A program made the translations under genes and the position numbers. A DNA stretch of 64,000 nt from Anaerolineae bacterium (lineage in GTDB: Bacteria > Chloroflexota > Anaerolineae > Aggregatilineales > Aggregatilineaceae), in contig JAHDLB010000008.1 in NCBI GenBank assembly GCA_018432315.1, forward strand, positions 124,001 through 188,000, given 5' to 3'. Below, in pieces: positions 1-64,000 of the stretch. Numbering within the stretch: the first letter of the stretch is position 1; every line of letters starts with the position of its first letter. The notes below the pieces were generated by a model. It did no database searches. It saw only the letters and a program-made list of their open reading frames with translations, and was not told where the DNA came from.

Positions 1-618
1 AGCGCCCTGCTCGGCGACGACGTCGAGCGGCTGCGGGCGGCGGTGGCCGGCGGGCTGCGCGCCGTGCCGCTGATTCCGGGGCGCATGGAGCGCATCGACG
101 AGGGGCAGGACTTCCTGGCGATCGTCGATTTTGCGCACACGCCCAACGCGCTCAAGCGGGCGCTCGAAGCGGCGCGGGCGATGATCCCCGCCGACCGCCG
201 CGTGATCGCGGTCTTCGGCAGCGCCGGGCTGCGCGATCGCGAAAAGCGCCGGTTGATGGCCGAGATCGGCGCGGAGCTGGCCGACGTGTCCGTGTTCACC
301 GCCGAGGACCCGCGCACCGAGTCGCTGGCGAGCATCCTCAACGAGATGGCCCAGGGGTGCATTCGCCGCGGCGGGGTGGAGGGCGAAACCTTCTGGCGGG
401 TGATGGACCGGGGGCGGGCGCTGGCCTTTGCGTGCTCGCTGGCGCGGCGCGGCGACCTGGTGATCGCGTGCGGCAAGGGCCACGAGCAGAGCATGTGTTT
501 CGGCACGACGGAGTATCCCTGGGACGACCGGCAGGCGCTGCGGGCGGCGCTGCGCGGGGAGCCGCTGCTGACGCTGCCCACCGCCGATCTCAAGCTGCGC
601 GACACGGGGATTGTCTAG
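1..618 (+). CDS. Mur ligase, MurE-type, C-terminal part (5' end outside window)
   Basis: The reading frame is open from base 1 to the TAG at 616-618, so only the last 205 residues are present. The segment AIVDFAHTPNAL matches the start of the Mur ligase C-terminal domain, and IACGKGHEQ is the conserved late motif of UDP-MurNAc-tripeptide synthetases. The family joins an amino acid to UDP-MurNAc-dipeptide in the cytoplasm during peptidoglycan synthesis. At the position of the DNPR motif that selects meso-diaminopimelate in many MurE enzymes, this protein reads EDPRTE, so the added diamino acid may not be meso-DAP (inference). The ATP-binding half lies outside the window, so MurE versus a MurE-like ligase is not fully settled. 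Confidence 0.88.
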   Translation, partial: SALLGDDVERLRAAVAGGLRAVPLIPGRMERIDEGQDFLAIVDFAHTPNALKRALEAARAMIPADRRVIAVFGSAGLRDREKRRLMAEIGAELADVSVFTAEDPRTESLASILNEMAQGCIRRGGVEGETFWRVMDRGRALAFACSLARRGDLVIACGKGHEQSMCFGTTEYPWDDRQALRAALRGEPLLTLPTADLKLRDTGIV

Positions 619-641
619 CCGGGAAGTGTGGAGGTGTGACC

Positions 642-1079
642 ATGACCGACCGCCGCGCCGCCGAGGTGCAGCTCTACCGGGTCCAGACGGGCGCCTCGCG
701 GGTGCATATCCTCACGCTGCTGTCGCCGCAACGACCGGCGCTCGACCGGTTCGTGCTCGTCGAGCGCGACCGCGACGCCGCGCTGATCGCCTGCGACGGC
801 TGCCCGCTCGACGCGCCACTCGGACGCGGCGCGCCGCAGCCCGTCCCGGCCCAGACGCTGGCGATGTTCCTGTTCGAGCTGCGCTCGGTGAGCGCGGCGT
901 GGTCCGAAGACTGCATATCCGAGGACGCCCACGACGGGATCACCATCATCGTCGAGCGCGCCGAGCAGGACCTCTACCGCCGGACGCGCATGGTCGATCC
1001 GCCGGTGAACAGCGCCCACGCGCGGCTGGTGGATGCCTGGAAGAACGCCTTCCCGGCGGTGCGCCGGGTGCTACGCTGA
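642..1079 (+). CDS. Hypothetical protein, 145 aa
   Basis: The ATG at 642 follows a GAGGTG ribosome binding site (631-636) and lies 23 bp after the Mur ligase stop; the next gene starts 13 bp downstream, so the three genes look co-transcribed. The protein is soluble with no signal peptide or membrane segment. It has one internal Cys pair region (ACDGC, about residue 50) and an alternating beta-strand pattern. I do not recognise a family. The frame has the high third-position GC typical of real genes here, and the competing frames in this stretch lack a ribosome binding site. Confidence 0.65.
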   Translation: MTDRRAAEVQLYRVQTGASRVHILTLLSPQRPALDRFVLVERDRDAALIACDGCPLDAPLGRGAPQPVPAQTLAMFLFELRSVSAAWSEDCISEDAHDGITIIVERAEQDLYRRTRMVDPPVNSAHARLVDAWKNAFPAVRRVLR

Positions 1080-1092
1080 GGAGAGAGACGCG

Positions 1093-1986
1093 ATGCGCTA
1101 TGGTTTGAGCCTGCCGCCGTTCGCGCAGTTCGCCGATCCGGCGCTGCTGGCCCGGTTAGCGCGCGACGCCGAAGATGCCGGGTGGGATGGGTTCTTCCTG
1201 TGGGATCACATGATCTCGCGCAACACCGGGACGCCGATCGCGGATGCGTGGGTGGCACTGGCCGCCGCCGCGATGGCGACGCGCCGGATTCGCCTCGGCA
1301 CGCTGATCACGCCCGTGGCGCGCCGCCACCCGTGGAAGCTCGCCCGCGAGACGGTCACGCTCGACCGGCTCTCCGGTGGGCGGGCGATCCTGGGCGTGGG
1401 TCTGGGCAGCCCGCCGGAATGGGAGTTCGCCGCGTTCGGCGAGGACCCCGACGCCCGCGTGCGCGCCCAGAAGCTCGACGAGGGGCTGGCGATCCTCGAT
1501 GGACTGTGGCGCGGGGAGCCGTTCGCGTTCGCGGGCGCGCATTACCGGCTGGCGCCGCCGGTCACCTTCCTGCCGCGCCCGGTGCAGACGCCGCGCATCC
1601 CGATCTGGGTGGCGGGCAACTGGCCCAACAAACCGCCCATCCGGCGGGCGGCGCGCTGGGACGGCGTCTGCCCGGAGGCGAAAGAGGGGCGGCTCTCGCC
1701 GGACGACTGGCGCGCGATCCTGGCGCTGGTCCGCGAGACGCGGGCGGGCGACGCGCCGTTCGACGCCGTGCACCTGGACAGCCTGGCCGGTCTCGCGCCG
1801 CGCAAAGCGGCGGAGCACATCGCGCCCTATGCCGAGGCGGGCGTCACGTGGTGGATCGAGTACATCACGCCGGACGCGTTCGGCGCGGAACGCTACAAGC
1901 CCTGGCCGGACGCGATCGTCGAGCAGATGGTCGCGCGGCTGCGCGAGGGGCCGTCAGCGTTAGGCAGGCGTCAGGGAGACGTGTGA
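1093..1986 (+). CDS. LLM-class flavin-dependent oxidoreductase
   Basis: The 297 aa protein starts MRYGLSLPPFAQFADPA, the typical beginning of bacterial luciferase-like (alpha/beta)8-barrel oxidoreductases. Family landmarks are GWDGFFLWDH (about residue 30), RIRLGTLITPVARRHPWKLAR, and the segment LSGGRAILGVGLGSPPEWEFAAFG. These enzymes use FMN or F420 as cofactor. The substrate cannot be read from the sequence. The GAGGAGAG ribosome binding site at 1079-1086 fits the ATG at 1093. It lies downstream of the hypothetical gene at 642 and before a promoter at 2052, so it probably ends that transcription unit. Confidence 0.88.
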   Translation: MRYGLSLPPFAQFADPALLARLARDAEDAGWDGFFLWDHMISRNTGTPIADAWVALAAAAMATRRIRLGTLITPVARRHPWKLARETVTLDRLSGGRAILGVGLGSPPEWEFAAFGEDPDARVRAQKLDEGLAILDGLWRGEPFAFAGAHYRLAPPVTFLPRPVQTPRIPIWVAGNWPNKPPIRRAARWDGVCPEAKEGRLSPDDWRAILALVRETRAGDAPFDAVHLDSLAGLAPRKAAEHIAPYAEAGVTWWIEYITPDAFGAERYKPWPDAIVEQMVARLREGPSALGRRQGDV

Positions 1987-2051
1987 CAATCATCTGGCCC
2001 GCGGCGGCGCGCCTGTGCTATGCTAGGGAAACGGGTGCGCGAGATTCTCCC

Positions 2052-2080
2052 TTGATACGCGCCGGGGGGTCGGCTAGAAT
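2052..2080 (+). promoter_or_regulatory. Sigma-70-type promoter for the glycosyltransferase pair
   Basis: TTGATA at 2052-2057 and TAGAAT at 2075-2080 are separated by exactly 17 bp. The expected start of transcription is about 24 bp upstream of the ATG at 2111. Seen directly in sequence; activity is inferred. Confidence 0.7.
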
Positions 2081-2110
2081 CGGTATCGCGCACGAACGAA
2101 GAGAGTATCC

Positions 2111-3007
2111 ATGCTCGATCTCGGCATCGTCATCGTCAATTGGAACACGCGCGACCTGCTGCGGGACTGCCTGGCATCGATCGCGGCGTCCGAAGGCGAC
2201 TTTGCCTGTCGCGTGGTCGTGGTCGACAACGCCTCGACCGATGGCAGCGCCGAGATGGTCCGCGCCGAGTTCCCAGACGTGACGGTGATCGCCAGCCCGA
2301 CGAACGACGGGTTCAGCGCCGCCAACAACGCAGGGCTGCGCCGGTTGGGGTTCGGGCAGGGCGAGGCGGGCGCGCCGCGCTACGCGTTGGTGCTGAATCC
2401 GGACACGGTGCTGCCGCCGGATGCGCTGCGCGCGATGTTGGCGTACATGGATGCCGACGAGTCGATCGGGGTGGCGGGGCCCAAGCTGGTGCTGCCCGAT
2501 GGCAGCCTGGACCTGGCCTGCCGCCGCAGCTTCCCAACGCCCGAGGTGAGCTTTTACCGCATGGTGGGGCTGTCGAAGTTGTTCCCGCACAGCCGCCGCT
2601 TTGGGCGTTATAACATGACGTTTCTCGATCCCGACGTCGAAACCGAGGTGGACTCGGTGGTGGGAGCGTTTATGCTGGTCCGGCGCGCGGCTATCGAGCG
2701 CGTGGGGCTGTTCGATGAAACGTTCTGGATGTATGGAGAGGATTTGGATTGGGCGTATCGAATCAAGCAGGCCGGATGGAAGATCATGTACCATCCCAGC
2801 GTGACGGTCACCCACGTCAAACGGGCGGCCAGCCGGCAATCACGCCGGGCCCAGAGCGAGTTTTACCGGGCCATGCTGATCTTCTACCGGAAGCATTACC
2901 GGGTGACAACGCCATGGTGGCTGCACAGCCTGGTCCTGACGGGGTTGGCGCTGAGGGGGGGACGCCCGCTGTGGCGCGAACTGCTGAAGCCCGCCGCCAA
3001 CGGGTGA
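2111..3007 (+). CDS. Glycosyltransferase family 2 (rhamnosyltransferase-like)
   Basis: The 298 aa protein has the GT-A fold signatures of family 2. The N-terminal strand is GIVIVNWNTRDLL, followed by VVVVDNASTDGS and the metal/nucleotide-binding NPD in ALVLNPDTVLP (about residue 97). The acceptor-side motif MYGEDLDWAYRIKQAGWKI (about residue 215) contains the ED base of this group. It transfers a sugar from a nucleotide sugar to an envelope glycan or polyprenyl-linked acceptor in the cytoplasm. The stop overlaps the next start as GTGA (3004-3007), indicating translational coupling with the sugar-phosphate transferase. The TTGATA/TAGAAT promoter lies just upstream. Confidence 0.92.
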   Translation: MLDLGIVIVNWNTRDLLRDCLASIAASEGDFACRVVVVDNASTDGSAEMVRAEFPDVTVIASPTNDGFSAANNAGLRRLGFGQGEAGAPRYALVLNPDTVLPPDALRAMLAYMDADESIGVAGPKLVLPDGSLDLACRRSFPTPEVSFYRMVGLSKLFPHSRRFGRYNMTFLDPDVETEVDSVVGAFMLVRRAAIERVGLFDETFWMYGEDLDWAYRIKQAGWKIMYHPSVTVTHVKRAASRQSRRAQSEFYRAMLIFYRKHYRVTTPWWLHSLVLTGLALRGGRPLWRELLKPAANG

Positions 3008-4428
3008 ACGCCACGCGCGACCGCCACGTGCGCACGGTGCTGCACTCGGCCCTGTTCGTGATCGACGGGCTGATGCTGGCGCTGGCCTTCCTGCTCGGGT
3101 ACGTGCTCCGCGCCCGGCTGCCGCTGCCCGCCGTCCCGGTGAACCCGCCCTCGTTCTCCAACTACGTCCCCATGATGGTCGTGCACGTGCTGAGCGTGCT
3201 CGTCGTGTTTTACTTCGCGCGGATGTACCACCAGCGCCGCGCCGTCAGCCGCATCGACGAGGCGTACGCCGTCGCGCAGAACGTCTCGATCGGCACCTTC
3301 CTCGCCGTGGCGTTCGAAACGCTGGCCTTCAAGAACAGCGCGCTGGAGCTGGACTATCCGCGCGGCGTGGTGATCTATGCGTGGCTGCTGAGCATCGTGC
3401 TGGTCGTGGTGGGGCGCATGTCCCTGCGCTTCACGACGGTTCGCCTGCGCGAGGCGGGCATCGGGCGTGACAACGTGCTGATCATCGGGTCCGGCGAGGT
3501 GGCGCGCACGATTGCCGAAAAAATCCGCTGGTCGTCGCAGTTGGGCTACACCATCGTCGGCGTGGTCAACGGCGCGCCGGGGCAGAAGGTGGGCGAAGTG
3601 CCGATCATCGGCACCACCGGCGAGCTGCCGGAACTGATCGACGCGTACGACGTGGACGAGGTGATCATCGCCCTGCCGGAAGCGTCGCACCGCGAGCTGG
3701 TCCAACTGGTCAGCAAATGCCAGCGCGGCAGGGTCAACATCAAGGTCTACCCGGACATTTTCGCGTACATGTCGGGCGGCATCACGGTCGACGATCTCAA
3801 CGGGCTGCCGCTGCTGTCCGTGCGCGACGTGGCGCTGCGCGGCTGGAAGCTGAGCCTGAAGCGGGCGATGGACATCGTCGGCTCGTTCGTCGGGCTGATC
3901 ATCCTCAGCCCGGCGCTGGTCATGACCGCCATCGCCATCAAGCTCGAGTCGCCGGGGCCGGTCTTCTTCTGCCAGGACCGCATGGGCCTGGACGGGCGCC
4001 CCTTCCCGATGATCAAGTTCCGCACCATGCGCCAGGATGCCGAGCGCGAAGGTCCCGGCTGGACGAAGCCGGGCGATCCGCGCGTGACGCGCCTGGGCGC
4101 GCTGATGCGCAAGACCAACTGGGACGAAATCCCCAACCTGATCAACGTCTTCTACGGGCAGATGAGCCTGGTCGGGCCGCGCCCCGAACAGCCGTATTAC
4201 GTCCAACGCTTCCGCGAGTACATCCCGCGCTACATGGAACGCCACCGCGAAAAGGCCGGTATGACCGGCTGGGCCCAGGTCAACGGGCTGCGCGGCGACA
4301 CGTCCATCCTGGAGCGAACCAAGTACGACCTGTGGTACGTCGAGAACTGGTCGCTGTGGCTGGACATCAAGATCGTGATCCGGACGATCTTTCGCACGAT
4401 CACGCGCCGCGACGAGAACGCGTACTGA
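3004..4428 (+). CDS. Undecaprenyl-phosphate sugar phosphotransferase (exopolysaccharide priming enzyme)
   Basis: The 474 aa protein starts at the GTG that overlaps the preceding stop. It has hydrophobic N-terminal membrane segments (from about residue 12, LHSALFVIDGLMLALAFLL), then a CoA-binding-like middle domain (VLIIGSGEVARTIAEKI). The C-terminal bacterial sugar transferase domain includes LKRAMDIVGSFVGL, KFRTMRQDAE and LINVFYGQMSLVGPRPEQP, and the protein ends in DENAY as is common in this family. It moves a sugar-1-phosphate onto undecaprenyl phosphate, the first membrane step of exopolysaccharide or O-antigen synthesis. The donor sugar is not identifiable. The coupled GT2 probably adds a later sugar. 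Confidence 0.93.
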   Translation: MNATRDRHVRTVLHSALFVIDGLMLALAFLLGYVLRARLPLPAVPVNPPSFSNYVPMMVVHVLSVLVVFYFARMYHQRRAVSRIDEAYAVAQNVSIGTFLAVAFETLAFKNSALELDYPRGVVIYAWLLSIVLVVVGRMSLRFTTVRLREAGIGRDNVLIIGSGEVARTIAEKIRWSSQLGYTIVGVVNGAPGQKVGEVPIIGTTGELPELIDAYDVDEVIIALPEASHRELVQLVSKCQRGRVNIKVYPDIFAYMSGGITVDDLNGLPLLSVRDVALRGWKLSLKRAMDIVGSFVGLIILSPALVMTAIAIKLESPGPVFFCQDRMGLDGRPFPMIKFRTMRQDAEREGPGWTKPGDPRVTRLGALMRKTNWDEIPNLINVFYGQMSLVGPRPEQPYYVQRFREYIPRYMERHREKAGMTGWAQVNGLRGDTSILERTKYDLWYVENWSLWLDIKIVIRTIFRTITRRDENAY

Positions 4429-4457
4429 TCCCCGGCTGCGCTTCCCCCTGCATCCAA

Positions 4458-4488
4458 TTGTCCCCCGCTGGCGGCTTGTGGCTATAAT
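4458..4488 (+). promoter_or_regulatory. Promoter for the MazG-like gene
   Basis: TTGTCC (4458-4463) and a perfect TATAAT (4483-4488) are separated by 19 bp, longer than ideal. It lies 41 bp upstream of the ATG at 4530. Confidence 0.55.
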
Positions 4489-4529
4489 AGAGACTGTTGG
4501 CCGCCGCCACATGAAAGCGCACCGGAACA

Positions 4530-4862
4530 ATGGACATCACCGAACTGACACAGCACATGCACGACTTCGTGCGGGCCAAAGGCTGGTACGATTCCGGCAC
4601 ACCCCGCCCCCAGGTGCCGCGCAACCTGGCGATCTCGATCGCGATCGAAGCCGCCGAAATTCTGGAACATTTCCAGTGGGATGGAGACGTCACCGACGCG
4701 GACGCGCTGGCGGGCGAGCTGGCCGACGTGGCGCTCTATCTCTTGCAGCTCGCCAGCGTCACCGGGATCGACCTGGAGCGTGCGATCCTGGACAAGCTGG
4801 CGGCGAATTATGACCGGGAATGGGACCGGCACGCCCCGGACGCGCAAAAGACAGACATTTGA
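4530..4862 (+). CDS. MazG-like nucleotide pyrophosphohydrolase
   Basis: The 110 aa all-helical protein carries the two metal-binding pairs of the MazG/iMazG superfamily: E40-x2-E43 in EAAEILEHFQW and E63-x2-D66 in ELADVALYLLQ. The family hydrolyses nucleoside triphosphates to monophosphates and pyrophosphate, often clearing non-canonical nucleotides such as dCTP analogues. The short single-domain form fits the small MazG/DCTPP1-like group (inference). It has its own TATAAT-type promoter and is 34 bp from the next gene, so co-transcription with the DUF4432 gene is likely. Confidence 0.88.
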   Translation: MDITELTQHMHDFVRAKGWYDSGTPRPQVPRNLAISIAIEAAEILEHFQWDGDVTDADALAGELADVALYLLQLASVTGIDLERAILDKLAANYDREWDRHAPDAQKTDI

Positions 4863-4896
4863 ACAGGTGAATCTTTCATTTTTTGCGAGGTGACCC

Positions 4897-5988
4897 ATGA
4901 TACAGTTTGATTGGTTGGCACGCGAGCAGATCGAACGGCACAGCCTCGACATGCGCCAGTTCATCGACTTCCGGCAGTCGCGGCTGGACAACGGTATGCG
5001 CCTCATCGAAGCCTACAACAGCAGCGGGCTGTCGTTCACCATCCTGCCCGATCGCGGGCTGGACCTCTGGACGGCGCACTACAACGGGATCCCGCTCACC
5101 TGGGTGGCCCAGGGATCGCCCTTTGTGCCGGATTTCGGGCAGCCGTGGCTGCGCCAGTTCAACGGCGGCCTGCTGACGACGTGCGGCCTGACCCACGCCG
5201 GCCCGCCCGAAACCGACCCGCGCACCGGCGAAGTGCGCGATCTGCACGGGCGCTATACCCGGCTGCGCGCGACAGGCATCACGGCGACCGGCGTCTGGAT
5301 GAATGACGGGTACCTGATGGAGCTGTCCGGCACGGTGGCCGAATCGGCCCTCTTCGGCGAGCAGCTTCGCCTGGACCGCACCTACCGGATGGCGCTCGGC
5401 GAGCCAACGATCGAGATCACCGATTCCGTGACCAACGCGGGCGACGTGACCACGTCGCTGATGGTGCTGTATCACGTCAACCTGGGGTATCCGCTCGTTA
5501 GCGGCGAGACGGTGTTCGACTCGGCGTATCACGGCGTGTATCCGCGCGACGCCGAGGCGCGCAAGGGTACGCACCGCTGGGAGGCGTATGACGCGGCCAT
5601 CCCGCGCTATGCCGAGCAGGTGTACTTCCATCACGTGAAGGCCAACGCCGAGGGGCAATCGGCTGCGGCGCTGTTGCAGAAGCGCTTCGGCTTGTTGTTC
5701 ACGTGGGATACCGCGTCGCTGCCGTACCTGACCCAGTGGAAGAACGTCCGCCAGGGGATTTACGTGTCCGGTGTGGAGCCGGGCAACTGCCTGCCCGAAG
5801 GCCAGAACGCCGCCCGCGAAACGGGCCGGCTGGTGATGCTGGAGCCGGGCGCGGAGCAGCGCTTCAGCCTGCGCCTGACGGTGCTCGACAGCGCCGAAGC
5901 CGTCGAGACGGCGCGCGACCGCATCGCGGAACTGCGCGCGACGGGTACGCCGCTGGCGAACTGCCGGCTGGAGGACTACGCAGAATAA
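4897..5988 (+). CDS. DUF4432 family protein (aldose-1-epimerase-like fold)
   Basis: The 363 aa protein opens with a helix and then NGMRLIEAYNSSGLSFTILPDRGLDLW, matching DUF4432, a galactose-mutarotase-like beta-sandwich group. Other family positions include LTTCGLTHAG (about residue 95), ITDSVTNAGD, and a late VEPGNCLPEGQ. Members bind sugars and some act as sugar epimerases, but the substrate here is unknown. The GAGGTG ribosome binding site at 4888-4893 fits the ATG at 4897. Nothing in the neighbourhood fixes a pathway. Confidence 0.82.
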   Translation: MIQFDWLAREQIERHSLDMRQFIDFRQSRLDNGMRLIEAYNSSGLSFTILPDRGLDLWTAHYNGIPLTWVAQGSPFVPDFGQPWLRQFNGGLLTTCGLTHAGPPETDPRTGEVRDLHGRYTRLRATGITATGVWMNDGYLMELSGTVAESALFGEQLRLDRTYRMALGEPTIEITDSVTNAGDVTTSLMVLYHVNLGYPLVSGETVFDSAYHGVYPRDAEARKGTHRWEAYDAAIPRYAEQVYFHHVKANAEGQSAAALLQKRFGLLFTWDTASLPYLTQWKNVRQGIYVSGVEPGNCLPEGQNAARETGRLVMLEPGAEQRFSLRLTVLDSAEAVETARDRIAELRATGTPLANCRLEDYAE

Positions 5989-6054
5989 CACCATGGGACC
6001 GTGTGGGCCTGGCGAGCGCTTGCCGGGCCCGGATTCGAACAGGATGAAGCCGAC

Positions 6055-6660
6055 ATGACAGACGGTTCACACAAGGCGAAACAGCGCGTCGTCGCGGTGT
6101 ACGGGAGCGCGGGCATCAAGCCGGACAGCACCGACTGGCACACCGCCTATGCCCTGGGCCGGTCGCTGGCCGAGGCGGGCTACGTGCTGCTCTCGGGCGG
6201 GTACAGCGGCGTGATGGAAGCCGCCAGCCGCGGCGCTGCCGAGGCCGGGGGGCGCGTGGTTGGCGTGGAGGTGGGGCTGTTCCGCGATCGCGGGCTGCGC
6301 GTCAACCGCTGGGTGCAGGACATCGTCACGTTCGAGACACTGCGCGACCGGCTGTACTTCCTGGTGGAGGAGCCGGACGCGTTCGTCGCCGTGCGCGGCG
6401 GGGTGGGCACGCTCAGCGAGATGGCGCTGGTGTGGAGCCTGCTGCAGGTGGGCGAAATCTCGGCGCGGCCTTTCGTGCTGGTGGGGCCGATGTGGCGGCG
6501 GCTGGTCGCCACGTTCGCCAGCGATGCGGCAGTCGAACCGCGCGAGCTGGACCGTCTGACGCTGGTCGATGCGCCGGAGGACGTGGTGCCCGCGCTGGAG
6601 GCGTGGTGGTCCGCGCCGCCGGACGTGCCGCTGCGCCAGGGCGATGGCGACCGCGCGTGA
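6055..6660 (+). CDS. LOG-like Rossmann protein (TIGR00725-type, cytokinin riboside phosphorylase-like fold)
   Basis: The 201 aa protein shows the Rossmann-like LOG/TIGR00725 pattern: VVAVYGSAGIKPDS near the N terminus, then GYVLLSGGYSGVMEAASRGA, and GGVGTLSEMALVW. LOG enzymes release a base from a nucleoside 5'-monophosphate using a PGGxGTxxE motif. Here the first position is Arg (VRGGVGTLSE), so the nucleotide-binding loop is present but the canonical Pro is not. The ATG at 6055 is chosen because upstream residues in this frame do not resemble the family. Exact substrate is unknown. Confidence 0.8.
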   Translation: MTDGSHKAKQRVVAVYGSAGIKPDSTDWHTAYALGRSLAEAGYVLLSGGYSGVMEAASRGAAEAGGRVVGVEVGLFRDRGLRVNRWVQDIVTFETLRDRLYFLVEEPDAFVAVRGGVGTLSEMALVWSLLQVGEISARPFVLVGPMWRRLVATFASDAAVEPRELDRLTLVDAPEDVVPALEAWWSAPPDVPLRQGDGDRA

Positions 6661-6701
6661 GGCGCCGGCGATCGGGCTAACCGAGGGGAGCACTTGGGCG
6701 T

Positions 6702-7091
6702 ATGTGTGTGTACTGCCGGGCGGCGAGCGCGGTGCTCGACGCGTTGTGGGAGGATCCGGGCTTCCGCGAGGATTTCACCCGGCACGGGTACGATCTGGCG
6801 GACCTGGGCAAGCTGGTGCACGACGTGTTCGTGCCCGCCTACCTGGACGTCAAACGGGCGCTGCAAGGCGGCCCGCTGGAGATGCTCGAGGCGCAGGTCA
6901 CGGACGACGTGGTGGGCCCGCTGGTGGACCGGCCCAGCTTTCGCGCTCTGTGGGCCGAGTGGGACCCGCCCACGCGCGAGGCGTTCCTCCGCGAGCAGTC
7001 CGAGATGCAGCTCGGCCTGTTGATCGTGGCGATCCACGAGAACCACCTGGCGGGTGCGTACAAGGCCGCGTTTTTGAAGGTGGTGGAGTGA
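6702..7091 (+). CDS. Hypothetical protein, 129 aa
   Basis: The ATG at 6702 follows GAGGGGAG (6682-6689) somewhat distantly. The protein begins MCVYCRAAS, so a CxxC pair lies at the extreme N terminus. The rest is mainly predicted helix and rich in acidic residues. I do not recognise a family. It is followed by an intrinsic terminator at 7140, so it closes the unit that begins at the MazG gene. Third-position GC is high and no other frame is plausible here. Confidence 0.62.
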   Translation: MCVYCRAASAVLDALWEDPGFREDFTRHGYDLADLGKLVHDVFVPAYLDVKRALQGGPLEMLEAQVTDDVVGPLVDRPSFRALWAEWDPPTREAFLREQSEMQLGLLIVAIHENHLAGAYKAAFLKVVE

Positions 7092-7139
7092 GGGGGCCCG
7101 GGCCGCTATTCTCCCGCCGCATCTTGATCTGATCGAACG

Positions 7140-7167
7140 CCGCCGGGCATCTCGCCCGGCGGTTTTT
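7140..7167 (+). terminator. Intrinsic terminator
   Basis: A perfect 9 bp stem (CCGCCGGGC at 7140-7148 and GCCCGGCGG at 7154-7162) with a 5 nt loop is followed directly by TTTTT. It ends the transcript of the genes upstream of proS. Confidence 0.9.
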
Positions 7168-7195
7168 CGTGGGCCGAGGGCGCCTAGGCGATCCC

Positions 7196-7223
7196 GTGAC
7201 GAATGAGGCAAATGCGGTACAAT
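7196..7223 (+). promoter_or_regulatory. Probable proS promoter
   Basis: GTGACG (7196-7201) and TACAAT (7218-7223) are separated by 16 bp and sit just after the terminator. The predicted leader before the GTG at 7300 is about 70 nt. Confidence 0.5.
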
Positions 7224-7299
7224 CGAGCTTGAACGATTCGAGTGACATTGAGCCGTGACGGGCCACGCAATTCCCGACGAACGTAAGGAGCAGCATAAC

Positions 7300-8751
7300 G
7301 TGTCTCAGCAGGGCGTTACCCCGCAAAGCGAAGATTTCTCCAAGTGGTATACCGATGTCGTGCAGAAGACCGACCTGGCCGACTATTCGCCGGTGCGCGG
7401 CTGCATGATCATCAAGCCGTATGGCTACGAGCTGTGGGAAGGCGTCAAGGGCGGCCTGGATCGCCGCTTCAAGGCCACCGGCCACCGGAACGCCTATTTC
7501 CCGCTGTTCATCCCTGAGAGCTTTTTGAAGAAAGAGGCCGAGCACGTCGAGGGCTTTTCGCCGGAACTGGCCGTGGTCACCATTGGCGGCGGCAAGCAGC
7601 TCGAGGAGCCGCTCGTCGTCCGGCCCACGTCCGAGACGATCATCGGCTGGGCCTTCCAGAAGTGGATCCAGTCGCACCGCGACCTGCCCCTGCTGATCAA
7701 CCAGTGGGCCAACGTGGTCCGCTGGGAGCTGCGCACGCGGCTGTTCCTGCGCACGATGGAGTTTCTATGGCAGGAGGGCCACACCGCCCACGCCACCCAC
7801 GAGGACGCGCTCGAAGAAACAATGCGGATGCTGGGCGTCTACGCCGATTTCGCGATCAACGATGCGGCCATCCCGGTGATCCAGGGGCGCAAGAGCAGCC
7901 AGGAGCGCTTCGCCGGGGCAAATGCCAGCTTCAGCATCGAGGCGATGATGCGCGACCGCAAAGCCCTGCAAGCGGGCACCAGCCACGACCTGGGCCAGAA
8001 CTTCGCCAAGGCGTTCGAGATCCAGTTCACCGACGAGAGCAACGAGCTGCAATACTGCTGGACCACGTCCTGGGGCCTCAGCACGCGCATGGTCGGCGCG
8101 ATCATTATGACGCACGGTGACGACCAGGGCCTGCGGCTGCCGCCCCGGCTGGCCCCGATTCAGGTCGTGGTCGTGCCGATCTTCCGCAGCGACGACGAGC
8201 GCGGCCCGGTGGTGGAGACGGTCGAGCGGCTGGCGGGGGCCTTGCGCGAGGCGGGCGTGCGCGTGCACGTCGACGACCGCGAGAACCTGTCGCCGGGCTT
8301 CAAGTTCAACGACTGGGAGATGCGCGGCGTGCCGCTGCGGATGGAAGTGGGCCCGAAGGACGTCGCCAAGAACAGCGTGGCGCTGGCCCGGCGCGACATC
8401 CCCGGCAAGGCGGGCAAGGAGTTCGTCTCGCAGGATGGGCTGGTGGCGGCGATCCGCGAGCGGCTGGACGCGATCCAGGCCAACCTGCTGCAGCAGGCGA
8501 CCGAGTTCCGCGACAGCCACCTGCACGAGGTCACCGGCGGCTACGACGACCTGATCCGCGTGATCAAGGGCGACGAGTGGGGGCTGGCGTGGTTCTGTGG
8601 CGCGGCAGACTGCGAGCAGCGCGTCAAGGAAGACGCCCAGGCCGTCAGCCGCTGCTTCCCACTGGAGCAGCCGCACCCCGGCGAAACCGGCGCGTGCGTG
8701 ATCTGCGGCGGGGAGGCGAAGGAGATGGCCTATTTCGCCAAGGCATACTAG
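7300..8751 (+). CDS. proS: Prolyl-tRNA synthetase (eukaryote/archaeal-type)
   Basis: This 483 aa class II synthetase charges tRNA-Pro with proline. Motif 2/3 landmarks are PTSETIIGWAFQKWI, WANVVRWELRTRLFLRTMEFLWQEGHTAH, and the late GLSTRMVGAIIMTHGDD. The anticodon-binding domain follows (APIQVVVVPI). A C-terminal zinc-binding-like region has WFCG, DCEQR, SRCF and CVICGG, and the protein ends in Tyr. This arrangement is the short type without the bacterial editing insertion. The GTG at 7300 is preferred over the upstream in-frame GTG at 7255 because AAGGAG at 7285-7290 sits 9 bp before it. Confidence 0.95.
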   Translation: MSQQGVTPQSEDFSKWYTDVVQKTDLADYSPVRGCMIIKPYGYELWEGVKGGLDRRFKATGHRNAYFPLFIPESFLKKEAEHVEGFSPELAVVTIGGGKQLEEPLVVRPTSETIIGWAFQKWIQSHRDLPLLINQWANVVRWELRTRLFLRTMEFLWQEGHTAHATHEDALEETMRMLGVYADFAINDAAIPVIQGRKSSQERFAGANASFSIEAMMRDRKALQAGTSHDLGQNFAKAFEIQFTDESNELQYCWTTSWGLSTRMVGAIIMTHGDDQGLRLPPRLAPIQVVVVPIFRSDDERGPVVETVERLAGALREAGVRVHVDDRENLSPGFKFNDWEMRGVPLRMEVGPKDVAKNSVALARRDIPGKAGKEFVSQDGLVAAIRERLDAIQANLLQQATEFRDSHLHEVTGGYDDLIRVIKGDEWGLAWFCGAADCEQRVKEDAQAVSRCFPLEQPHPGETGACVICGGEAKEMAYFAKAY

Positions 8752-8794
8752 CATCCGCCGGCTGCGCGGATACCGGAGCGCGGAGGGAAGGTTT

Positions 8795-10222
8795 ATGCGT
8801 GACAGACAGGGCCCGGCTCACTGGTTGGCGAGGATGCTGCCGGCTGTACTGCCAACTGTATTGGCGCTGGCGCTGCTGGCGTCCGGCGCGGCGAGCCCGG
8901 CGCGGGGGCAGGCCGAGTTGCGCGCGACGGTGATCCCGCACCGGCTGAACGTCCGCGAGCAGCCCGATCTCGGCGCGGCGGCAGTGGGGCAGGTGCCGCG
9001 CGGTGCCGAGGTGCGCGTCACCGGGCGCGAGGACGACCCGCACGACAGCGGCCTGTGGGTGTTCGTCACCGGGCCGGACGGGGCGCTCAGCGGGTGGGCG
9101 CTGGCCGATTATCTCAGCTTCGCACCGGGCGCGGACCTGACGACCCTGCCGCAGATCGACCGGGCCGGGACCGGCGGATCGTCCCCGGAGCCAGCGCCGG
9201 GCGACGGCACGATGACCGGCCTCACCATTCGCGCGGCGAACTTCCGCGCCGGGCCGGGGACCGGCTTCTCCGTGCTGCGGACGCTGCCGGAGGGGACGCG
9301 CGTCCTGCTGACGGCGCGCACGACTGACGGCGTGTGGGTCAAGGGGGCGGCGGGCGGCCAGACCGGCTGGCTGTACAAGGCGCTGGTTCGCGTCTCCGGC
9401 GACCCGACGGCGCTCCCGGTCGAGCAGGCGAATCCGGCGGCGGCGGTCACCGCGCCGGACATCCCGGCGGGCGTGGTGCCCGCGATCGGCCCACGCGCCC
9501 GCGAGATTTACCTGCACGGGCGGGCCCAGGGCAACAGCCGGGCGACCTTCTCGCAGATCGGCGACAGCATTACGGCCAGCGACGATTTCCTCACGCCGCT
9601 GGGCGCCGGGCCGGTGGAGTGGGGCGCGTATGGCGCGCTCCAGCCGGTTTACAACGCGTTTCGCGCCTCGTTCGCCCGGCCCAGCCTGGCGGCGCGCGGC
9701 GGCTGGACCAGCCTCGACCTGCTGAACCCGGCCAGCAGCATCGCGCCGGAGATCTGCGAACCGTACGAATCGCCGCTCGTGTGCGAGTACCGCGTCGCGA
9801 AGCCCGCCGTGGCGCTGATCATGATCGGCACCAACGACATCCCGCTGGGCGTGGACGACGGCACCTATCGCCACAACCTGGAGACGATCGTCCAGATCAG
9901 CGCCGATTTCGGCGTGATCCCCGTGTTGAGCACGATCCCCGACAACCTGACCGATCCCGCCGACAGCGAGCGCGTGCACGCGTTCAACGCGATCATCCGC
10001 GACGTGGCGGCGGGATCGGGCGTGCCCCTGTGGGATTACTGGCTGGCGCTGCAAGGGCTGCCCAACAAGGGGCTGGCCCCGGACAACTACCACCCCAGCG
10101 GCGGCCCCCTCCCCGGCGCGACGGCCACCTTCACGCCCGGCGGGCTGCAGAGCGGCTACACGATGCGCAACCTCACGGCGCTGATGGTGCTCGACGCCGT
10201 GTGGCAAGGCGCGATGGACTAG
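8795..10222 (+). CDS. Secreted SH3-domain protein with SGNH/GDSL hydrolase domain
   Basis: The 475 aa protein has a signal peptide (hydrophobic run about residues 14-32, cleavage near GQA). Two bacterial SH3 domains follow: one from about residue 42 (RLNVREQPDLGAAAVGQV) and one from about 147 (NFRAGPGTGFSVLRTLPEG). The C-terminal SGNH hydrolase domain has block I QIGDSIT (nucleophile Ser), block III MIGTNDIP, and block V DNYHPS with the catalytic Asp/His. SGNH enzymes are esterases or acetylhydrolases; the SH3 domains suggest cell wall or glycan attachment (inference). The GGAGGG site at 8782-8787 supports the ATG at 8795. Confidence 0.87.
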   Translation: MRDRQGPAHWLARMLPAVLPTVLALALLASGAASPARGQAELRATVIPHRLNVREQPDLGAAAVGQVPRGAEVRVTGREDDPHDSGLWVFVTGPDGALSGWALADYLSFAPGADLTTLPQIDRAGTGGSSPEPAPGDGTMTGLTIRAANFRAGPGTGFSVLRTLPEGTRVLLTARTTDGVWVKGAAGGQTGWLYKALVRVSGDPTALPVEQANPAAAVTAPDIPAGVVPAIGPRAREIYLHGRAQGNSRATFSQIGDSITASDDFLTPLGAGPVEWGAYGALQPVYNAFRASFARPSLAARGGWTSLDLLNPASSIAPEICEPYESPLVCEYRVAKPAVALIMIGTNDIPLGVDDGTYRHNLETIVQISADFGVIPVLSTIPDNLTDPADSERVHAFNAIIRDVAAGSGVPLWDYWLALQGLPNKGLAPDNYHPSGGPLPGATATFTPGGLQSGYTMRNLTALMVLDAVWQGAMD

Positions 10223-10234
10223 CCAGGAGGTATC

Positions 10235-10465
10235 ATGACGGACCAGACGGATCGCTGCCCCAAGTGCCAGGGAACGATGGAACCCGGTTTCATCCTGGAT
10301 TCGGCCTATGGCGGGCCGGCGCCCACCCGCTGGATTGCCGGATACGCGGAGCGGGCGTACCTGACCGGCCTGCGCGACCGGCGCCAGATCGTGATCGCGG
10401 CTTATCGCTGTACGGCCTGCGGTTTTGTAGAATTATATGCCAGTGACGAACCCAGAGAGATTTAA
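10235..10465 (+). CDS. Small zinc-ribbon protein
   Basis: The 76 aa protein starts 5 bp after a strong AGGAGG site (10224-10229). It has CPKC at the N terminus with the GTMEPGF extension, and CTAC followed by GFVELYA at the C terminus, which together form a probable four-Cys zinc ribbon. Similar short proteins (the DUF6487-like group) are widespread and of unknown function. It is 12 bp after the SGNH hydrolase and 43 bp before the GYD gene. Confidence 0.75.
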   Translation: MTDQTDRCPKCQGTMEPGFILDSAYGGPAPTRWIAGYAERAYLTGLRDRRQIVIAAYRCTACGFVELYASDEPREI

Positions 10466-10508
10466 GTCACACTGACTCTATTCCCTTATTCGAGAGAGGA
10501 AACGGTTT

Positions 10509-10808
10509 ATGCCAATCTACCTGCTGTTGAGCACGCTCAGCACCCACGGCGTGGAATGCGTCGTCGAGAATCCGTCGTGCCTGCGCCAGATCAGTATGGA
10601 CATTGAGAACCTGGGCGTGAAAGTGCTGGGGCAGTACGCCACACTCGGCCAGTACGATTTCGTGCACGTGATCGAAGCGCCGGACAACGAAACGGTGGCC
10701 CGCGTCAGCATGGAGTTGATCGCCCAGGGGCACCTGAAGCCGCTCAGCCTGCCCACGATCTCGATCAACGACTTCATCAGCCGGCTCAGCCTCGACCGGC
10801 AGCCGTAA
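10509..10808 (+). CDS. GYD domain protein
   Basis: The 99 aa protein is a ferredoxin-like fold member of the GYD family, named for the Gly-Tyr-Asp strand, here seen as LGQYATLGQYDFVHVIEAPD. The start MPIYLLLSTLS and the middle ENLGVKVLGQ match the family. Function is unknown; members are thought to be small-molecule binding or regulatory. The GAGAGG site (10493-10498) fits the ATG at 10509. Confidence 0.82.
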   Translation: MPIYLLLSTLSTHGVECVVENPSCLRQISMDIENLGVKVLGQYATLGQYDFVHVIEAPDNETVARVSMELIAQGHLKPLSLPTISINDFISRLSLDRQP

Positions 10809-10832
10809 CCGGGGGCATGGGGCGAAGCGCGC

Positions 10833-11624
10833 ATGTCACCGGAGTCGATACGGTTCGATCGCGCCGCGGGTTTCTATGACGAGACGCGCGGTTTTCCGCC
10901 GGGCGAAGACCGCCACATCGCCGCCCTGATCGCCCAGGCCGCCTACCTGACACCGTCCAGCCGCGTGCTGGAAGTCGGCGTGGGGACGGGGCGCATCGCC
11001 CTGCCGCTGGCGGGGCACGTGGGGGCCATCGTCGGGATCGACCTGGCGCGGCCCATGCTGGAACGCCTGCTCGCCAAGCGTACCGCCGAGCCGGTCCGCG
11101 TCGTCGAGGGCGATGTGACGCGGCTCCCGCTGGCGCCCGGCCTGTTCGATGCGGCGGTGGCGGTCCACGTCTTTCACCTGGTCCCGGACTGGCCGGACGC
11201 GCTCCGCGAAGTGGCGCGCGCGCTGCGGCCCGGCGGGCGGCTGGTGTCCGGCTGGAACGAGGGCGACCGGGGGATGGGCGAGTCCGCGCTGTGGAGGGCC
11301 TGGGACGCGGCGGTGGGCGCGATCACGCGGCGGAACGTGGGCGTCCCGCGCGAGCGCTACCGGACGTTTCTGGAAGACGAGGGCTGGCGGCCAGCCGGGG
11401 ACCTGCTGGTGCACCGGTACGTCACGCGCCACACGCCGCGCGGCTTCATCGACCAGATCGAGCGGCGCGTGTGGTCGAGCTTCTGGCGCCTGCCGGACGC
11501 CGATCTGGCGCGTGGGCTGGCCGCGGTGCGCGCTGCCATGCGCGAATTGGGCCTGGACCCGGACCAGCCGCTGGAGCACGTAGCGCGGTTTAACGTGCAG
11601 GCGTACCTGCCGCCGGACAGATGA
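10833..11624 (+). CDS. Class I SAM-dependent methyltransferase
   Basis: The 263 aa protein has methyltransferase motif I as VLEVGVGTGRIALPLA (about residue 46), motif II as IVGIDLARPML, motif III as VVEGDVTRLPLAPGLFD and the following AVHVFHLVPDWPDAL. This is the UbiE/MenG-like type-11 group acting on small molecules, but no substrate-specific motif is visible. It overlaps the following reading frame region (stop at 11622-11624) and is 15 bp from the chosen start of the beta-propeller gene. Confidence 0.87.
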   Translation: MSPESIRFDRAAGFYDETRGFPPGEDRHIAALIAQAAYLTPSSRVLEVGVGTGRIALPLAGHVGAIVGIDLARPMLERLLAKRTAEPVRVVEGDVTRLPLAPGLFDAAVAVHVFHLVPDWPDALREVARALRPGGRLVSGWNEGDRGMGESALWRAWDAAVGAITRRNVGVPRERYRTFLEDEGWRPAGDLLVHRYVTRHTPRGFIDQIERRVWSSFWRLPDADLARGLAAVRAAMRELGLDPDQPLEHVARFNVQAYLPPDR

Positions 11625-11638
11625 ATGCGCGAGGTGTG

Positions 11639-13393
11639 ATGATGAAACAGCGATATGTGATGATGGCACTTGCCACGTTGATCGTCTTGGGGATGTCCAT
11701 GGCCGCCTATGCTCAGGAACCCGACGTGATTCTCGACGCCCTGGCCGACCTCAGCGAGCGCGTCGGCACGACCCTGTCACTCGACGATCTCGCGAGCTGG
11801 CAGTGGGAGCAGAAGAACTTCCCGGACACGTCGCTCGGCTGCCCCCGCCCGGGGCTGAGCTACCCGCAGGTGATCACCAACGGCTACCAGATCCTGCTGA
11901 CCTACGAGGGCGTGACCTACGACTACCGCGCTGCTGCCGACGGGAGCACGGTATTCCTGTGCTCGCCGGGCGGCGAGGCGACCGTGCCCGGCACGCCGAT
12001 CCCGACGATTGGCCCTGGGGACGACGCGACGCCCAGGCCCACCCCGCCCGCGCCGCCGCCGGTGGGCACGGTGATCTGTCCCGGCGCGCTGCCGGCGCGG
12101 CTGGCCGTGGGCGCGGTGGGGCGTTCCACGACGACCGGCTCGATCAACATCCGCGATCTGCCGGACATCGAGAGCGACGTGGCCGGGCTGCTGCTGCCCG
12201 ACGCGCAGTTCGAGGTGATCGGCGGGCCGGAGTGCGGCCCCAACCGGACGTGGTGGCAGATCACCTACGAGAGCCGCGCCGGGACCGTGACCGGGTGGGT
12301 GGTCGAGGGCGACGAGATCGAGTACTGGCTGGAGCCGGTCGGCGGGATGCCCACGCCGGAACCGTCCCCCGCGCCCGACGATGACCGGCGCGCGGTGATC
12401 ACGTCGGCGAACGCGGCCCAGGTCCGGCTGTTCACCGAGCGGGCCCTGCGCGACACGGTCGAGCAGATCGCGCTGCTGCCGCCGCCGAGCGTGGACGCGT
12501 TGATCGTGACGGATGGGCGGCTGGTGTTCTACTACGGCGACACGATCACGCCGGACGTGACCGCGATCGGCAACGCGGACTTCGACGTGCTGGACGTCGT
12601 CGCGGCCCGCCACGAGAGCGCGACGGCCCGCTTCGCCACCATCGAGGAGGACCCGCAAAGCCCCGGCCCCAAGATGCTGTTCGCGTGGGAGCTGGCCGCG
12701 GACATCCCGCCGGAGGTCACGCGGGCCAGCGGCCTGCAGGTGCCATTCGTGCCCAACAGCATGGCGTTCAGCCCGGATGGCCGCGTGCTGGCGGTGAGCA
12801 GCGGCGATCTGCCCGAGCGCGACCCCGCCGGCGCCGAGGACATGGTCTGGCTGTGGGACCTGGCGAACGGCGCGCAGGTGACGTTCGACCTGGACGCGCC
12901 CGCCGCCGATCTCGCCTTCAGCCCGGATGGGAGCCTGCTGGCGGTGTCGGTGCCCGGCAAGGGCATCTACTTGTGGGAGGTCGCCACGCAGACCCAGCGC
13001 GCGCTGCTGCCGGGCGACTATGGGCAGCGCGGGACGCCGAGCATGGCCTTCAGCCCGGACGGGCGGACCCTGGCCGGCGGCGCGGAAGATGGCACGCTGG
13101 TGCTGTGGGACATCGCCACCGCGACGGAGCTGCGCACCCTCGGCCAGCCGGCTGACGACCCGGTGCTGTTCGTGGCCTACAGCCCGGATGGCACCGTGCT
13201 GGCCGCGGCGGATGCCCGGCTCGACGAGGACCTGTTCACCAACGGCGCGCAGCTCTGGGAGCCGGATACCGGGGCGCTGCTGGCGACGCTGGCCGACCAG
13301 ACCGAGCCGGTGAAGGCGCTGGGCTTCCGGGGCGAGGGCCGCGAGCTGGTGATGATCGGCACGCAGACCTGGGTATCGTGGGCGGTGTACTAG
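11639..13393 (+). CDS. Secreted SH3/WD40 beta-propeller protein
   Basis: The 584 aa protein starts with a signal peptide (MMKQRYVMMALATLIVLG, then AYAQ). A globular domain and a PT-rich linker (about residues 120-145) follow. An SH3-like segment with SINIRDLPDIESDVAGLLL lies near residue 170. The C-terminal half has several WD40-type blades, each with the F/YSPDG turn: MAFSPDGRVLAVS, LAFSPDGSLLAVS, MAFSPDGRTLAGG and VAYSPDGTVLAAA. It is likely an extracellular protein-interaction scaffold. The start at 11639 follows GAGGTG; an in-frame ATG at 11621 would overlap the methyltransferase stop by 4 bp and cannot be excluded. Confidence 0.85.
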   Translation: MMKQRYVMMALATLIVLGMSMAAYAQEPDVILDALADLSERVGTTLSLDDLASWQWEQKNFPDTSLGCPRPGLSYPQVITNGYQILLTYEGVTYDYRAAADGSTVFLCSPGGEATVPGTPIPTIGPGDDATPRPTPPAPPPVGTVICPGALPARLAVGAVGRSTTTGSINIRDLPDIESDVAGLLLPDAQFEVIGGPECGPNRTWWQITYESRAGTVTGWVVEGDEIEYWLEPVGGMPTPEPSPAPDDDRRAVITSANAAQVRLFTERALRDTVEQIALLPPPSVDALIVTDGRLVFYYGDTITPDVTAIGNADFDVLDVVAARHESATARFATIEEDPQSPGPKMLFAWELAADIPPEVTRASGLQVPFVPNSMAFSPDGRVLAVSSGDLPERDPAGAEDMVWLWDLANGAQVTFDLDAPAADLAFSPDGSLLAVSVPGKGIYLWEVATQTQRALLPGDYGQRGTPSMAFSPDGRTLAGGAEDGTLVLWDIATATELRTLGQPADDPVLFVAYSPDGTVLAAADARLDEDLFTNGAQLWEPDTGALLATLADQTEPVKALGFRGEGRELVMIGTQTWVSWAVY

Positions 13394-13430
13394 CCGGAAC
13401 GCGGCGGCCCGGCTAGCCGGGCCATCGCAG

Positions 13431-13468
13431 AAAAAAAATCGGGCGCTCGCCAGAACGGGAGCGCCCGA
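13431..13468 (-). terminator. Intrinsic terminator of pnp
   Basis: On the minus strand a perfect 10 bp stem (arms 13459-13468 and 13439-13448) with a 10 nt loop is followed by eight U residues (A run 13431-13438 on the plus strand). It lies 40 bp beyond the pnp stop. Confidence 0.9.
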
Positions 13469-13507
13469 TTGCTTGTCGGGATGTGTCAGGTTGTGCCGGG
13501 CAGGGAG

Positions 13508-15826
13508 CTAGTTGCGCCCGCCCCGGTCGCCGCCACGGCCACGGTCACCGCTGCGCCCGCGATCGCCGCTACGGCCACGGTCGCCACCGCGACCCCGGTC
13601 ACCGCCACGGCCACGGTCACCACCGCGACCGCCACCGCGCCCGCCGCGGCTGCCGCCGCCGCTGCCGATCCGCGAGTCGGCGGCGCGCGCCTGTTCGAGC
13701 GTCCAGCCTTCGAGCACGGCCTGCCGGCTGAGCCGGATCTTGCCGCCCGCGTCGATGTCCGTGATCATGACCATGATCTCGTCGTTGACCTGGACCTCGT
13801 CCTCGGTGCGCGTGACCGGGTGATCGGCCAGTTGGTCGCGCGGGACCAGGCCATCCTGGCCGGGCAGCAACTCGACGAAGGCGCCGTACGCCTCGACGCG
13901 CACCACGCGCCCGGTGTAGATGCGACCCAGCTCCGGCTCTTCGACCAGGGCCTGGATCATCTCGCGCGCGCGGTCGGCGCTGGGGCCGTCGGCGCTGGCG
14001 ATGAAGATCGTGCCGTCCTCAGCGATGTCGATCTTGGTGTTGGTCTTGTCCTGAATGCTGCGGATCACCTTGCCGCCTGGGCCGATCACCGCGCCGATCT
14101 TCTCGGTGTTGATGTGGATGATCTCGATGCGCGGCGCGTACTGGCTCAGCTCTTTGCGCGGTTCGGGGAGCGTCTTGAGCATCACGTCGAGGATTTGCAG
14201 GCGCGCGTCGCGGGCCTGGGCCAGCGCCTGGCGCATGATCTCGTCGCTGACGCCCGTGATCTTGATGTCCATCTGCAGGGCGGTGATGCCCTTCTCGGTT
14301 CCGGCGACCTTGAAGTCCATATCGCCGAGGTGATCTTCCATGCCCTGGATGTCGGTCAGGACGGCGTAGCGGTCGCCCTCTTTGATCAGGCCCATGGCGA
14401 TGCCCGCCACCGGGCGGATCAGCGGCACGCCGGTCGCCATCAGCGCCAGGGTGCTGCCGCACACGCTCGCCATGCTGGTGCTGCCGTTGGACGACATCAC
14501 CTCGCTGACGACGCGGATGGTGTACGGGAACTCGTCTTCCGGCGGGATCATCGGGCGCAGGGCCGTTTCGGCCAGCGCGCCGTGCCCGATCTCGCGGCGC
14601 TTGGGCCCGCGCAGGAACCACGTCTCGCCCGTGCTGTAGGGCGGGAAGTTGTAGTGGTGCATGTAGCGCTTGGTATCTTCGGGATACAGCCCGTCGAGCG
14701 GCTGGCTGTCGCGCGGGGTGCCCAGCGTGCAGATGCTGAGCACCTGCGTCTGGCCGCGCTTGAACAGGCCCGACCCGTGCACGCGCGGGATCACGTCCAC
14801 TTCGGCGGCCAGCGGGCGGATCGTCGTGTAGTCGCGCCCGTCGGGCCGGATGCCGTCTTCCAGGATGCGGCGCCGCACTTCCTTCTTCAGCGTGTCGTTG
14901 AGGGCTTCGCGCACCTGCTTGAGGCTGATCGCGTCCTCGGGCGAGGCGGCGTCGGCCTGCTCGTACTCGGCCAGCAGACGCTCGCGCAGGTCGTCCAGCG
15001 CCGCGTTGCGGTCGTCACGCTCCAGGCGGTTGGCGACGATCTGCGCGATCTCCGCGCTGATCTTGCCCTCGACTTCGCTCGCCAGCTCGGTATCCACCGC
15101 GGTAGGCTCGTACTCGCGCTTGGGCTTGCCGGCCTGCTCGCGCATCTGGTTCTGGGCCGCGATCAGGTCTTGCATGGATTCGTGGCCGAACCGCAGCGCG
15201 CGGATCATCGTCTCTTCGTCGACCTCGGTGGCCCCGGCCTCGACCATGATGATGGCGTCGGCGGTGCCGGCCATGCGCAGGTCGAGCAGGCTGTCTTCCA
15301 TCTCCGGGATCGTCGGGTTGAGCACGAACTCGCCGTCGATCATGCCCACGCGCACCGCGCCGATCGGGCCGCCCCACGGCACATCCGAGATGTGCAGCGC
15401 GGCGCTCGCCGCCAGGATCGCCAGCATATCCGCGTGGTTCTCCTGGTCGTGGCTCAGCGGGGTGACGATGACCTGCACCTCGTTGCGCATGTCCTTGGGG
15501 AACAGCGGGCGCAGCGGGCGGTCGGTCACGCGGGCGATCAGGATGCTCGCCTCGGACGGGCGCCCCTCGCGGCGCATGAAGCTGCCAGGGATGCGGCCCG
15601 CGGCGTACAACTTCTCTTCATAGTCCACGCTCAGCGGGAAGAAGTCGATCCCCTCGCGGGGGAGGGCGCTCATCGTGGCCGTGGCGAACACCATCGTGTC
15701 GCCCATGCGGACCACAACCGCGCCGCCGGCCTGCTCGGCCAGTTTGCCCGTTTCGATCGAGACCTCTTTGTCGCCAACGGTGGCGGTAAAGCGGTGGCTG
15801 ACGGGCATCATGTTGTTACTGTCCAT
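13508..15826 (-). CDS. pnp: Polyribonucleotide nucleotidyltransferase (PNPase)
   Basis: This 772 aa enzyme degrades RNA 3' to 5' by phosphorolysis. It has two RNase PH domains; the first contains [14 protein letters not shown] and the second [18 protein letters not shown], then SLALMATG-like core ([12 protein letters not shown]). The KH domain has [16 protein letters not shown], and the S1 domain has [20 protein letters not shown]. After the S1 domain comes a Gly/Arg/Asp-rich tail of about 56 residues built from DRGRGG-like hexapeptides; typical PNPases end soon after S1. The ATG follows GGAGG. rpsO lies upstream, the conserved rpsO-pnp order, and a strong terminator follows. Confidence 0.96.
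13511..13678 (-). repeat. Coding minisatellite for the RG-rich PNPase tail
   Basis: The last 56 codons of pnp form an 18 bp period repeat on the minus strand encoding about six copies of DRGRGG or DRGRSG, preceded by an SRGGRGGG segment. The codons vary slightly between copies. This is a within-gene repeat, not a CRISPR or mobile element. Confidence 0.8.
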
Positions 15827-16105
15827 GGAAACCTCCGTATCAGTAACAAAGCCCGGAGGTCAGGGACTGGAACCTGGTGTCAAGGGGCGCGCATAACCGA
15901 CATGTGTCGGGGCGCGTCACCTGCTTGACCGCATGTTCCAATTCCTGCCGCTCCGGGCTGATTGACATTAGGCGGACCGCTTCGCTCGCGCCCAGGGGGA
16001 CGGAGTGCCCGGCGCGGCCCATGCCGGTAAAACAGCGAAATACGTCATAGGGTGTCGTCAACGCGTGGATCGTCCGACCCACGCGTTTGTCATCGTCTTC
16101 CGGAA
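15827..16105 (-). other. rpsO-pnp intergenic region with two inverted repeats
   Basis: This 279 bp region separates rpsO from pnp. It has a hairpin (arms 16060-16068 and 16079-16087, AACGCGTGG/CCACGCGTT) just after rpsO that lacks a good U run. A palindrome CCGACA-TG-TGTCGG lies at 15897-15910, about 70 nt before pnp. Structures between rpsO and pnp are known RNase III or processing sites in other bacteria, so these are candidates for post-transcriptional control (inference). No gene is supported here. Confidence 0.5.
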
Positions 16106-16375
16106 TTAGCGGCGCAGCCCCAGGCGTTCGATCAACGCGCGGTAGGCTGCCGGGTCTTTGCGGCTCAGGTATTTGAGGTGACGGCGGCGCAGGCCGACCA
16201 TCTTCAACAGGCCGCGACGGCTGTGCTCGTCATGCTTATGAATTTTCAGGTGCTCGGTGAGCTGCCCGATGCGCGTCGTGAGGATCGCGATCTGCACCTC
16301 GGGCGAGCCGGTGTCGCCTTCATGACGGGCAAAGTTCTGGATGATCTCTTCTTTTTCTTGCTTGGTAATGCCCAT
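16106..16375 (-). CDS. rpsO: 30S ribosomal protein S15
   Basis: The 89 aa protein is a full-length S15. Diagnostic segments are [28 protein letters not shown]-like start, [22 protein letters not shown] and [15 protein letters not shown]. It binds the 16S rRNA central domain early in 30S assembly. It has its own promoter at 16466-16494 and a structured leader, and is followed by pnp. Confidence 0.97.
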
Positions 16376-16412
16376 GCGTCCCTTGTCCTTTGTTCCTAAT
16401 CGTCACCGGGCA

Positions 16413-16435
16413 GACCGGACGTAGGTCCACCGGTC
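16413..16435 (-). promoter_or_regulatory. Structured rpsO leader (possible S15 autoregulatory site)
   Basis: Between the predicted transcription start (about 16459) and the ATG lies GACCGG (16413-16418) with its complement CCGGTC (16430-16435). A second nested pair GGAC/GTCC (16417-16420, 16425-16428) competes with it for the same bases. Alternative or pseudoknotted helices are typical of S15 autoregulatory leaders. The structure is seen; the control is inferred. Confidence 0.4.
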
Positions 16436-16465
16436 AATCGAACAATTGGCGAAACGCCGGTGAGG

Positions 16466-16494
16466 ATTATACCACTCGCGGCGGGCAAATGGAA
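16466..16494 (-). promoter_or_regulatory. rpsO promoter
   Basis: On the minus strand a perfect TATAAT (16466-16471) is preceded at 17 bp by a weak TTCCAT (16489-16494). The predicted leader is about 84 nt. Confidence 0.6.
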
Positions 16495-16568
16495 GCCCAA
16501 AGTTACCTGCGAATTGTCGGAAGGGAGCTAATACAAAACGGAAGGGATGGGCGCCCGGCGAGGGCGGC

Positions 16569-18668
16569 TCAGTTTTCGGGCGTGTCGCCCGCCACCAGCG
16601 AAACGGTGTGGTGCGTGCGGAACAGGCTGAAGACGTCCGGCTGGCCGGGCACGGACTTGAGCACGTTCTCGGACTGCATGATCGAGATCCACAGGTCCAG
16701 GTCGTCGCCGCTCATGTGATCCAGGTGCTCTTGCAGCGTCTCGACGTTGATGGGCTGGCGGCTTTCGTACAGCTCCAGCAGCACGCGGACGAAGTTGTTG
16801 CGCTCGGCCACCACTTCCTGGATGATCGGCGCGTCCTCGATCAACGAGATGCCCTTAGTCGTGTAGTCGCTCTGCGGGTTCTCGTATTCCTCGACCGTGA
16901 CCGCGCCCTCTTCCAGCAGTTCCTCGACGGCCTGCTGGAACGTGGTGCTGGGGTCGAAGGGGCGCAGGCGGCGGTGCAGGCTGCCCAACGGGCACCACGC
17001 AAAGCCGCGGAAGCTGGTGAACTGCTCGACGCTCACGATCACGCGGCGGATCATCTTGTCGACGTCGTCCCGCGTGACGCCCGGCAGCGGCTGTCCGGCG
17101 CTGGCGGTCCCGGTTTCGGCCAGCTTGATCACCGGGACGAGGTCCTCGGGATTGTGGCGGTGCGGGACCAGCTCGCGGGTGAGGATGCCCTCGCGCACCA
17201 GCGTATCGACCCACTCGGACCGCCAGGTATCGTTCGCGTTAAGGCCCGGCCCGGTCAGGCCGTGGTCCATGCCGATGCCCTTGAGCAGGAAGCCGTAGTT
17301 GACGTACTCCCAGCCGCGCACGTGCAGCGTATTGGCGACGCGATGCACGATCCGGTCGCGGATCAGCAGCGTCTTTTCGACGATCGGGCTGGCGTGGTTG
17401 AGGCGCACTTCGCCCGCTTCGGGATCGATCAGCAGCAGCCCGCGGCCCGCCGACTGGGTGATCAGGTCCTCGGCGCGGTCGGCGTTGGGCACGGCCCGCA
17501 CGTCGATCAGCCGGTCGACCAGGGCAGCGAGGGCCACGTCGTCGGTATCCGCCTCGTTGAGCATCTGGTCGAGTTGGAGGATCACGCTCGACCACTGTGA
17601 CGGGCGAAACTCCGGCTCGGTAATGTCGGCGCCGACGCGGGGCGCGGCGCTGATGCTCGCCGCGGCCAGGACGTCGGCATGGCGCTCGAGGTTGCAGAAA
17701 TCCTCGACGTACTCGACCGCCAGCGCGGGGTTGGATTCGACCAGCCGGCTGGTGCTGCCCCGCACGCCCCACACGATGACCTGTTTGTTGCGCGCGCGCA
17801 CGGCGCTGAAGACCTCGTTGAAGTCGCGGTCGCCGCTGGCGATGATGAACACGTCCGCGCTGTCGGTCTTCGCGCTGTCGTCGAGCACCTCTTTGGCGAT
17901 GCGCATGTCGGCGCTGTTCTTGCCGGGCAGGCTGAAGACCGGGTCGATATTGGCCCGCGCCAGCCGGCTGGGCACCTCGTCGGAGACTTCGCGCCCGGTC
18001 CGGTCGGTGAGGGGCGCCAGGCTGCCGCGCTGGCCCCACGGCGCGTAAGCCGCCATGTGGATCACCTGGCCGTGACTCTGGGCCTGGTGCAGCATGCCTT
18101 CCAGCAGCACGTCGATGTCCAGGATGTAGCCCTGCTCGCTGAGACTGATCGAAATGTTCTCGAAGTCGATGTACAGCGCGACGGTCTTGCTGGGGATGCC
18201 CAGGATCGACTCCAGGGGCTGGAAGATCACGCCTTCCAGGTCGGGCGGCGGTTCGTCGCCCCAGATGCGCACGCGCGCGCGGTCGGTCGTCTGGACGCGG
18301 TGCACGAGCGTGGAAATGTCGAGCTGGCTGGTGGCGATGATCAACTCATCGACCGACTCGGTGTCGAACGAGAAATAGTGCATTAGCAGGGCGTCCGTCA
18401 CGAATTTGCGATCGGGCACGTTGAAGAGGTCGTACCCTTCGCTGGCGAACACCTGCTGAACGCTCACGCCCGCGGTGCCGCTGGGCCGGCGATAGCGGTT
18501 CCAGTCCGCCACCGCCACCGCGACCAGCTCTTCCGGGCTGCCCAGCCCGGCAGCCAGGGAGGCGCTGTTCAACAACGCCGCGGCGACCGTGTGGATGTCC
18601 AAAGCCACCCCACGGCTCTCCAGGCGCTGGAGCAAATCGTCTACGTCTACAATCAGAAAAGCTGTCAT
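16569..18668 (-). CDS. Two-NYN-domain (LabA/PIN-like) RNase-family protein
   Basis: The 699 aa protein has an apparent tandem of NYN domains. The first (about residues 1-140: MTAFLIVDVDDLL, DRKFVTDAL, ELIIATSQLDIS, ARVRIWG) keeps the fold pattern but has diverged metal-site motifs. The second (about 165-335) is canonical, with ALYIDFENI, KNSADMRIAKEVL and IIASGDRDFNEVF supplying the acidic metal ligands, then VIVWG. The C-terminal half is probably several winged-helix units (for example FRGFAWCPLGSLHRRLRPF). NYN domains are PIN-like RNases; the target RNA is unknown. It ends just before the rpsO promoter and its upstream region is AT-richer. Confidence 0.78.
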   Translation of the reverse strand: MTAFLIVDVDDLLQRLESRGVALDIHTVAAALLNSASLAAGLGSPEELVAVAVADWNRYRRPSGTAGVSVQQVFASEGYDLFNVPDRKFVTDALLMHYFSFDTESVDELIIATSQLDISTLVHRVQTTDRARVRIWGDEPPPDLEGVIFQPLESILGIPSKTVALYIDFENISISLSEQGYILDIDVLLEGMLHQAQSHGQVIHMAAYAPWGQRGSLAPLTDRTGREVSDEVPSRLARANIDPVFSLPGKNSADMRIAKEVLDDSAKTDSADVFIIASGDRDFNEVFSAVRARNKQVIVWGVRGSTSRLVESNPALAVEYVEDFCNLERHADVLAAASISAAPRVGADITEPEFRPSQWSSVILQLDQMLNEADTDDVALAALVDRLIDVRAVPNADRAEDLITQSAGRGLLLIDPEAGEVRLNHASPIVEKTLLIRDRIVHRVANTLHVRGWEYVNYGFLLKGIGMDHGLTGPGLNANDTWRSEWVDTLVREGILTRELVPHRHNPEDLVPVIKLAETGTASAGQPLPGVTRDDVDKMIRRVIVSVEQFTSFRGFAWCPLGSLHRRLRPFDPSTTFQQAVEELLEEGAVTVEEYENPQSDYTTKGISLIEDAPIIQEVVAERNNFVRVLLELYESRQPINVETLQEHLDHMSGDDLDLWISIMQSENVLKSVPGQPDVFSLFRTHHTVSLVAGDTPEN

Positions 18669-19178
18669 CTGCAGCCGCTCTCAACAACCAAAAATCCCCT
18701 AGCGCAGTCAGCGGACGGCTATGGAGATGCGCGACGGGGCGTATGGCGGGTGCAGAGGTCTTGGGGCGAATTGGCCCAGCATACTCGTTTATGCGCCCGG
18801 TTTGTCGTGCGAAAGGCGCATCCTATCATCGTTTATGCGACGACCTGGGGAGTGCTGGGGTCGCTAACACAAAAATACTCTATTGGTCAGACGTACTTCA
18901 AAAGTGCATCGAAACCGCTTTTTGTGTCATTCCGAACTCTGACCAGACATACTGTCTACCCCAATTTCATTTTATCAGGCTAACGAGCATTAGCCAAGTC
19001 GCAATTTGCCAAACTGCATAAAGGTCGCTCGACAATGGTGCGTTTCGCGCGATTTTTCGCGCGCGAACCCGGCGCGCATCGCCTGCCGTGTTCGCCGTTC
19101 GTTGCGCCCCACGTTACAATAGAATCAACAGCAGAATCAAGGCCCACACACGCGTATCGTTAGGAAGGAAAACCCATC
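18669..19178. other. 510 bp divergent intergenic region, locally AT-rich
   Basis: No convincing gene is present; small frames lack ribosome binding sites and family resemblance. From about 18780 to 19030 the GC content falls clearly below the neighbours. The 11-mer TCGTTTATGCG occurs twice (about 18786 and 18830). A hairpin lies at 19044-19067 (TTCGCGCG/CGCGCGAA). TACAAT at 19116-19121 is a possible -10 for the AI-2E transporter, with no good -35. It probably holds the divergent promoters of the NYN gene and the transporter; a small RNA cannot be excluded. Confidence 0.5.
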
Positions 19179-20513
19179 GTGGCAAGCAAGGTGCCCTCTG
19201 TCACCAGCCCACCCTGGAGCCTGGCTACCAAGCGGATCGTGACCCTGGTCGTATTGGGGCTGATCCTGTTGGTCGCCCGGCAGGTCGGCGCTATCACCTG
19301 GACGGCGATCGCGATCGCGGTGCTGCTGGCGTACCTGCTCGCGCCCGTGGTCACTTTCTTCGAGCGCCGCCTGTCGTTCATCGGGTCCTACGAAGTGCGC
19401 CGCACGTTGAGCGTGGTGCTGACCTGGCTGTTGGTGCTGGGCGTGTTCGGCCTGTTGATCGGGCTGGTCGTGCCCGCGACGCTGGTCCAGCTTCGCCAGC
19501 TCGCCGACGATCTGCCCGATCTGGTCGAGAGCACCCAGCAGGACCTGGAAAACCTGCTCAACAAGCCGATCACGATCGGCGGCGCAACGGTGGTCCCGTG
19601 GGAAGAGTTGAGCCGCATGCTGGGCACCGGGCAGGACGACGCCGAAGGCGCGGGGCTCACCGCCAGCCTGCAAGATACGATTCTCTCGCTGGCCGATCCT
19701 GCGCTCGGCGTGCTGGGCGGCGCGGTGTCGATCCTGGTGGCGTCAGTCTTCGCGCTGATCATGCTGTTCTACCTGATGCGCGACGGGCCGCTTTTCTCCG
19801 ACTACGTGATCAGCGGCATCCCGGACAGCTACCAGGGCGACGTGCGGCGCATGATCCACGAGCTGGGGAAGATCTGGAACGCGTACCTGCGTGGGCAGCT
19901 TCTGCTGTGCATCGCCGTCGGCACGGCGACGTACTTCGCGGCGCTGATCCTGGGGCTGCCCCAACCGCTGGTGCTGGGCCTCGTCGCCGGGTTTCTGGAG
20001 TTCATCCCGAACCTGGGACCGACGCTCGCCCAGATTCCGGCGGTGCTGTTCGCGCTCACGACGTCCAGCTCGACGATCAGCGGGCTGGATGCCGGCCTGA
20101 TGTACGCGGTCATCGTGTCCCTGACGTATATCGGCATCCAACAACTGGAAGCGATCTTCCTGGTGCCGCGCATTCTGGGCCACAGCCTGAACCTGCACCC
20201 GTTCGTCGTCCTGGTGGCGATTTTGATCGGGTCGAACCTGGCCGGGGTGTTGGGCGTGGTCCTGGCGGCGCCCATGGTGGCGACCATCCGCCTGTTTGGG
20301 CGCTACCTGCGCGGGAAACTGCTCGACGAGGAGTTGTTCCCCGCGCTGCCCGTCGTGCCGGCCCAGCAGACCAGCCTGATCTTCCGCGTGATGCGGTACT
20401 GGCTGAGCAAGCGATTCCCGACCATGCCGGTGGAAGTGGCCGATCCGCCGCCCAGCGATCTCGTGCCGGAGCCCGGCGACCAGCGGTCCGACGTCTCGGA
20501 ATGGGCGCTGTAG
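19179..20513 (+). CDS. AI-2E family transporter (TqsA/PerM-type membrane protein)
   Basis: The 444 aa protein has the AI-2E transporter layout. Two N-terminal membrane segments (IVTLVVLGLILLVARQVGA, then AIAIAVLLAYLLAPVVTFFERR) are followed by a third, a soluble helical part (about residues 110-180), and several C-terminal segments. Conserved features are GQLLLCIAVGTATYFA, GFLEFIPNLGPTLAQIPAVLFAL and a P-rich late core. The family exports or conducts small molecules; AI-2 itself is only one proposed substrate. The GTG start follows AGGAAGGA (19162-19169). Confidence 0.9.
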   Translation: MASKVPSVTSPPWSLATKRIVTLVVLGLILLVARQVGAITWTAIAIAVLLAYLLAPVVTFFERRLSFIGSYEVRRTLSVVLTWLLVLGVFGLLIGLVVPATLVQLRQLADDLPDLVESTQQDLENLLNKPITIGGATVVPWEELSRMLGTGQDDAEGAGLTASLQDTILSLADPALGVLGGAVSILVASVFALIMLFYLMRDGPLFSDYVISGIPDSYQGDVRRMIHELGKIWNAYLRGQLLLCIAVGTATYFAALILGLPQPLVLGLVAGFLEFIPNLGPTLAQIPAVLFALTTSSSTISGLDAGLMYAVIVSLTYIGIQQLEAIFLVPRILGHSLNLHPFVVLVAILIGSNLAGVLGVVLAAPMVATIRLFGRYLRGKLLDEELFPALPVVPAQQTSLIFRVMRYWLSKRFPTMPVEVADPPPSDLVPEPGDQRSDVSEWAL

Positions 20514-20559
20514 CGCGCCGCTTGCCCGGCGCAGATCGCACAACTCAGGAGGCTCTCCC

Positions 20560-20883
20560 GTGGATTTCTGGCGACGCATGATGGACGACGATCACTTGCC
20601 AGAGCGCCAGCCCCCGGAGCCGCTCAGTGACGAGCGGATCACGGCTGGCTACCGGATGTATTGGACCAAGACGGCCTATGCGTGGGACGCGGGCCGGCGG
20701 AAGCACATCGCGGGCCACCTGGCGGCTGTCTTCGAGTCGCCCGGCTTCGAGGATAACCTGCTCGAACGGCGTTTTCGCGTGCCGGACCTGGACGATCAGG
20801 CCCACAGCGGCGCGTCGCTGCAAGCGCTGGCCGAGGTGTTACGCGCTCTGGACATTTTCGACCATGAAGAGGACAATGAGTGA
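20560..20883 (+). CDS. Hypothetical protein, 107 aa
   Basis: The GTG at 20560 sits 7 bp after a strong AGGAGG (20547-20552). The protein is soluble, charged and probably helical (YRMYWTKTAYAWDAGRRKHIAGHL), with an acidic C-terminal DHEEDNE. I do not recognise a family. It is 46 bp after the AI-2E transporter and 39 bp before the next small gene, so the three may form one unit. Confidence 0.68.
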   Translation: MDFWRRMMDDDHLPERQPPEPLSDERITAGYRMYWTKTAYAWDAGRRKHIAGHLAAVFESPGFEDNLLERRFRVPDLDDQAHSGASLQALAEVLRALDIFDHEEDNE

Positions 20884-20922
20884 ACCGATCCTGAATGTTG
20901 CAGCAAGGAGACACACTGCCCG

Positions 20923-21231
20923 ATGAACGATAACGATCTGCCGGAGATTCCGGTCGAGACGCTAGCCGAAACCGAGAACTATGTCGTCTGGTCGGCAGAG
21001 GAACCCGACGGCGAAACCACGTATCACGTCGAGCTGGGCCCGGTGACGGTCCATTTCTTTGGTGAAGAGTGGGAAGACTTCACCGACCAGATTTTCGAGG
21101 CGGGCCGCGAGCCTGAGATGGAAGGCGACGAGGATGAGCAGAGCATCGAGGTCGAGCTCGACTGGGGCTCGCTGTACTTCACGCGCGAAGAGTGGCAGGA
21201 ATTCTTCTCCTTGATCGAGCAGGCCGGCTGA
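20923..21231 (+). CDS. Hypothetical acidic protein, 102 aa
   Basis: The AAGGAG site (20905-20910) precedes the ATG at 20923. The protein is strongly acidic, with many Asp/Glu and few basic residues. It contains two similar FGEEWEDF / TREEWQEFF helices after beta strands (about residues 45 and 88), suggesting an internal duplication. No family is recognised. The next downstream element is a strong hairpin at 21267. Confidence 0.68.
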   Translation: MNDNDLPEIPVETLAETENYVVWSAEEPDGETTYHVELGPVTVHFFGEEWEDFTDQIFEAGREPEMEGDEDEQSIEVELDWGSLYFTREEWQEFFSLIEQAG

Positions 21232-21266
21232 GCCGTCGGTGGGTGTGTGAGATTCGGTTAACTGCG

Positions 21267-21291
21267 GACCGGCGGCCCCAGGCCGCCGGTC
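21267..21291 (+). terminator. Perfect 11 bp hairpin, terminator-like but without U run
   Basis: GACCGGCGGCC (21267-21277) and GGCCGCCGGTC (21281-21291) form a perfect 11 bp stem with a 3 nt loop. The bases after it are GTGTGAATGG, so there is no U tract. It may be a transcript-end stabiliser or a pause structure rather than an intrinsic terminator. Confidence 0.45.
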
Positions 21292-21297
21292 GTGTGA

Positions 21298-21516
21298 ATG
21301 GAGCCGGTTGTGGAATTTGCCACGCTGCTTGATTGGTTCATCTTCATCGGTGGGATCGTGGGGTGCATCGGGACGCTGCGCGGATCGAAATTCTTCCTGG
21401 ACGAGAGCCGCATGCAAACCCTGGTCGAGCGGATCGGCGCGCGCAACGTGCGGCTGATCGCCGCAGCGGCATACGCGATGCTGGCCGCCATCGCCGGGCG
21501 GAATTTGTTCGGATGA
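21298..21516 (+). CDS. Hypothetical small membrane protein, 72 aa
   Basis: The frame encodes a hydrophobic stretch at about residues 9-27 (LLDWFIFIGGIVGCIGTL) and a second weaker one near the C terminus (LIAAAAYAMLAAIAG). No clear ribosome binding site precedes the ATG at 21298, which starts only 6 bp after the strong hairpin; a GTG at 21310 is an alternative start. High third-position GC supports coding. Function is unknown. Confidence 0.5.
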   Translation: MEPVVEFATLLDWFIFIGGIVGCIGTLRGSKFFLDESRMQTLVERIGARNVRLIAAAAYAMLAAIAGRNLFG

Positions 21517-21553
21517 CCGCTCGCCGCGCCATCGCCGGGCCGAGGCGGCCAGC

Positions 21554-22399
21554 TCAATAGGGCAGGTTGTCGACGTCGCGCCGCTCGCGGCTGCGCCGGA
21601 TGATGTCGTCCACGCGCGATTCCAGGTCCGACGGTTCATCGACCGGGCGAGCGGTCCGCCGCGGGCGGGCCGCTGGCCGCGATGGCTGGCCGGGCCGGGG
21701 TGCGGACGGCGCCACTGCCGGGTTGTTCCAGACCGGGTCGTACCGTTCTGGCGGCGCGGGCGGGACCTGTGCGGCAGGTTGGCCCTGGGCGTTGTACCCC
21801 GCGCTGGCCGGATCGGCGGACGGCCAGCTCCCGCTGCTTCCGGTGGCGTACCCGGCGCTGGCCTGGTTGGCCGGCTGCCAGCTCCCGCCGCTGCCGCCGG
21901 CGGCGTAGCCGGCGCTGTAGTCCTCCTGACCGGCGGGCGGCACGTAGCCGACGCTGTAATCCTCCTGCACGGCGCGCGGAATGTAGGACGGCGCGCCCTG
22001 CGCGCCGGGTCGCTCGGGGCGCTGGCCGGTCGTGGTGCTGATCGTGGGGAAGTTGATGTGGCGCAGGACGACGGCCACGCCCATCGACACCAGCGCGATG
22101 CCCATGTACACCCACAGATCGATCTGGAGGCCCTCGCCATCGTTGAGCGCGCTGGTGAAGGCGCCGAGGATCTCGATGACGCTGAAGACCGCCATCCAGA
22201 TTCCGGCGACCCACAGGGTCAGCGAGGTATGCCAGCCGCGGCTGCGCTGGTAGATGGCGGAGCTGAGCAGGATGATGCCGAGCACCATCACGATCAGCCA
22301 GACGTAGCCTAACAGGTGTGTGACCAGGGCAAACCCCAGCCAGATGATCACCGCGGCCCAGGTCAGGGCTTCAATGCTGCGTTCGGCCTTACTCTTCAC
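21554..22399 (-). CDS. Membrane protein with Gly/Ser/Tyr/Pro-rich cytoplasmic tail
   Basis: The 281 aa protein has four hydrophobic segments in the first 125 residues (WAAVIIWLGFALV, YVWLIVMVLGIILL, a middle segment and WVYMGIALVSMGVAVVL). A low-complexity region (about residues 130-235) follows, with repeated DYSxGY and SAGY units and PPAPPE runs. The end is basic-acidic (VDEPSDLESRVDDIIRRSRERR). I chose the GTG at 22399 because GGAAGGAG lies at the right distance; a longer frame upstream has no such site. No family is recognised; similar 2TM-like proteins with disordered tails are common in Chloroflexota (inference). Confidence 0.7.
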   Translation of the reverse strand: MKSKAERSIEALTWAAVIIWLGFALVTHLLGYVWLIVMVLGIILLSSAIYQRSRGWHTSLTLWVAGIWMAVFSVIEILGAFTSALNDGEGLQIDLWVYMGIALVSMGVAVVLRHINFPTISTTTGQRPERPGAQGAPSYIPRAVQEDYSVGYVPPAGQEDYSAGYAAGGSGGSWQPANQASAGYATGSSGSWPSADPASAGYNAQGQPAAQVPPAPPERYDPVWNNPAVAPSAPRPGQPSRPAARPRRTARPVDEPSDLESRVDDIIRRSRERRDVDNLPY

Positions 22400-22582
22400 G
22401 ATACTCGCTCCTTCCCACTTTGCCCCCCAGGTGCCGGCCAAACCGGAACTTAACCTTACCTTCAATTATCACGCGGTCAGGTGCTCGTGGCAAGCATTTG
22501 CTTTGACTTTACCACGAACTGGGGTCATAATTCCAGGTTACTATCCATTACAATGCCAGGCATAACAGAGGGGCGCCCCCGC

Positions 22583-23131
22583 ATGGAATCACCGCGCAAA
22601 CCATTACGCCAGGAATGGCTGACCTGGGCCGACGTCGAAAAACTGGTTGACGTGCTGCTGCCGCAGCTTCGCGACGCGGGGCGTTTCGACGAGATGGTGA
22701 TGATCACGCGGGGCGGCATCGTCCCTGGCGGCCTGCTGAGCGAGGCGCTGGAGATCAGCAGCGTGCTGATCGCGGCGGTCGATTTTCCGCACGCGGTCGG
22801 TCATGGCGACAAAGCCAGCCTGTTCGTCTGGCCCTCGTTCTTGCAGTTCCCCGAAGACGACCTGCTGGCCGACAAGCGCATCCTGATCGTGGATGACGTG
22901 TGGGGCAGCGGGCGCACCAGCACGGCGGTCAAAAGCCGCTGCCAGTCGGCGGGCGCCACGGCGTTCACCTGCGTGTTCCACTTCAACCCCTACCGGTCGC
23001 TGTTCGGCAAAGCCGAGCCGGATTTCTACGGCGCGATCACCGACGCGTATATCATTTATCCGTGGGAAATCGATCGCGGCCTGCATGGCATCCCGGCGGA
23101 CGTGCCGGGCGGCCAGCCGGACGCGAACTAA
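22583..23131 (+). CDS. Phosphoribosyltransferase family protein
   Basis: The 182 aa protein has the PRPP-binding motif of type I phosphoribosyltransferases as RILIVDDVWGSGRTSTAV (about residue 95), and an upstream MVMITRGGIVPGGLLSEAL loop. It resembles the xanthine/hypoxanthine-type or YdhG-like COG2236 group. The base used is not identifiable. I start at the ATG at 22583 because GAGGGG precedes it; in-frame codons further upstream (22553, 22481) encode residues with no family resemblance. Its last 4 bp overlap the end of the convergent DUF402 gene. Confidence 0.85.
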   Translation: MESPRKPLRQEWLTWADVEKLVDVLLPQLRDAGRFDEMVMITRGGIVPGGLLSEALEISSVLIAAVDFPHAVGHGDKASLFVWPSFLQFPEDDLLADKRILIVDDVWGSGRTSTAVKSRCQSAGATAFTCVFHFNPYRSLFGKAEPDFYGAITDAYIIYPWEIDRGLHGIPADVPGGQPDAN

Positions 23132-23634
23132 CCGGGGCGGCGACCGTCGAACGGCGCGCGGCGCGCCCGCCAGTGGGCCAGGATGTCGTCCACGGCCCGG
23201 CGCGCGGCCTGTTGAACGTCCGGCGGATAGCCGAACAGGGTGGTGTGCTCGGCAAACTCGTCCGCATCGAGCACCCTGACCTGCCCGTCCAGGCCGATCC
23301 GCACGTCGAGGTCCAGGTCCACGAAGCGGAGCGTCTGGCCGGACACCTCCGGCGGCAGCCCCACGTTGCAGTAGAAGTGTGACAGGCGCCCATCGTCGCC
23401 GTAGTTCAGATAGACGTTGTACCAGCGATCGCGCCAGAAGACCAGGTCCGAAGGCTGGGTGATGGGGAACTGCTGGTCCAGGGTGACGTGGTTGATCTGG
23501 TCGCCGGCCCGGGTGCGAAACCACAGGCGCGCGCCATCGTCATCCAGCAGGTGGGCGGGCAGGCTGATGTGCAGGCGCCGGTCGAATTTCAGCGCCTCGA
23601 TGTGCCATGCGGGTGAAGACTCGGCCAACAACAA
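23128..23634 (-). CDS. DUF402 domain protein
   Basis: The 168 aa protein shows the DUF402/FomD-like barrel. Key segments are FPITQPSDLVFWRDRWYNVYLNY-like core, HFYCNVGLPPEVS, then FVDLDLDVRI and DADEFAEH near residue 130. Relatives include nucleotide phosphohydrolases and RNase-linked proteins, so a metal-dependent phosphatase role is possible. No ATG or GTG is near the N terminus; three consecutive TTG codons (23634, 23631, 23628) offer the only start, with CGAGG just upstream. The start region overlaps the infA terminator. Confidence 0.78.
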   Translation of the reverse strand: MLLAESSPAWHIEALKFDRRLHISLPAHLLDDDGARLWFRTRAGDQINHVTLDQQFPITQPSDLVFWRDRWYNVYLNYGDDGRLSHFYCNVGLPPEVSGQTLRFVDLDLDVRIGLDGQVRVLDADEFAEHTTLFGYPPDVQQAARRAVDDILAHWRARRAPFDGRRPG

Positions 23635-23657
23635 AAAACCTCGTTGAGGGAAGAGGT
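23633..23657 (-). terminator. Probable infA terminator
   Basis: On the minus strand a 5 bp stem (ACCTC 23653-23657 and GAGGT 23638-23642) with a 10 nt loop is followed by six U residues. The stem is short, so termination may be partial. Its U run abuts the TTG start codons of the DUF402 gene. Confidence 0.5.
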
Positions 23658-23687
23658 AACCGGTTTTCGTGGCGAGACTGCCGGAGT

Positions 23688-23945
23688 TTATACGTCGTCT
23701 TCGGGAGACGAGCTGCTGCGCTTCTTATAGCGGTAGGTGATACGCCCGCGAGTGAGATCGTAGGGCGTCAGCTCGACCCGAACCCGGTCGCCGAGCAAGA
23801 TGCGAATGTAGTACTTCCGCATTTTGCCGGAGAGATAGGCCAACACCTTGTGGCCGTTTTCCAGCTCTACCATGAATTGAGTATTGGGAAGGGCCTCGAC
23901 TACGGTGCCCTCCATCTCAATTTTTTCTTCGGCGCGTTTTGCCAT
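23688..23945 (-). CDS. infA: Translation initiation factor IF-1
   Basis: The 85 aa protein is IF-1, an OB-fold factor that binds the ribosomal A site. Diagnostic parts are [59 protein letters not shown]. Standard IF-1 ends at about 72 residues after the YR(Y/F)K region; here it continues with [11 protein letters not shown], a short Ser/acidic tail. The ATG at 23945 begins MAKRAEEK. It lies on the minus strand within a translation gene block (rpsU, two S1 proteins) and is separated from rpsU by the 141 bp repeat. Confidence 0.93.
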
Positions 23946-23989
23946 CAGTGTTTGTCGCTTCTGTCTCTGTGCTGTCGAATGATACACTC

Positions 23990-24130
23990 AGAGACCGTTT
24001 GAGAACCCCATCCCCGCGAACCCTTCGGGTCCGCTTCCCTTCCCCAACGAGGGGGAAAGGTGAAAAAGAGGAGGTTCGTCCCATTGAGTGCACTGCCAGC
24101 GAGAATAAGAGTACTTCTCGAATGGTCTTT
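23990..24130. repeat. 141 bp dispersed repeat, copy A, with imperfect terminal inverted repeats
   Basis: This sequence is found again at 62454-62594. The first about 100 bp are almost identical between copies; the last 40 bp diverge more. The ends are imperfect inverted repeats (AGAGACCGTTTGAGAA and the complement of TTCTCGAATGGTCTTT, 13 of 16 match in this copy). The interior has a hairpin (CCTTCCCC/GGGGGAAAGG). It contains no gene and sits between infA and rpsU. The form is that of a MITE or REP-like element. Confidence 0.75.
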
Positions 24131-24198
24131 AACAGCGCGGGGGAGAGAAAGCGCGAGCCGTCTCTGATCCCCGGCGCTGGTCAAATCCGTGTTGCGTC

Positions 24199-24393
24199 TT
24201 AGCTGGTTTTGCGCTGCTTGCGGCGCGCACGGCGGATCGCTTTTTTCTTCTGGATGCGGCGCAGCTCGCTCTTGGAGACATACCACCGCTTGCGGCGGAC
24301 GGTGCTCAGGATGCCGTCTTTCGCGACCTGCTTGCGGAAGCGCTTGAGCAGTTGTTCCTGAGACTCGCCGCTTTGAAGCTCAACATGTGCCAT
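24199..24393 (-). CDS. rpsU: 30S ribosomal protein S21
   Basis: The 64 aa, strongly basic protein starts MAHVELQSGESQEQLLKRFRKQ and contains DGILSTVRRKRWYVSKSELRR and an RRARRKQRK tail, as expected for S21. It acts in translation initiation on the 30S subunit. The ATG follows GGAAAGG. A gap of 108 bp containing an S1-gene terminator lies upstream of it, so it needs its own promoter, which I could not place with confidence. Confidence 0.93.
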   Translation of the reverse strand: MAHVELQSGESQEQLLKRFRKQVAKDGILSTVRRKRWYVSKSELRRIQKKKAIRRARRKQRKTS

Positions 24394-24438
24394 TCAGTGT
24401 CACCACCTTTCCGTAAGCCTGGACAAACCCGAACGTTC

Positions 24439-24474
24439 AAAAAGAAGGGCAGGTTGCCCAATTAGAACCTGCCC
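24439..24474 (-). terminator. Intrinsic terminator of the first S1 gene
   Basis: On the minus strand GGGCAGGTT (24466-24474) pairs perfectly with AACCTGCCC (24447-24455) across a 10 nt loop, followed by TTCTTTTTG. It lies 27 bp beyond the stop of the first S1 gene. Confidence 0.92.
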
Positions 24475-24501
24475 GTTCATGATTCGCGTCGCTGTCAGAT
24501 A

Positions 24502-25752
24502 CTACTCGGCAATTGGCTCTTCCTCGGCAACCGGTTCAACCACTTCAGATTGTACCGTGTCTGCCTCGGATTCGCTAGGTTCAATTTCGCCGTCCTGCGA
24601 ATCTTCCGATTCGAGCAGGTCTTGCGTATCCAGCAGGTCGTTGTCGACGTCGCGGATGCTCAGACCCAGGCGCTGGCGGTGCGGCTCGATGCTGATGATT
24701 CGCGCCGTGATGGCCTGGCCTTCGCGCAGCAGCTCAGCCGGGTTTTCCGGGGCCGGGTCGGCGATCTGGCTCACGTGCAGCAGCGCTTCGATGCCCGGGT
24801 CCAGGCTGACGAACGCGCCGAACTGTGTCACGCGGCTGATCACGCCGTCCACCATCTGGCCGACGTGGTACATCTCGTCCACCTGCGACCACGGGTTCGG
24901 CTGCAGGCGCTTGAGCGACAGCCCGATGCGGCGGCCTTCCTGGTCCAGACGCAGCACGTACACATCGATCTCGTCGCCCACGTTGAGCAATTCGCGCGGG
25001 TGCTTGACGCGGTGCCAGGCCAGCTCGCTGATGTGGATCAGGCCGTCGGCTCCGCCGAGGTCGACGAAGGCGCCGAAGTCGCGCAGGCCGCTGACCACGC
25101 CGCGGCGAATCTCGCCTTCGGTCAGGTTCTCGAGCAGCGAGTCCTTGCGCGCATCGCGGATCTCGCGCTGGGCTTCGCGCTGGCTGAGCACCAGGCGGCG
25201 GCGCCGGCGGTTGACCTCGATGACCTTGACCGAGATCGGCTTGCCGATCATGTCGGCCAGGTGGGTCTTGCGCTCTTCTTCGCTCAGGCCGCGCGGCAGG
25301 TCTACCACGTGGCTGGCCGGGACGAAGCCGCGAAGATTGCCGAACGGCACGATCAGGCCGCCGCGGTTGGCGTCGGCGATGGCGCCGTCGAACATGTCTT
25401 CGGAGTTCATCATGTCCTCGGCGCGCAGCCAGTCTTCGTTCTGCTTGGCCTGCGCCACCGAGACGATCATGTTGCCGTCTTCGTCCTCGGTGCGAACGAT
25501 CATCACCGGGATTTCGGCCCCGACGGTGAACGTTGCCTCGTCGCCGAGCTTCTCCATATCGTTACGGGGCACGACGCCGTCACGCTTCATGCCGAGGTCC
25601 ACCAACATACCCATGCTATCGATCGACAGGATGACACCGGTGACGATGTCGCCGCGCACGGGCTGTTCCACTGCGAACGACTCCTCCAACAGGGTGAGGA
25701 AGTCCATGTCCGCGTCTACCGAATCTGTGTGTACGTGTGTGCTGTCTACCAT
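24502..25752 (-). CDS. S1 domain protein (ribosomal protein S1 family)
   Basis: The 416 aa protein has four S1 domains. The first (about residues 31-100) starts RGDIVTGVILSIDSMGMLVDLG, the second is about 118-195, the third starts EIRRGVVSGLRDFGAFVDLGG (about 215) and the fourth QMVDGVISRVTQFGAFVSLDPG (about 300). An acidic tail ends the protein. S1 proteins bind mRNA and help start translation. The tandem paralogue at 26131-27744 has the same order. A consensus promoter lies about 250 bp upstream, and the leader contains an intrinsic terminator, so attenuation is possible. Confidence 0.93.
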   Translation of the reverse strand: MVDSTHVHTDSVDADMDFLTLLEESFAVEQPVRGDIVTGVILSIDSMGMLVDLGMKRDGVVPRNDMEKLGDEATFTVGAEIPVMIVRTEDEDGNMIVSVAQAKQNEDWLRAEDMMNSEDMFDGAIADANRGGLIVPFGNLRGFVPASHVVDLPRGLSEEERKTHLADMIGKPISVKVIEVNRRRRRLVLSQREAQREIRDARKDSLLENLTEGEIRRGVVSGLRDFGAFVDLGGADGLIHISELAWHRVKHPRELLNVGDEIDVYVLRLDQEGRRIGLSLKRLQPNPWSQVDEMYHVGQMVDGVISRVTQFGAFVSLDPGIEALLHVSQIADPAPENPAELLREGQAITARIISIEPHRQRLGLSIRDVDNDLLDTQDLLESEDSQDGEIEPSESEADTVQSEVVEPVAEEEPIAE

Positions 25753-25805
25753 ATTTCTTTTAGTCTATCCCCCCAGGGGTCGAATTTTGTGGCTCTGGAA
25801 AACCC

Positions 25806-25849
25806 AAACAAAAACCGGAATCTGCCACAGAAATGTGATCAGAATCCGG
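25806..25849 (-). terminator. Intrinsic terminator inside the S1-gene leader (possible attenuator)
   Basis: On the minus strand CCGGATTCTG (25840-25849) pairs with CAGATTCCGG (25815-25824) with one T-T mismatch and a 15 nt loop, followed by TTTTTGTTT. It lies about 140-190 nt after the predicted transcription start and 54 nt before the ATG. Confidence 0.75.
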
Positions 25850-25998
25850 CGGTTGGTTCGGGATGATCGCGGCGCGCGACGCGGATGGCGTCGTAAAACG
25901 AACTTATCTGGTTGTTAGAATTGCCATAACCCGAATCGAACGTTTTCGAAACCAAGCGGTTAGTTGCGCAACGCGCCCTCCTCTCCAGAGTCCGGAGC

Positions 25999-26027
25999 AT
26001 TATAGCGGGCCCGGCGCGGTTTGTCAA
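25999..26027 (-). promoter_or_regulatory. Perfect sigma-70 consensus promoter for the S1 gene
   Basis: TTGACA (26022-26027) and TATAAT (25999-26004) on the minus strand are separated by exactly 17 bp. It is the only perfect consensus match I found in the window and should be very strong. Confidence 0.85.
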
Positions 26028-26072
26028 ACGGATTGCTCCGGTTGGCACAAGCTGCGTTTTGCGCAAGCCCAA

Positions 26073-26100
26073 ACCACCCCGGCGCGACATGCGGGGTGGT
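26073..26100 (-). terminator. Probable terminator of the second S1 gene
   Basis: On the minus strand ACCACCCCG (26092-26100) pairs with CGGGGTGGT (26073-26081), followed by TTGGGCTTG, a weak U run. It lies 31 bp after the S1 paralogue stop. Confidence 0.5.
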
Positions 26101-26130
26101 CGGGGGGATTATCCGCGTGTCGAACGAGTC

Positions 26131-27744
<1,614 letters not shown>

Positions 27745-28119
27745 GTGCTATCTACCACCTTTGTGCTGGGAGTCGACTCGGTTCGCGGACGGGCCCCGAA
27801 GGATGTCGGGCCAATGCAACTCCCATGCTGCATTTGGGTCACTATCACCCGCGCAGCCCGCCACTGGCACTAATCATAACATAAAAAGAATAACACTATA
27901 GACAGGTGTGGGCGGTTGTCGCTGCGTTCGAGCCCGGCTGCGAAGACCATAAAAATAGTATAGCCTGTCGTTTTTAACTAAACAAGCGATAAATTGGGGA
28001 AAATTCACTAATATGGTATTCGTGTTATGTCACGGTCGTGTGGCCCGTCCGGCAGCGGGCAAAATGGAACCCCCGGCGCGATTCGGCGGACTAACAAGGC
28101 GAACGCGTAAGGAGCGAGT
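27745..28119. other. 375 bp divergent intergenic region, AT-rich
   Basis: It separates the second S1 gene (minus) from the sigma factor gene (plus). About 27930-28030 is clearly AT-rich. On the minus strand GCGACA and TATAGT with 16 bp spacing, near 27900, may be the S1 promoter, giving a leader of about 140 nt. On the plus strand TTGGGG and TATTCG with 17 bp spacing near 28000 may drive the sigma gene. No gene or RNA gene was seen. Confidence 0.45.
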
Positions 28120-28686
28120 ATGCCTGACCACATCTGGAGCGCCCAGCCCACCGATCGCCAGCTCGTGAACGCCATCGCGCGCGGCGATTCGGGCGCGCTC
28201 GAAACGCTCTACGAGCGGCACGGCCTGCCCGTGCTGGCCTACCTGATCGGGCAGGTCAGCGATCGCGCGCTGGCCGAAGAAGTGCTGCAGGACGTGATGC
28301 TGGCTGCCTGGCAGGGCGCGGCGCGCTTCCGGGGCGACAGCTCGGTGCGGACGTGGCTGCTGGCGATTGCCCGGCGGCGCGCGATCACCGCCCGGCAGCG
28401 GCGCGGGCCGCTTGAAGCCCCGCTCGCAGACGACATCGCCGCCGACGCCGAGGCGCCCGGCGACCGGCTGGATGTCCTGGCGGATCAGGCTGCGCTGCGC
28501 GCCGCGATCGCGGAACTGCCCCCCGATCAGCGCGAGACGCTCGAACTCGTTTTCTACCACAACCTCTCGGGCACCGAAGCGGCGGAGGTGCTGGGCGTCC
28601 CGCCCGGCACGGTCAAGAGCCGCCTGCACCGGGCCAAGTCGCTGCTGCACAAGCTGCTGCGCTTACAGGAGAACGCCGATGCATGA
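28120..28686 (+). CDS. RNA polymerase ECF sigma factor
   Basis: The 188 aa protein has sigma region 2 (residues about 24-90: YLIGQVSDRALAEEVLQDVMLAAW, then WLLAIARRRAI) and region 4 (about 125-180: AIAELPPDQRETLELVFYHNLSGTEAAEVLGVPPGTVKSRLHRAKSLL). Regions 1.1, 1.2 and 3 are absent, as in ECF sigma factors. It directs RNA polymerase to a specific set of promoters. Its end overlaps the anti-sigma gene by 8 bp, showing coupling. Its activity is expected to be held by the anti-sigma protein until an envelope signal arrives. Confidence 0.93.
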   Translation: MPDHIWSAQPTDRQLVNAIARGDSGALETLYERHGLPVLAYLIGQVSDRALAEEVLQDVMLAAWQGAARFRGDSSVRTWLLAIARRRAITARQRRGPLEAPLADDIAADAEAPGDRLDVLADQAALRAAIAELPPDQRETLELVFYHNLSGTEAAEVLGVPPGTVKSRLHRAKSLLHKLLRLQENADA

Positions 28687-30673
28687 GCCGTGGCAAAGCC
28701 AACTCCCGATGTACGTAGCGGGCACCCTGCCGCCGGAAGATCGCGACGCGGTGGAGGCGCACCTGGCGACCTGTGAGGCGTGCCGGGCGCTGGTCCGCGA
28801 GTGGGAGCGCATCGGTGCCGCCGTGCGGAGCGAATCCGCCGCCCGCGTGGAGAGCGCGAGCCTGCCGCCGCTGGCGCTGAGCGTCACGCGTCCGCAAGGC
28901 GAGGCGCCTCTCTCGCGCAACGGGCGGGGCGGCACGCTTCCGGCCTGGGAGGTCTCATCACACGACGACAAGGAGACAGGTGACATGACCGTAACGACAA
29001 CCCGGACCATCCAACGAACGTGGTGGCAGCCGCTGCCACGGCCCCGCCTGGCCCCGACGCTGATCGCGGCGGTGCTGATGGCGATCTTGTTCGGCGGCGC
29101 GCTGCTGCTGTTCAACGCGCGGCAGGACGGCACCACGACCTCACCGGGCGCGCCCTCCGGCGGCGACGGGAACCCGCCCGCCGCGATCCAGAGTACGGCG
29201 ACCGAAACGCCGCCGCCCACCGCCACGCCGTTCCCCACCCAGCCGGTCGTCATTACGGCGACGTCGGTCCTGCCTACCGCCGTCCCGCCGCATGACGCCG
29301 AGGCCATGCCGCCGGCGGGCGAGCCGTCGCCAGTCGTCATCACGGCGACGCCGGTCCCGTTCGAGGGGCCTGTGATCGAGGTTCTCGATCCCACCGTCGT
29401 GCCGCCGCCGCTGGCGACCGGGGTGTCGCTGGAGGGCGTGCGCTACGAGGCGCAGGGCTGGAACAACGCCGGCCCGGCGACGCTGGCGATGGCGCTGAGC
29501 GTTTACGGCTGGGACGGCGACCAGGACACCGCCGCCGCGTGGCTGAAGCCCGATCCGGAAGACAAGAGCGTCAGCCCGTGGCAGATGGTCGCCTACGTGA
29601 ACGGGCAGACCCCCTACCGCGCCATCTACCGCATGGGCGGCACGCTGGACGTGCTCAAGAGCGCGGTGGCGGCGGGCTTCCCGGTGATCGCGGCGGTGGG
29701 GATGGACACGGAGTCGGACGGCTGGTTCGGGCATTACCAGCTCGTGACCGGCTACGACGAGGGCGCGGGTGTGCTGCTGGTCTACGACAGCTACCTGGGC
29801 CCGACGACGGAGCCGCGCCGCGTCCCGTTCAGCGAATTCGACGCCGCGTGGTGGCCGTTCAACCGGACGTTCGTCGTGGTGTTCCCCGCCGACCGGGCCG
29901 GTGACGTGCAGGCGGCGCTGCTGGGCTATGGCGGCTCGACCGTGTTGGATGTGGTGACCGATGCGAATACCGGCGAAATGCAGCAGGTGCTGCTGGGCTA
30001 CGGCAACGGCCCAGCCTACGGCGCCCGGATGGCGCTGGATGCCGCGTCGAGCGCGACGACCCAATCGCCGGAAGACGTGTGGGGCTGGTTCAACCTGGGC
30101 ACGGCGTATACCACGCTGGGCCGCTTCGAGGATGCCGCTGCCGCGTACGATCGCGCGCTCGATATCGGCCTGCCGTTCCGCGCGCTGTGGTACCAGTTTG
30201 GGCCCTATGAAGCTTACTTCAAGATCGGGCGTTACACCGATGTGATCGCCCTGGCCGCGTCCGTGCTGGACGTGACGCCGTACGTCGAAGAGGCGCACTA
30301 CTGGCAGGCTCTGGCCCACGCGGCGCGGGGCGAGGTCGAGGACGCCAGCCGCGCGCTCGAACAGGTGATCGCGCTGAATCCGAATTTCTTCGTGGGCGAG
30401 CTTGCCCGCTTCCAGGCCGCGCCCGACGTGTTCGCGCCGGTGACGCCGCCGGGAGACGCCCCGCCGGTGCTGCTGGCGACTCCCACGCCCATCCTGGCGA
30501 CGCCGATTCGGGTCGAATTGACGCCGACGCTGCCGCCCTTCCCGTCTGGCACGCCGGTCCCTGCCGAGCCGACGCTGCCGCCGACGCTCATCCCGTCCGA
30601 CACGCCGGTGCCCGCCGAGCCGACGCTGCCGCCGACGCTGCTGCCGACTGCCACGCCCATCCCGGCCAACTAG
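28679..30673 (+). CDS. Membrane anti-sigma factor fused to an extracellular C39-like domain and TPR repeats
   Basis: The 664 aa protein starts at an ATG overlapping the sigma stop. Its N terminus has the zinc anti-sigma motif H28-x3-C32-x2-C35. A basic-flanked membrane segment spans about residues 125-145, then a P/T-rich linker (150-240). A C39-like papain-fold domain follows (about 245-400), with Q259, then A264 where family peptidases have the catalytic Cys, H352 and D370. TPR-like repeats (about 430-560; WFNLGTAYTTLGRFEDAAAAYDRAL) and a P/T-rich end complete it. So the cytosolic part binds sigma and the outer part is a probable non-catalytic sensor. The binding partner is unknown. Confidence 0.88.
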   Translation: MHEPWQSQLPMYVAGTLPPEDRDAVEAHLATCEACRALVREWERIGAAVRSESAARVESASLPPLALSVTRPQGEAPLSRNGRGGTLPAWEVSSHDDKETGDMTVTTTRTIQRTWWQPLPRPRLAPTLIAAVLMAILFGGALLLFNARQDGTTTSPGAPSGGDGNPPAAIQSTATETPPPTATPFPTQPVVITATSVLPTAVPPHDAEAMPPAGEPSPVVITATPVPFEGPVIEVLDPTVVPPPLATGVSLEGVRYEAQGWNNAGPATLAMALSVYGWDGDQDTAAAWLKPDPEDKSVSPWQMVAYVNGQTPYRAIYRMGGTLDVLKSAVAAGFPVIAAVGMDTESDGWFGHYQLVTGYDEGAGVLLVYDSYLGPTTEPRRVPFSEFDAAWWPFNRTFVVVFPADRAGDVQAALLGYGGSTVLDVVTDANTGEMQQVLLGYGNGPAYGARMALDAASSATTQSPEDVWGWFNLGTAYTTLGRFEDAAAAYDRALDIGLPFRALWYQFGPYEAYFKIGRYTDVIALAASVLDVTPYVEEAHYWQALAHAARGEVEDASRALEQVIALNPNFFVGELARFQAAPDVFAPVTPPGDAPPVLLATPTPILATPIRVELTPTLPPFPSGTPVPAEPTLPPTLIPSDTPVPAEPTLPPTLLPTATPIPAN

Positions 30674-30693
30674 CAGCAGGCAAGTTGAACCTT

Positions 30694-30718
30694 CAGGGGC
30701 GCGTCATTCGCGCCCCTG
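30694..30718 (+). terminator. Terminator of the sigma/anti-sigma operon
   Basis: CAGGGGCGCG (30694-30703) and CGCGCCCCTG (30709-30718) form a perfect 10 bp stem with a 5 nt loop, followed by ATGCTTTCCC, a short U run. Confidence 0.65.
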
Positions 30719-30758
30719 ATGCTTTCCCGCGGAATCCTCCCCTGTCGAACCATCCCCC

Positions 30759-30787
30759 TGAACAGATGGCCCAAGTTGCGTTAGAAT
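30759..30787 (+). promoter_or_regulatory. Candidate promoter of the ABC export operon
   Basis: TGAACA (30759-30764) and TAGAAT (30782-30787) are 17 bp apart. A second candidate, TTGAAC (30818-30823) with TATAGG (30843-30848), has 19 bp spacing. The leader to the ATG at 30928 would be 70-135 nt. Confidence 0.4.
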
Positions 30788-30927
30788 AGGCGTTTGCGCT
30801 CGAATTTGGTGACAGTGTTGAACCCAATCCACGTATAAACGGTATAGGTATAGTTGTACGTTGGTGAAGGGCAGCGCCAACGTCCGCCCCGTGGTTCATG
30901 CGCTCGACACGTCAAGGATCGTTGTGA

Positions 30928-33900
30928 ATGGTAAGTCGTCGTCGCACATCATCTCGTTGGACCCAACGGTTGGGAGATGGCCTGCGCGAGTTGAGACGGA
31001 CACCGGTCCGTTTCGCGTTTCATCTGGCCGTTGCGCGTCTGATTACGCAGTGGCGCTCGCTGCTGACCATCGTCGCTGGGACGATCCTGGCGGCGTCGAT
31101 CGGCGCGCTGGTGCCGCTTTATACGACCGCCGTGGCCCAGGTCGGCATGACTCAGCGCCTGGACGACCAGCCCGCGCGCGATGTCCACGTCCAGGCCAAC
31201 ATCAGCCTGCGCGCGGCGGAATGGGCCGATCGCGGCGGCCTGGAGCAGCAAACCGCCGGGGCGACGGCGCTCGCCGAGGGGCTGGTCCGGCAGGACCTGG
31301 ACGCGATCGCGGGCTGGGTCGACCGGATCGTTGGCTATAACGAAACCGAGGCGATGGGCCTCTCGCTGGTGCCGGAGAGCGGCGACGACCTCCAGCCGCT
31401 GATCGGCATTCGCACGCGCCTGGGCTATTACGACGGTTGGACCGAGCAGGTACGCGTCGTCGATGGGCGCCTGCCCGAAGCGAATCCGGACGGCGTCGAC
31501 GTCGAGGGCGTGATCGGCCTGAACGTCGCCAACGAGATCAACCTGGAGCCGGGCACGGTGGTCGTGCTCGACCAGGGGTTGGACCAGCGCGGGAACGCCG
31601 GCGGCGGCCACGCGTCGAGCCGCCCGATCACGCTGCGCATCGCGGGCATCGTGGCCCCGGTCGACGAGGCCGATCCGTACTGGATGGAGCCGTCGCCGCT
31701 GCGCCTGCTCGACCGGCAGAGTGGGGCGGGGCTGTGGGATTACGAGTTCGTGTTCCTGACGGGGCGCGAGGCGGTCTTCCGCACCGCGACCGATTTCCTG
31801 CCCGACACGCCGACCAAGATCGGCTGGCGGGTGCTGCTGGCGCACGACAACCTGCCGTTTTCGCGCATCAATGTCGCGCGCGATGCCCTGCGCACGCTCG
31901 ACCGCAACATGCGCTTCACCTTCAAGGAATCGATCGCGCCCGACATCAGCGACACCAGCGTCAACACCCAGCGCCAGGACCTGGCCTTCAACTACTACAC
32001 GCGCCTGATCGATTTCGACACGATCCGGCGCGACCGTGACGACGGAATTTTGCTGGCCTATCACAACGAAGTCGAGCTGCTCGATGCGCCTTTCGGCCTG
32101 CTGCTGCTACAGGTCGGGGCGCTCGTGCTGTTCTTCCTGATGGTGACGGCGGCGCTGGTCCGGCGCGGCGAGCGGCGCGAGATCGCCATGCTGCAAAGCC
32201 GCGGCGCCTGGGACAGCCAGATCGTGCTGCTGCGCGGCATCGAGGCGCTGCTGATCTGCATCCTGGCGGTGATCGTCGCGCCGTTCCTGTCGCAGATGCT
32301 GCTGACCGCGCTCGGCCCGATGGTCGCCAACACCGAGGAATTCCCCCTGCCGCTGACGGCGGACGTGTTCCTGTTCGCCGGGCTGGCGGCGGGGGTGACC
32401 TTCCTGGCGCTGATCGGGACGCTGCGGCCCGTGCTGCGGCTGCCGCTGGTGCTGGCGGGCGGCGCGGCGGCGCGCAGCGAGCGCCAGCATTGGTGGCAGC
32501 GCTATTACCTCGACGCGATCCTGGCGCTCGTCGGGCTGGGCGCGCTGTGGCTGCTGGTCCGGCGCGGATCGCCGCTTTCGGACGTGAACCTGGGCGGCCA
32601 GCAGGCCGATCCGCTGATGCTGATGGCCCCGGCGCTGTTGTTCCTGGCGCTGGGCAGCCTGGCGCTACGCTTCTTCCCGATCGTCGCGGGCGTGGCGGCG
32701 CGCGCGGCGGCGGGGGGACGCGGCCTGTTGAGCGCGCTGGCGAGCTGGCAGCTCAGCCGCGAGCCGGTGCACTACGGGCGCATCACGTTTCTGCTGGCGC
32801 TGGCGATCGGCATTGGCTGGTTTGCGACGAGCTTCCGCGCGACGGTGTCCAACAGCCACGAGGATCAGGCGAAATACGCCGTGGGGACCGACGTGCGGCT
32901 GGTGGAGCGCGACACCAACCTGAACGCCAACCGCGCGCGTCCCGCGTCCTATTTCGCCGGGCAGGACGGGATCGCCGCCGCCAGCACGGCCTACCGGGTG
33001 TTCGGCGCCAACCTGAGCACCAGCATGGCCGGTGACCTGCGCGGCACGATCCTGGGCATCGATCCGGACACGTTTGGCGATACGCTGTACTGGCGGTCCG
33101 ACCTGGGCGCGATCTACACGCCGCGCGCGCCCGGCGACCCGCCGAACCTGCCGGAGCCGGGCTACGAGCTGCCGGTGATGCCGGACAAGGTGGGCGTGTG
33201 GGCCCGCTTCGAGGTCACCGCCGGTTTTTCGGCGGCGCAGGCGTTCCGCGCCGACGTGCCGCGCATGGTCCAGCGCACGGAGCTGGGCCTGCGCCTGCGC
33301 GACGCGGACGGCGCGTGGATCGTCGTGCCGCTGGAGCCGGTGGAGATCGAATACCTGCGCGTGGGCACCGACGTGCCCGGCATCGAGTCGCGCGGGTTCG
33401 TGACCAGCGGGTGGGTGTACTGCGAGGCGGACATCGGCGCGCTGCAGTACGAGCCGCAGGGGCCGGTCCGGCTGGTGTCGCTGTTCTGGCAGTACCGCTC
33501 GCCCACCGCCCGCGGCGAGCGCGGGATGCGCCTGACGCTGGCCGACATGACGCTGTTCGACGCGGCGGGCAACGCGACGCCCTACGAGGTGTTCGCCGGC
33601 AACGAGTGGGAGTTCCTCTACGACCGCGGCGCGACTGCGACCGGCAACGCCACCGCGGGCGGGGCGCTGGTCGGCGAGCGCGACGATGCCCTGTTCGTCC
33701 GCTGGGACCAGGACGCGCAGCGCTCGACGGTGGGCGTGCTGCTCAACTACCCGGACCTGGGGCCGATTGACGCTGTCGTGAGCCGCCGCATGCAGGAAGA
33801 AAACGGCCTGACCTACGGCCTGAACGGCACGCCGTTCACCCTGTTGAACATCGCCGGGAGCAATCTCCGCTTCCAGGCGGTGCAGGTGACCGACTATTAC

Positions 33901-34614
33901 CCGTCGCTGTTCAACCGCGCGCCTTCCGACGCCGATCCGAAGGGCAATTCGTTCATGGTGGTGGACGTGCGCGAGCTGATGTACCGGCTGAACCGGCGGC
34001 CCAGCGTGGCGATCTATCCCGACGAGGTGTGGCTGCGCCTGGATTCCGGCGTGAACGAGCGCAGCCAGTCCGAGGTCGCGGATCTGATCGGCTCGCTGGA
34101 CGGCGCCGAACAGGGCGGGGTGGTGATCCTCAGCGGCGTCACCCTGGCCGACGAGCTGGACAAGCTGCGCACCAACCCGCTGGGCCTGGGCCTGTTGGGC
34201 CTGATGTACCTGGCCTTCATCATGGCGCTGGTGCTGAGCGTGGTCGGCCTGCTGACGTATGCCGGGCTGACGGCGCAATCGCGCCGGACCGAGTTCGGCG
34301 TGCTGCGCGCGCTGGGGCTGTCGTCGCTGCGCGTGGTGGGCGGGCTGGCGCTGGAGCAGGCGTTCGTGATGGGTATCGGGGTCGTGCTGGGCGCGGTGCT
34401 GGGTTGGGTGCTCGCCAGCCAGGTGGTGCCCACGCTGGCGCTCGGCGCGACGGGCGAAAGCGTGGTCCCGCCGTTCGTGATGCGCATCGAAATCCAGCGG
34501 TTTTTGGAATACGGCCTGCTGATGCTGGTGGTGCTGCTGCTCGTGCTCAGCTCGAGCCTGCTGCTGGTTCGGCAGCTTTCGCTGGCGCGGACCCTGCGCC
34601 TGGGTGAAGAATAG
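30928..34614 (+). CDS. Large FtsX/MacB-type ABC transporter permease
   Basis: This 1228 aa permease has an N-terminal membrane segment (about residues 43-65, SLLTIVAGTILAASIGALVPLY), then a large extracellular domain. A membrane block near residues 390-510 (LLLLQVGALVLFFLMVTAALVRRGERREIAMLQSRGA) is followed by further segments, a second large extracellular region (about 670-1090) and a final block (LGLMYLAFIMALVLSVVGLLTYA, ending RTLRLGEE). Usual MacB permeases have four segments and about 400-650 residues, so this is about twice that and looks like two FtsX modules fused. It probably exports lipids, glycans or peptides or works on the wall. The 1196 aa partner lies 14 bp downstream. Confidence 0.87.
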   Translation: MVSRRRTSSRWTQRLGDGLRELRRTPVRFAFHLAVARLITQWRSLLTIVAGTILAASIGALVPLYTTAVAQVGMTQRLDDQPARDVHVQANISLRAAEWADRGGLEQQTAGATALAEGLVRQDLDAIAGWVDRIVGYNETEAMGLSLVPESGDDLQPLIGIRTRLGYYDGWTEQVRVVDGRLPEANPDGVDVEGVIGLNVANEINLEPGTVVVLDQGLDQRGNAGGGHASSRPITLRIAGIVAPVDEADPYWMEPSPLRLLDRQSGAGLWDYEFVFLTGREAVFRTATDFLPDTPTKIGWRVLLAHDNLPFSRINVARDALRTLDRNMRFTFKESIAPDISDTSVNTQRQDLAFNYYTRLIDFDTIRRDRDDGILLAYHNEVELLDAPFGLLLLQVGALVLFFLMVTAALVRRGERREIAMLQSRGAWDSQIVLLRGIEALLICILAVIVAPFLSQMLLTALGPMVANTEEFPLPLTADVFLFAGLAAGVTFLALIGTLRPVLRLPLVLAGGAAARSERQHWWQRYYLDAILALVGLGALWLLVRRGSPLSDVNLGGQQADPLMLMAPALLFLALGSLALRFFPIVAGVAARAAAGGRGLLSALASWQLSREPVHYGRITFLLALAIGIGWFATSFRATVSNSHEDQAKYAVGTDVRLVERDTNLNANRARPASYFAGQDGIAAASTAYRVFGANLSTSMAGDLRGTILGIDPDTFGDTLYWRSDLGAIYTPRAPGDPPNLPEPGYELPVMPDKVGVWARFEVTAGFSAAQAFRADVPRMVQRTELGLRLRDADGAWIVVPLEPVEIEYLRVGTDVPGIESRGFVTSGWVYCEADIGALQYEPQGPVRLVSLFWQYRSPTARGERGMRLTLADMTLFDAAGNATPYEVFAGNEWEFLYDRGATATGNATAGGALVGERDDALFVRWDQDAQRSTVGVLLNYPDLGPIDAVVSRRMQEENGLTYGLNGTPFTLLNIAGSNLRFQAVQVTDYYPSLFNRAPSDADPKGNSFMVVDVRELMYRLNRRPSVAIYPDEVWLRLDSGVNERSQSEVADLIGSLDGAEQGGVVILSGVTLADELDKLRTNPLGLGLLGLMYLAFIMALVLSVVGLLTYAGLTAQSRRTEFGVLRALGLSSLRVVGGLALEQAFVMGIGVVLGAVLGWVLASQVVPTLALGATGESVVPPFVMRIEIQRFLEYGLLMLVVLLLVLSSSLLLVRQLSLARTLRLGEE

Positions 34615-34628
34615 GTGGTGGTGGCGCA

Positions 34629-37600
34629 ATGACCCTGGGACTCATCCTGAAACGAATGCAGCGCGAATGGCGCGCGCTCGGCGTGCTGCTGCTGGCCGTA
34701 TGCCTGCTGACCGGGTTCTTTGCCCTGGGGCCGTTCTACATCCGCGCGGTGACCGAGGTCGGCCTGCGTTTCGAGCTGGACAACGCCCGGATTCAGGACC
34801 GGCAGATCAGCCTGATCGTCGATGGCGAGCCGCTCACGCCGGAGTCGTTCGCCGTCGTCGACGACGAACTGGGCGATCTGGCGGTCGGCTACCGGCATTA
34901 CATCCGCGCCGACTACACGCCGCCGACGAGCGAGGGCGGCATGGAAAATCCCGGCCTGGCGACCGCCGGCTACGTGTACCGCTACGGCGAGCCGGTCACG
35001 TCCACGTCCAGCCGCACGCAGCGAACCTACCAGCCGTTCGCCTTCGCGGATATGCCGTCGCTGCTGACCCTGGTGGAAGGGCGCTGGCCGGTGCGGCTAC
35101 CGCCGCCGGACGCCGTCGATCCGACCGGGCTGAGCGACGCCGAGCGGCAGGCGCGGCAGATCGGTATTTACAACCGCGGGCAGGTCGAGGTCGTGGTGTC
35201 GCCGGTGGTGGCCGAGCGCGCCGGCCTGGAGCCGGGCAGCCGGATCACGCTCGGCACGCGGCTGCCGGACGGCACCGGCGAGGTGGCGACGATCGTCGTG
35301 GTGGGCATCGCCGAGCCGAAAGACCCGGGCGACGTCTTTTGGGAAGGGAACCGCAACTTCATCGATGGCGCGGACGTCGAGATGGGCCTGGGCCAGTTCC
35401 GCTACGATTTCGGCTTCGCGGCCCTGCCCGAAGCGTACACCGACTGGCTGGCCGACGTGACGCCGGGCAACAGCTACGTCTACCTGATCGAAACCAACAC
35501 CGACGCGATCAACGCCGACAACATCCAGCAGATCAACGCGCGGATCCAGCGGCTGCCGGGGCGGCTGTCCGCCTACCATCCGGGCATCAACGTGCTCACC
35601 GGGCTGTCGGCGGTCCTGCAGAGCTATTCGGGCGACGTGACGGACACGCAGGGGCCGATCATCCTGCTCTCCGGCGCGATCCTGATCATGATGCTCTACC
35701 ACCTGATCAACACGGTGGCGCTGGTGCTCGAACAGCAGGGCGCCGAGTGGAGCGCGATCGTCAGCCGGGGCGGCAGCATCCCGCAGTTGGTCATGCTGCA
35801 GGCGATCACGGTCGGCGTGCTGGGCGTGATCGGCCTGCTCGTGGGGCCGCTGCTGAGCGTGGTGTTCATGAGCATCATGGAGCACATCGGCCCGCTGGCG
35901 ACGGCGCTCGGCGGGCGCCCGCTCGGCTCGACCAGCGTCCCGCGCGTGTCATTCTACCTGAGCATCGCGGCGGCAGCGGCGGCGGTCGTCGTGCTGACCG
36001 CGCCCGCCTTCCCGGCGGCACGGCGCAGCCTGCTGCGGCTCAAGCAGTTGGTGTCGCGCCCGCCCACGCAGCCCGCCTGGGCGCGGTTTGCCCTGGACGG
36101 CGTGCTGATCGTCCTGGGCGGCGCGTTCATGCTGCGGCTGTATTATCTCGTCGGCGGCGACTTCGGCGACCTGCTCAACAACATCATCGCCGCCCCGCGC
36201 GACGTGATCGCGCTCATCGCCGACAACCTGAACCAGACCGGCGGCCTGAACGACCCGTTCAACCTGCTCGGCCCGGCGCTGGTGCTCACCGGGCTGGCGC
36301 TGTTCTGGCTGCGGCTGTTCCCCTGGCTGATGGACCTGGTATCGCGCCTGTTCCGCAACAGCCGCCGCCTGACCACGCCGCTGGCCGTGTGGAACGTGGC
36401 CCGCGACCCGAACCATTACGCCCAGCTCGTGCTGCTGTTGATCGGCACGCTGGCGCTGGGCACCGCGTCGCTGGCCCTGACCGAAACCCGCGATCGCGGC
36501 GCGTGGAAGACCGCCCGTGAAGAGACCGGCGGCAGCGCGCGAATCCAGGTCAACCCGGCGGCGCTGGATGCCGGCTCGGTGGCGTGGAGCCAGCTTCCGG
36601 GCGTGACGGCGGCGGCCCGTTTCGTGCACGCGTCCGGCGATCCCGGCTCGGCGGCCAAAGAAAACGTCGAGGTGCTCGGCGTAGAGCCGGACGCCGTGAT
36701 CGCGGCGTTCCCCGAGCTGCAAGACGCCCTCGCGCCGCTGCGCGATGTCCCGGTCCCGCCGGCGCCCGGCCTGGAGCTGCCCGACAACGCCCGCACGCTG
36801 ACCGTCCAGGTCTATTCGCTGCCGCAGTCCAACCCGGACGATCCGGCGGTGGCCGTGCACCTGGTCGCCTATCTGCAGGACGCGCTGGGCGTGCCGTTCA
36901 GCGTGGCGCTCGACCTGCCGGAGTCGCTGGCGGGCGCGGACGTGTCCGGCGACGGCGACCAGTTCGACTCCTCGACGCGGCCCACGCCGGTCCAGGAGTG
37001 GCTGACGTTCGAGGGGCCGATGCCCGAGCGCGGGCGCGCGCCCTACCGCCTGATGCGGATCGGCATCAACAGCCGCCAGGGGAACCTCGACGCGTTCGAG
37101 CACGCGATCTACCTCGACCGCGTAGCCGTTCAGGACGTGTTCGGCACGTCGACTACGCTCGACAGCTTCGAGGACGGCGCGCCGTCCTGGGCCGAAGCCC
37201 GCGCGGCGAATCCCTACGCGGCGTCGTGGGTCGCCCAGACGTCGAACGTCAACCGCGTGCAGGGCGTGCTGCTGTCGCCGGTGATGGGCGCGGTGGCGGA
37301 GATTGAGGGGCCGGGGGCGCTGCGGCTGGATTATCGCATGAGCAAGATCGGCGGGCGGATGCGCGAGCCGAGCATCGTCGTCAACGAGCCGGACATCGGG
37401 CGCATCCCGGTCGTGATCTCGCCCGCCTTTGCCGAGACGTTCGCCGGGCGCGGCTCGTTCCGCTCGGCTGCCGACGAGCCGCTGAAGGTGGGCGACGCCA
37501 AGAACATCGTGCTCAACCTGGGGCCCGGCTCGGTCGAGATCGGCTACCAGGTCGCCGGGGTGCTGGACGGGCCGATCCCCTCGTTCGGCGCGAACGCGCT

Positions 37601-38219
37601 GTTCATGATCGCGCCCAAGACGCTGATCCAGCCGGTGATCAACCAGGCGGCGGTGTCCAACTTCTTCTTCGACGATAACGAGATCTGGCTGGAGCTGCCC
37701 GACCGCGAGCCGGGCGACGCGCTGGAGAGCGCGATCGCGGAGCTGGACGGCGTGACGGACGTCACCTGGGCGTGGACGCGCTACGGCGAGATCCAGCGCG
37801 AGCCGCTGCCGAGCGCGGTAGCGGGGATGCTGTTCGCCGGGTTCTGGGTGAGCCTCGTGCTGAGCCTGCTCGACTTCGGGTTTTACCTGATGGTCACCGC
37901 CCGCCAGCGGCTGTTCACCTTCGCCGTGCTGCGCTCGCTGGGCTGGAATGCCGGGCACATCTGGCGGCTGCTGTTCATCGAGCAGGTCGTGCTGATCGCC
38001 CCGGCGTTGATCATCGGCTCGCTGATCGGGGCCGGGCTGGCCTACCTGCTGCTGCCGTTCCTGGCGCTGGTGGGCAGCGAGACGCTGCAACTGCCCTGGC
38101 TGGACCTGCTGGGGATGTTGGTGGCGCTCGTCCTCTCGTTTACGATCTTGATGGGCGTGGCGGCGATTTTCCTGCGCCGCATGAGCGTGAACCAGGTGCT
38201 GCGCCTGGGTGAAGAATAA
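34629..38219 (+). CDS. Large FtsX/MacB-type ABC transporter permease, paralogue
   Basis: The 1196 aa protein has the same fused layout as its neighbour. An N-terminal segment (LGVLLLAVCLLTGFFALGPFYIRAV) is followed by an extracellular part (about residues 50-340), a membrane block with AILIMMLYHLINTVALVLEQQGAEWSAIVSRGG, a second extracellular part (about 600-1040) and a C-terminal block (LVLSLLDFGFYLMVTARQRLFTFAVLRSLGW). Both end in LRLGEE. The two genes are likely duplicates that work as a heterodimer. GTGGTGGTGGCGCA lies before the ATG; the ribosome binding site is weak, so coupling to the upstream gene is likely. Confidence 0.87.
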   Translation: MTLGLILKRMQREWRALGVLLLAVCLLTGFFALGPFYIRAVTEVGLRFELDNARIQDRQISLIVDGEPLTPESFAVVDDELGDLAVGYRHYIRADYTPPTSEGGMENPGLATAGYVYRYGEPVTSTSSRTQRTYQPFAFADMPSLLTLVEGRWPVRLPPPDAVDPTGLSDAERQARQIGIYNRGQVEVVVSPVVAERAGLEPGSRITLGTRLPDGTGEVATIVVVGIAEPKDPGDVFWEGNRNFIDGADVEMGLGQFRYDFGFAALPEAYTDWLADVTPGNSYVYLIETNTDAINADNIQQINARIQRLPGRLSAYHPGINVLTGLSAVLQSYSGDVTDTQGPIILLSGAILIMMLYHLINTVALVLEQQGAEWSAIVSRGGSIPQLVMLQAITVGVLGVIGLLVGPLLSVVFMSIMEHIGPLATALGGRPLGSTSVPRVSFYLSIAAAAAAVVVLTAPAFPAARRSLLRLKQLVSRPPTQPAWARFALDGVLIVLGGAFMLRLYYLVGGDFGDLLNNIIAAPRDVIALIADNLNQTGGLNDPFNLLGPALVLTGLALFWLRLFPWLMDLVSRLFRNSRRLTTPLAVWNVARDPNHYAQLVLLLIGTLALGTASLALTETRDRGAWKTAREETGGSARIQVNPAALDAGSVAWSQLPGVTAAARFVHASGDPGSAAKENVEVLGVEPDAVIAAFPELQDALAPLRDVPVPPAPGLELPDNARTLTVQVYSLPQSNPDDPAVAVHLVAYLQDALGVPFSVALDLPESLAGADVSGDGDQFDSSTRPTPVQEWLTFEGPMPERGRAPYRLMRIGINSRQGNLDAFEHAIYLDRVAVQDVFGTSTTLDSFEDGAPSWAEARAANPYAASWVAQTSNVNRVQGVLLSPVMGAVAEIEGPGALRLDYRMSKIGGRMREPSIVVNEPDIGRIPVVISPAFAETFAGRGSFRSAADEPLKVGDAKNIVLNLGPGSVEIGYQVAGVLDGPIPSFGANALFMIAPKTLIQPVINQAAVSNFFFDDNEIWLELPDREPGDALESAIAELDGVTDVTWAWTRYGEIQREPLPSAVAGMLFAGFWVSLVLSLLDFGFYLMVTARQRLFTFAVLRSLGWNAGHIWRLLFIEQVVLIAPALIIGSLIGAGLAYLLLPFLALVGSETLQLPWLDLLGMLVALVLSFTILMGVAAIFLRRMSVNQVLRLGEE

Positions 38220-38248
38220 GTGTGAGTGGAGCAAGGCGGGTTATTGAT

Positions 38249-39205
38249 ATGAGCCAACTGACGAACGTTACCCCCCAGGCCGCGCCCGAGTCGCAGGCCG
38301 ACCAGCGCCCGATCTTCATCGAGTGCGAGAACCTGGTGAAGATCTACAAGATCGCCGATCTGGAGGTCGTCGCGCTGCAAGGGCTGGACCTGCTGGTCCG
38401 CGCCGGGGAGATGATGGCGCTGGTCGGGCCGTCGGGGTCCGGCAAGTCCACGCTGATGAACATCCTGGGCGGGCTGGACTTCCCGACCGCGGGGCGCGTG
38501 CGTGTGGGCGACTATAACCTGCTGGAGATGACGCGCCGCGATCAGGTGCGCTACCGCCGGCACATGGTTGGCTTCGTGTGGCAGCAAACGGCGCGCAACC
38601 TGCTGCCCTACCTGACCGCCATGGAGAACGTCGAGCTGCCGATGGCCCTGGCCGGGTTCCCGGCCCGCGAGCGCCACGATCGCGCCGCCGAGCTGCTGGA
38701 CCGTGTGGGGCTGGCCGACCGCATGAAACACCGGCCCGATCGCCTGTCCGGCGGCGAGCAGCAGCGCGTCGCGATTGCGGTGGGCATGGCAAACCGCCCC
38801 GCGATGCTGCTGGCGGACGAGCCGACGGGCGAGGTGGACAGCACCTCCGCCGAGGCGATCTTCCACGCGCTGCGGGCGCTGAACGAGGATTTTGGCGTGA
38901 CGGTGATCGTGGTCACGCACGATATGACGGTCGCCACGCGCGTCGATCGCGTGGTGGGGATGCGCGACGGGCGGACGAGCACCGAGATTCTGCGCCGCCG
39001 CGATGGCGATGTCGCGCTCGTCGAGGAAGAGTACGCCATCCTGGACCGCGCCGGGCGCTTGCAGCTCCCGGAGGCGTACATCGAGGCGCTCGACATGGAA
39101 GACCGCGTGCGGCTGCGCTTGCAGCAGGATCACATCGGCGTGTGGCCCGAGCACACCAACCACGACGAGCCGAGCGCTAACGGCCAGGAGAGCGAGACAC
39201 GATGA
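38249..39205 (+). CDS. ABC transporter ATP-binding protein with C-terminal extension
   Basis: The 318 aa protein is a LolD/MacB-type ATPase. Walker A is GPSGSGKST (about residue 65), the signature is LSGGEQQRVAIAVGMA, and Walker B is MLLADEPTGEVDS. After the H-loop (VVTHDMTVA) an unusual extension of about 65 residues continues to the end (RRDGDVALVEEEYAILDRAG, then LPEAYIEALDMEDRVRLRL), absent from normal members. The ATG at 38249 follows AAGGCGGG; an in-frame GTG at 38222 is an alternative. The end overlaps the next ATPase gene by ATGA. Confidence 0.92.
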   Translation: MSQLTNVTPQAAPESQADQRPIFIECENLVKIYKIADLEVVALQGLDLLVRAGEMMALVGPSGSGKSTLMNILGGLDFPTAGRVRVGDYNLLEMTRRDQVRYRRHMVGFVWQQTARNLLPYLTAMENVELPMALAGFPARERHDRAAELLDRVGLADRMKHRPDRLSGGEQQRVAIAVGMANRPAMLLADEPTGEVDSTSAEAIFHALRALNEDFGVTVIVVTHDMTVATRVDRVVGMRDGRTSTEILRRRDGDVALVEEEYAILDRAGRLQLPEAYIEALDMEDRVRLRLQQDHIGVWPEHTNHDEPSANGQESETR

Positions 39206-39945
39206 GCAACGGACACGACACCTTTTCGAGCAGCCTGGAGCCGGTGATCAGCCTGACCAACCTGCACCGGATCTACCACCTGGCCGGCGAGGACATCCAC
39301 GCGGTGAACGACGTGACGCTCGACGTGTGGCCGCACCAGATGACGGCGATCGTGGGGCGGTCCGGTTCGGGCAAGACGACGCTGCTGAACCTGATCGCCG
39401 GGCTGGATACACCGACTCGGGGCGAGGTCCGCATATTGGGGCGCGACCTGGGCCAGATGGACGAGAGCGAGCGGCTCCACCTGCGGCTGACCAAGCTCGG
39501 CTTCATCTTCCAGAGCTTCGGGCTGATGCCGCTGTTGAGCGCGCGCGAGAACGTGGGCGTGCCGCTGCGCATGCGCGCCGTCGATCCCGACGAGCGCGAG
39601 GCATACGTGCAGGAAGCGCTGGAGTGGGTGGGCCTCGCCGACCGCGCGCACCACCGCCCGTATGAACTGTCCGGCGGCGAGCAGCAGCGCGTCGCCATCG
39701 CGCGGGCGCTGGCGGAAGGTCCGGAGCTGGTGCTGGCCGACGAGCCGACCGGCCAGCTCGACACGCGCACCGGGCGCCGGATTCTGGACCTGCTGCGGCG
39801 GTTGGTGGAGGAGCGCGGCGTCACGCTGCTGGTCGTCACGCACGATCCGCAGGTCTTGGCCGAGGCCGATATCGTGCACGAGATGCGCGACGGGATGCTG
39901 GTCGAGTCGCGTGCGAAGGAAGGCGTCGTCCTGCCGGGCGTCTAG
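39202..39945 (+). CDS. ABC transporter ATP-binding protein
   Basis: The 247 aa LolD/MacB-type ATPase has Walker A GRSGSGKTT, Q-loop in FIFQSFGLMPLLSARENV, signature LSGGEQQRVAIARAL, Walker B LVLADEPTGQLD, and H-loop VVTHDPQ. With the longer ATPase next door it can form a heterodimer serving the two large permeases. It starts in the ATGA overlap and is followed by a propeller protein 37 bp on. Confidence 0.93.
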   Translation: MSNGHDTFSSSLEPVISLTNLHRIYHLAGEDIHAVNDVTLDVWPHQMTAIVGRSGSGKTTLLNLIAGLDTPTRGEVRILGRDLGQMDESERLHLRLTKLGFIFQSFGLMPLLSARENVGVPLRMRAVDPDEREAYVQEALEWVGLADRAHHRPYELSGGEQQRVAIARALAEGPELVLADEPTGQLDTRTGRRILDLLRRLVEERGVTLLVVTHDPQVLAEADIVHEMRDGMLVESRAKEGVVLPGV

Positions 39946-39982
39946 CGCCGGGCGGGGCCGCGTCGCGGTGAGGTGAAGGGGC

Positions 39983-41275
39983 GTGCTGGGGCTGTCGTGG
40001 CGTAACCTGGGTGTGGTCGTCGTGGTGGCCGTGGTGATCGGCCTGGCGATCGCCGCCGGGCGCGACGACGCCGAAGCGCCCGACCCGGAGAACGTCGCGC
40101 TGGGCTACGTGCCGCTGGTGACGCCGACGCCGATCCCGCGCACGGTGCAAATCCCCGACCTGCCGCGGCCCGGCGGCGGCTCGAACAACAGCGCGCTGGT
40201 GATGGTGCAGGGGCTGGTCGAGCGCCGGCTGGTGATCTGGCCGGTGTCCGGCGTCAGGCCGCCCCTGGCAGTCGACCATCACGTCAACGTGTGGCTGTTG
40301 ATGCCCGACCCGACCCGGTCGCGCGTGCTGTACAGCACCGACAGCGCGATGATGGTGCTGGACCTGGACGTGCAGCGCGCGCACATCGTCGGCGAGCTTC
40401 CCCCGGACAACACGATGATCGCCGCGCAGTGGTCGCCCGATGGCCGGTCGATCGCGTACGTGGTCGAGGCGGGCGATCACTGGATCGCGTACACCACGCT
40501 GGCCGACGGATCGCGCGCCGCTGCGGAGATGGTGCGCGTCCCGCGCGGGCTGCCGGTGGACGTGGCGTGGCTGGCCGATGGCCGCCCGGTGTCGATCGTG
40601 ATGGGCGTGGGGCCGGTGGGCGGCCTGGAAGCGCAGTATTGGCTGTACGATCCGGCCACCGGCGACAGCATCGCGCTCTCGCCCGAAGTCGAGACGTTCC
40701 AACCCTGGTCGCCCTGGCGTTCACCCGACGGCGAGCACCAGGTCTACCCGATGGCGAGCTGGGGCCGGGTGCGCTATGGCGAGGCGTGTATCGAGGGCGC
40801 GCTGGGGCTCGTCGGCCCGGACTGGCTCTACCTGACCTCGCTGGGCGCGCGCGGCGCGCCGCGCGCCGTGGCCTTCGAGATCGAGAACATGTACCTGGAC
40901 CGCCCAACGTGGCTGTCCGATGGGCGGGTCGTGTTCCGCGCCGTGGCCGACCGGGCGTGCAAGGCGGTCGGATCGGGCCTGTTCATCGCCCGGCTGGGCG
41001 AGACGCCGCGCCAGATCGTCGCCATCGAGCCGGTTTTCGACTCGGGCGATCCGGACGAACTGCTGTGGAGCGTGCCCTACACCGTCAGCCCGGACCAGCA
41101 GTCGGTGGCGTGGGTCACCAACGACGTCCAGGCTCAGCGCAGCATGGTTTACCTCTCGCCCATCGACGGCGGCGCCCCCACCGAAACCCTGTTCGAAACC
41201 GAGCCGCTCACCAGCCGGAAGCCGTTCGCCTTCCAGGATCAGGAGATGATCCTCCAGCTTCTGTGGCTGCCGTGA
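39983..41275 (+). CDS. Membrane-anchored beta-propeller (TolB-like) protein
   Basis: The 430 aa protein starts at a GTG after GAGGTGAAGGGG. An N-terminal membrane anchor (LGVVVVVAVVIGLAIAAG, about residues 9-26) and a P/T linker come first. The remainder is a set of WD40-like or TolB-type blades with SPDG-like turns (WSPDGRSIAYVVEAG, RSPDGEHQVYP, LSDGRVVFRAV, SPDQQSVAWVT). It is probably an extracellular accessory of the ABC exporter (operon position, inference). The operon ends at the terminator at 41284. Confidence 0.8.
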   Translation: MLGLSWRNLGVVVVVAVVIGLAIAAGRDDAEAPDPENVALGYVPLVTPTPIPRTVQIPDLPRPGGGSNNSALVMVQGLVERRLVIWPVSGVRPPLAVDHHVNVWLLMPDPTRSRVLYSTDSAMMVLDLDVQRAHIVGELPPDNTMIAAQWSPDGRSIAYVVEAGDHWIAYTTLADGSRAAAEMVRVPRGLPVDVAWLADGRPVSIVMGVGPVGGLEAQYWLYDPATGDSIALSPEVETFQPWSPWRSPDGEHQVYPMASWGRVRYGEACIEGALGLVGPDWLYLTSLGARGAPRAVAFEIENMYLDRPTWLSDGRVVFRAVADRACKAVGSGLFIARLGETPRQIVAIEPVFDSGDPDELLWSVPYTVSPDQQSVAWVTNDVQAQRSMVYLSPIDGGAPTETLFETEPLTSRKPFAFQDQEMILQLLWLP

Positions 41276-41283
41276 AATAGAAA

Positions 41284-41312
41284 ACGGCCCCCTGTCCGGG
41301 AGCCGTCTGTTT
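41284..41312. terminator. Bidirectional terminator between the ABC operon and trxA
   Basis: A 9 bp stem with one C-A mismatch (41284-41292 with 41298-41306), loop of 5 nt, has TGTTT on the plus side and TTTTCTATTT on the minus side. It can end the ABC operon and trxA. Confidence 0.72.
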
Positions 41313-41334
41313 GCGTCTGGATGTGGTGTCGTGC

Positions 41335-41664
41335 TCAGTCGAGGTGCTGGGCGATCTTGGGCTCCAGCGCGGGCATCGGCATGAACCCGGTGATGCGCTC
41401 GGCCACCTGGCCGCCCTTGAAGAGGATCAGGGTGGGAATGCCCATGATGCCGTAGTGCATCAGAATCCCCTGGTTGACATCGGCATCGACCTTCCCCACG
41501 CGCAGTTTGCCGTCATACTTCTCGGCAAGCTGGTCGACCAGCGGCGCGATCATCCGGCACGGCGCGCACCATTCCGCCCAGAAATCGATCAGGACAGGCG
41601 TGTCGGACTCCAACACTTCGGTTTGAAACGTCGCCTCGGTGACCTCGAATGTCTTGCTACCCAT
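41335..41664 (-). CDS. trxA: Thioredoxin
   Basis: The 109 aa protein has the redox motif WC33APC36 after DFWAEW, and the cis-proline segment GIPTLILFKGGQ. It reduces protein disulfides in the cytoplasm. It is complete and lies on the minus strand with its own upstream region; TATACT at 41741-41746 may be its -10. Confidence 0.95.
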   Translation of the reverse strand: MGSKTFEVTEATFQTEVLESDTPVLIDFWAEWCAPCRMIAPLVDQLAEKYDGKLRVGKVDADVNQGILMHYGIMGIPTLILFKGGQVAERITGFMPMPALEPKIAQHLD

Positions 41665-41740
41665 GATAATTCTTTGACTCCTTTTGGTTCTGATTTCGTG
41701 AGTAGAGTGCCCATGCCCCAGTGTGATATTTTGTGTCCAA

Positions 41741-41769
41741 AGTATAACACGATCCGATCGGAGTGCCTA
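41741..41769 (-). promoter_or_regulatory. Candidate trxA promoter
   Basis: On the minus strand TATACT (41741-41746) has a weak TAGGCA (41764-41769) at 17 bp. A 10 bp palindrome TCCGATCGGA lies within the spacer region and could bind a regulator. Confidence 0.4.
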
Positions 41770-41881
41770 CGGCCAGATATGCCACATTCACGATTTCCAC
41801 AAACTGTCTTCACCAGTTCTACACATTTTAGCCTTATTCTCCAATCATCTATGTTGGGATGGCAACTCAGGAGACGGAACT

Positions 41882-42610
41882 ATGACGAAGCAGCGGATTT
41901 TCAAAGCAGGGTTGGTGTTGGCGGTTGTCGCCGTGGTGGCCGGTATCTCGCTGGCCTTTCTGACCGATACCAGCGCCGCGCAGGGCCCCGGTGGGCGCGG
42001 GCGCAACGGCGCGCCAGCCGGTGGCAGCGGGCCGGGGCAGGGCATCCAGGCGCAAACTCAGGCGCAGATCGATCCGGCGTGCTGCGACCAGGTCGATCCG
42101 CTCCAGACGCAGGCGGGAATGCTGGGGAACGGCAACGGCTATCGCGGCGGCGAGACGCCCGGCAGCCAGTTCAATTGGAACCTGACCATGCTGCCGCCGG
42201 CAGTGCCGGGTGAGGTGCCCGCCAGCGTCGTGGAGGCGCTGACCGCCGGATGGCTGGACGAGTACAACGCGTACATGACCTACCAGGCTGTGATCGACCA
42301 GTTTGGCCCGGTGGCCCCGTTCGCGAACATCCAGCGGGCCGAGGCCCAGCACATGGCCGCGCTCGAAATGATGTTCGAGCGCTATGACTTGGCGCTGCCC
42401 GCGCCGCCGGCGGTGACCGGTGCGCCGCAGTTCGCCACCCTGGCCGACGCCTGCGCGGCAGCCCAGGCGGCTGAGATCGCCAACGCGGGCCTGTACGACG
42501 AGTGGATGGCCGCGGTGCAGGATTACCCGGACATGTTGCAGGTGTTCACCGCCCTGCGCGATGTTTCGCTGAACCAGCACCTGCCCGCTTTCGAGCGCTG
42601 CGCCGGGTAA
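41882..42610 (+). CDS. Secreted ferritin-like DUF2202-type protein
   Basis: The 242 aa protein has a signal peptide (LVLAVVAVVAGISLAFLTD). The next part is low-complexity and Gly/Gln-rich (about residues 30-85). The C-terminal helical domain resembles DUF2202 ferritin-like proteins, with LDEYNAYMTYQAVIDQ, QRAEAQHMAALEMMFERY, AEIANAGLYDEWMA and LNQHLPAFERCAG supplying acidic and His residues for a possible di-metal site. The ATG at 41882 follows AGGAGACGG. Function is unknown; metal or redox roles are plausible. Confidence 0.78.
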   Translation: MTKQRIFKAGLVLAVVAVVAGISLAFLTDTSAAQGPGGRGRNGAPAGGSGPGQGIQAQTQAQIDPACCDQVDPLQTQAGMLGNGNGYRGGETPGSQFNWNLTMLPPAVPGEVPASVVEALTAGWLDEYNAYMTYQAVIDQFGPVAPFANIQRAEAQHMAALEMMFERYDLALPAPPAVTGAPQFATLADACAAAQAAEIANAGLYDEWMAAVQDYPDMLQVFTALRDVSLNQHLPAFERCAG

Positions 42611-42662
42611 CGGCGGCGACCTGTCACGGGGCGTGAAGCGCGCCCCCATGATAAACGATTGT

Positions 42663-42688
42663 GCGGGTCCACCAAGCGGCGGACCCGC
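42663..42688 (+). terminator. Hairpin after the ferritin-like gene
   Basis: GCGGGTCC (42663-42670) and GGACCCGC (42681-42688) form a perfect 8 bp stem with a 10 nt loop. No U run follows, so it is only a candidate terminator. Confidence 0.4.
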
Positions 42689-42691
42689 GCG

Positions 42692-42720
42692 TTGACGCTC
42701 AAGGGGGGCCATGTTATGAT
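42692..42720 (+). promoter_or_regulatory. hrcA promoter
   Basis: TTGACG (42692-42697) and TATGAT (42715-42720) are 17 bp apart. The leader to the ATG at 42771 is about 44 nt. No CIRCE inverted repeat (TTAGCACTC-N9-GAGTGCTAA) is visible here. Confidence 0.75.
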
Positions 42721-42770
42721 CGAAGAGAACGTTAACCGGCCTCTTAAATACTGGATTCCAGGCGCGAAGC

Positions 42771-43859
42771 ATGTCACTTATTCCACCGGCATCCCAACTC
42801 GATGAAAACCACGAGCTGCCCGAGCTGACCGAGCGGCAGGAGCTGATTCTGTCGCTGCTGGTGCGCGAGCACATCCGCGACGCACAGCCGGTCGGGTCCA
42901 AGCGGCTGGTCGAGCAGTTCAACCTGGGCGTCAGCAGCGCGACCGTGCGTAACGAAATGGCGGTCCTGGAGCAGTACGGGCTGATCTACGCGCCGCACAC
43001 CTCAGCCGGACGCGTGCCCACGCCGCAGGGCTACCGCTACTTCGTGCGCCGCCTGCTGACCGGCGGCGACCTGTCGGCTTACGAGCGTCGCAAGATCGCC
43101 CAGACGTTCCGCCAGGCGCCCGCCGACCCGGAAGAGTGGATGCGGCTGGCGGCCATGATTCTCTCGCGGACGTCGCAGACGGCGGCGCTGGTCACCGCGC
43201 CGCGCGCCATCGAGAACCACTTCAAGCACGTGGAGCTGATCAGCACGCAGGGCCGCATGGTGCTGATGGTGCTGGTGCTGCAAGGCGGCAGCGTTCACCA
43301 GCAGGTGCTGACGCTGGCCGAGCCGGTGACCCAGCCGGTGCTCTCGCAGACGGCGGCGGTGATCAACCGCGTGTGTTCCGGCCAGACCGCCGAGCAGATG
43401 CGCGCCCGCGCCCGCGCGCTGCCCGACGAGCTGTCGCGCGATGTGTGCGAGGTGGTGGCTGACGCGATGGCCCAGGCCGACCAACAGGGCACGCGCGACG
43501 TGGTCCGGTACGGCCTCAGCGAGAGCCTCGCCACGTTCAACGACGACGCGGCGCAGCAGGTCGTTCGGGTGATGGAGGAGCAGTCGCTGCTCGACGGCAT
43601 CCTGCGCGAGATGCTCGCCGGCGACAAGTCCGACGTGCGCGTAGTGGTCGCCGGGGAAGGCCGCTGGGAAGACCTCAGCCACCTGAGCATGGTGTTGGGG
43701 CGCTATGGCACGCCGCGGGCGCGCGGGGCGCTGGGCGTGCTCGGCCCGACGCGGATGCGCTATGGCCGGGCGATCAGCACGGTGCGCTACGTGGCGAACC
43801 TGATGACCGGCCTGCTGGACGACATCTACGGCGAGCCCGATCCCGCCCCGGAAGACTGA
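42771..43859 (+). CDS. hrcA: Heat-inducible transcription repressor HrcA
   Basis: The 362 aa protein has the winged-helix N terminus of HrcA: LTERQELILSLLVREHIRDAQPVGSKRLVE, the SSATVRNEMAVLEQYGLI recognition helix and the APHTSAGRVPTPQGYRYF wing. A GAF-like domain follows (about residues 120-330). HrcA represses groE and dnaK operons by binding CIRCE and depends on GroEL for folding. Here it stands alone; no grpE, dnaK or dnaJ is next to it and no CIRCE is seen in its own leader. Confidence 0.94.
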   Translation: MSLIPPASQLDENHELPELTERQELILSLLVREHIRDAQPVGSKRLVEQFNLGVSSATVRNEMAVLEQYGLIYAPHTSAGRVPTPQGYRYFVRRLLTGGDLSAYERRKIAQTFRQAPADPEEWMRLAAMILSRTSQTAALVTAPRAIENHFKHVELISTQGRMVLMVLVLQGGSVHQQVLTLAEPVTQPVLSQTAAVINRVCSGQTAEQMRARARALPDELSRDVCEVVADAMAQADQQGTRDVVRYGLSESLATFNDDAAQQVVRVMEEQSLLDGILREMLAGDKSDVRVVVAGEGRWEDLSHLSMVLGRYGTPRARGALGVLGPTRMRYGRAISTVRYVANLMTGLLDDIYGEPDPAPED

Positions 43860-43944
43860 CCATCCCCGCGATCCGCGCTGCCGCCGTCAGGTATCTGGCA
43901 GGCGGCTGTCGGCTGGCTGTCCAGAGTTTTTCGCCTGGATTCCG

Positions 43945-43950
43945 TATAAT
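43945..43950 (+). promoter_or_regulatory. Consensus -10 box before the PH-domain gene
   Basis: A perfect TATAAT, 34 bp before the ATG at 43984. No good -35 is at the usual distance, so the assignment rests on the -10 alone. Confidence 0.45.
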
Positions 43951-43983
43951 GGAATAGAGCGTTGCGATTGAAGGGCGGAAACG

Positions 43984-44601
43984 ATGAACAAGCAAATCCT
44001 CTATCCCGATCCCCGGTACAGGTCCAAGCTGGTCGTCGTCGTGATCCTGACGATGCTCGTCGCGGTCCTGTGGTGGACGGTGCCGGGGGCATACGTCGCG
44101 GGGAACGAACTGGACGGTCCCGCGCTGGGCGTGGCGCTGTCGGTGGTGGTCAACCTGATCCTGCTCGTCGCGCCGCTGGTGTTCGTGGGGCCGTATTACC
44201 GCAGTCTGCGCTACGAAATTCTCGACGACGAAGTGATCGTGATCGCGGGCATCCTCACCAAGTCGGTGAAGCACGTCCCCTACCGGACGGTGACCAACCT
44301 CAAGGTGACGCGCGGCCCGGTCGACCGGCTGTTTGGCCTGGGATCGCTCGCCATCCAGACGGCGGGCATGAGCGGCACGACCGGCGCGGAAGAGAACCTC
44401 GTCGGCCTGAGCGACGTGCAGGACGTCTATGAGGAGGTCGCGGCCCGGCTGCGCCGCTTCCGCTCGGCGATGGCACCTGACCAGGCGGGGGAGAACGGCA
44501 GCGCCGTCCCGCCGATCCCGGCTCCGGGGGGTGGCGATCGGCTGTTGAGCGAGATTCTGGACGAACTGCGCGCCATCCGGGCGCACGTGGCGCGCGAGTA
44601 A
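43984..44601 (+). CDS. Membrane PH-domain (DUF304-like) protein
   Basis: The 205 aa protein has two N-terminal membrane segments (LVVVVILTMLVAVLWWTV and ALSVVVNLILLVAPLVFV). The bacterial PH domain follows: RYEILDDEVIVIAGILTKSVKHVPYRTVTNLKVTRGPVDRLFGLGSLAIQT, here split by short intervals. This is the bPH2 fold with the conserved R-TVTNL and FGLGSL elements. A C-terminal amphipathic tail (about 150-205) ends it. Role unknown; likely membrane-linked adaptor. Confidence 0.85.
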   Translation: MNKQILYPDPRYRSKLVVVVILTMLVAVLWWTVPGAYVAGNELDGPALGVALSVVVNLILLVAPLVFVGPYYRSLRYEILDDEVIVIAGILTKSVKHVPYRTVTNLKVTRGPVDRLFGLGSLAIQTAGMSGTTGAEENLVGLSDVQDVYEEVAARLRRFRSAMAPDQAGENGSAVPPIPAPGGGDRLLSEILDELRAIRAHVARE

Positions 44602-44763
44602 CTGCGCCATTCCCACGACGACGGCGGGCGCCGGGCTATCCCCCCGGCGCTCGGTGATTCTGGCGGGCGTTTCGCCACCGCCTGGCCGGTGCTGGGTGTG
44701 GATGGCGGATCGTTGCGGTACACTTGGGGGGAAGAGTGGCGCTGCTGTTGGGGAGTGTGAACC

Positions 44764-45999
44764 ATGCGGAACCGGTGGTTGTGCCTGATCATCCTGGTGG
44801 GTGCGCTGGTGGCGGGGGCTGTGCCCGCGACGAGCGCCGCGCAGACGCGCTCCGGCGAGGGGGTGCTGGCCTACGTCTGGAAGGGAGTCGTCACCACCGC
44901 CGACGAGGAGGGCGATCCGCTGGCCTCGCCGGGGCCGGAGTTCCAGTACGGGCAGGGGGCGCGCCTGTTCTGGTCGCCGGACGCCCGCACGCTCTACATC
45001 GCGCGCGACGATGGCCTGTACGTGACCGGGCCGCAGGGCGCCGCCGCGGTGCAGATGCCCGGCCTGTATGGGCGGACCGTCACCCTCTCGCAGGACATGC
45101 AGATCATGTACTACCTGGAAACCGTCTCGCCCCAGGACCGGGACGACGGGCGCGTGTCGTACCCGCTGCGCGAGCTGAACATCACCAGCTTCGAGGGCGG
45201 GGCGGGGCGGCTGGCGGGCTACTTTGGCCGGTTCCAGCCTGGTTCCGCCATGGCCGACGTGAGCTTCGCCGCGGCGCTGTACGTGCGCGATGGCGGCCTG
45301 CTGGGCGCGGGGCGTCCCAACCTGTGGCCGACCTACGGATCGAACCTGTTCGGGACGTGCTGCTTTCCGGAGCCGGGCCTGGGGATGTTCAACGTGGGCA
45401 GCGGCGATTTCACGGTGTACGACCCCGACTTCATCCCCGGCGCGGCGGCGCTGAACCTGACGCGGACGCATCTCGCCGGGCCGACCGTCGGCGGCGCGAT
45501 CCGCGTGATCGACCTGATCACCGGCGGCACGCGCGACTACACAATCGAGCTGGCGGGCGGTCTGGGCACCGTCGAGCGGCTGGCGTGGTCGCCGGACGAC
45601 ACCTACCTGTACATCCTGGCGCGGCGCGATCCCGATCGCCCGCTGGCGCTGACCGTCGATCCGCCGTTCCCGGTCGATACGCGCAGCGCGAACATCTACC
45701 TGTACCGGCTGAACCTCGTCACCAGCACGATCCGCGAGCTGGCATGGCGCCCAGACGTATACGGCGTCAGCTCGCTGGCGGCGACCAACCGCTACGTCTT
45801 CGCGGTGGTGGTGGAGCCGAACACCGCGCTGGTCAACGCGATCAACAATGGGCAGGTCCCGCCGGGGACGCTGCCCAATGATCCGATCCTGACGCAGTAC
45901 ATGCCCGCCACGCACCTGTGGCGCGTGGACGTCATCGCCGGCAGCCCGGTCGATGTGCTCGACAACGTGTGGGGCGTGGCGGCGCGCCCGGTCCGCTAG
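44764..45999 (+). CDS. Secreted beta-propeller protein
   Basis: The 411 aa protein has a signal peptide (WLCLIILVGALVAGAVPA, cleavage near SAAQ). The rest is a TolB-like propeller with repeated short strand pairs such as LFWSPDARTLYIARDDGLYV and RLAWSPDDTYLYILARRD, though few blades match WD40 exactly. It contains two Cys together (GTCCFPEP, about residue 200). Function unknown; resembles the other propeller proteins in the window. It ends 12 bp before the convergent thiolase. Confidence 0.72.
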   Translation: MRNRWLCLIILVGALVAGAVPATSAAQTRSGEGVLAYVWKGVVTTADEEGDPLASPGPEFQYGQGARLFWSPDARTLYIARDDGLYVTGPQGAAAVQMPGLYGRTVTLSQDMQIMYYLETVSPQDRDDGRVSYPLRELNITSFEGGAGRLAGYFGRFQPGSAMADVSFAAALYVRDGGLLGAGRPNLWPTYGSNLFGTCCFPEPGLGMFNVGSGDFTVYDPDFIPGAAALNLTRTHLAGPTVGGAIRVIDLITGGTRDYTIELAGGLGTVERLAWSPDDTYLYILARRDPDRPLALTVDPPFPVDTRSANIYLYRLNLVTSTIRELAWRPDVYGVSSLAATNRYVFAVVVEPNTALVNAINNGQVPPGTLPNDPILTQYMPATHLWRVDVIAGSPVDVLDNVWGVAARPVR

Positions 46000-46011
46000 G
46001 CGCTCGCGCGT

Positions 46012-47229
46012 TTACTCGATCTCGATCGCCATCGCCACGGCTTCGCCGCCGCCCAGGCACAGCGCCGCCAGCCCGCGTTTCAGCCCGCGCTGCTTCAGGG
46101 CGTGGACCAGCGTGACCAGCACGCGCGCCCCGGACGCGCCGATCGGGTGCCCGATGGCGATCGCGCCGCCGTTCACGTTCAGTTTTTCCAGCGGGATCGC
46201 GTACCCGTCGCGGGCCAGCCCCTTGAGGTCGGCCAGCACCTGCGCGGCGAACGCCTCGTTCAGCTCGACCAGATCGACGTCGTCCATCGTCCAGCCGGCG
46301 CGCTGCAGCGCGTTCTGGATGCCCTTGATCGGCGCGGCGAACAGCCATTTCGGCTCGACCGCGGCCTGCCCATAGGCCACCACGCGGGCCAGCGGCTGGT
46401 GCCCGTGCTGCTCGGCATAGTCGCGGCTGGCGAGCACGACCGCCGCCGCGCCATCGTTCAGGCCGGGCGCGTTACCCGCCGTCACGATGCCATCCGCGGT
46501 GAAGGCCGGGCGCAGCTTCGCCAGCGTTTCCATGTCGGTGTCGGGCCGGATCGACTCGTCCTGGTCGAAAACCGTCACCTGCCCCTTGCGCCCCGGAATC
46601 TCGACCGGGACGATCTCCTCGGCGAAGCGGCCTTCGACGGTGGCGGCGTGGGCCAGTTGGTGGCTGCGGCAGGCGAACTCGTCCAACTCCTCGCGCGTGA
46701 TCTCGAACTCGCGCGCGATCAACTCCGCCGCCTCGCCCATGATCCAGTCTTCGACGTGGTCCCACAGGCCATCCCACATGACGGCGTCCTTAATCTCGAC
46801 GTGGCCGTACTTGTGCCCGGCGCGGCCTTCCAGGTGCAGGAACGGCGCGTTGGTCATGCTCTCGACGCCGCCCGCGACGTACAGGTCGCCGTCGCCCAGG
46901 CGGATGAGGCCCGCCGCCAGCATGGCCGCCTTCAGGCTGCTGCCGCACACCTTGTTGACCGCCATGCCGCCCACGTGCGGCGGCAGCCCGGCGCCCAGCG
47001 AGATCTGGCGCGGCACGGCCTGGCCAGCCCCGGCGGCGAGCACCTGCCCGATGATCACCTCGTCGACCCGGCTCACGTCGATGCCGCTGCGCTCGATAGC
47101 GGCGCGGACGGCGAACTGCCCCAGTTGGGCCGCGCGGAACGGCGCCAGCGCGCCCAACAGCTTGCCCTGGGGAAGGCGGGCGGCGCTCAGAATGACGGCG
47201 TCGCGGGGCGATTTTCCATCAGTTGCCAT
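46012..47229 (-). CDS. Acetyl-CoA C-acyltransferase (thiolase)
   Basis: The 405 aa thiolase has the acyl-accepting C95 in NKVCGSSLKAA, the His in NGGAIAIGHPIGASGAR (about residue 355), and the C-terminal Cys in LAALCLGGGEAVAM. Other signatures are GGVESMTNAPFL and MDDVDLVELNEAFAAQ. It makes acetoacetyl-CoA from acetyl-CoA, or cleaves 3-ketoacyl-CoA; the direction is not readable. The ATG at 47229 starts MATDGKSPRDAVIL. It is 38 bp after the HIT gene on the same strand, so the two are probably co-transcribed. Confidence 0.93.
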   Translation of the reverse strand: MATDGKSPRDAVILSAARLPQGKLLGALAPFRAAQLGQFAVRAAIERSGIDVSRVDEVIIGQVLAAGAGQAVPRQISLGAGLPPHVGGMAVNKVCGSSLKAAMLAAGLIRLGDGDLYVAGGVESMTNAPFLHLEGRAGHKYGHVEIKDAVMWDGLWDHVEDWIMGEAAELIAREFEITREELDEFACRSHQLAHAATVEGRFAEEIVPVEIPGRKGQVTVFDQDESIRPDTDMETLAKLRPAFTADGIVTAGNAPGLNDGAAAVVLASRDYAEQHGHQPLARVVAYGQAAVEPKWLFAAPIKGIQNALQRAGWTMDDVDLVELNEAFAAQVLADLKGLARDGYAIPLEKLNVNGGAIAIGHPIGASGARVLVTLVHALKQRGLKRGLAALCLGGGEAVAMAIEIE

Positions 47230-47267
47230 AGTTGAGTGTCCTTTCAAAAACAAGTGTTTTGACGAGC

Positions 47268-47768
47268 TTATTTCCACGCATCACGAAGCTGCGCGTAGGT
47301 CGATTCGAGCATGTCGGGGATCACGCGCGTGCCCGCTACCACGGTCATGAAGTTGGTGTCGGCCTCCCAGCGCGGGACGACGTGCAGGTGCACGTGGTCG
47401 GGAAGGCCCGCGCCCGCCCCGGCGCCGAGGTTGGCCCCGATGTTGAACGCCTGCGGGTTGTAGACCCTGCGCAGCGCCGCCAGCGCCCGGTTGAGCGTCA
47501 GCATCAGGTCGGTGAGCGCCTCGGCGGGCAGGTCCTCGATCGACGGCACGTGCGCGTAGGGCACGATCAGCAGGTGGCCGTTGTTGTACGGGTAGGCGTT
47601 CAGCGTCACGTAAACGTGCTCCGAGCGCGCCACAACGTACTCCTGGGCGTCGAACGCCGCCCCGCTGCCCTCGGCCTTGATGCAGAAGATACACCCGTCC
47701 ACCGGCTGGCGGTCTTCGCCGCGCAGATACGGCATCCGCCAGGGGGTCCACAAAAACGAGTCGCTCAT
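47268..47768 (-). CDS. HIT family hydrolase
   Basis: The 166 aa protein has the histidine triad as HVHLHVVPRW near residue 130, the CIFC zinc-binding pair near residue 27, and NAYPYNNGHLLIVPYAHV. It resembles the Ap4A hydrolase/phosphorylase-like HIT group; the nucleotide substrate is unknown. The ATG at 47768 follows GAGGTA. Its promoter is TTGGCA-N18-TACAAT upstream. Confidence 0.92.
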   Translation of the reverse strand: MSDSFLWTPWRMPYLRGEDRQPVDGCIFCIKAEGSGAAFDAQEYVVARSEHVYVTLNAYPYNNGHLLIVPYAHVPSIEDLPAEALTDLMLTLNRALAALRRVYNPQAFNIGANLGAGAGAGLPDHVHLHVVPRWEADTNFMTVVAGTRVIPDMLESTYAQLRDAWK

Positions 47769-47806
47769 TCGATTACCTCTATCCAGCAGGCCCGATCGTG
47801 ATGTGC

Positions 47807-47836
47807 ATTGTACAGCCTCGCCTGGGCGGTTGCCAA
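47807..47836 (-). promoter_or_regulatory. Promoter of the HIT-thiolase operon
   Basis: On the minus strand TTGGCA (47831-47836) and TACAAT (47807-47812) are 18 bp apart. The expected leader is about 30 nt. Confidence 0.65.
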
Positions 47837-47951
47837 TCCGATCCGACCTGTTTTGACCATACTGCCGGTAAGTTACGGGCAGGTTACAATGGGTGCCAGA
47901 TGGCTGACCTTCGCTGGCGGAGCCGGCACACAGGACCGGAGGATACCGCAG

Positions 47952-48740
47952 ATGACCGATCGATTTTCTACCGAGAGCCTGCGCCGCGCGTTGGGCGCGC
48001 GCCCGTTCAGGTTTTACGAGCGCGTCGAGAGCACGCAGGACGTCGCCCGCGAGTGGGCTCTGAGCGACCCGGCGCTGCCCAACGGCGCGGTCGTCATCGC
48101 CGAAGAACAGATCGCCGGGCGCGGGCGCGGGGGCCGGGCCTGGATCGCACCGCCCGGCAGCAGTCTGATGTGCAGCGTCGTGCTGCACCCGCACGTCGTC
48201 CCGGAGCGGCTGCCGCGCCTGACCATCGCCGGCGGGCTGGCCGTCGCCCGGACGCTCGCGCCGCTGCTGCCGGAAGGCGCGCTGGCGCTCAAATGGCCGA
48301 ATGACGTGCTGGTGAACGGGCGCAAGCTGTGCGGAATTCTGACCGAGGCCACCTGGACCGGCGACCAGCTCGGCCCGGTGATCCTGGGCATCGGGCTGAA
48401 CGTGCGCGTCGACTTCGCCGGGACGGAACTGGCAGGCGTGGCGACCAGCCTGGAGGCGGAACTGGGGCGTCCGGTGGACCGGCACGCGCTGCTCGCCAAC
48501 CTGTTGGGGCACGTGTACCGGCAGGCGGCGCGCATTCACGAGCCCGCGCTGATCGACGAGTGGCGGCGCTGGCTGCGCACGCTGGGCAGGCGCGTCACCG
48601 TGTACCCGCAGGCCGAGGGGGCGGAACCCTACAGCGCCACCGCCGAGGACGTGGACGACACCGGCGCGCTGTTCGTCCGGCTGGACACGGGCGAGCAGCG
48701 GCGCATCGTGGCGGCGGATGTCGGGCTGGCGGAAGCGTGA
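47952..48740 (+). CDS. birA: Biotin-[acetyl-CoA-carboxylase] ligase
   Basis: The 262 aa protein ligates biotin to the carboxyl carrier protein. It has the biotin-binding GRGRGGRAWIAP loop (about residue 57), ALKWPNDVLVNGRKLCGILTE, and ILGIGLNV. The N-terminal HTH repressor domain of E. coli BirA is absent, so this is the non-regulatory class I type. The ATG at 47952 follows GGAGGAT. The stop lies 15 bp from the kinase stop in the opposite strand. Confidence 0.92.
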   Translation: MTDRFSTESLRRALGARPFRFYERVESTQDVAREWALSDPALPNGAVVIAEEQIAGRGRGGRAWIAPPGSSLMCSVVLHPHVVPERLPRLTIAGGLAVARTLAPLLPEGALALKWPNDVLVNGRKLCGILTEATWTGDQLGPVILGIGLNVRVDFAGTELAGVATSLEAELGRPVDRHALLANLLGHVYRQAARIHEPALIDEWRRWLRTLGRRVTVYPQAEGAEPYSATAEDVDDTGALFVRLDTGEQRRIVAADVGLAEA

Positions 48741-48755
48741 GCCGCGCCCCGGCGG

Positions 48756-51700
48756 TTAGTAGCCCTGCGCCAGCGACACGGTGAACGGACCATCGCCGCG
48801 CACGGCGCTCACCTGAATGGTATACGTGCCGCTGGCCGGCAGCGCGACATTCTGGATCAGCCCGTTGAGGCCGGGGCCGCTGTCGTCGTCGCGGGCGATC
48901 TCGCTGCCGTCGGGGCCGATCAGCGCCAGCAGCGGGTCGAGCGCGGTATTCTCGCCGACGTCGGTGCCGATGGTCACCACGTCGCCCGCCGTCCCGGTGA
49001 AGGTCCAGGTGACCATGCCGGATTCGGCCAGCATCCCCGCCGCCTGCTGCCCATAAGCCAGGGTCGCCGTGCCTTCGGGCAGGACCTCGGCGGCGGAAGG
49101 CGTCGCTTCGGGCGCCGGTTCGAGGTCCTCGCCCGGCCAGGCGACCGGCCACACCTGCACCGGCAGCCCCTGGACCGTGGAGGCGACGACCGGCAGGCCA
49201 TCGAGCGTGATCGGCTGCGCGCCGCGCGTGAGCACGACCCGGTTGCGGTCCAGCCAGCCGACCGCGCCGCGCGCGTAACCGAGCAGGAAGCGGCTGTCGC
49301 CGGTGCGCCCCAGGACGGCGAACAACTGCCCGTTGTTGAGCGTCGCCAGCGGCGCGGCGCTGAGGTCCGGCGCGGTCAGGACCGGGGACGAGTCGACGAC
49401 CACCGTCCCAACGGCGGCGTGTTCGCTCGTGTCGAGCAGGGTTTCCACGCCCAGCGACAGCGGCACGTAAGCGAAATTGTCGAAGGCCATCACGACCGGG
49501 CTGTTGGAGTCGGTGAAGGTATACGATGCCACCCGCACGCCGCCGGTCGTCAGGTCGTCGTCGGTGAGCGCGGCCACCGGCTGGCCGTTGACGTACAGCT
49601 CGATGTAATCGCCGTACACCAGCACGCCCAGCGTGTTGCGCGCGCCCTCGCCAACGTTCACCGCCTGGCTGAACGTCGGCGCGATCAACTCACTGGCTTC
49701 ATTCTCGACCAGGCTCAACAGCCGGTACTGCTGGAAGTGGTCGATGGCGAACAGGTAGAAGTTTTCCAGGTCGGTGACGCGGAAGGCCAGCCCGTACTGG
49801 TAGTAATTCGTGTCGCTGATCACCTGGCCGGTCACTTCCAGGTAGAAGGCCGGGGCGGCTTCCGCGATCGTGTTGGGGAACGCCCAGCGCAGGAAGTCCA
49901 GGCTGGGGGACTCCATCACCAGCCGCCCGTCCTCGATGGTGCCGAACTGCCAGTCGTTGGCGTTGTCGTCGAAGCGGTCGAGCACGATCGGATCGCCGAC
50001 GGCCAGCGGGATGTTCACCAGCCCTTCGCCGGTCGCCTGGAGCATTTCCTCGCCGGACGCCAGCGGGCGGTCGTCCACCACCAGGCTGGTGACCATGCGG
50101 CTGAGCGTTTGCTGCTCGAACGGCAGGTCGAAGTCGCCCGACGGCGCGACCGCGATCAGGTACACCCAGTCATCGGCGGCCACCTCGAACAGCCACACCC
50201 ACGCGTGGATCTCCAGGTCGCGCATGTTGAGCCGGTAGGCCGGGACGGCGAAGGTGTCGACGGTTTCGCTCTGGCCGCTGAAGTCCTCGCCCAGCGGGTG
50301 CTCGACGGCGGCTGCCGGGCTGCTGGTGTCGGTGGTCAGGCCGGCGGACACGAGGTCGCCGGGCGCGCCGCGCGCGATGACCATCGTGGGGTACTGCCCG
50401 GCCAGCGGATCGCCCGAATCGACCGGCAGCAGCGAATGGGTGATGCCGAAGCCAGCCGGCGGCAGCCACTTGGCCGGGTAGTCGAGCGCCACGCCGATCG
50501 CGTCGAGCGTCACCCGCTCGAACTCGGTGGGCACGAACAGCGCCGGGTTGACGCCGCTGGTGGATTCCTCCGGGACCAGCGGCTGGCCGTCCACCGCCAC
50601 GCTGGTCACGATCGGGAACAGCACCTCGTCGCCGAACTGCTGGTCGTACTCCCCGACCGGCGCGAACCCGACGATCACCAGCCAGTCGTCGGCAGCCAGC
50701 TCGACCAGCCACGCCCAGACGTGCGTCTCGCCGCCCGCCTGATCGAGCGAATAGGCCGGGAAGCCCAGGTCCTCCACGACGCGATGCGCCCCGGTGAAAT
50801 CGGCGCCGTACAGGCTTTCGAGCGCGGCCACCGGGCTGCTGATGTCGGTCGCCAGGTTCGCCGCCTGGAGGTCCCCCGGGGTGCCGCGCCCGATGACGAG
50901 CGCCGGGTAGTAATCGTAATCCGGGTCGTTGTTGTCGATGGCGTTGAGGAAGTAATCGACGCCAAAGCCGTAATTCGTCGGCTCCTGCCACGCGACCGGG
51001 TAATCGAGCGTGACGCCGATGCCGTCGAGCGAGGCCCGCTCGAACTCAGCCGGCAGGAACAGCGCGAGGTCGATCGATTCCGGCGCGAACAGCCGCTCGC
51101 CGTCGATGACGAGGCTGTTGACCATCGGCGCGAGGACCTGCTCGCCAAACGCGAGGTCGTACTCGCCGGAAGGCACGTGCGCGATGATGTACACCCAGTC
51201 GCCGGCGGCCACCTCGATCAGCCACGCCCAGTTGTTCCGGTCGCTGGACCGGCTGTTGACCGTGTACGTGGGGAAGGCCGCGCCCTCGGCCACCCGGTGC
51301 GCCCCGGGGACCATGGCGTAGGTGTTCTCGATGGCCCGCGCCGGGCTGCTGCTATCGGTGGTGAAATTGGCCTCGACGGCTCCGGCGGGCGTCCCGCGGA
51401 ACAGCCGCAGGTATGGGTAGCGGTCAAGATCGCCGCCGCGCACCGGCTGCATGACCGCGTAGCCCGCGCTGTCGAGGTACTGCGGCGGGTCCCAGTTGGC
51501 CGGGTAGTCCAGCGACAGGCCGTACGTCGACAGCGTCGCCGGCTCAAGCGTCACCGGCACGAACAGCGCCGGGTCGACCGGCTCCGCCGTGGCGGTGGGC
51601 GAAGGCTCCGGCGTGTCGGTGGCCGTAGCGGTGGGCGTCAGGGTGTTGGTGGCCGTTGGCTCGGGCGTGTCGGTGGCGGTCGCGGTGGGTTCCGGCGTAT

Positions 51701-53252
51701 CGGTCGGCCAGATCACGACGTCGATCGACGGGTTGCCGGAGATGCGCACCGTCTCCGCGGAAATCCAGCCCACGCCCGCGATGCCGCCGCCCGCCACCTG
51801 GTACCAGCCGCCGTCCTCGCTGACGCCGATCACCAGCACGCTTTGATCGCGCTGCAGCGTGGCGACGATGTCATACCCCGCGCCCGGCCCGCGCCGCACG
51901 TGGGCCTGCTGGGTGAGCACGGTGGCGCGCGTGGTGCCCTCCGTGGCCGTGGGTGACGGCTCCGGCGTATCGGTGACGGTTGCGGTCGGCGTCAGCGTGT
52001 CCGTCGCGGTGGGTTCCGGGGTGTCGGTGGCCGTCGGTGGCGCGAGCGTGTTGGTGGGTTCCTCGGTCGGGCTGGCGAGATTGGCGACCGGGGTTTCGGT
52101 GGCCGGGTCGTCATCGCCGCCGCCAAACAGGAAATACGCGCCGCCGCCCAGGATGGCGACGATCAACAGGCCGGCCAGCCCCAGCATGATCGGGCCGGGG
52201 CCGCGCCGGGCAGGCGGGGCCGCCGGGATTGGGGTGGGCGTAGCCGGGGCACTCCCGCGCGGCGCGGCGGTCGGCTCGGCGGGCGTTTGCGGCGCCAGCG
52301 TGGACGCCTGGTCCGGCGGGCGCGCGGCGGGCCGCTGGGCGGTGACGGGCACGCCGCTCACCTCCGCGCCGATGACGGTCGCCTCCAGGCCATCGACCGG
52401 CGCGGGTCCCACGCCCGTCTCGACGGCGCGCACCGCTTCGGCGAAGTCGTGCGCCATCGCCTCGGTGGATTGGTAGCGGGCGTCGGCTTCTTTCGCCAGC
52501 GCCTTGAGGATCACGGCCTCGATGGCCGGGTGAATGTCCGGGTTCAGCGCGCGCGGGGGCGGGGGCGCGTCGTTGAAATGCTTGTACATCAGCGTATAGG
52601 GCGTGTCGCCGGAGAACGGGAGCTGCCCCAGCACCATCTCGTAGAGCACCACGCCCAGCGCGTAGGTGTCCGTCCGCGCGTCGACCGCCTCGCCGCGCCA
52701 CTGTTCGGGCGCCATGTAAGCGGGCGTGCCCAGGATGTTGCCGGTGGCGGTGAGCTTGCTCGTCCCGGCCAGCATCTTGGCGATGCCGAAGTCGGTCAGG
52801 TAGGCGTTGTCGCGCTCGTCGAGCAGCACGTTGTTCGGCTTCAGGTCGCGGTGGATGATGCCCTGCTCGTGCGCGAAGGTGAGCGCGCTGGCGATCTGCG
52901 AGAGCATCCGGCTGGCGAGCGGCAGGTCCAGCGGGCCGGATTTCAGGCGGTCGTCGAGGCTGCCGCCCCGGACGAGGCGCATCACGATGTAGATGTTCTT
53001 GCCCTCGCGCCCGAAGTCGATCACCGGCAGGATGTGCGGGTGCTGCAGGCGCGCGATCACCTGCGCCTCGTGCTGGAACCGCGCGATGAACTGCTCGTCG
53101 TCGGCCAGCTCGCGCGCCATGACCTTGATCGCCACGTCGCGATCCATCGAGGTCTGCCGCGCCAGGTAGACCGTCGCCATGCCGCCGCGGCCCAACACTG
53201 CCGCGATCTCGTATTGTCCCAGGCGCTGGTTGATCAGATCGTCACTAGCCAT
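48756..53252 (-). CDS. Very large membrane Ser/Thr protein kinase with extracellular repeats
   Basis: The 1498 aa protein begins with a Hanks-type kinase (about residues 11-280). It has GRGGMATVYLA, K43 in DVAIKVM, H134-R135-D136, D154-F-G and GTPAYMAPEQ, so the catalytic residues are intact. A membrane segment lies at about 355-375. The outer part has an SH3 domain (HVRRGPGAGYDIVATLQ), TPEPTAT-rich linkers, and three repeats of about 165 residues, each beginning ALFVP or ALFLP and containing LDYPA/V W. A lectin-like jelly roll, a further SH3-like segment and a pre-peptidase C-terminal-type domain complete it. The kinase probably senses an external signal. The start at 53252 is MASDDLIN. Confidence 0.92.
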   Translation of the reverse strand: MASDDLINQRLGQYEIAAVLGRGGMATVYLARQTSMDRDVAIKVMARELADDEQFIARFQHEAQVIARLQHPHILPVIDFGREGKNIYIVMRLVRGGSLDDRLKSGPLDLPLASRMLSQIASALTFAHEQGIIHRDLKPNNVLLDERDNAYLTDFGIAKMLAGTSKLTATGNILGTPAYMAPEQWRGEAVDARTDTYALGVVLYEMVLGQLPFSGDTPYTLMYKHFNDAPPPPRALNPDIHPAIEAVILKALAKEADARYQSTEAMAHDFAEAVRAVETGVGPAPVDGLEATVIGAEVSGVPVTAQRPAARPPDQASTLAPQTPAEPTAAPRGSAPATPTPIPAAPPARRGPGPIMLGLAGLLIVAILGGGAYFLFGGGDDDPATETPVANLASPTEEPTNTLAPPTATDTPEPTATDTLTPTATVTDTPEPSPTATEGTTRATVLTQQAHVRRGPGAGYDIVATLQRDQSVLVIGVSEDGGWYQVAGGGIAGVGWISAETVRISGNPSIDVVIWPTDTPEPTATATDTPEPTATNTLTPTATATDTPEPSPTATAEPVDPALFVPVTLEPATLSTYGLSLDYPANWDPPQYLDSAGYAVMQPVRGGDLDRYPYLRLFRGTPAGAVEANFTTDSSSPARAIENTYAMVPGAHRVAEGAAFPTYTVNSRSSDRNNWAWLIEVAAGDWVYIIAHVPSGEYDLAFGEQVLAPMVNSLVIDGERLFAPESIDLALFLPAEFERASLDGIGVTLDYPVAWQEPTNYGFGVDYFLNAIDNNDPDYDYYPALVIGRGTPGDLQAANLATDISSPVAALESLYGADFTGAHRVVEDLGFPAYSLDQAGGETHVWAWLVELAADDWLVIVGFAPVGEYDQQFGDEVLFPIVTSVAVDGQPLVPEESTSGVNPALFVPTEFERVTLDAIGVALDYPAKWLPPAGFGITHSLLPVDSGDPLAGQYPTMVIARGAPGDLVSAGLTTDTSSPAAAVEHPLGEDFSGQSETVDTFAVPAYRLNMRDLEIHAWVWLFEVAADDWVYLIAVAPSGDFDLPFEQQTLSRMVTSLVVDDRPLASGEEMLQATGEGLVNIPLAVGDPIVLDRFDDNANDWQFGTIEDGRLVMESPSLDFLRWAFPNTIAEAAPAFYLEVTGQVISDTNYYQYGLAFRVTDLENFYLFAIDHFQQYRLLSLVENEASELIAPTFSQAVNVGEGARNTLGVLVYGDYIELYVNGQPVAALTDDDLTTGGVRVASYTFTDSNSPVVMAFDNFAYVPLSLGVETLLDTSEHAAVGTVVVDSSPVLTAPDLSAAPLATLNNGQLFAVLGRTGDSRFLLGYARGAVGWLDRNRVVLTRGAQPITLDGLPVVASTVQGLPVQVWPVAWPGEDLEPAPEATPSAAEVLPEGTATLAYGQQAAGMLAESGMVTWTFTGTAGDVVTIGTDVGENTALDPLLALIGPDGSEIARDDDSGPGLNGLIQNVALPASGTYTIQVSAVRGDGPFTVSLAQGY

Positions 53253-53294
53253 CGGGTGCCGCACCCTTTAACACGATGGTGAAGATGCTCTAGG

Positions 53295-53323
53295 AGCGTA
53301 CTGGAAAACCGCCCAATAAGCAA
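53295..53323 (-). promoter_or_regulatory. Candidate kinase promoter
   Basis: On the minus strand TTGCTT (53318-53323) and TACGCT (53295-53300) are 17 bp apart. The match to consensus is moderate. Confidence 0.4.
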
Positions 53324-53343
53324 GTAAAAAGCCGTATAAATCC

Positions 53344-53369
53344 GCGGGCCGCGATGTGTCCCGGCCCGC
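53344..53369 (-). terminator. Hairpin after the oxidoreductase gene
   Basis: GCGGGCCG (53344-53351) and CGGCCCGC (53362-53369) form a perfect 8 bp stem with a 10 nt loop. On the minus strand it is followed by GGATTTATACGGCTTTTTAC, with U residues but not directly after the stem. Confidence 0.5.
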
Positions 53370-53388
53370 CCGCCCGGATGTGCTGGCC

Positions 53389-55386
53389 TCACGTTTTCGC
53401 CGTGTTCGCCGGGCCCAGCGTCCCGGCCTGGCCGGGCGTCAGCATGTCGGGGATCGCCTCCGGCCCGGCGGCGAAGGCCGCGTCGATGCCGCGCCGGATC
53501 TCGCTCCAAAAGTCGCGCGCCGCGCCGAGCTTGTCCTCGCGGAAGCGCGCCAGCCACGCGGCGTGATCGGCGTCTTGCAGCCCGTCGCGCTCCCACTGTT
53601 CGAGGAAGCCCATGATCAGGTCGGCCACGCGCTCCGACGGCCACGGGACGGCTTTCGGCGCCTCGCGCTCGTAGATGGCCCGCGCCAGCGCGAACTGGTG
53701 CGCCTTGTAGTCGATGTCCAGGCCGTAATGCGCCGCCAGGATCTCGTCGGTGATGACCTCGGCCCACTTGCGGTGAAAGCGGCAGATCCCGCTGTTGTCG
53801 CTGAACAGCTCGTAGACCATGCGCTCGACGTTGCGGCGGCCCAGTTCCGCCGGGGGCAGGTATTCCACGCCATAGTACACGTAATACTTGCCCATCAGCG
53901 GCATGGGGCTGAACATGCCCGGTACCCAGTACTGGTTGGGGACCATGTAGCCTTCGTCGCCGTTCGCCAGGAACACCGCGCGGCTGGTCGAGTCAATGCC
54001 CAACTGCCGGTCCAGGTCGGTGGCGGCGTCGCGGATCCCCTGGCGGAACACGCGCGCCTTCGGGTTGAACAGCAGGGCGTTGATGATCGCGATCGCGTAG
54101 TTGGCGTTGCGCTGGCTGCCGGCCACGACGTCGAACTGCGCGGCGTCATCGGCGAAAGTGAAGGCCAGCCGGTCCGCCGGGGGCAGGCCGAATGACTCCG
54201 GATCGATCAGGCCCTCGGCGACCAGTTCCATGATCCAGGCGAGCGTGCCGCCCAACTGGATCGCGTCGAAGCCCATCGCGTCGGCGTGGTGGTTGAGCTT
54301 TTCGGCGGCGCGCTGGTCGAAGACGCCCACCTGGGGCCCCAGCGCGTGATACGGCTCGTAGTCCTTCTTGTAGATGTCGTTGATCTTCTTGCAGACGACC
54401 GCGCACGGCTCGCCGCAGTGCTGGAAGTTCTTGGTCTTGATCGTCTCTTCGTTGAACTGGGCGAGGTAGTGGCCCAGCACGAAGGCGTCGTGCTGGCGCA
54501 GGCGCGCCTCGTCGCTGGCGTAGATGCTCTGGTAGTTGAAGCTCATGATGCGCTCGTCGAGGCTGCGCATGTTGACGCCGAACGTGCCGCCCGTCTCGAA
54601 CTCCGGCGCGTAGCGGTACTTGGCCGTCACGGCCAGGTCGGCCTGGATCGTCTTCTGGCCGAAGTGTTCGAGGAAATAGGCGTCGATCTCCTTCGAGTCG
54701 CGCAGGTCGGGGTCTTCCCAGTCGCCGCCGAACACGCACCCGGCGATGTTGTGATATTGCAGCAGCCGGCTGCCCAGCCCGCCGCGCCCCGCCCAGTCCT
54801 CGACCGGGGTGAAGGCGCCCTTGCGGATCGGGCTGGAGCCAATCGCGCCCTCTTTGGTGTAGAGCGCGGACGGCCCCACCGCGAAAATGCGCAGCTTGTT
54901 GGGCGAGTATTCCGCCGCGTAACGGTCGTAGAGCGCCTGTTGCAGCGCGAAGAAGCCGAGCAGGGGACGCCCTTCCGGATCGGCGTACCCGCTCCAGATC
55001 GGCTCGACGTTGACCGGCTCCAGCCGGACGTGAATCTCACCGTCTTTGTGGTTGAGCAGCAGCACGCTGGTCTGGGGCGCTTCGCCGCGCAGGGCCACGT
55101 AGTTCACGCCCACGCCGTGGAAGGTGTAGGCCGCGCCGCCCATGCTGGAGACGTAGAAGCTCTCCCACTGCGGGCTCCACGCGCAGAAGAACAGGCGCCG
55201 CGAGCCGGGGATGCTGCTGCCCGCCAGCAGGCCCTCGCCAAAGGTGAAGCTGTCCGGGTAGAGGTTGTAACGCTTCCAGCCAAAGTCAACCGGCCCCAGG
55301 ACGGAAGGGTCCTCGGTGGGCCGCAGATACCAGTGTCCGTTGTTCAGGTGGACGGTGAGTTCGCGTTGCAGAATGGGGTAGATCAT
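53389..55386 (-). CDS. Aldehyde:ferredoxin oxidoreductase family enzyme
   Basis: The 665 aa protein resembles tungsten-dependent AOR-family enzymes. The N-terminal domain has AGSSIPGSRRLFFCAWSP and YVSSMGGAAYTFHGVG; the pterin-binding GRGGLGSRLL lies near residue 201. The iron-sulfur cysteines are C324-x3-C328-x3-C332 (HCGEPCAVVCKK) and C535 (SGICRFHRK). Typical AOR enzymes have C-x2-C-x3-C, so the first spacing differs by one residue. They oxidise aldehydes with ferredoxin; no ferredoxin gene lies beside this one. The substrate is unknown. A GAGGAG site precedes the ATG. Confidence 0.88.
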   Translation of the reverse strand: MIYPILQRELTVHLNNGHWYLRPTEDPSVLGPVDFGWKRYNLYPDSFTFGEGLLAGSSIPGSRRLFFCAWSPQWESFYVSSMGGAAYTFHGVGVNYVALRGEAPQTSVLLLNHKDGEIHVRLEPVNVEPIWSGYADPEGRPLLGFFALQQALYDRYAAEYSPNKLRIFAVGPSALYTKEGAIGSSPIRKGAFTPVEDWAGRGGLGSRLLQYHNIAGCVFGGDWEDPDLRDSKEIDAYFLEHFGQKTIQADLAVTAKYRYAPEFETGGTFGVNMRSLDERIMSFNYQSIYASDEARLRQHDAFVLGHYLAQFNEETIKTKNFQHCGEPCAVVCKKINDIYKKDYEPYHALGPQVGVFDQRAAEKLNHHADAMGFDAIQLGGTLAWIMELVAEGLIDPESFGLPPADRLAFTFADDAAQFDVVAGSQRNANYAIAIINALLFNPKARVFRQGIRDAATDLDRQLGIDSTSRAVFLANGDEGYMVPNQYWVPGMFSPMPLMGKYYVYYGVEYLPPAELGRRNVERMVYELFSDNSGICRFHRKWAEVITDEILAAHYGLDIDYKAHQFALARAIYEREAPKAVPWPSERVADLIMGFLEQWERDGLQDADHAAWLARFREDKLGAARDFWSEIRRGIDAAFAAGPEAIPDMLTPGQAGTLGPANTAKT

Positions 55387-55444
55387 CGTCTCCTCCTGGT
55401 TGCTCGACCGGGCCGCGCCAGCCGCCCAGCCATGCCTTGCTACC

Positions 55445-56113
55445 TCAGCCTACCGACAGCGCGATCAGCCACTGGGCCGCGAAATAGGTGCTGAGCACCC
55501 AAAACGGCGCGCTGCGAAACGTCCCGCGAAAGCGCTCGACCGCCAGCACCGAATCCGACGCGACGAACAGGTACGCGCCGACCAGCGCCAGCAGGGTGCC
55601 CGGCTCGTCGGTTTCGATCCAGCGGTTGGCGGCCTGCCACGCCATGAACAGGATGGCGGCCATGTAGACGATCACCGGGCCGCGCATCGGCCCCAGGAAC
55701 CCCCACAGCCACCACAGCATGAGCGCGCCGTACAGCAGGAACGGCAGCCCGTACCACAGCGGCGCGGTGGCGTTGCCCTCGTAGGCGAACGCGATCGCGT
55801 ACAGGATGTGTGCCACCAAAAAGCTGAGCAGCCCCTGCACGAAACGATCCGACTCCAACATCAGGAACACGTCGCCCGCCAGCGAGGCCAGCAGCCCCAG
55901 CACGATCAGGACGTGATACGTCCGCGAGACGGGGTCCTCAGCCAGGATCGCGATGGCGATGATGAAGACCATCGTGAGCGGCTTGAAGACGTACTCCAGG
56001 CGCCTGTACCGGCGCCGCTGGGCGACCGTCGTGCGCGCGCCGAGCATCTTGGCCGCGATGGTCAGTGCCGCGGAAATGCCCACACACACAGACAGGAGAA
56101 TAATGAGGTCCAT
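55445..56113 (-). CDS. Lysoplasmalogenase family (YhhN) membrane protein
   Basis: The 222 aa protein is almost wholly hydrophobic with about seven to eight membrane segments. YhhN-family hallmarks are VLIVLGLLASLAGDVFLML with the acidic D, and late ALVGAYLFVASDSVLAVERF. These enzymes hydrolyse the vinyl-ether bond of lysoplasmalogens. The plasmalogen substrate in this organism is not shown. It lies between the oxidoreductase and the epimerase, each on the same strand, with short gaps. Confidence 0.87.
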   Translation of the reverse strand: MDLIILLSVCVGISAALTIAAKMLGARTTVAQRRRYRRLEYVFKPLTMVFIIAIAILAEDPVSRTYHVLIVLGLLASLAGDVFLMLESDRFVQGLLSFLVAHILYAIAFAYEGNATAPLWYGLPFLLYGALMLWWLWGFLGPMRGPVIVYMAAILFMAWQAANRWIETDEPGTLLALVGAYLFVASDSVLAVERFRGTFRSAPFWVLSTYFAAQWLIALSVG

Positions 56114-56169
56114 ACTATCGCTTTCGTCATGCGCTCCGGACAGGCCCGGCGGCTCGCGCCCACCGCCGG

Positions 56170-57132
56170 TCAGACTTCACGCGCGGCATACCACGCTTCG
56201 AACCACGCCCAGGTGTGCGCCAGCCCGTCGCGCACGCTGGTCTGCGGTTCGAAGTCCAACAGCCGGCGCGCCTTGCTGTTGTCGCAGTACGTGATCGGCG
56301 GGTCGCTGGGCGGAGTGGGCACGTCCCGCGTGTTGAGCGTGCGCCCGGACAGCGCCTCGAACGTGGCGATGAACTCGCGCAGCGAGATCGGCGCGCCGAC
56401 GCCCAGGTTGATCACCTCGTAGCCGAGCGGGCGCTCCAGCGCCGCAATCACGCCGCGCACCGTGTCGTCAACGTAGGTCCAGTCGCGGTGAATGTCGCCG
56501 CCGTTGAAGATCGGGATCGTGGTGCCATCCATCAGGGCGTGCATCACGCGTAGGGGCATCATGTCGGGCCGCCCCGCCGGGCCGTAGACGTTGAAGAAGC
56601 GCAGGCAGGTCACGTTCAGGCCGTGCAGGTGGTGGTAGCTGTGGCCGACCAGCTCGGCGGCGCGCTTGCTGGCCGGGTAGGCCGCCAGCGGGCGGTCGGC
56701 GGGATCGGTTTCGACGAACGGCAGCGTGTGCGTCGCGCCATACACCGACGACGTCGAGGCCAGCACGAACACCTCGACGCCCGCGCCCTGGGCCGCGTCG
56801 AGCAGGTTGAGCGTCCCGGTCAGGTTGACGTCCAGGTACAGGTGCGGCTGGCGCACGCTCTCGCGCACGCCGGCCATGGCCGCCAGATGCGCCACGCGCC
56901 GGACCGGGTGCGCGGCGAACAGCGCGCCCAGCGCCGCCCGGTCGCGGATGTCGCCCTCGACCAGGGTGAAGGCGGGAAAGTTCGCCAGGCGGCGAGCGTT
57001 GGCCCGCTTGACCGCCGGATCGTAATAGTCGTTGAAGTTGTCGATGCCCACCACAGGCTCGCCCTGCTGGAGCAGAGCGCGCGCCAGGTGGCTGCCGATG
57101 AAGCCCGCCGCGCCGGTCACAAGCGTTGTCAC
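56170..57132 (-). CDS. NAD-dependent epimerase (UDP-glucuronate 4-epimerase-like)
   Basis: The 320 aa short-chain epimerase has the GAAGFIGSHLARAL dinucleotide loop, VVGIDNFNDYYDPAVKRANA, and the catalytic ASTSSVYG and YPASKRAAE (YxxxK). NFNDYYDPAVK closely fits UDP-glucuronate or UDP-galacturonate epimerases. It supplies a nucleotide sugar for glycan synthesis. The start is a GTG with AAAGGA upstream. The neighbour at 57148 overlaps nothing; the two lie 15 bp apart. Confidence 0.9.
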   Translation of the reverse strand: MTTLVTGAAGFIGSHLARALLQQGEPVVGIDNFNDYYDPAVKRANARRLANFPAFTLVEGDIRDRAALGALFAAHPVRRVAHLAAMAGVRESVRQPHLYLDVNLTGTLNLLDAAQGAGVEVFVLASTSSVYGATHTLPFVETDPADRPLAAYPASKRAAELVGHSYHHLHGLNVTCLRFFNVYGPAGRPDMMPLRVMHALMDGTTIPIFNGGDIHRDWTYVDDTVRGVIAALERPLGYEVINLGVGAPISLREFIATFEALSGRTLNTRDVPTPPSDPPITYCDNSKARRLLDFEPQTSVRDGLAHTWAWFEAWYAAREV

Positions 57133-57147
57133 GCCGAGTCTGTCCTT

Positions 57148-57765
57148 TCAGTTCAGGTTCACGCCGCCCTGGACGATGAACACGCCGTCTTGAATCGAGA
57201 GGCTGTCCGGGTAGATGAAGTAGGTGCCGGGCAGATCGTCGAACGGCTTGATCAGCCGGTCGGTGAGCTGCGCCTGGACGTTCTCCAGCACGAACGCCGG
57301 CACCTTCAGGCCGCCCACGTCCGCCGAAACGATGTCCAGCTCGATCTGGTTCTCGCTGTCCGCTTTCGGCTCGATCACGACAGCCAGCGGCAGGGTGAGC
57401 CCGACCTGCTTGATTTCGCCGTAGAAGGTCATCTGGCCGTCGTCCAGCCCGACCTGCATGTTCTCGAACGGCATGTTGTGGCCCTGCGCCTCGGCGAAGT
57501 CCTGCCCTTCGAGCGCTATCCACGAGGATAACTGCCGCTCGGTGAACGACAGGGCGAACCAGCGCATCGACCGGGCATCGTTCGTCGCGCGGGCGATTTC
57601 GTTGTCCAGCGCCTGGGCTTCGGCAGGGCTGGCCCTGAAATTGTCGGACAGGGGCGCGTCCGGGCCGTTGGTGTTGACGTAGTACACGCCCAGGACGAGC
57701 GCGCCGCAGCACAACAGCGGGATCAACACCAGCGCCAGGCAGCAGCCTCCGCAGCTTTCGAACAT
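57148..57765 (-). CDS. Hypothetical membrane-anchored protein with Cys-rich start
   Basis: The 205 aa protein starts MFESCGGCCLALVLIPLLCCGALVL, an N-terminal membrane anchor with five Cys. The outer part has a beta-rich domain (about 110-205) with QMTFYGEIKQVGLTLPLAVVI and IQDGVFIVQGG. It resembles DUF-type lipid-binding or YpmS-like folds only vaguely; no firm family. The start fits GGGAGTG. Confidence 0.68.
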   Translation of the reverse strand: MFESCGGCCLALVLIPLLCCGALVLGVYYVNTNGPDAPLSDNFRASPAEAQALDNEIARATNDARSMRWFALSFTERQLSSWIALEGQDFAEAQGHNMPFENMQVGLDDGQMTFYGEIKQVGLTLPLAVVIEPKADSENQIELDIVSADVGGLKVPAFVLENVQAQLTDRLIKPFDDLPGTYFIYPDSLSIQDGVFIVQGGVNLN

Positions 57766-57923
57766 GGCTTCACACTCCCCGATGATCGGTTACCAGGGTT
57801 GGGAAACTCGTCCCGCAATTGTACCGCTAGTCGCTGCTTTGCCCACCCCCCGGCGCGGGGAGGCGTCGCGGCTTCCCGGCCCGGCGGGCGTTTGAGGGGC
57901 GTCGAGCACGTTTGACCGTTTCT

Positions 57924-57965
57924 GATACAATGTATCTGTAATGCAGTTGTCAAACTTTTTTGACA
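57924..57965 (+). promoter_or_regulatory. Two operator-like palindromes before the DUF4332 gene
   Basis: GATACA-A-TGTATC at 57924-57936 is a perfect palindrome. TGTCAAA-CTTT-TTTGACA (arms 57948-57954 and 57959-57965) is a second one, ending just before the AAGGGG site. TTGACC (57912-57917) and TGTAAT (57937-57942) may be promoter boxes with 19 bp spacing. The layout suggests repressor control. Confidence 0.5.
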
Positions 57966-57985
57966 CACGATAAGGGGTGAACGAT

Positions 57986-58390
57986 ATGGCTAAGATCGTG
58001 GATATCGAGGGAATTGGGCCGAAATTTGGCGAAAAACTGGGCGCCGCCGGGATCAAAACCACGGAGGCTCTACTCAAGCACGCGGCCAACAAGAAGGGAC
58101 GCCAGGACCTGGCCGCCAAGACGGGCCTGGATACCGGCCAGTTGCTCGAATGGGTGAACCGCGCCGACCTGATGCGCATCAAGGGCGTGGGAACCCAGTA
58201 TTCGGATCTGCTGGAAGCGGCGGGCGTCGACACCGTGCCCGAGCTGGCCCAGCGCAACGCGAAGAACCTGTTCGCCAAGCTGCAAGAGGTCAACGGCCAG
58301 AAGAAGCTGGTCCGCCAGCTCCCCACCGCCGAGCAGGTCGAAGGCTGGGTGAAGACGGCCAAGGCGCTCAAGCGGATGGTCGAATACTAG
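57986..58390 (+). CDS. DUF4332 helix-hairpin-helix protein
   Basis: The 134 aa protein contains two helix-hairpin-helix-like units, IEGIGPKFGEKLGAAGIKTTEALL and IKGVGTQYSDLLEAAGVDTVPELA, as in DUF4332. The two similar halves suggest an internal duplication. HhH pairs usually bind DNA without sequence preference or mediate protein contacts; the function is unknown. The ATG at 57986 follows TAAGGGG. Confidence 0.88.
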   Translation: MAKIVDIEGIGPKFGEKLGAAGIKTTEALLKHAANKKGRQDLAAKTGLDTGQLLEWVNRADLMRIKGVGTQYSDLLEAAGVDTVPELAQRNAKNLFAKLQEVNGQKKLVRQLPTAEQVEGWVKTAKALKRMVEY

Positions 58391-58547
58391 GTCGCGCGCG
58401 GCGCGTTTGTGCCGCACGCCCATAACCCCGGCGCCGGGACAGGGCCTGACCGGGCACAGCGCCCGGCGCCGGATTTCCTGCGCGGTCCCGCGACCGGAGG
58501 GACTGTCCGCTGTGGATGCGCGCCGGTGCCCGGCCCGGCAGAGGAAC

Positions 58548-60638
58548 ATGATTGAAACGGCTGTGACCATCATTCGCTCGCTCGCCTCTCCCCTCATCCG
58601 GATCACAGCCCGCCACAGAACCGCTCTCAGCGCCGGGCTGGCGCTGGCCGGGATCGCGCTGCTGGCGCTCAGCGCGTATTATCTGCGACCGCAGCCGCCC
58701 AGTTTCCACCACTATCGTCCCACGCGCGGCCCCACCGCCTACTACAACGGCGCGGCCCATTGGACGCTGCTGGCCGGGGCGCTCGCCATGCTGGGCGCGC
58801 TGGCCCTCACACGGCGGTTTGACCCCTTTCCCCGCCCGGTCGATCCCGATCGCGCCTGGGCGCGCCCGCGCTGGCTCGTCGTGATCGCGGGGGCGGCGGC
58901 GCTGGCGGCCTGCGCCGAGATCAACGGCGGGCTGCTCGGCCTGGATGCGCTGGCGGGGCGCTCGCCGGCGGTCCAGATCGCGTTGCTGGCGGCGGGAATC
59001 GCGCTGGTCGCCTGGGGCCTGGGCGGCGCGGTTGTCCGCTGGCCGGGCTGGTCGTGGGAGGCCGCGCTGGTGGCCGGGCTGGCGCTGGCGGCGCTGGCCG
59101 TCCGCGTGTGGGACCTCGGTTCGGGCGTGCGGACGCTGGTCGACGAGGGCCATTTTGCGTTCGGGATCACGTATTTCTGGGAGTATCCCGACATCCGCCT
59201 GCTGGAGCCGATGCCGACGGCGGCGTCGTTCCCGTTCATCTTCTCGTATGGGCAGTCGGCGGCGGTCGCGCTGCTGGGCCGGGACCTGTTCGGGCTGCGG
59301 GCGTTCAGCGCCCTGCTCGGCGCGCTGACGGTCCCGGCGCTCTACCTGCTGGCACGCCAGCTTTACGACCGGACGACCGCGCTGCTGGCCGCGCTGGTTC
59401 TGCTGACCTTTCCGCCGCACGTGCATTACAGCCGGCTGGCGCTCAACAACATCGCCGATCCGCTGTTCGGCACGCTGGCGCTGGCCGGGCTGGCGCGCGG
59501 GCTGCGGACGGGGCGGCCCGGCGCGTTCGCGTGGGGCGGGGCGGCGCTGGGCCTGACGCAGTATTTCTACGACGGCGGGCGCCTGCTCTACCCGGCGCTG
59601 GCCTTTGGGTGGCTGGCCGCCGGGCTGATCGTCTGGCGGCCCCGCCCGCCGTGGCGCGGCATCGCGATCGCGGGGCTGGCGTTCGCCCTGGTCGCCGCGC
59701 CGGTCTACCTGGCGCTGGTGGGGCTGGATTTCCCGCTGTTCAACCGGCTGGACAAAATGCAGTTCAACGATGCGTACTGGGCCAAAGACCTGGAGCCGGA
59801 CACGCTCGGCACGCGGCTGGCGCACTTCGAGCATTCGCTGCTGTTTTACGTCAGCCAGCCGGAGAACACGCTCTATTATTACTTCCTGTACTATGGAGGC
59901 CGGCACCCGCTGATCCTGGAAGTGGCCGTCCCCGCGTTTCTGCTGGGGATGATCCTGGCGGCGTGGCGCTGGCGAACGCCCGGCGCGCTGCCCGTCTTGT
60001 GGGTGCTGGGCACGTCGGCGGGCAACGCGCTGCTGATCGAGAGCGCCGTCAGCGCGCGCTACGTGGTCGTCTTCCCGGCGCTGGCGCTGCTGATCGCGGT
60101 GGGGGCGCGCTACGCGCTGCCGCTGATCTGGCCCGCGCGCGGGTCCCGCGCCGCGCAGAGCGGGCTGCTGGTCGCGCTGGCGGGGGCGCTGGCCGTCGGG
60201 CAGGGGGCGTATTACTTCGGCCCGTTCCTGGACCTGTTCAACGTCGAGGCGCGGCAGCACGTCGCCTACGACGCCGACGACGCGCTGCTGCGCGCGGCGG
60301 ACTTCCCGCCCGGCACGCAGGTCCACATCATCGCGGAGAACGTGTTGCCCCAAACCGACGCCCAGCACCTGCTCAACTTCCTGGCCGACGACCTGATCGT
60401 GCTGGTCGAGCACCCGGACACGGTGACCGAGACGCTGCTGGCGGCGCTGCCGCGCACGGTGGATCACGCGTTCTTCGTCCCGGCGGACGATCAGGCGGTC
60501 GCGCTGCGGATCGCGGATGTGTTCGGCGCGGGTCCGCTGTACGGCAGTCTCTATGATGTGCCGCCGGAGAAAACGCTGTGGCTGTATTACCTGCCCGCCG
60601 TCCCCTCCGCCCCGGCGGACGAGCCGGCGGCGGGATGA
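58548..60638 (+). CDS. GT39-like membrane glycosyltransferase
   Basis: The 696 aa protein has about 11-13 membrane segments. The first outer loop holds the acidic pair in LVDEGHFAFGI, the D-E motif of ArnT/PMT-type GT-C transferases. Long cytosolic-looking ends flank the membrane part, and the C-terminal about 90 residues are globular. It probably uses a polyprenyl-phosphate sugar as donor and modifies glycans or lipids outside the membrane. A GAGGA site precedes the ATG. Confidence 0.85.
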   Translation: MIETAVTIIRSLASPLIRITARHRTALSAGLALAGIALLALSAYYLRPQPPSFHHYRPTRGPTAYYNGAAHWTLLAGALAMLGALALTRRFDPFPRPVDPDRAWARPRWLVVIAGAAALAACAEINGGLLGLDALAGRSPAVQIALLAAGIALVAWGLGGAVVRWPGWSWEAALVAGLALAALAVRVWDLGSGVRTLVDEGHFAFGITYFWEYPDIRLLEPMPTAASFPFIFSYGQSAAVALLGRDLFGLRAFSALLGALTVPALYLLARQLYDRTTALLAALVLLTFPPHVHYSRLALNNIADPLFGTLALAGLARGLRTGRPGAFAWGGAALGLTQYFYDGGRLLYPALAFGWLAAGLIVWRPRPPWRGIAIAGLAFALVAAPVYLALVGLDFPLFNRLDKMQFNDAYWAKDLEPDTLGTRLAHFEHSLLFYVSQPENTLYYYFLYYGGRHPLILEVAVPAFLLGMILAAWRWRTPGALPVLWVLGTSAGNALLIESAVSARYVVVFPALALLIAVGARYALPLIWPARGSRAAQSGLLVALAGALAVGQGAYYFGPFLDLFNVEARQHVAYDADDALLRAADFPPGTQVHIIAENVLPQTDAQHLLNFLADDLIVLVEHPDTVTETLLAALPRTVDHAFFVPADDQAVALRIADVFGAGPLYGSLYDVPPEKTLWLYYLPAVPSAPADEPAAG

Positions 60639-60722
60639 CATCCCGGCGCGATGCTGGACCGCTCGCCCCGGTTGGTGGTAAGATAGGGGGCGTTTGCCCG
60701 TGTGGATAGGCTCTCGTGCGCT

Positions 60723-61448
60723 ATGACACCTGACACCATCGATCGCCTGAACGCGCAGTTCGACGGCGCCGCGCCGGAGACGATCATCGCCTGGGCGGCG
60801 GACCGGTTCATGCCCCGGCTGGCGGCGACCTCGTCGTTCCAGACGCAGAGCGTCGCGCTGCTGCACCTGATCAGCGTGGTCCGGCCCGACCTGCCGGTGA
60901 TCTTCCTCGACACCGGCTACCATTTCCCCGAGACGCTCGCCTACCGCGACCAGTTGGTCGCGCAGCTCGGCCTGACGCTGCGCATCGCGCGCCCGGCGGC
61001 CAGCCCTGCCGAGACGGCGCGGCGGCACGGCGACGCGCTCTACCGCCGCGACCCGGACCTGTGCTGTTACATCAACAAGGTCGAGCCGATGCAGCGGGCG
61101 CTGGCCGATCTCGACGCGTGGATCAGCGGCATCCGGCGCGACCAGACGGCGGCGCGCGCGGCGGTCCGGACGGTCGAGGGGCTGCCCGACGGGCGGCTGA
61201 AGATCAACCCGCTGGCCGCCTGGACGCGCGAGGACCTGTGGCGCTACATCCACGCGCACGATCTGCCGTCGCATCCGCTGTTCAGCCAGGGCTACCTGAG
61301 CGTGGGCTGCGCGCCGTGTACCAGCCCCGTGACGCGCGGCGACGACGAGCGCGCCGGGCGCTGGGCCGGGACCGGCAAGACCGAGTGCGGCTTGCACACG
61401 CCCGCGCTCCACCCACCGCGCGACCGCGACGAGGAGCCGGGCCGGTGA
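60723..61448 (+). CDS. cysH: Adenylyl-sulfate/PAPS reductase
   Basis: The 241 aa protein reduces activated sulfate to sulfite. The PP-loop is SSFQTQSVALLH (about residue 37). Four Cys for a [4Fe-4S] cluster are C114-C115 and C196-x2-C199, and the catalytic Cys is C222 in KTECGLH. Their presence favours the APS reductase type over PAPS reductases without a cluster. A GTG at 60702 is an alternative start with a GGGGG upstream. The end overlaps the epimerase start as GTGA. Confidence 0.92.
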   Translation: MTPDTIDRLNAQFDGAAPETIIAWAADRFMPRLAATSSFQTQSVALLHLISVVRPDLPVIFLDTGYHFPETLAYRDQLVAQLGLTLRIARPAASPAETARRHGDALYRRDPDLCCYINKVEPMQRALADLDAWISGIRRDQTAARAAVRTVEGLPDGRLKINPLAAWTREDLWRYIHAHDLPSHPLFSQGYLSVGCAPCTSPVTRGDDERAGRWAGTGKTECGLHTPALHPPRDRDEEPGR

Positions 61449-62434
61449 CGCGCGTGATCCTGGTGACGGGGGGCGCCGGGTATATCGGCTCGCGGCTGAT
61501 CCGCGACCTGGCGACCGATCCGGACTTCGCCGACTGCACGATCCGCATTCTCGACAATCTCCAGCGCGAGACGACGACCGCGCTCCTCGACCTGCCGGAC
61601 GGCGGGCGTTACCAGTTCCTGGAAGGCGACATCCTCGACAACGCGGGCATGCGCCGCGCCCTGGACGGCGTGTGGGCGGTGATCCACATGGCGGCCATCG
61701 TGCGCACGCCGCTGTCGTTTGGCCCCACCGGCTGGATCGAGCAGGTCAACCACTGGGGCACCGCCAACCTTGTCGAAGCTGCGGCGAGCGCGGGCGTCCA
61801 GGCGCTGATCTACACCAGCAGCGCCGCCGTGTACGGCCCGATCGATACCGTGGGCGGCACGCCGTTCCGCGAAGGGGACATCTGCCGCCCGGTGGGGCTG
61901 TATGCCGAGAGCAAGCTGCGCGGCGAGCGCCCCGTCCGGGCTGCGGGCGAGCAGGGGCGCATCCGCCCGGTGATCCTGCGGCTGGCGCCGGTGTTCGGGC
62001 TGGCCCCGGCGGTGCGCTTCGACGCGGTGGCGAATCGCTTCGCGTACCTGGCGAGCATCTACCGCCCGCTGACCGTGTACGGGGATGGCCGCCAGGTCCG
62101 CCCGCAGTTGCACATCAGCGACGCGAGCCGCGCGATCCGGTTCGCGCTCGGCCACCTGGGCGAGATGGCGGGCGGCGTCTTCAACGTCGTTGGCGAGAAC
62201 ATCTCGATCCTGGGGCTGGCCGACGCGGTGCGGTCGCTGCGCCCCGGCGTCGACGTGCGCTATACCGAGCAGGACGTGCTCACGCACCTGTCGTATGCCA
62301 TCGACGGCGCGCGGCTCAATGGCCTGGGCTGGTACCCGGAGGTCAGCCTCGAAGCCGGGCTGTCCGAGCTGCTGGATCACATGCGGGGCTTCTCCGCGTT
62401 CCGGCCCGGCATGGCGGCCCCGCTCGACGAGTGA
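61445..62434 (+). CDS. NAD-dependent epimerase/dehydratase
   Basis: The 329 aa SDR protein starts at the GTG overlapping the cysH stop. It has GGAGYIGSRLIRDL for dinucleotide binding, IYTSSAAVYGP for the Ser, and YAESK as the YxxxK pair. The substrate is probably a nucleotide sugar. It closes the operon of GT39 transferase, cysH and epimerase; a repeat element follows 19 bp later. Confidence 0.88.
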   Translation: MTRVILVTGGAGYIGSRLIRDLATDPDFADCTIRILDNLQRETTTALLDLPDGGRYQFLEGDILDNAGMRRALDGVWAVIHMAAIVRTPLSFGPTGWIEQVNHWGTANLVEAAASAGVQALIYTSSAAVYGPIDTVGGTPFREGDICRPVGLYAESKLRGERPVRAAGEQGRIRPVILRLAPVFGLAPAVRFDAVANRFAYLASIYRPLTVYGDGRQVRPQLHISDASRAIRFALGHLGEMAGGVFNVVGENISILGLADAVRSLRPGVDVRYTEQDVLTHLSYAIDGARLNGLGWYPEVSLEAGLSELLDHMRGFSAFRPGMAAPLDE

Positions 62435-62453
62435 CTCGCGCCCCATCCTCCAA

Positions 62454-62594
62454 AGAGACCGTTTGAGAACCCCCATCCCCGCGCACCCTTCGGGTCCGCT
62501 TCCCTTCCCCAACGAGGGGGAAGGGTGAAAAAGACGAGGTTCGTCCCATCGAGTGCTCTACCAGCGCGCTATCAGTACTTCTCGAATGGCTCTA
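62454..62594. repeat. 141 bp dispersed repeat, copy B
   Basis: It matches the copy at 23990-24130 in the same orientation, near identical for the first about 100 bp. It holds the CCTTCCCC/GGGGGAA-type hairpin and the imperfect inverted ends. It lies between the epimerase stop and the ABC permease. Confidence 0.75.
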
Positions 62595-62714
62595 AAGATT
62601 AGAGCTTGCCTAGAAATTCCCCCGATCGCTGCGCAGCCGTTAACCGGGTTGTTTACAATCGAATGAGAATTCACGCACGCTAACGGGCACACCACGGGGA
62701 GCTGACAGACGCGT

Positions 62715-64000
62715 ATGATCCGGACACGGGGGCTGAAAATCCTGCGCGACATCTGGGCGCGCAAAGTTCGCACGCTGCTGGTCTCGACCAGCATTTTCAT
62801 CGGCGTGTTTGGGGTAGTGACGCTGTTCTCGACGGGCGAGATCCTGATCGGCCAGCTCGAAGCGGACATCGACCAGGACCGGCTGGCGATGATGCGCACG
62901 CGGGTCACCGTCACCAGCGGCGCGGACGTCGACAACGCCGCGATTCTCGCCGCGCTGCGCCAGCAGCCGGGCGTCACCGCCGCCGAGGGGCGCGCCGTGT
63001 ACCCGCTGGCCTGGAAACTGCCCGGCGACTCGGTGTTCAGCGAGGGGACGCTGGCGGCCTATGCCGGGCCGGTCGAAGGGGCGCAGTTGGAGCCGCCCCG
63101 GCTGGTCGAGGGCGACTATCCCCAGCCGGGCGAGCAGCAGATCGCCATCGAGCGCCGCATGGCCGACGCCCAGGGGCTGGCCGTGGGCGACACGCTCGAC
63201 CTGCGCATCCTGAGCCGGACGGGCGACCAGCAGCTCGATGCGACCGTGCGCCAGGAAACCTGGACCATCGCCGGGATTCTGTTCCAGCCCTACGGCGAGC
63301 TGGCCGGCACCGGCCCGGTGGACAACAAGGCGCTGGTCTACGCGCCCTACGAGGACGCGCAGCACATCGCCGGGTTCACCGGCCTCAACGTGTTTTACAC
63401 GCGCTTCACCGATTTCGGCACCGCCCAGCAGAGCGAAGCCAGCCTGCAAGCCGCCATCGCCAACAACAGCCCGTACATCCCGGTCTTCAACGTGGTCGAA
63501 GACCCCGCCGAGAGCGCGCTGATCGAGAACACGCGCACCACCAACCGCATCCTGGTGATCCTGGCGCTGGTCGCGCTGGTCGTGTCCGGGTTCCTGGTCG
63601 TCAACGTGATCAACGCCATCGTCGTCGAGCAGAAGAAACAGATCGGCGTGATGAAATCGCTCGGCGCGACGCGGTTCGACGCCTTCGTGATCTACGCCGG
63701 GATCGCGGTCATGTACGGCCTGCTGGGGGTGATTCCCGGCGTGCTGCTGGGCATTCCCGGCGGCTACGTCGCGGCCCAGGGACTGGCCGCCCAGAGCGAA
63801 ACGATCATCGAGAACTTCACGATCTCGCCGCGCGGCATCATCCTGGGGATCGTCGTCGGGCTGGCGGTGCCGTTCCTGGCGGCGGTGGCGCCTGTGCTGA
63901 ACGGCACGCGGGTCAGCATCCTGGACGCCATGACCGACGTCGGCATCAGCGCGAACTACGGGCGCGGCATTCTGGCGCGGCTCATCGCGCGGATTCCGCT
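62715..64000 (+). CDS. MacB/FtsX-type ABC transporter permease, 3' end outside window
   Basis: The frame is open from the ATG at 62715 to the end of the window, 428 codons, with no stop. The N terminus has a membrane segment (VRTLLVSTSIFIGVFGVVTLF), then a MacB-type periplasmic domain (about residues 45-265). A second segment (ILVILALVALVVSGFLVVNVINAIV, near residue 278) is followed by KKQIGVMKSLGATRFDAF, the FtsX-family coupling region. Two more segments follow. TACAAT at 62655-62660 may be a -10 for it. Its ATPase is not in the window. Confidence 0.9.
   Translation, partial: MIRTRGLKILRDIWARKVRTLLVSTSIFIGVFGVVTLFSTGEILIGQLEADIDQDRLAMMRTRVTVTSGADVDNAAILAALRQQPGVTAAEGRAVYPLAWKLPGDSVFSEGTLAAYAGPVEGAQLEPPRLVEGDYPQPGEQQIAIERRMADAQGLAVGDTLDLRILSRTGDQQLDATVRQETWTIAGILFQPYGELAGTGPVDNKALVYAPYEDAQHIAGFTGLNVFYTRFTDFGTAQQSEASLQAAIANNSPYIPVFNVVEDPAESALIENTRTTNRILVILALVALVVSGFLVVNVINAIVVEQKKQIGVMKSLGATRFDAFVIYAGIAVMYGLLGVIPGVLLGIPGGYVAAQGLAAQSETIIENFTISPRGIILGIVVGLAVPFLAAVAPVLNGTRVSILDAMTDVGISANYGRGILARLIARIP

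What the first reader, a model, noticed from the sequence alone, without database searches (positions are those of the whole stretch)
28120..30673. ECF sigma factor coupled to an anti-sigma factor with a catalytically dead C39-like sensor
The anti-sigma protein has the H-x3-C-x2-C zinc motif inside, a membrane segment, and outside a C39-like papain fold followed by TPR repeats. In the segment where C39 peptidases have Q-x4-C-G-P the Cys is Ala (A264), while H352 and D370 remain. A pseudopeptidase may bind a peptide or wall fragment as the signal, releasing the sigma factor.
Basis: partly seen in the sequence, partly recalled or inferred. Interest (0 to 1): 0.62.

Follow-up and report, generated by a model that had tools for sequence, protein, structure and literature searches.

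The report
Sigma-factor lock with a dead-protease sensor
A bacterial gene switch seems to be held shut by a membrane protein whose outer part is a protease that has lost its cutting residue but kept the rest of its active site, so it probably senses a peptide-like molecule by binding it rather than cutting it.

Summary
Window 28120-28686 encodes an ECF sigma factor; 28679-30673 a 664-aa membrane anti-sigma factor (zf-HC2 zinc domain, TM helix, C39_2 papain fold, TPRs). The nucleophile is Ala264; Q259, N262, N263, H352 and D370 remain, and the outer part has no Cys.

Six genomes of one bacterial family carry this fusion; none of the six proteins has the Cys (A, S, S, S, Q, D). Of 68 unfused C39-TPR domains sampled, 67 have it and one has TGA there, possibly selenocysteine. 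The dead domain is the most constrained part (dN/dS 0.10, one pair) and models as a C39 fold.

New: (1) GGAACC-N17-GACTAA precedes the sigma gene in 6 of 6 genomes; the only other exact copy precedes a small secreted-protein gene whose homologue in the window's genome has a near copy. (2) An in-frame ATG with Shine-Dalgarno before the TM helix recurs in 9 of 24 members of this anti-sigma lineage and 0 of 20 other anti-sigmas, predicting a second product without the sigma-binding domain.

Sensing by binding is the best reading; ligand, sigma release and short form are untested.

The parts
28066..28094 (+). ECF-type promoter-like element GGAACC-N17-GACTAA, probably autoregulatory
   Evidence: Same element with the same spacing at the sigma gene in 6 of 6 genomes with the fusion; only exact match in the window's genome; reversed-pattern control 0
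28120..28686 (+). ECF sigma factor, 188 aa
   Evidence: Pfam Sigma70_r2 and r4_2; 61-69% identical sigma gene before each of the five other fused anti-sigmas
28679..30673 (+). Anti-sigma factor with C39 pseudopeptidase and TPR sensor, 664 aa
28691..28786 (+). zf-HC2 anti-sigma domain core, res 5-36 (H28, C32, C35)
   Evidence: Pfam 43.2 bits, cut-off 22.2
28970..28975 (+). Internal Shine-Dalgarno AAGGAG
28985..28987 (+). Internal in-frame ATG (M103): predicted start of a short form, res 103-664, without the anti-sigma domain
   Evidence: SD of 5 nt or more in 9 of 24 linkers (0.49 expected) and at 2 of 157 post-TM ATGs; 0 of 20 other anti-sigma genes; translation not shown
29057..29113 (+). 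Transmembrane segment, res 127-145
   Evidence: hydropathy peak 2.59
29435..29794 (+). Peptidase_C39_2-like pseudopeptidase domain, res 253-372
   Evidence: Pfam; AlphaFold2 model of res 240-590, mean pLDDT 84.2, pTM 0.83; VIA Z 17.4 to PeiR and to 3erv
29453..29455 (+). Gln259, retained at the oxyanion position
29468..29470 (+). Ala264 (GCC) in place of the catalytic Cys
29732..29734 (+). His352, retained
29786..29788 (+). Asp370, retained
30080..30388 (+). TPR repeats, res ~468-570
   Evidence: Pfam TPR_2, TPR_1, TPR_19; helical in the model
30928..38219 (+). Context: two giant FtsX-type permeases, then two ABC ATPases (38222-39945)
   Evidence: Pfam FtsX and ABC_tran; permeases also follow in G001 and G011; no match to the sigma motif within two mismatches elsewhere in the window

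Best explanation
An ECF sigma / anti-sigma signalling pair whose receptor is a C39-family pseudopeptidase. Off state: the cytoplasmic zinc domain holds the sigma factor at the membrane. Outside, the C39 fold keeps its groove residues (Q259, N262, N263, G265, P266, H352, D370) but cannot cut, so it can bind a peptide-like ligand (peptide, leader, wall stem peptide, or the substrate of its active paralogues) without destroying it. On state: binding, perhaps with the TPRs, exposes the linker or TM segment to proteolysis or otherwise loosens the zinc domain, and sigma is freed. Sigma then transcribes its own operon from GGAACC-N17-GACTAA and, in at least some species, a small secreted protein. Shown by sequence: architecture, loss of the Cys with retention of the other active-site residues, constraint on the domain, co-occurrence, the conserved element. 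Predicted by modelling: the fold. Inferred: ligand binding, sigma release, direction of the switch, promoter activity.
For: 0 of 6 fused proteins (7 C39 domains) have the Cys, against 67 of 68 unfused domains; the 68th (L090) has TGA at that codon in a genome with tRNA-Sec and SelB. The replacements use the codons GCC, AGC, TCC, CAG, GAC. Q, W, N, N, G, P, H and D are invariant across 5 fused and 2 unfused proteins and the same motif residues hold in G007 unit 2. dN/dS between G001 and G014: C39 0.10, TPR 0.20, linker 0.39, zinc domain 0.40. The model puts A264 at the start of a helix, H352 at the start of a strand and D370 just after the next strand; PMC6363468 describes Cys on helix 1 and His and Asp on strands 4 and 5 in LahT (passages). 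Structural neighbours are C39 and other papain-like enzymes, one of them a wall-lytic enzyme. One fused relative ends in LysM, 38.9 bits. Conserved element in 6 of 6 genomes. Near-copy before a secreted-protein gene in the window's genome.
Against: No ligand, no binding data, no demonstrated sigma release. The residue at the nucleophile position varies, so its identity carries no specific role. C-to-S in three members could in principle leave trace activity. G007 unit 1 has lost more of the motif. The secreted-protein site is present in 2 of the 3 fused genomes that have the homologue; G007 lacks the site, and G001, G003 and G014 gave no homologue. One-mismatch hits in the six genomes (37) do not exceed the reversed control (52). 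dN/dS rests on one pair, and pocket distances were not measured.
Confidence: 0.6

Rival explanations
1. The C39 part is a structural or anchoring module, such as a wall tether like the LysM or SH3 ends of relatives. The TPRs or C-terminal domains do the sensing, and loss of the Cys simply stopped unwanted cleavage.
For: Relatives of the same zinc-domain lineage carry SH3_3 domains in place of C39 (8 of 10 proteins scanned hit SH3_3 at E<=0.01, three of them below the curated cut-off). One fused member adds LysM.
Against: Groove residues Q, N, N, H and D stay invariant and the C39 domain is more constrained than the TPRs (0.10 against 0.20, one pair). A mere tether would not need H and D.
Confidence: 0.2
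2. The domain still catalyses something by another residue (Ser or Asp as nucleophile, or an acid-base reaction), so it is a changed enzyme rather than a pseudoenzyme.
For: H and D are retained; three members have Ser at the position and one has Asp.
Against: The window's protein has Ala and G011 has Gln, neither a usual nucleophile. No shared replacement residue.
Confidence: 0.07
3. The gene is decaying: the Cys was lost by drift and the outer domain is unused.
For: Replacement residues differ. G007 unit 1 has lost more of the motif.
Against: Open frames in 6 genomes, dN/dS 0.10, invariant groove residues, conserved promoter-like element.
Confidence: 0.05
4. The signal is set by the balance of two products of one gene: full-length anti-sigma and a short form (from M103) that competes for ligand or dimerises, fixing the threshold. 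Not exclusive of the best explanation.
For: Internal ATG with an SD of 5 nt or more in 9 of 24 linkers of this lineage against 0.49 expected; 9 of 31 linker ATGs against 2 of 157 post-TM ATGs; 0 of 20 other anti-sigma genes.
Against: At the looser 4-nt limit the contrast is weaker: 12 of 24 (2.14 expected, up to 9 in 300 shuffles) against 4 of 20 controls. G007 lacks it. No translation evidence. It could be a relic of a fusion of two genes.
Confidence: 0.3

Closest known systems
C39-like domain (CLD) of HlyB-type type I secretion transporters
   Same: C39 fold without the catalytic Cys, kept for binding an unfolded substrate (PMC6363468, passages read)
   Different: CLD is an N-terminal extension of an ABC transporter; here the domain is predicted extracytoplasmic, of the C39_2 type with TPRs, and on an anti-sigma factor
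RsiV of Bacillus subtilis (anti-sigma V, lysozyme receptor)
   Same: Membrane anti-sigma whose outer part binds a wall-active protein and is then cleaved to release sigma (PMC6066255, abstract and passages read)
   Different: The outer domains were not compared here, and a signal-peptidase site was not looked for in this protein
Class I (ASDI/ZAS) zinc anti-sigma factors
   Same: zf-HC2 domain with H-x3-C-x2-C, encoded next to an ECF sigma (PMC7406223, part 1 of section 6 and passages read)
   Different: No C39 sensor is mentioned in the parts read (figure and supplements not seen). Within this lineage the outer domain is swapped (C39, SH3, SnoaL, fasciclin+esterase, beta-propeller), whereas that paper reports that fused domains are typically conserved within a group
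Unfused C39_2-TPR proteins of the same class, e.g. L001 and L003 in the same genome
   Same: Same C39-TPR unit, 41-51% identical by segment
   Different: Cys present and no zinc domain
PeiR pseudomurein endoisopeptidase and the 3erv C39-like peptidase
   Same: Best structural matches to the C39 part, Z 17.4 each
   Different: By their titles enzymes, and not anti-sigma factors; a PeiR entry titled C90A suggests that its Cys90 is the nucleophile (inference)

Membership tests
Class I zinc anti-sigma factor (ASDI/ZAS) | zf-HC2 domain with H-x3-C-x2-C | tested here: met
   43.2 bits over cut-off 22.2; H28, C32, C35
Class I zinc anti-sigma factor (ASDI/ZAS) | Encoded with an ECF sigma factor | tested here: met
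   Overlapping sigma gene; a related sigma precedes all 6 fused genes
Class I zinc anti-sigma factor (ASDI/ZAS) | Binds and inhibits its sigma factor | not testable with these tools
   needs biochemistry
C39 / C39_2 cysteine peptidase | Family sequence profile | tested here: met
   PF13529 45.8 bits, cut-off 24; PF03412 has no match in the genome at E<=0.001
C39 / C39_2 cysteine peptidase | Papain-like C39 fold | tested here: met
   Predicted model, pLDDT 84.2; VIA Z 17.4 (3erv), 16.5 (ComA peptidase)
C39 / C39_2 cysteine peptidase | Catalytic Cys | tested here: not met
   Ala264; no Cys outside the zinc motif. A homologue of the family, not a peptidase of it
C39 / C39_2 cysteine peptidase | Catalytic His and Asp, oxyanion Gln | tested here: met
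   Q259, H352, D370 invariant
CLD of type I secretion | Part of an ABC transporter | tested here: not met
   Domain order zinc-TM-C39-TPR
CLD of type I secretion | Binds substrate without cleaving | not testable with these tools
   needs a binding assay
RsiV-type receptor anti-sigma | Signal-peptidase site exposed on ligand binding | not tested
   no call made
PA2778 family cysteine peptidase (NF033920) | Score over curated cut-off | tested here: not met
   35.7 bits, cut-off 150

The most novel reading that the evidence does not exclude
A lineage of anti-sigma genes that each make two membrane receptors from one frame: a full-length anti-sigma and, from an internal ribosome site just before the TM helix, the same sensor without the sigma-binding domain. 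In the C39 branch the sensor is a peptidase turned receptor that reads the same peptides its active paralogues cut, with the short form acting as a decoy that sets the threshold of an autoregulated, very small sigma regulon.
Probability: 0.3. Interest if true: 0.8.

Novelty: new variant of a known kind. Interest (0 to 1): 0.62.

Why it matters
For many anti-sigma factors the signal is not known (general knowledge). Here the sensor is a recognisable enzyme fold that lacks only its nucleophile in all six fused proteins found, which points to a ligand class (peptides or wall fragments) and to single-residue tests in the groove. A conserved, evenly spaced promoter-like element gives a ready reporter. 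If the internal start is real, one anti-sigma gene makes both a lock and a possible decoy, a layout for which the searches listed no paper by title.

Tried and rejected
PF03412 (classical C39) in the window's genome: no match; PF13529 is the right family. Sequencing error or a replacement Cys: rejected. More promoter targets with one mismatch: 37 hits in six genomes, reversed control 52; G003 and G007 alone exceed their own controls slightly (8 to 5, 9 to 6). One hit shared by G000, G001 and G014 lies in a stretch that I take from its residues to be rpoC (recall, not tested). The first organism-name search with the window protein confirmed nothing; the alignment gave 8 loci. A repeat-insertion origin for the linker stretch LSRNGRGG was dropped because relatives have similar NG(R/K) stretches. 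Intrinsic terminator after the anti-sigma gene: none by the scan, so read-through into the FtsX genes is possible. The PDB search by sequence gave mainly TPR proteins and a weak RsiW match (E 0.0018). Paper searches for anti-sigma with C39, Chloroflexi, pseudoenzyme, pseudopeptidase or internal translation listed no report of this protein type by title or abstract start; some searches returned zero papers, and the other listings were not all read (PMC2700814, which holds two of the terms, was not). One origin or two for the fusion is unresolved: the tree needs 2 changes, 1 is not excluded, and the G007 domains sit on a long or weakly supported branch.

On checking it has TGA exactly at that codon, with the frame open on both sides; this is now stated.

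Full report
What is there. An ECF sigma gene (28120-28686) overlaps the start of a 664-aa anti-sigma gene (28679-30673). Pfam finds zf-HC2 (res 5-36), Peptidase_C39_2 (253-372) and TPRs (~468-570) over cut-off. One clear TM segment, 127-145, separates the zinc domain from the rest. The motif reads Q259-G-W-N-N-A264-G-P; H352 and D370 are present. C32 and C35 of the zinc motif are the only cysteines in the protein; the same holds for G001 and G014, while G011, G003 and G007 have one or two more (res 603 and 629; 622 and 700; 361), none at the motif.

Is the missing Cys a rule? The window's genome has three PF13529 proteins; the other two, without the zinc domain, read WNNCGP. A search of 41 genomes with the protein and of 154 genomes of the order with the zinc-domain alignment gave six proteins with the zinc domain fused to C39-TPR, all in the window's own family (6 of its 18 genomes held). 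Of the order search's matches only 30 were fetched as loci, so a fusion with a more diverged zinc domain could have been missed. Residues at the nucleophile: Ala (G000), Ser (G001, G014, G003), Gln (G011), Asp (G007 unit 2); G007 unit 1 is more degraded. Codons are GCC, AGC, AGC, TCC, CAG and GAC, so the Ser of G003 and that of G001/G014 use different codon families. Of 68 unfused C39-TPR domains from the loci then held (identical or contained copies, seven redundant loci and short matches dropped by the script), 67 carry Cys. The 68th, L090 of G356 (another family of the class), has TGA exactly at the Cys codon, WNN-TGA-GP, with the frame open on both sides. Its genome has a tRNA-Sec (66.0 bits, gathering score 47) and a SelB (348.8 bits, cut-off 242); the RNA after the TGA folds no better than shuffles (z -1.09). 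So it may be selenocysteine, a nonsense change or an error. A class sample (396 genomes) and a phylum sample (400 genomes, E<=1e-105) showed no other match reaching the zinc domain among the rows listed; both are samples, one search lists only its best rows, and both scored three candidates per genome.

Is the dead domain used? Q259, W261, N262, N263, G265, P266, H352 and D370 are invariant among five fused and two unfused proteins. Between G001 and G014, dN/dS by a simple Nei-Gojobori count is 0.10 for C39, 0.20 for TPR, 0.39 for the linker and 0.40 for the zinc domain (one pair, dS 0.18-0.33). In that pair the domain is kept, without its nucleophile, under the strongest constraint in the protein.

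Fold. Residues 240-590 modelled with 9 sequences: mean pLDDT 84.2, pTM 0.83. A264 (model 25) opens a helix, H352 (113) opens a strand and D370 (131) follows the next one. PMC6363468 describes Cys on helix 1 and His and Asp on strands 4 and 5 for the LahT C39 peptidase (passages). Best VIA matches: PeiR pseudomurein endoisopeptidase Z 17.4 (144 residues, 2.3 A), 3erv C39-like peptidase Z 17.4 (157 residues, 2.9 A), ComA peptidase Z 16.5. Foldseek's first hit is also 3erv, E 6.5e-6. No coordinates were available, so distances in the pocket were not measured.

Promoter. At the sigma gene in all six genomes lies GGAACC-N17-GACTAA; in G007 it abuts the first possible ATG, so the likely start there is a later one. 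Whole-genome exact matches: one per genome, at this place, except G011 with two; reversed-pattern control 0 in all six. The second G011 site starts 83 bases before the ATG of a 149-aa protein with a signal-peptide-like N-terminus (by eye). Its homologue in the window's genome (G000:C21:29164-29640, minus strand) has GGAAC-N18-GACTAA 190 bases upstream, one of six sites within one mismatch in that genome. By my arithmetic, the odds that one of the five sites other than the sigma gene's own falls within 200 bases upstream of one named gene on the right strand are about 1 in 10,000. I looked for the homologue in 13 of the 18 family genomes; 7 have it. The one in G007 lacks the site, as do those in G002, G005 (one of two copies, the other being cut short upstream), G010 and G013, where the fused pair was not found. 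Pfam finds no family for this protein. With one mismatch the hits (37) do not exceed the control (52), so a wide regulon is not supported by this motif.

Internal start. M103 (28985) is preceded by AAGGAG (28970-28975), 24 codons before the TM segment. In 24 members of this zinc-domain lineage (six same-genus near-copies dropped), 9 have an in-frame ATG with an SD match of 5 nt or more between zinc domain and TM; codon shuffling gives 0.49 on average and 3 at most in 300 runs. Among ATGs, 9 of 31 in linkers against 2 of 157 after the TM (Fisher p 1.3e-6). In 20 other anti-sigma genes of the same order, picked by me from the list, 0 of 20. At the looser limit of 4 nt the figures are 12 of 24 (2.14 expected, 9 at most), 12 of 31 against 14 of 157 ATGs, and 4 of 20 controls. 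The feature was first seen in the window's own gene, so the window is part of the 9. It occurs in five of the six C39 fusions (not G007), in the SnoaL type L073 and the propeller types L049 and L079 at 5 nt, and in the fasciclin-esterase type L074 at 4 nt; none of the eight proteins with an SH3_3 hit has an ATG with SD of 4 nt or more. In many members the SD overlaps Glu codons and in two Lys-Asp codons, which argues for the nucleotides rather than the residues being kept. The short form would be TM-linker-C39-TPR, much like the unfused paralogue L001. Translation is not shown.

Context. A gene for an S1-domain protein lies upstream, divergent from sigma, also in G001, G014, G011 and G003; two FtsX permeases follow in the window, G001 and G011, then two ABC ATPases in the window. 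G014's contig ends just past the anti-sigma gene, G003 has no permease match in the 2.3 kb held, and G007's pair lies among other genes. The window holds no other match to the sigma motif within two mismatches. PMC10318531 says that C39_2 peptidases are associated with transporter genes (passages). A transporter beside a peptide-type sensor is suggestive only.

Names. Contigs of identical length tie G003, G001, G014 and G011 to records JAFGTJ010000452.1, DYGX01000004.1, DYEN01000176.1 and JAADYV010000488.1, metagenome-assembled genomes labelled Anaerolineae, Thermoflexus, Anaerolinea and Chloroflexi.

Judgement. The nearest precedents are the Cys-less C39-like domain of HlyB, which interacts with its unfolded substrate (PMC6363468, passages), and RsiV, an anti-sigma that binds lysozyme (PMC6066255, passages). 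It is a new variant of a known kind.

Noticed in passing
L090 1918-1935 (G356): An unfused C39-TPR gene has TGA exactly at the catalytic Cys codon (WNN-TGA-GP); the genome has tRNA-Sec and SelB. Candidate selenocysteine peptidase, nonsense change or error; the fold after the TGA is not significant.
   Followed up: partly
28970-28987; also L064, L066, L067, L073, L075, L049, L079, L083: Internal Shine-Dalgarno plus in-frame ATG between anti-sigma domain and TM helix, recurrent in this lineage.
   Followed up: yes
L119 90-539 (-), L155 1492-2025 (-): Small secreted-protein family without Pfam match, with the sigma motif upstream in two genomes; several homologues also share TTACAG/CTGTAA-like repeats upstream.
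   Followed up: partly
L068 6193-8670: A fused anti-sigma with two C39-TPR units in tandem, the first more degraded, the second with Asp at the nucleophile position.
   Followed up: partly
L073, L074, L079, L049, L069: The same zinc-domain lineage carries SnoaL, fasciclin plus esterase, beta-propeller or SH3 outer domains: sensor swapping on one anti-sigma stem.
   Followed up: partly
30928-41275: Two giant FtsX permeases, two ABC ATPases and a 430-aa protein without Pfam match: probably one transport system.
   Followed up: no
26131-27744 (-): S1-domain protein ending in a very acidic tail with a long run of consecutive Asp.
   Followed up: no
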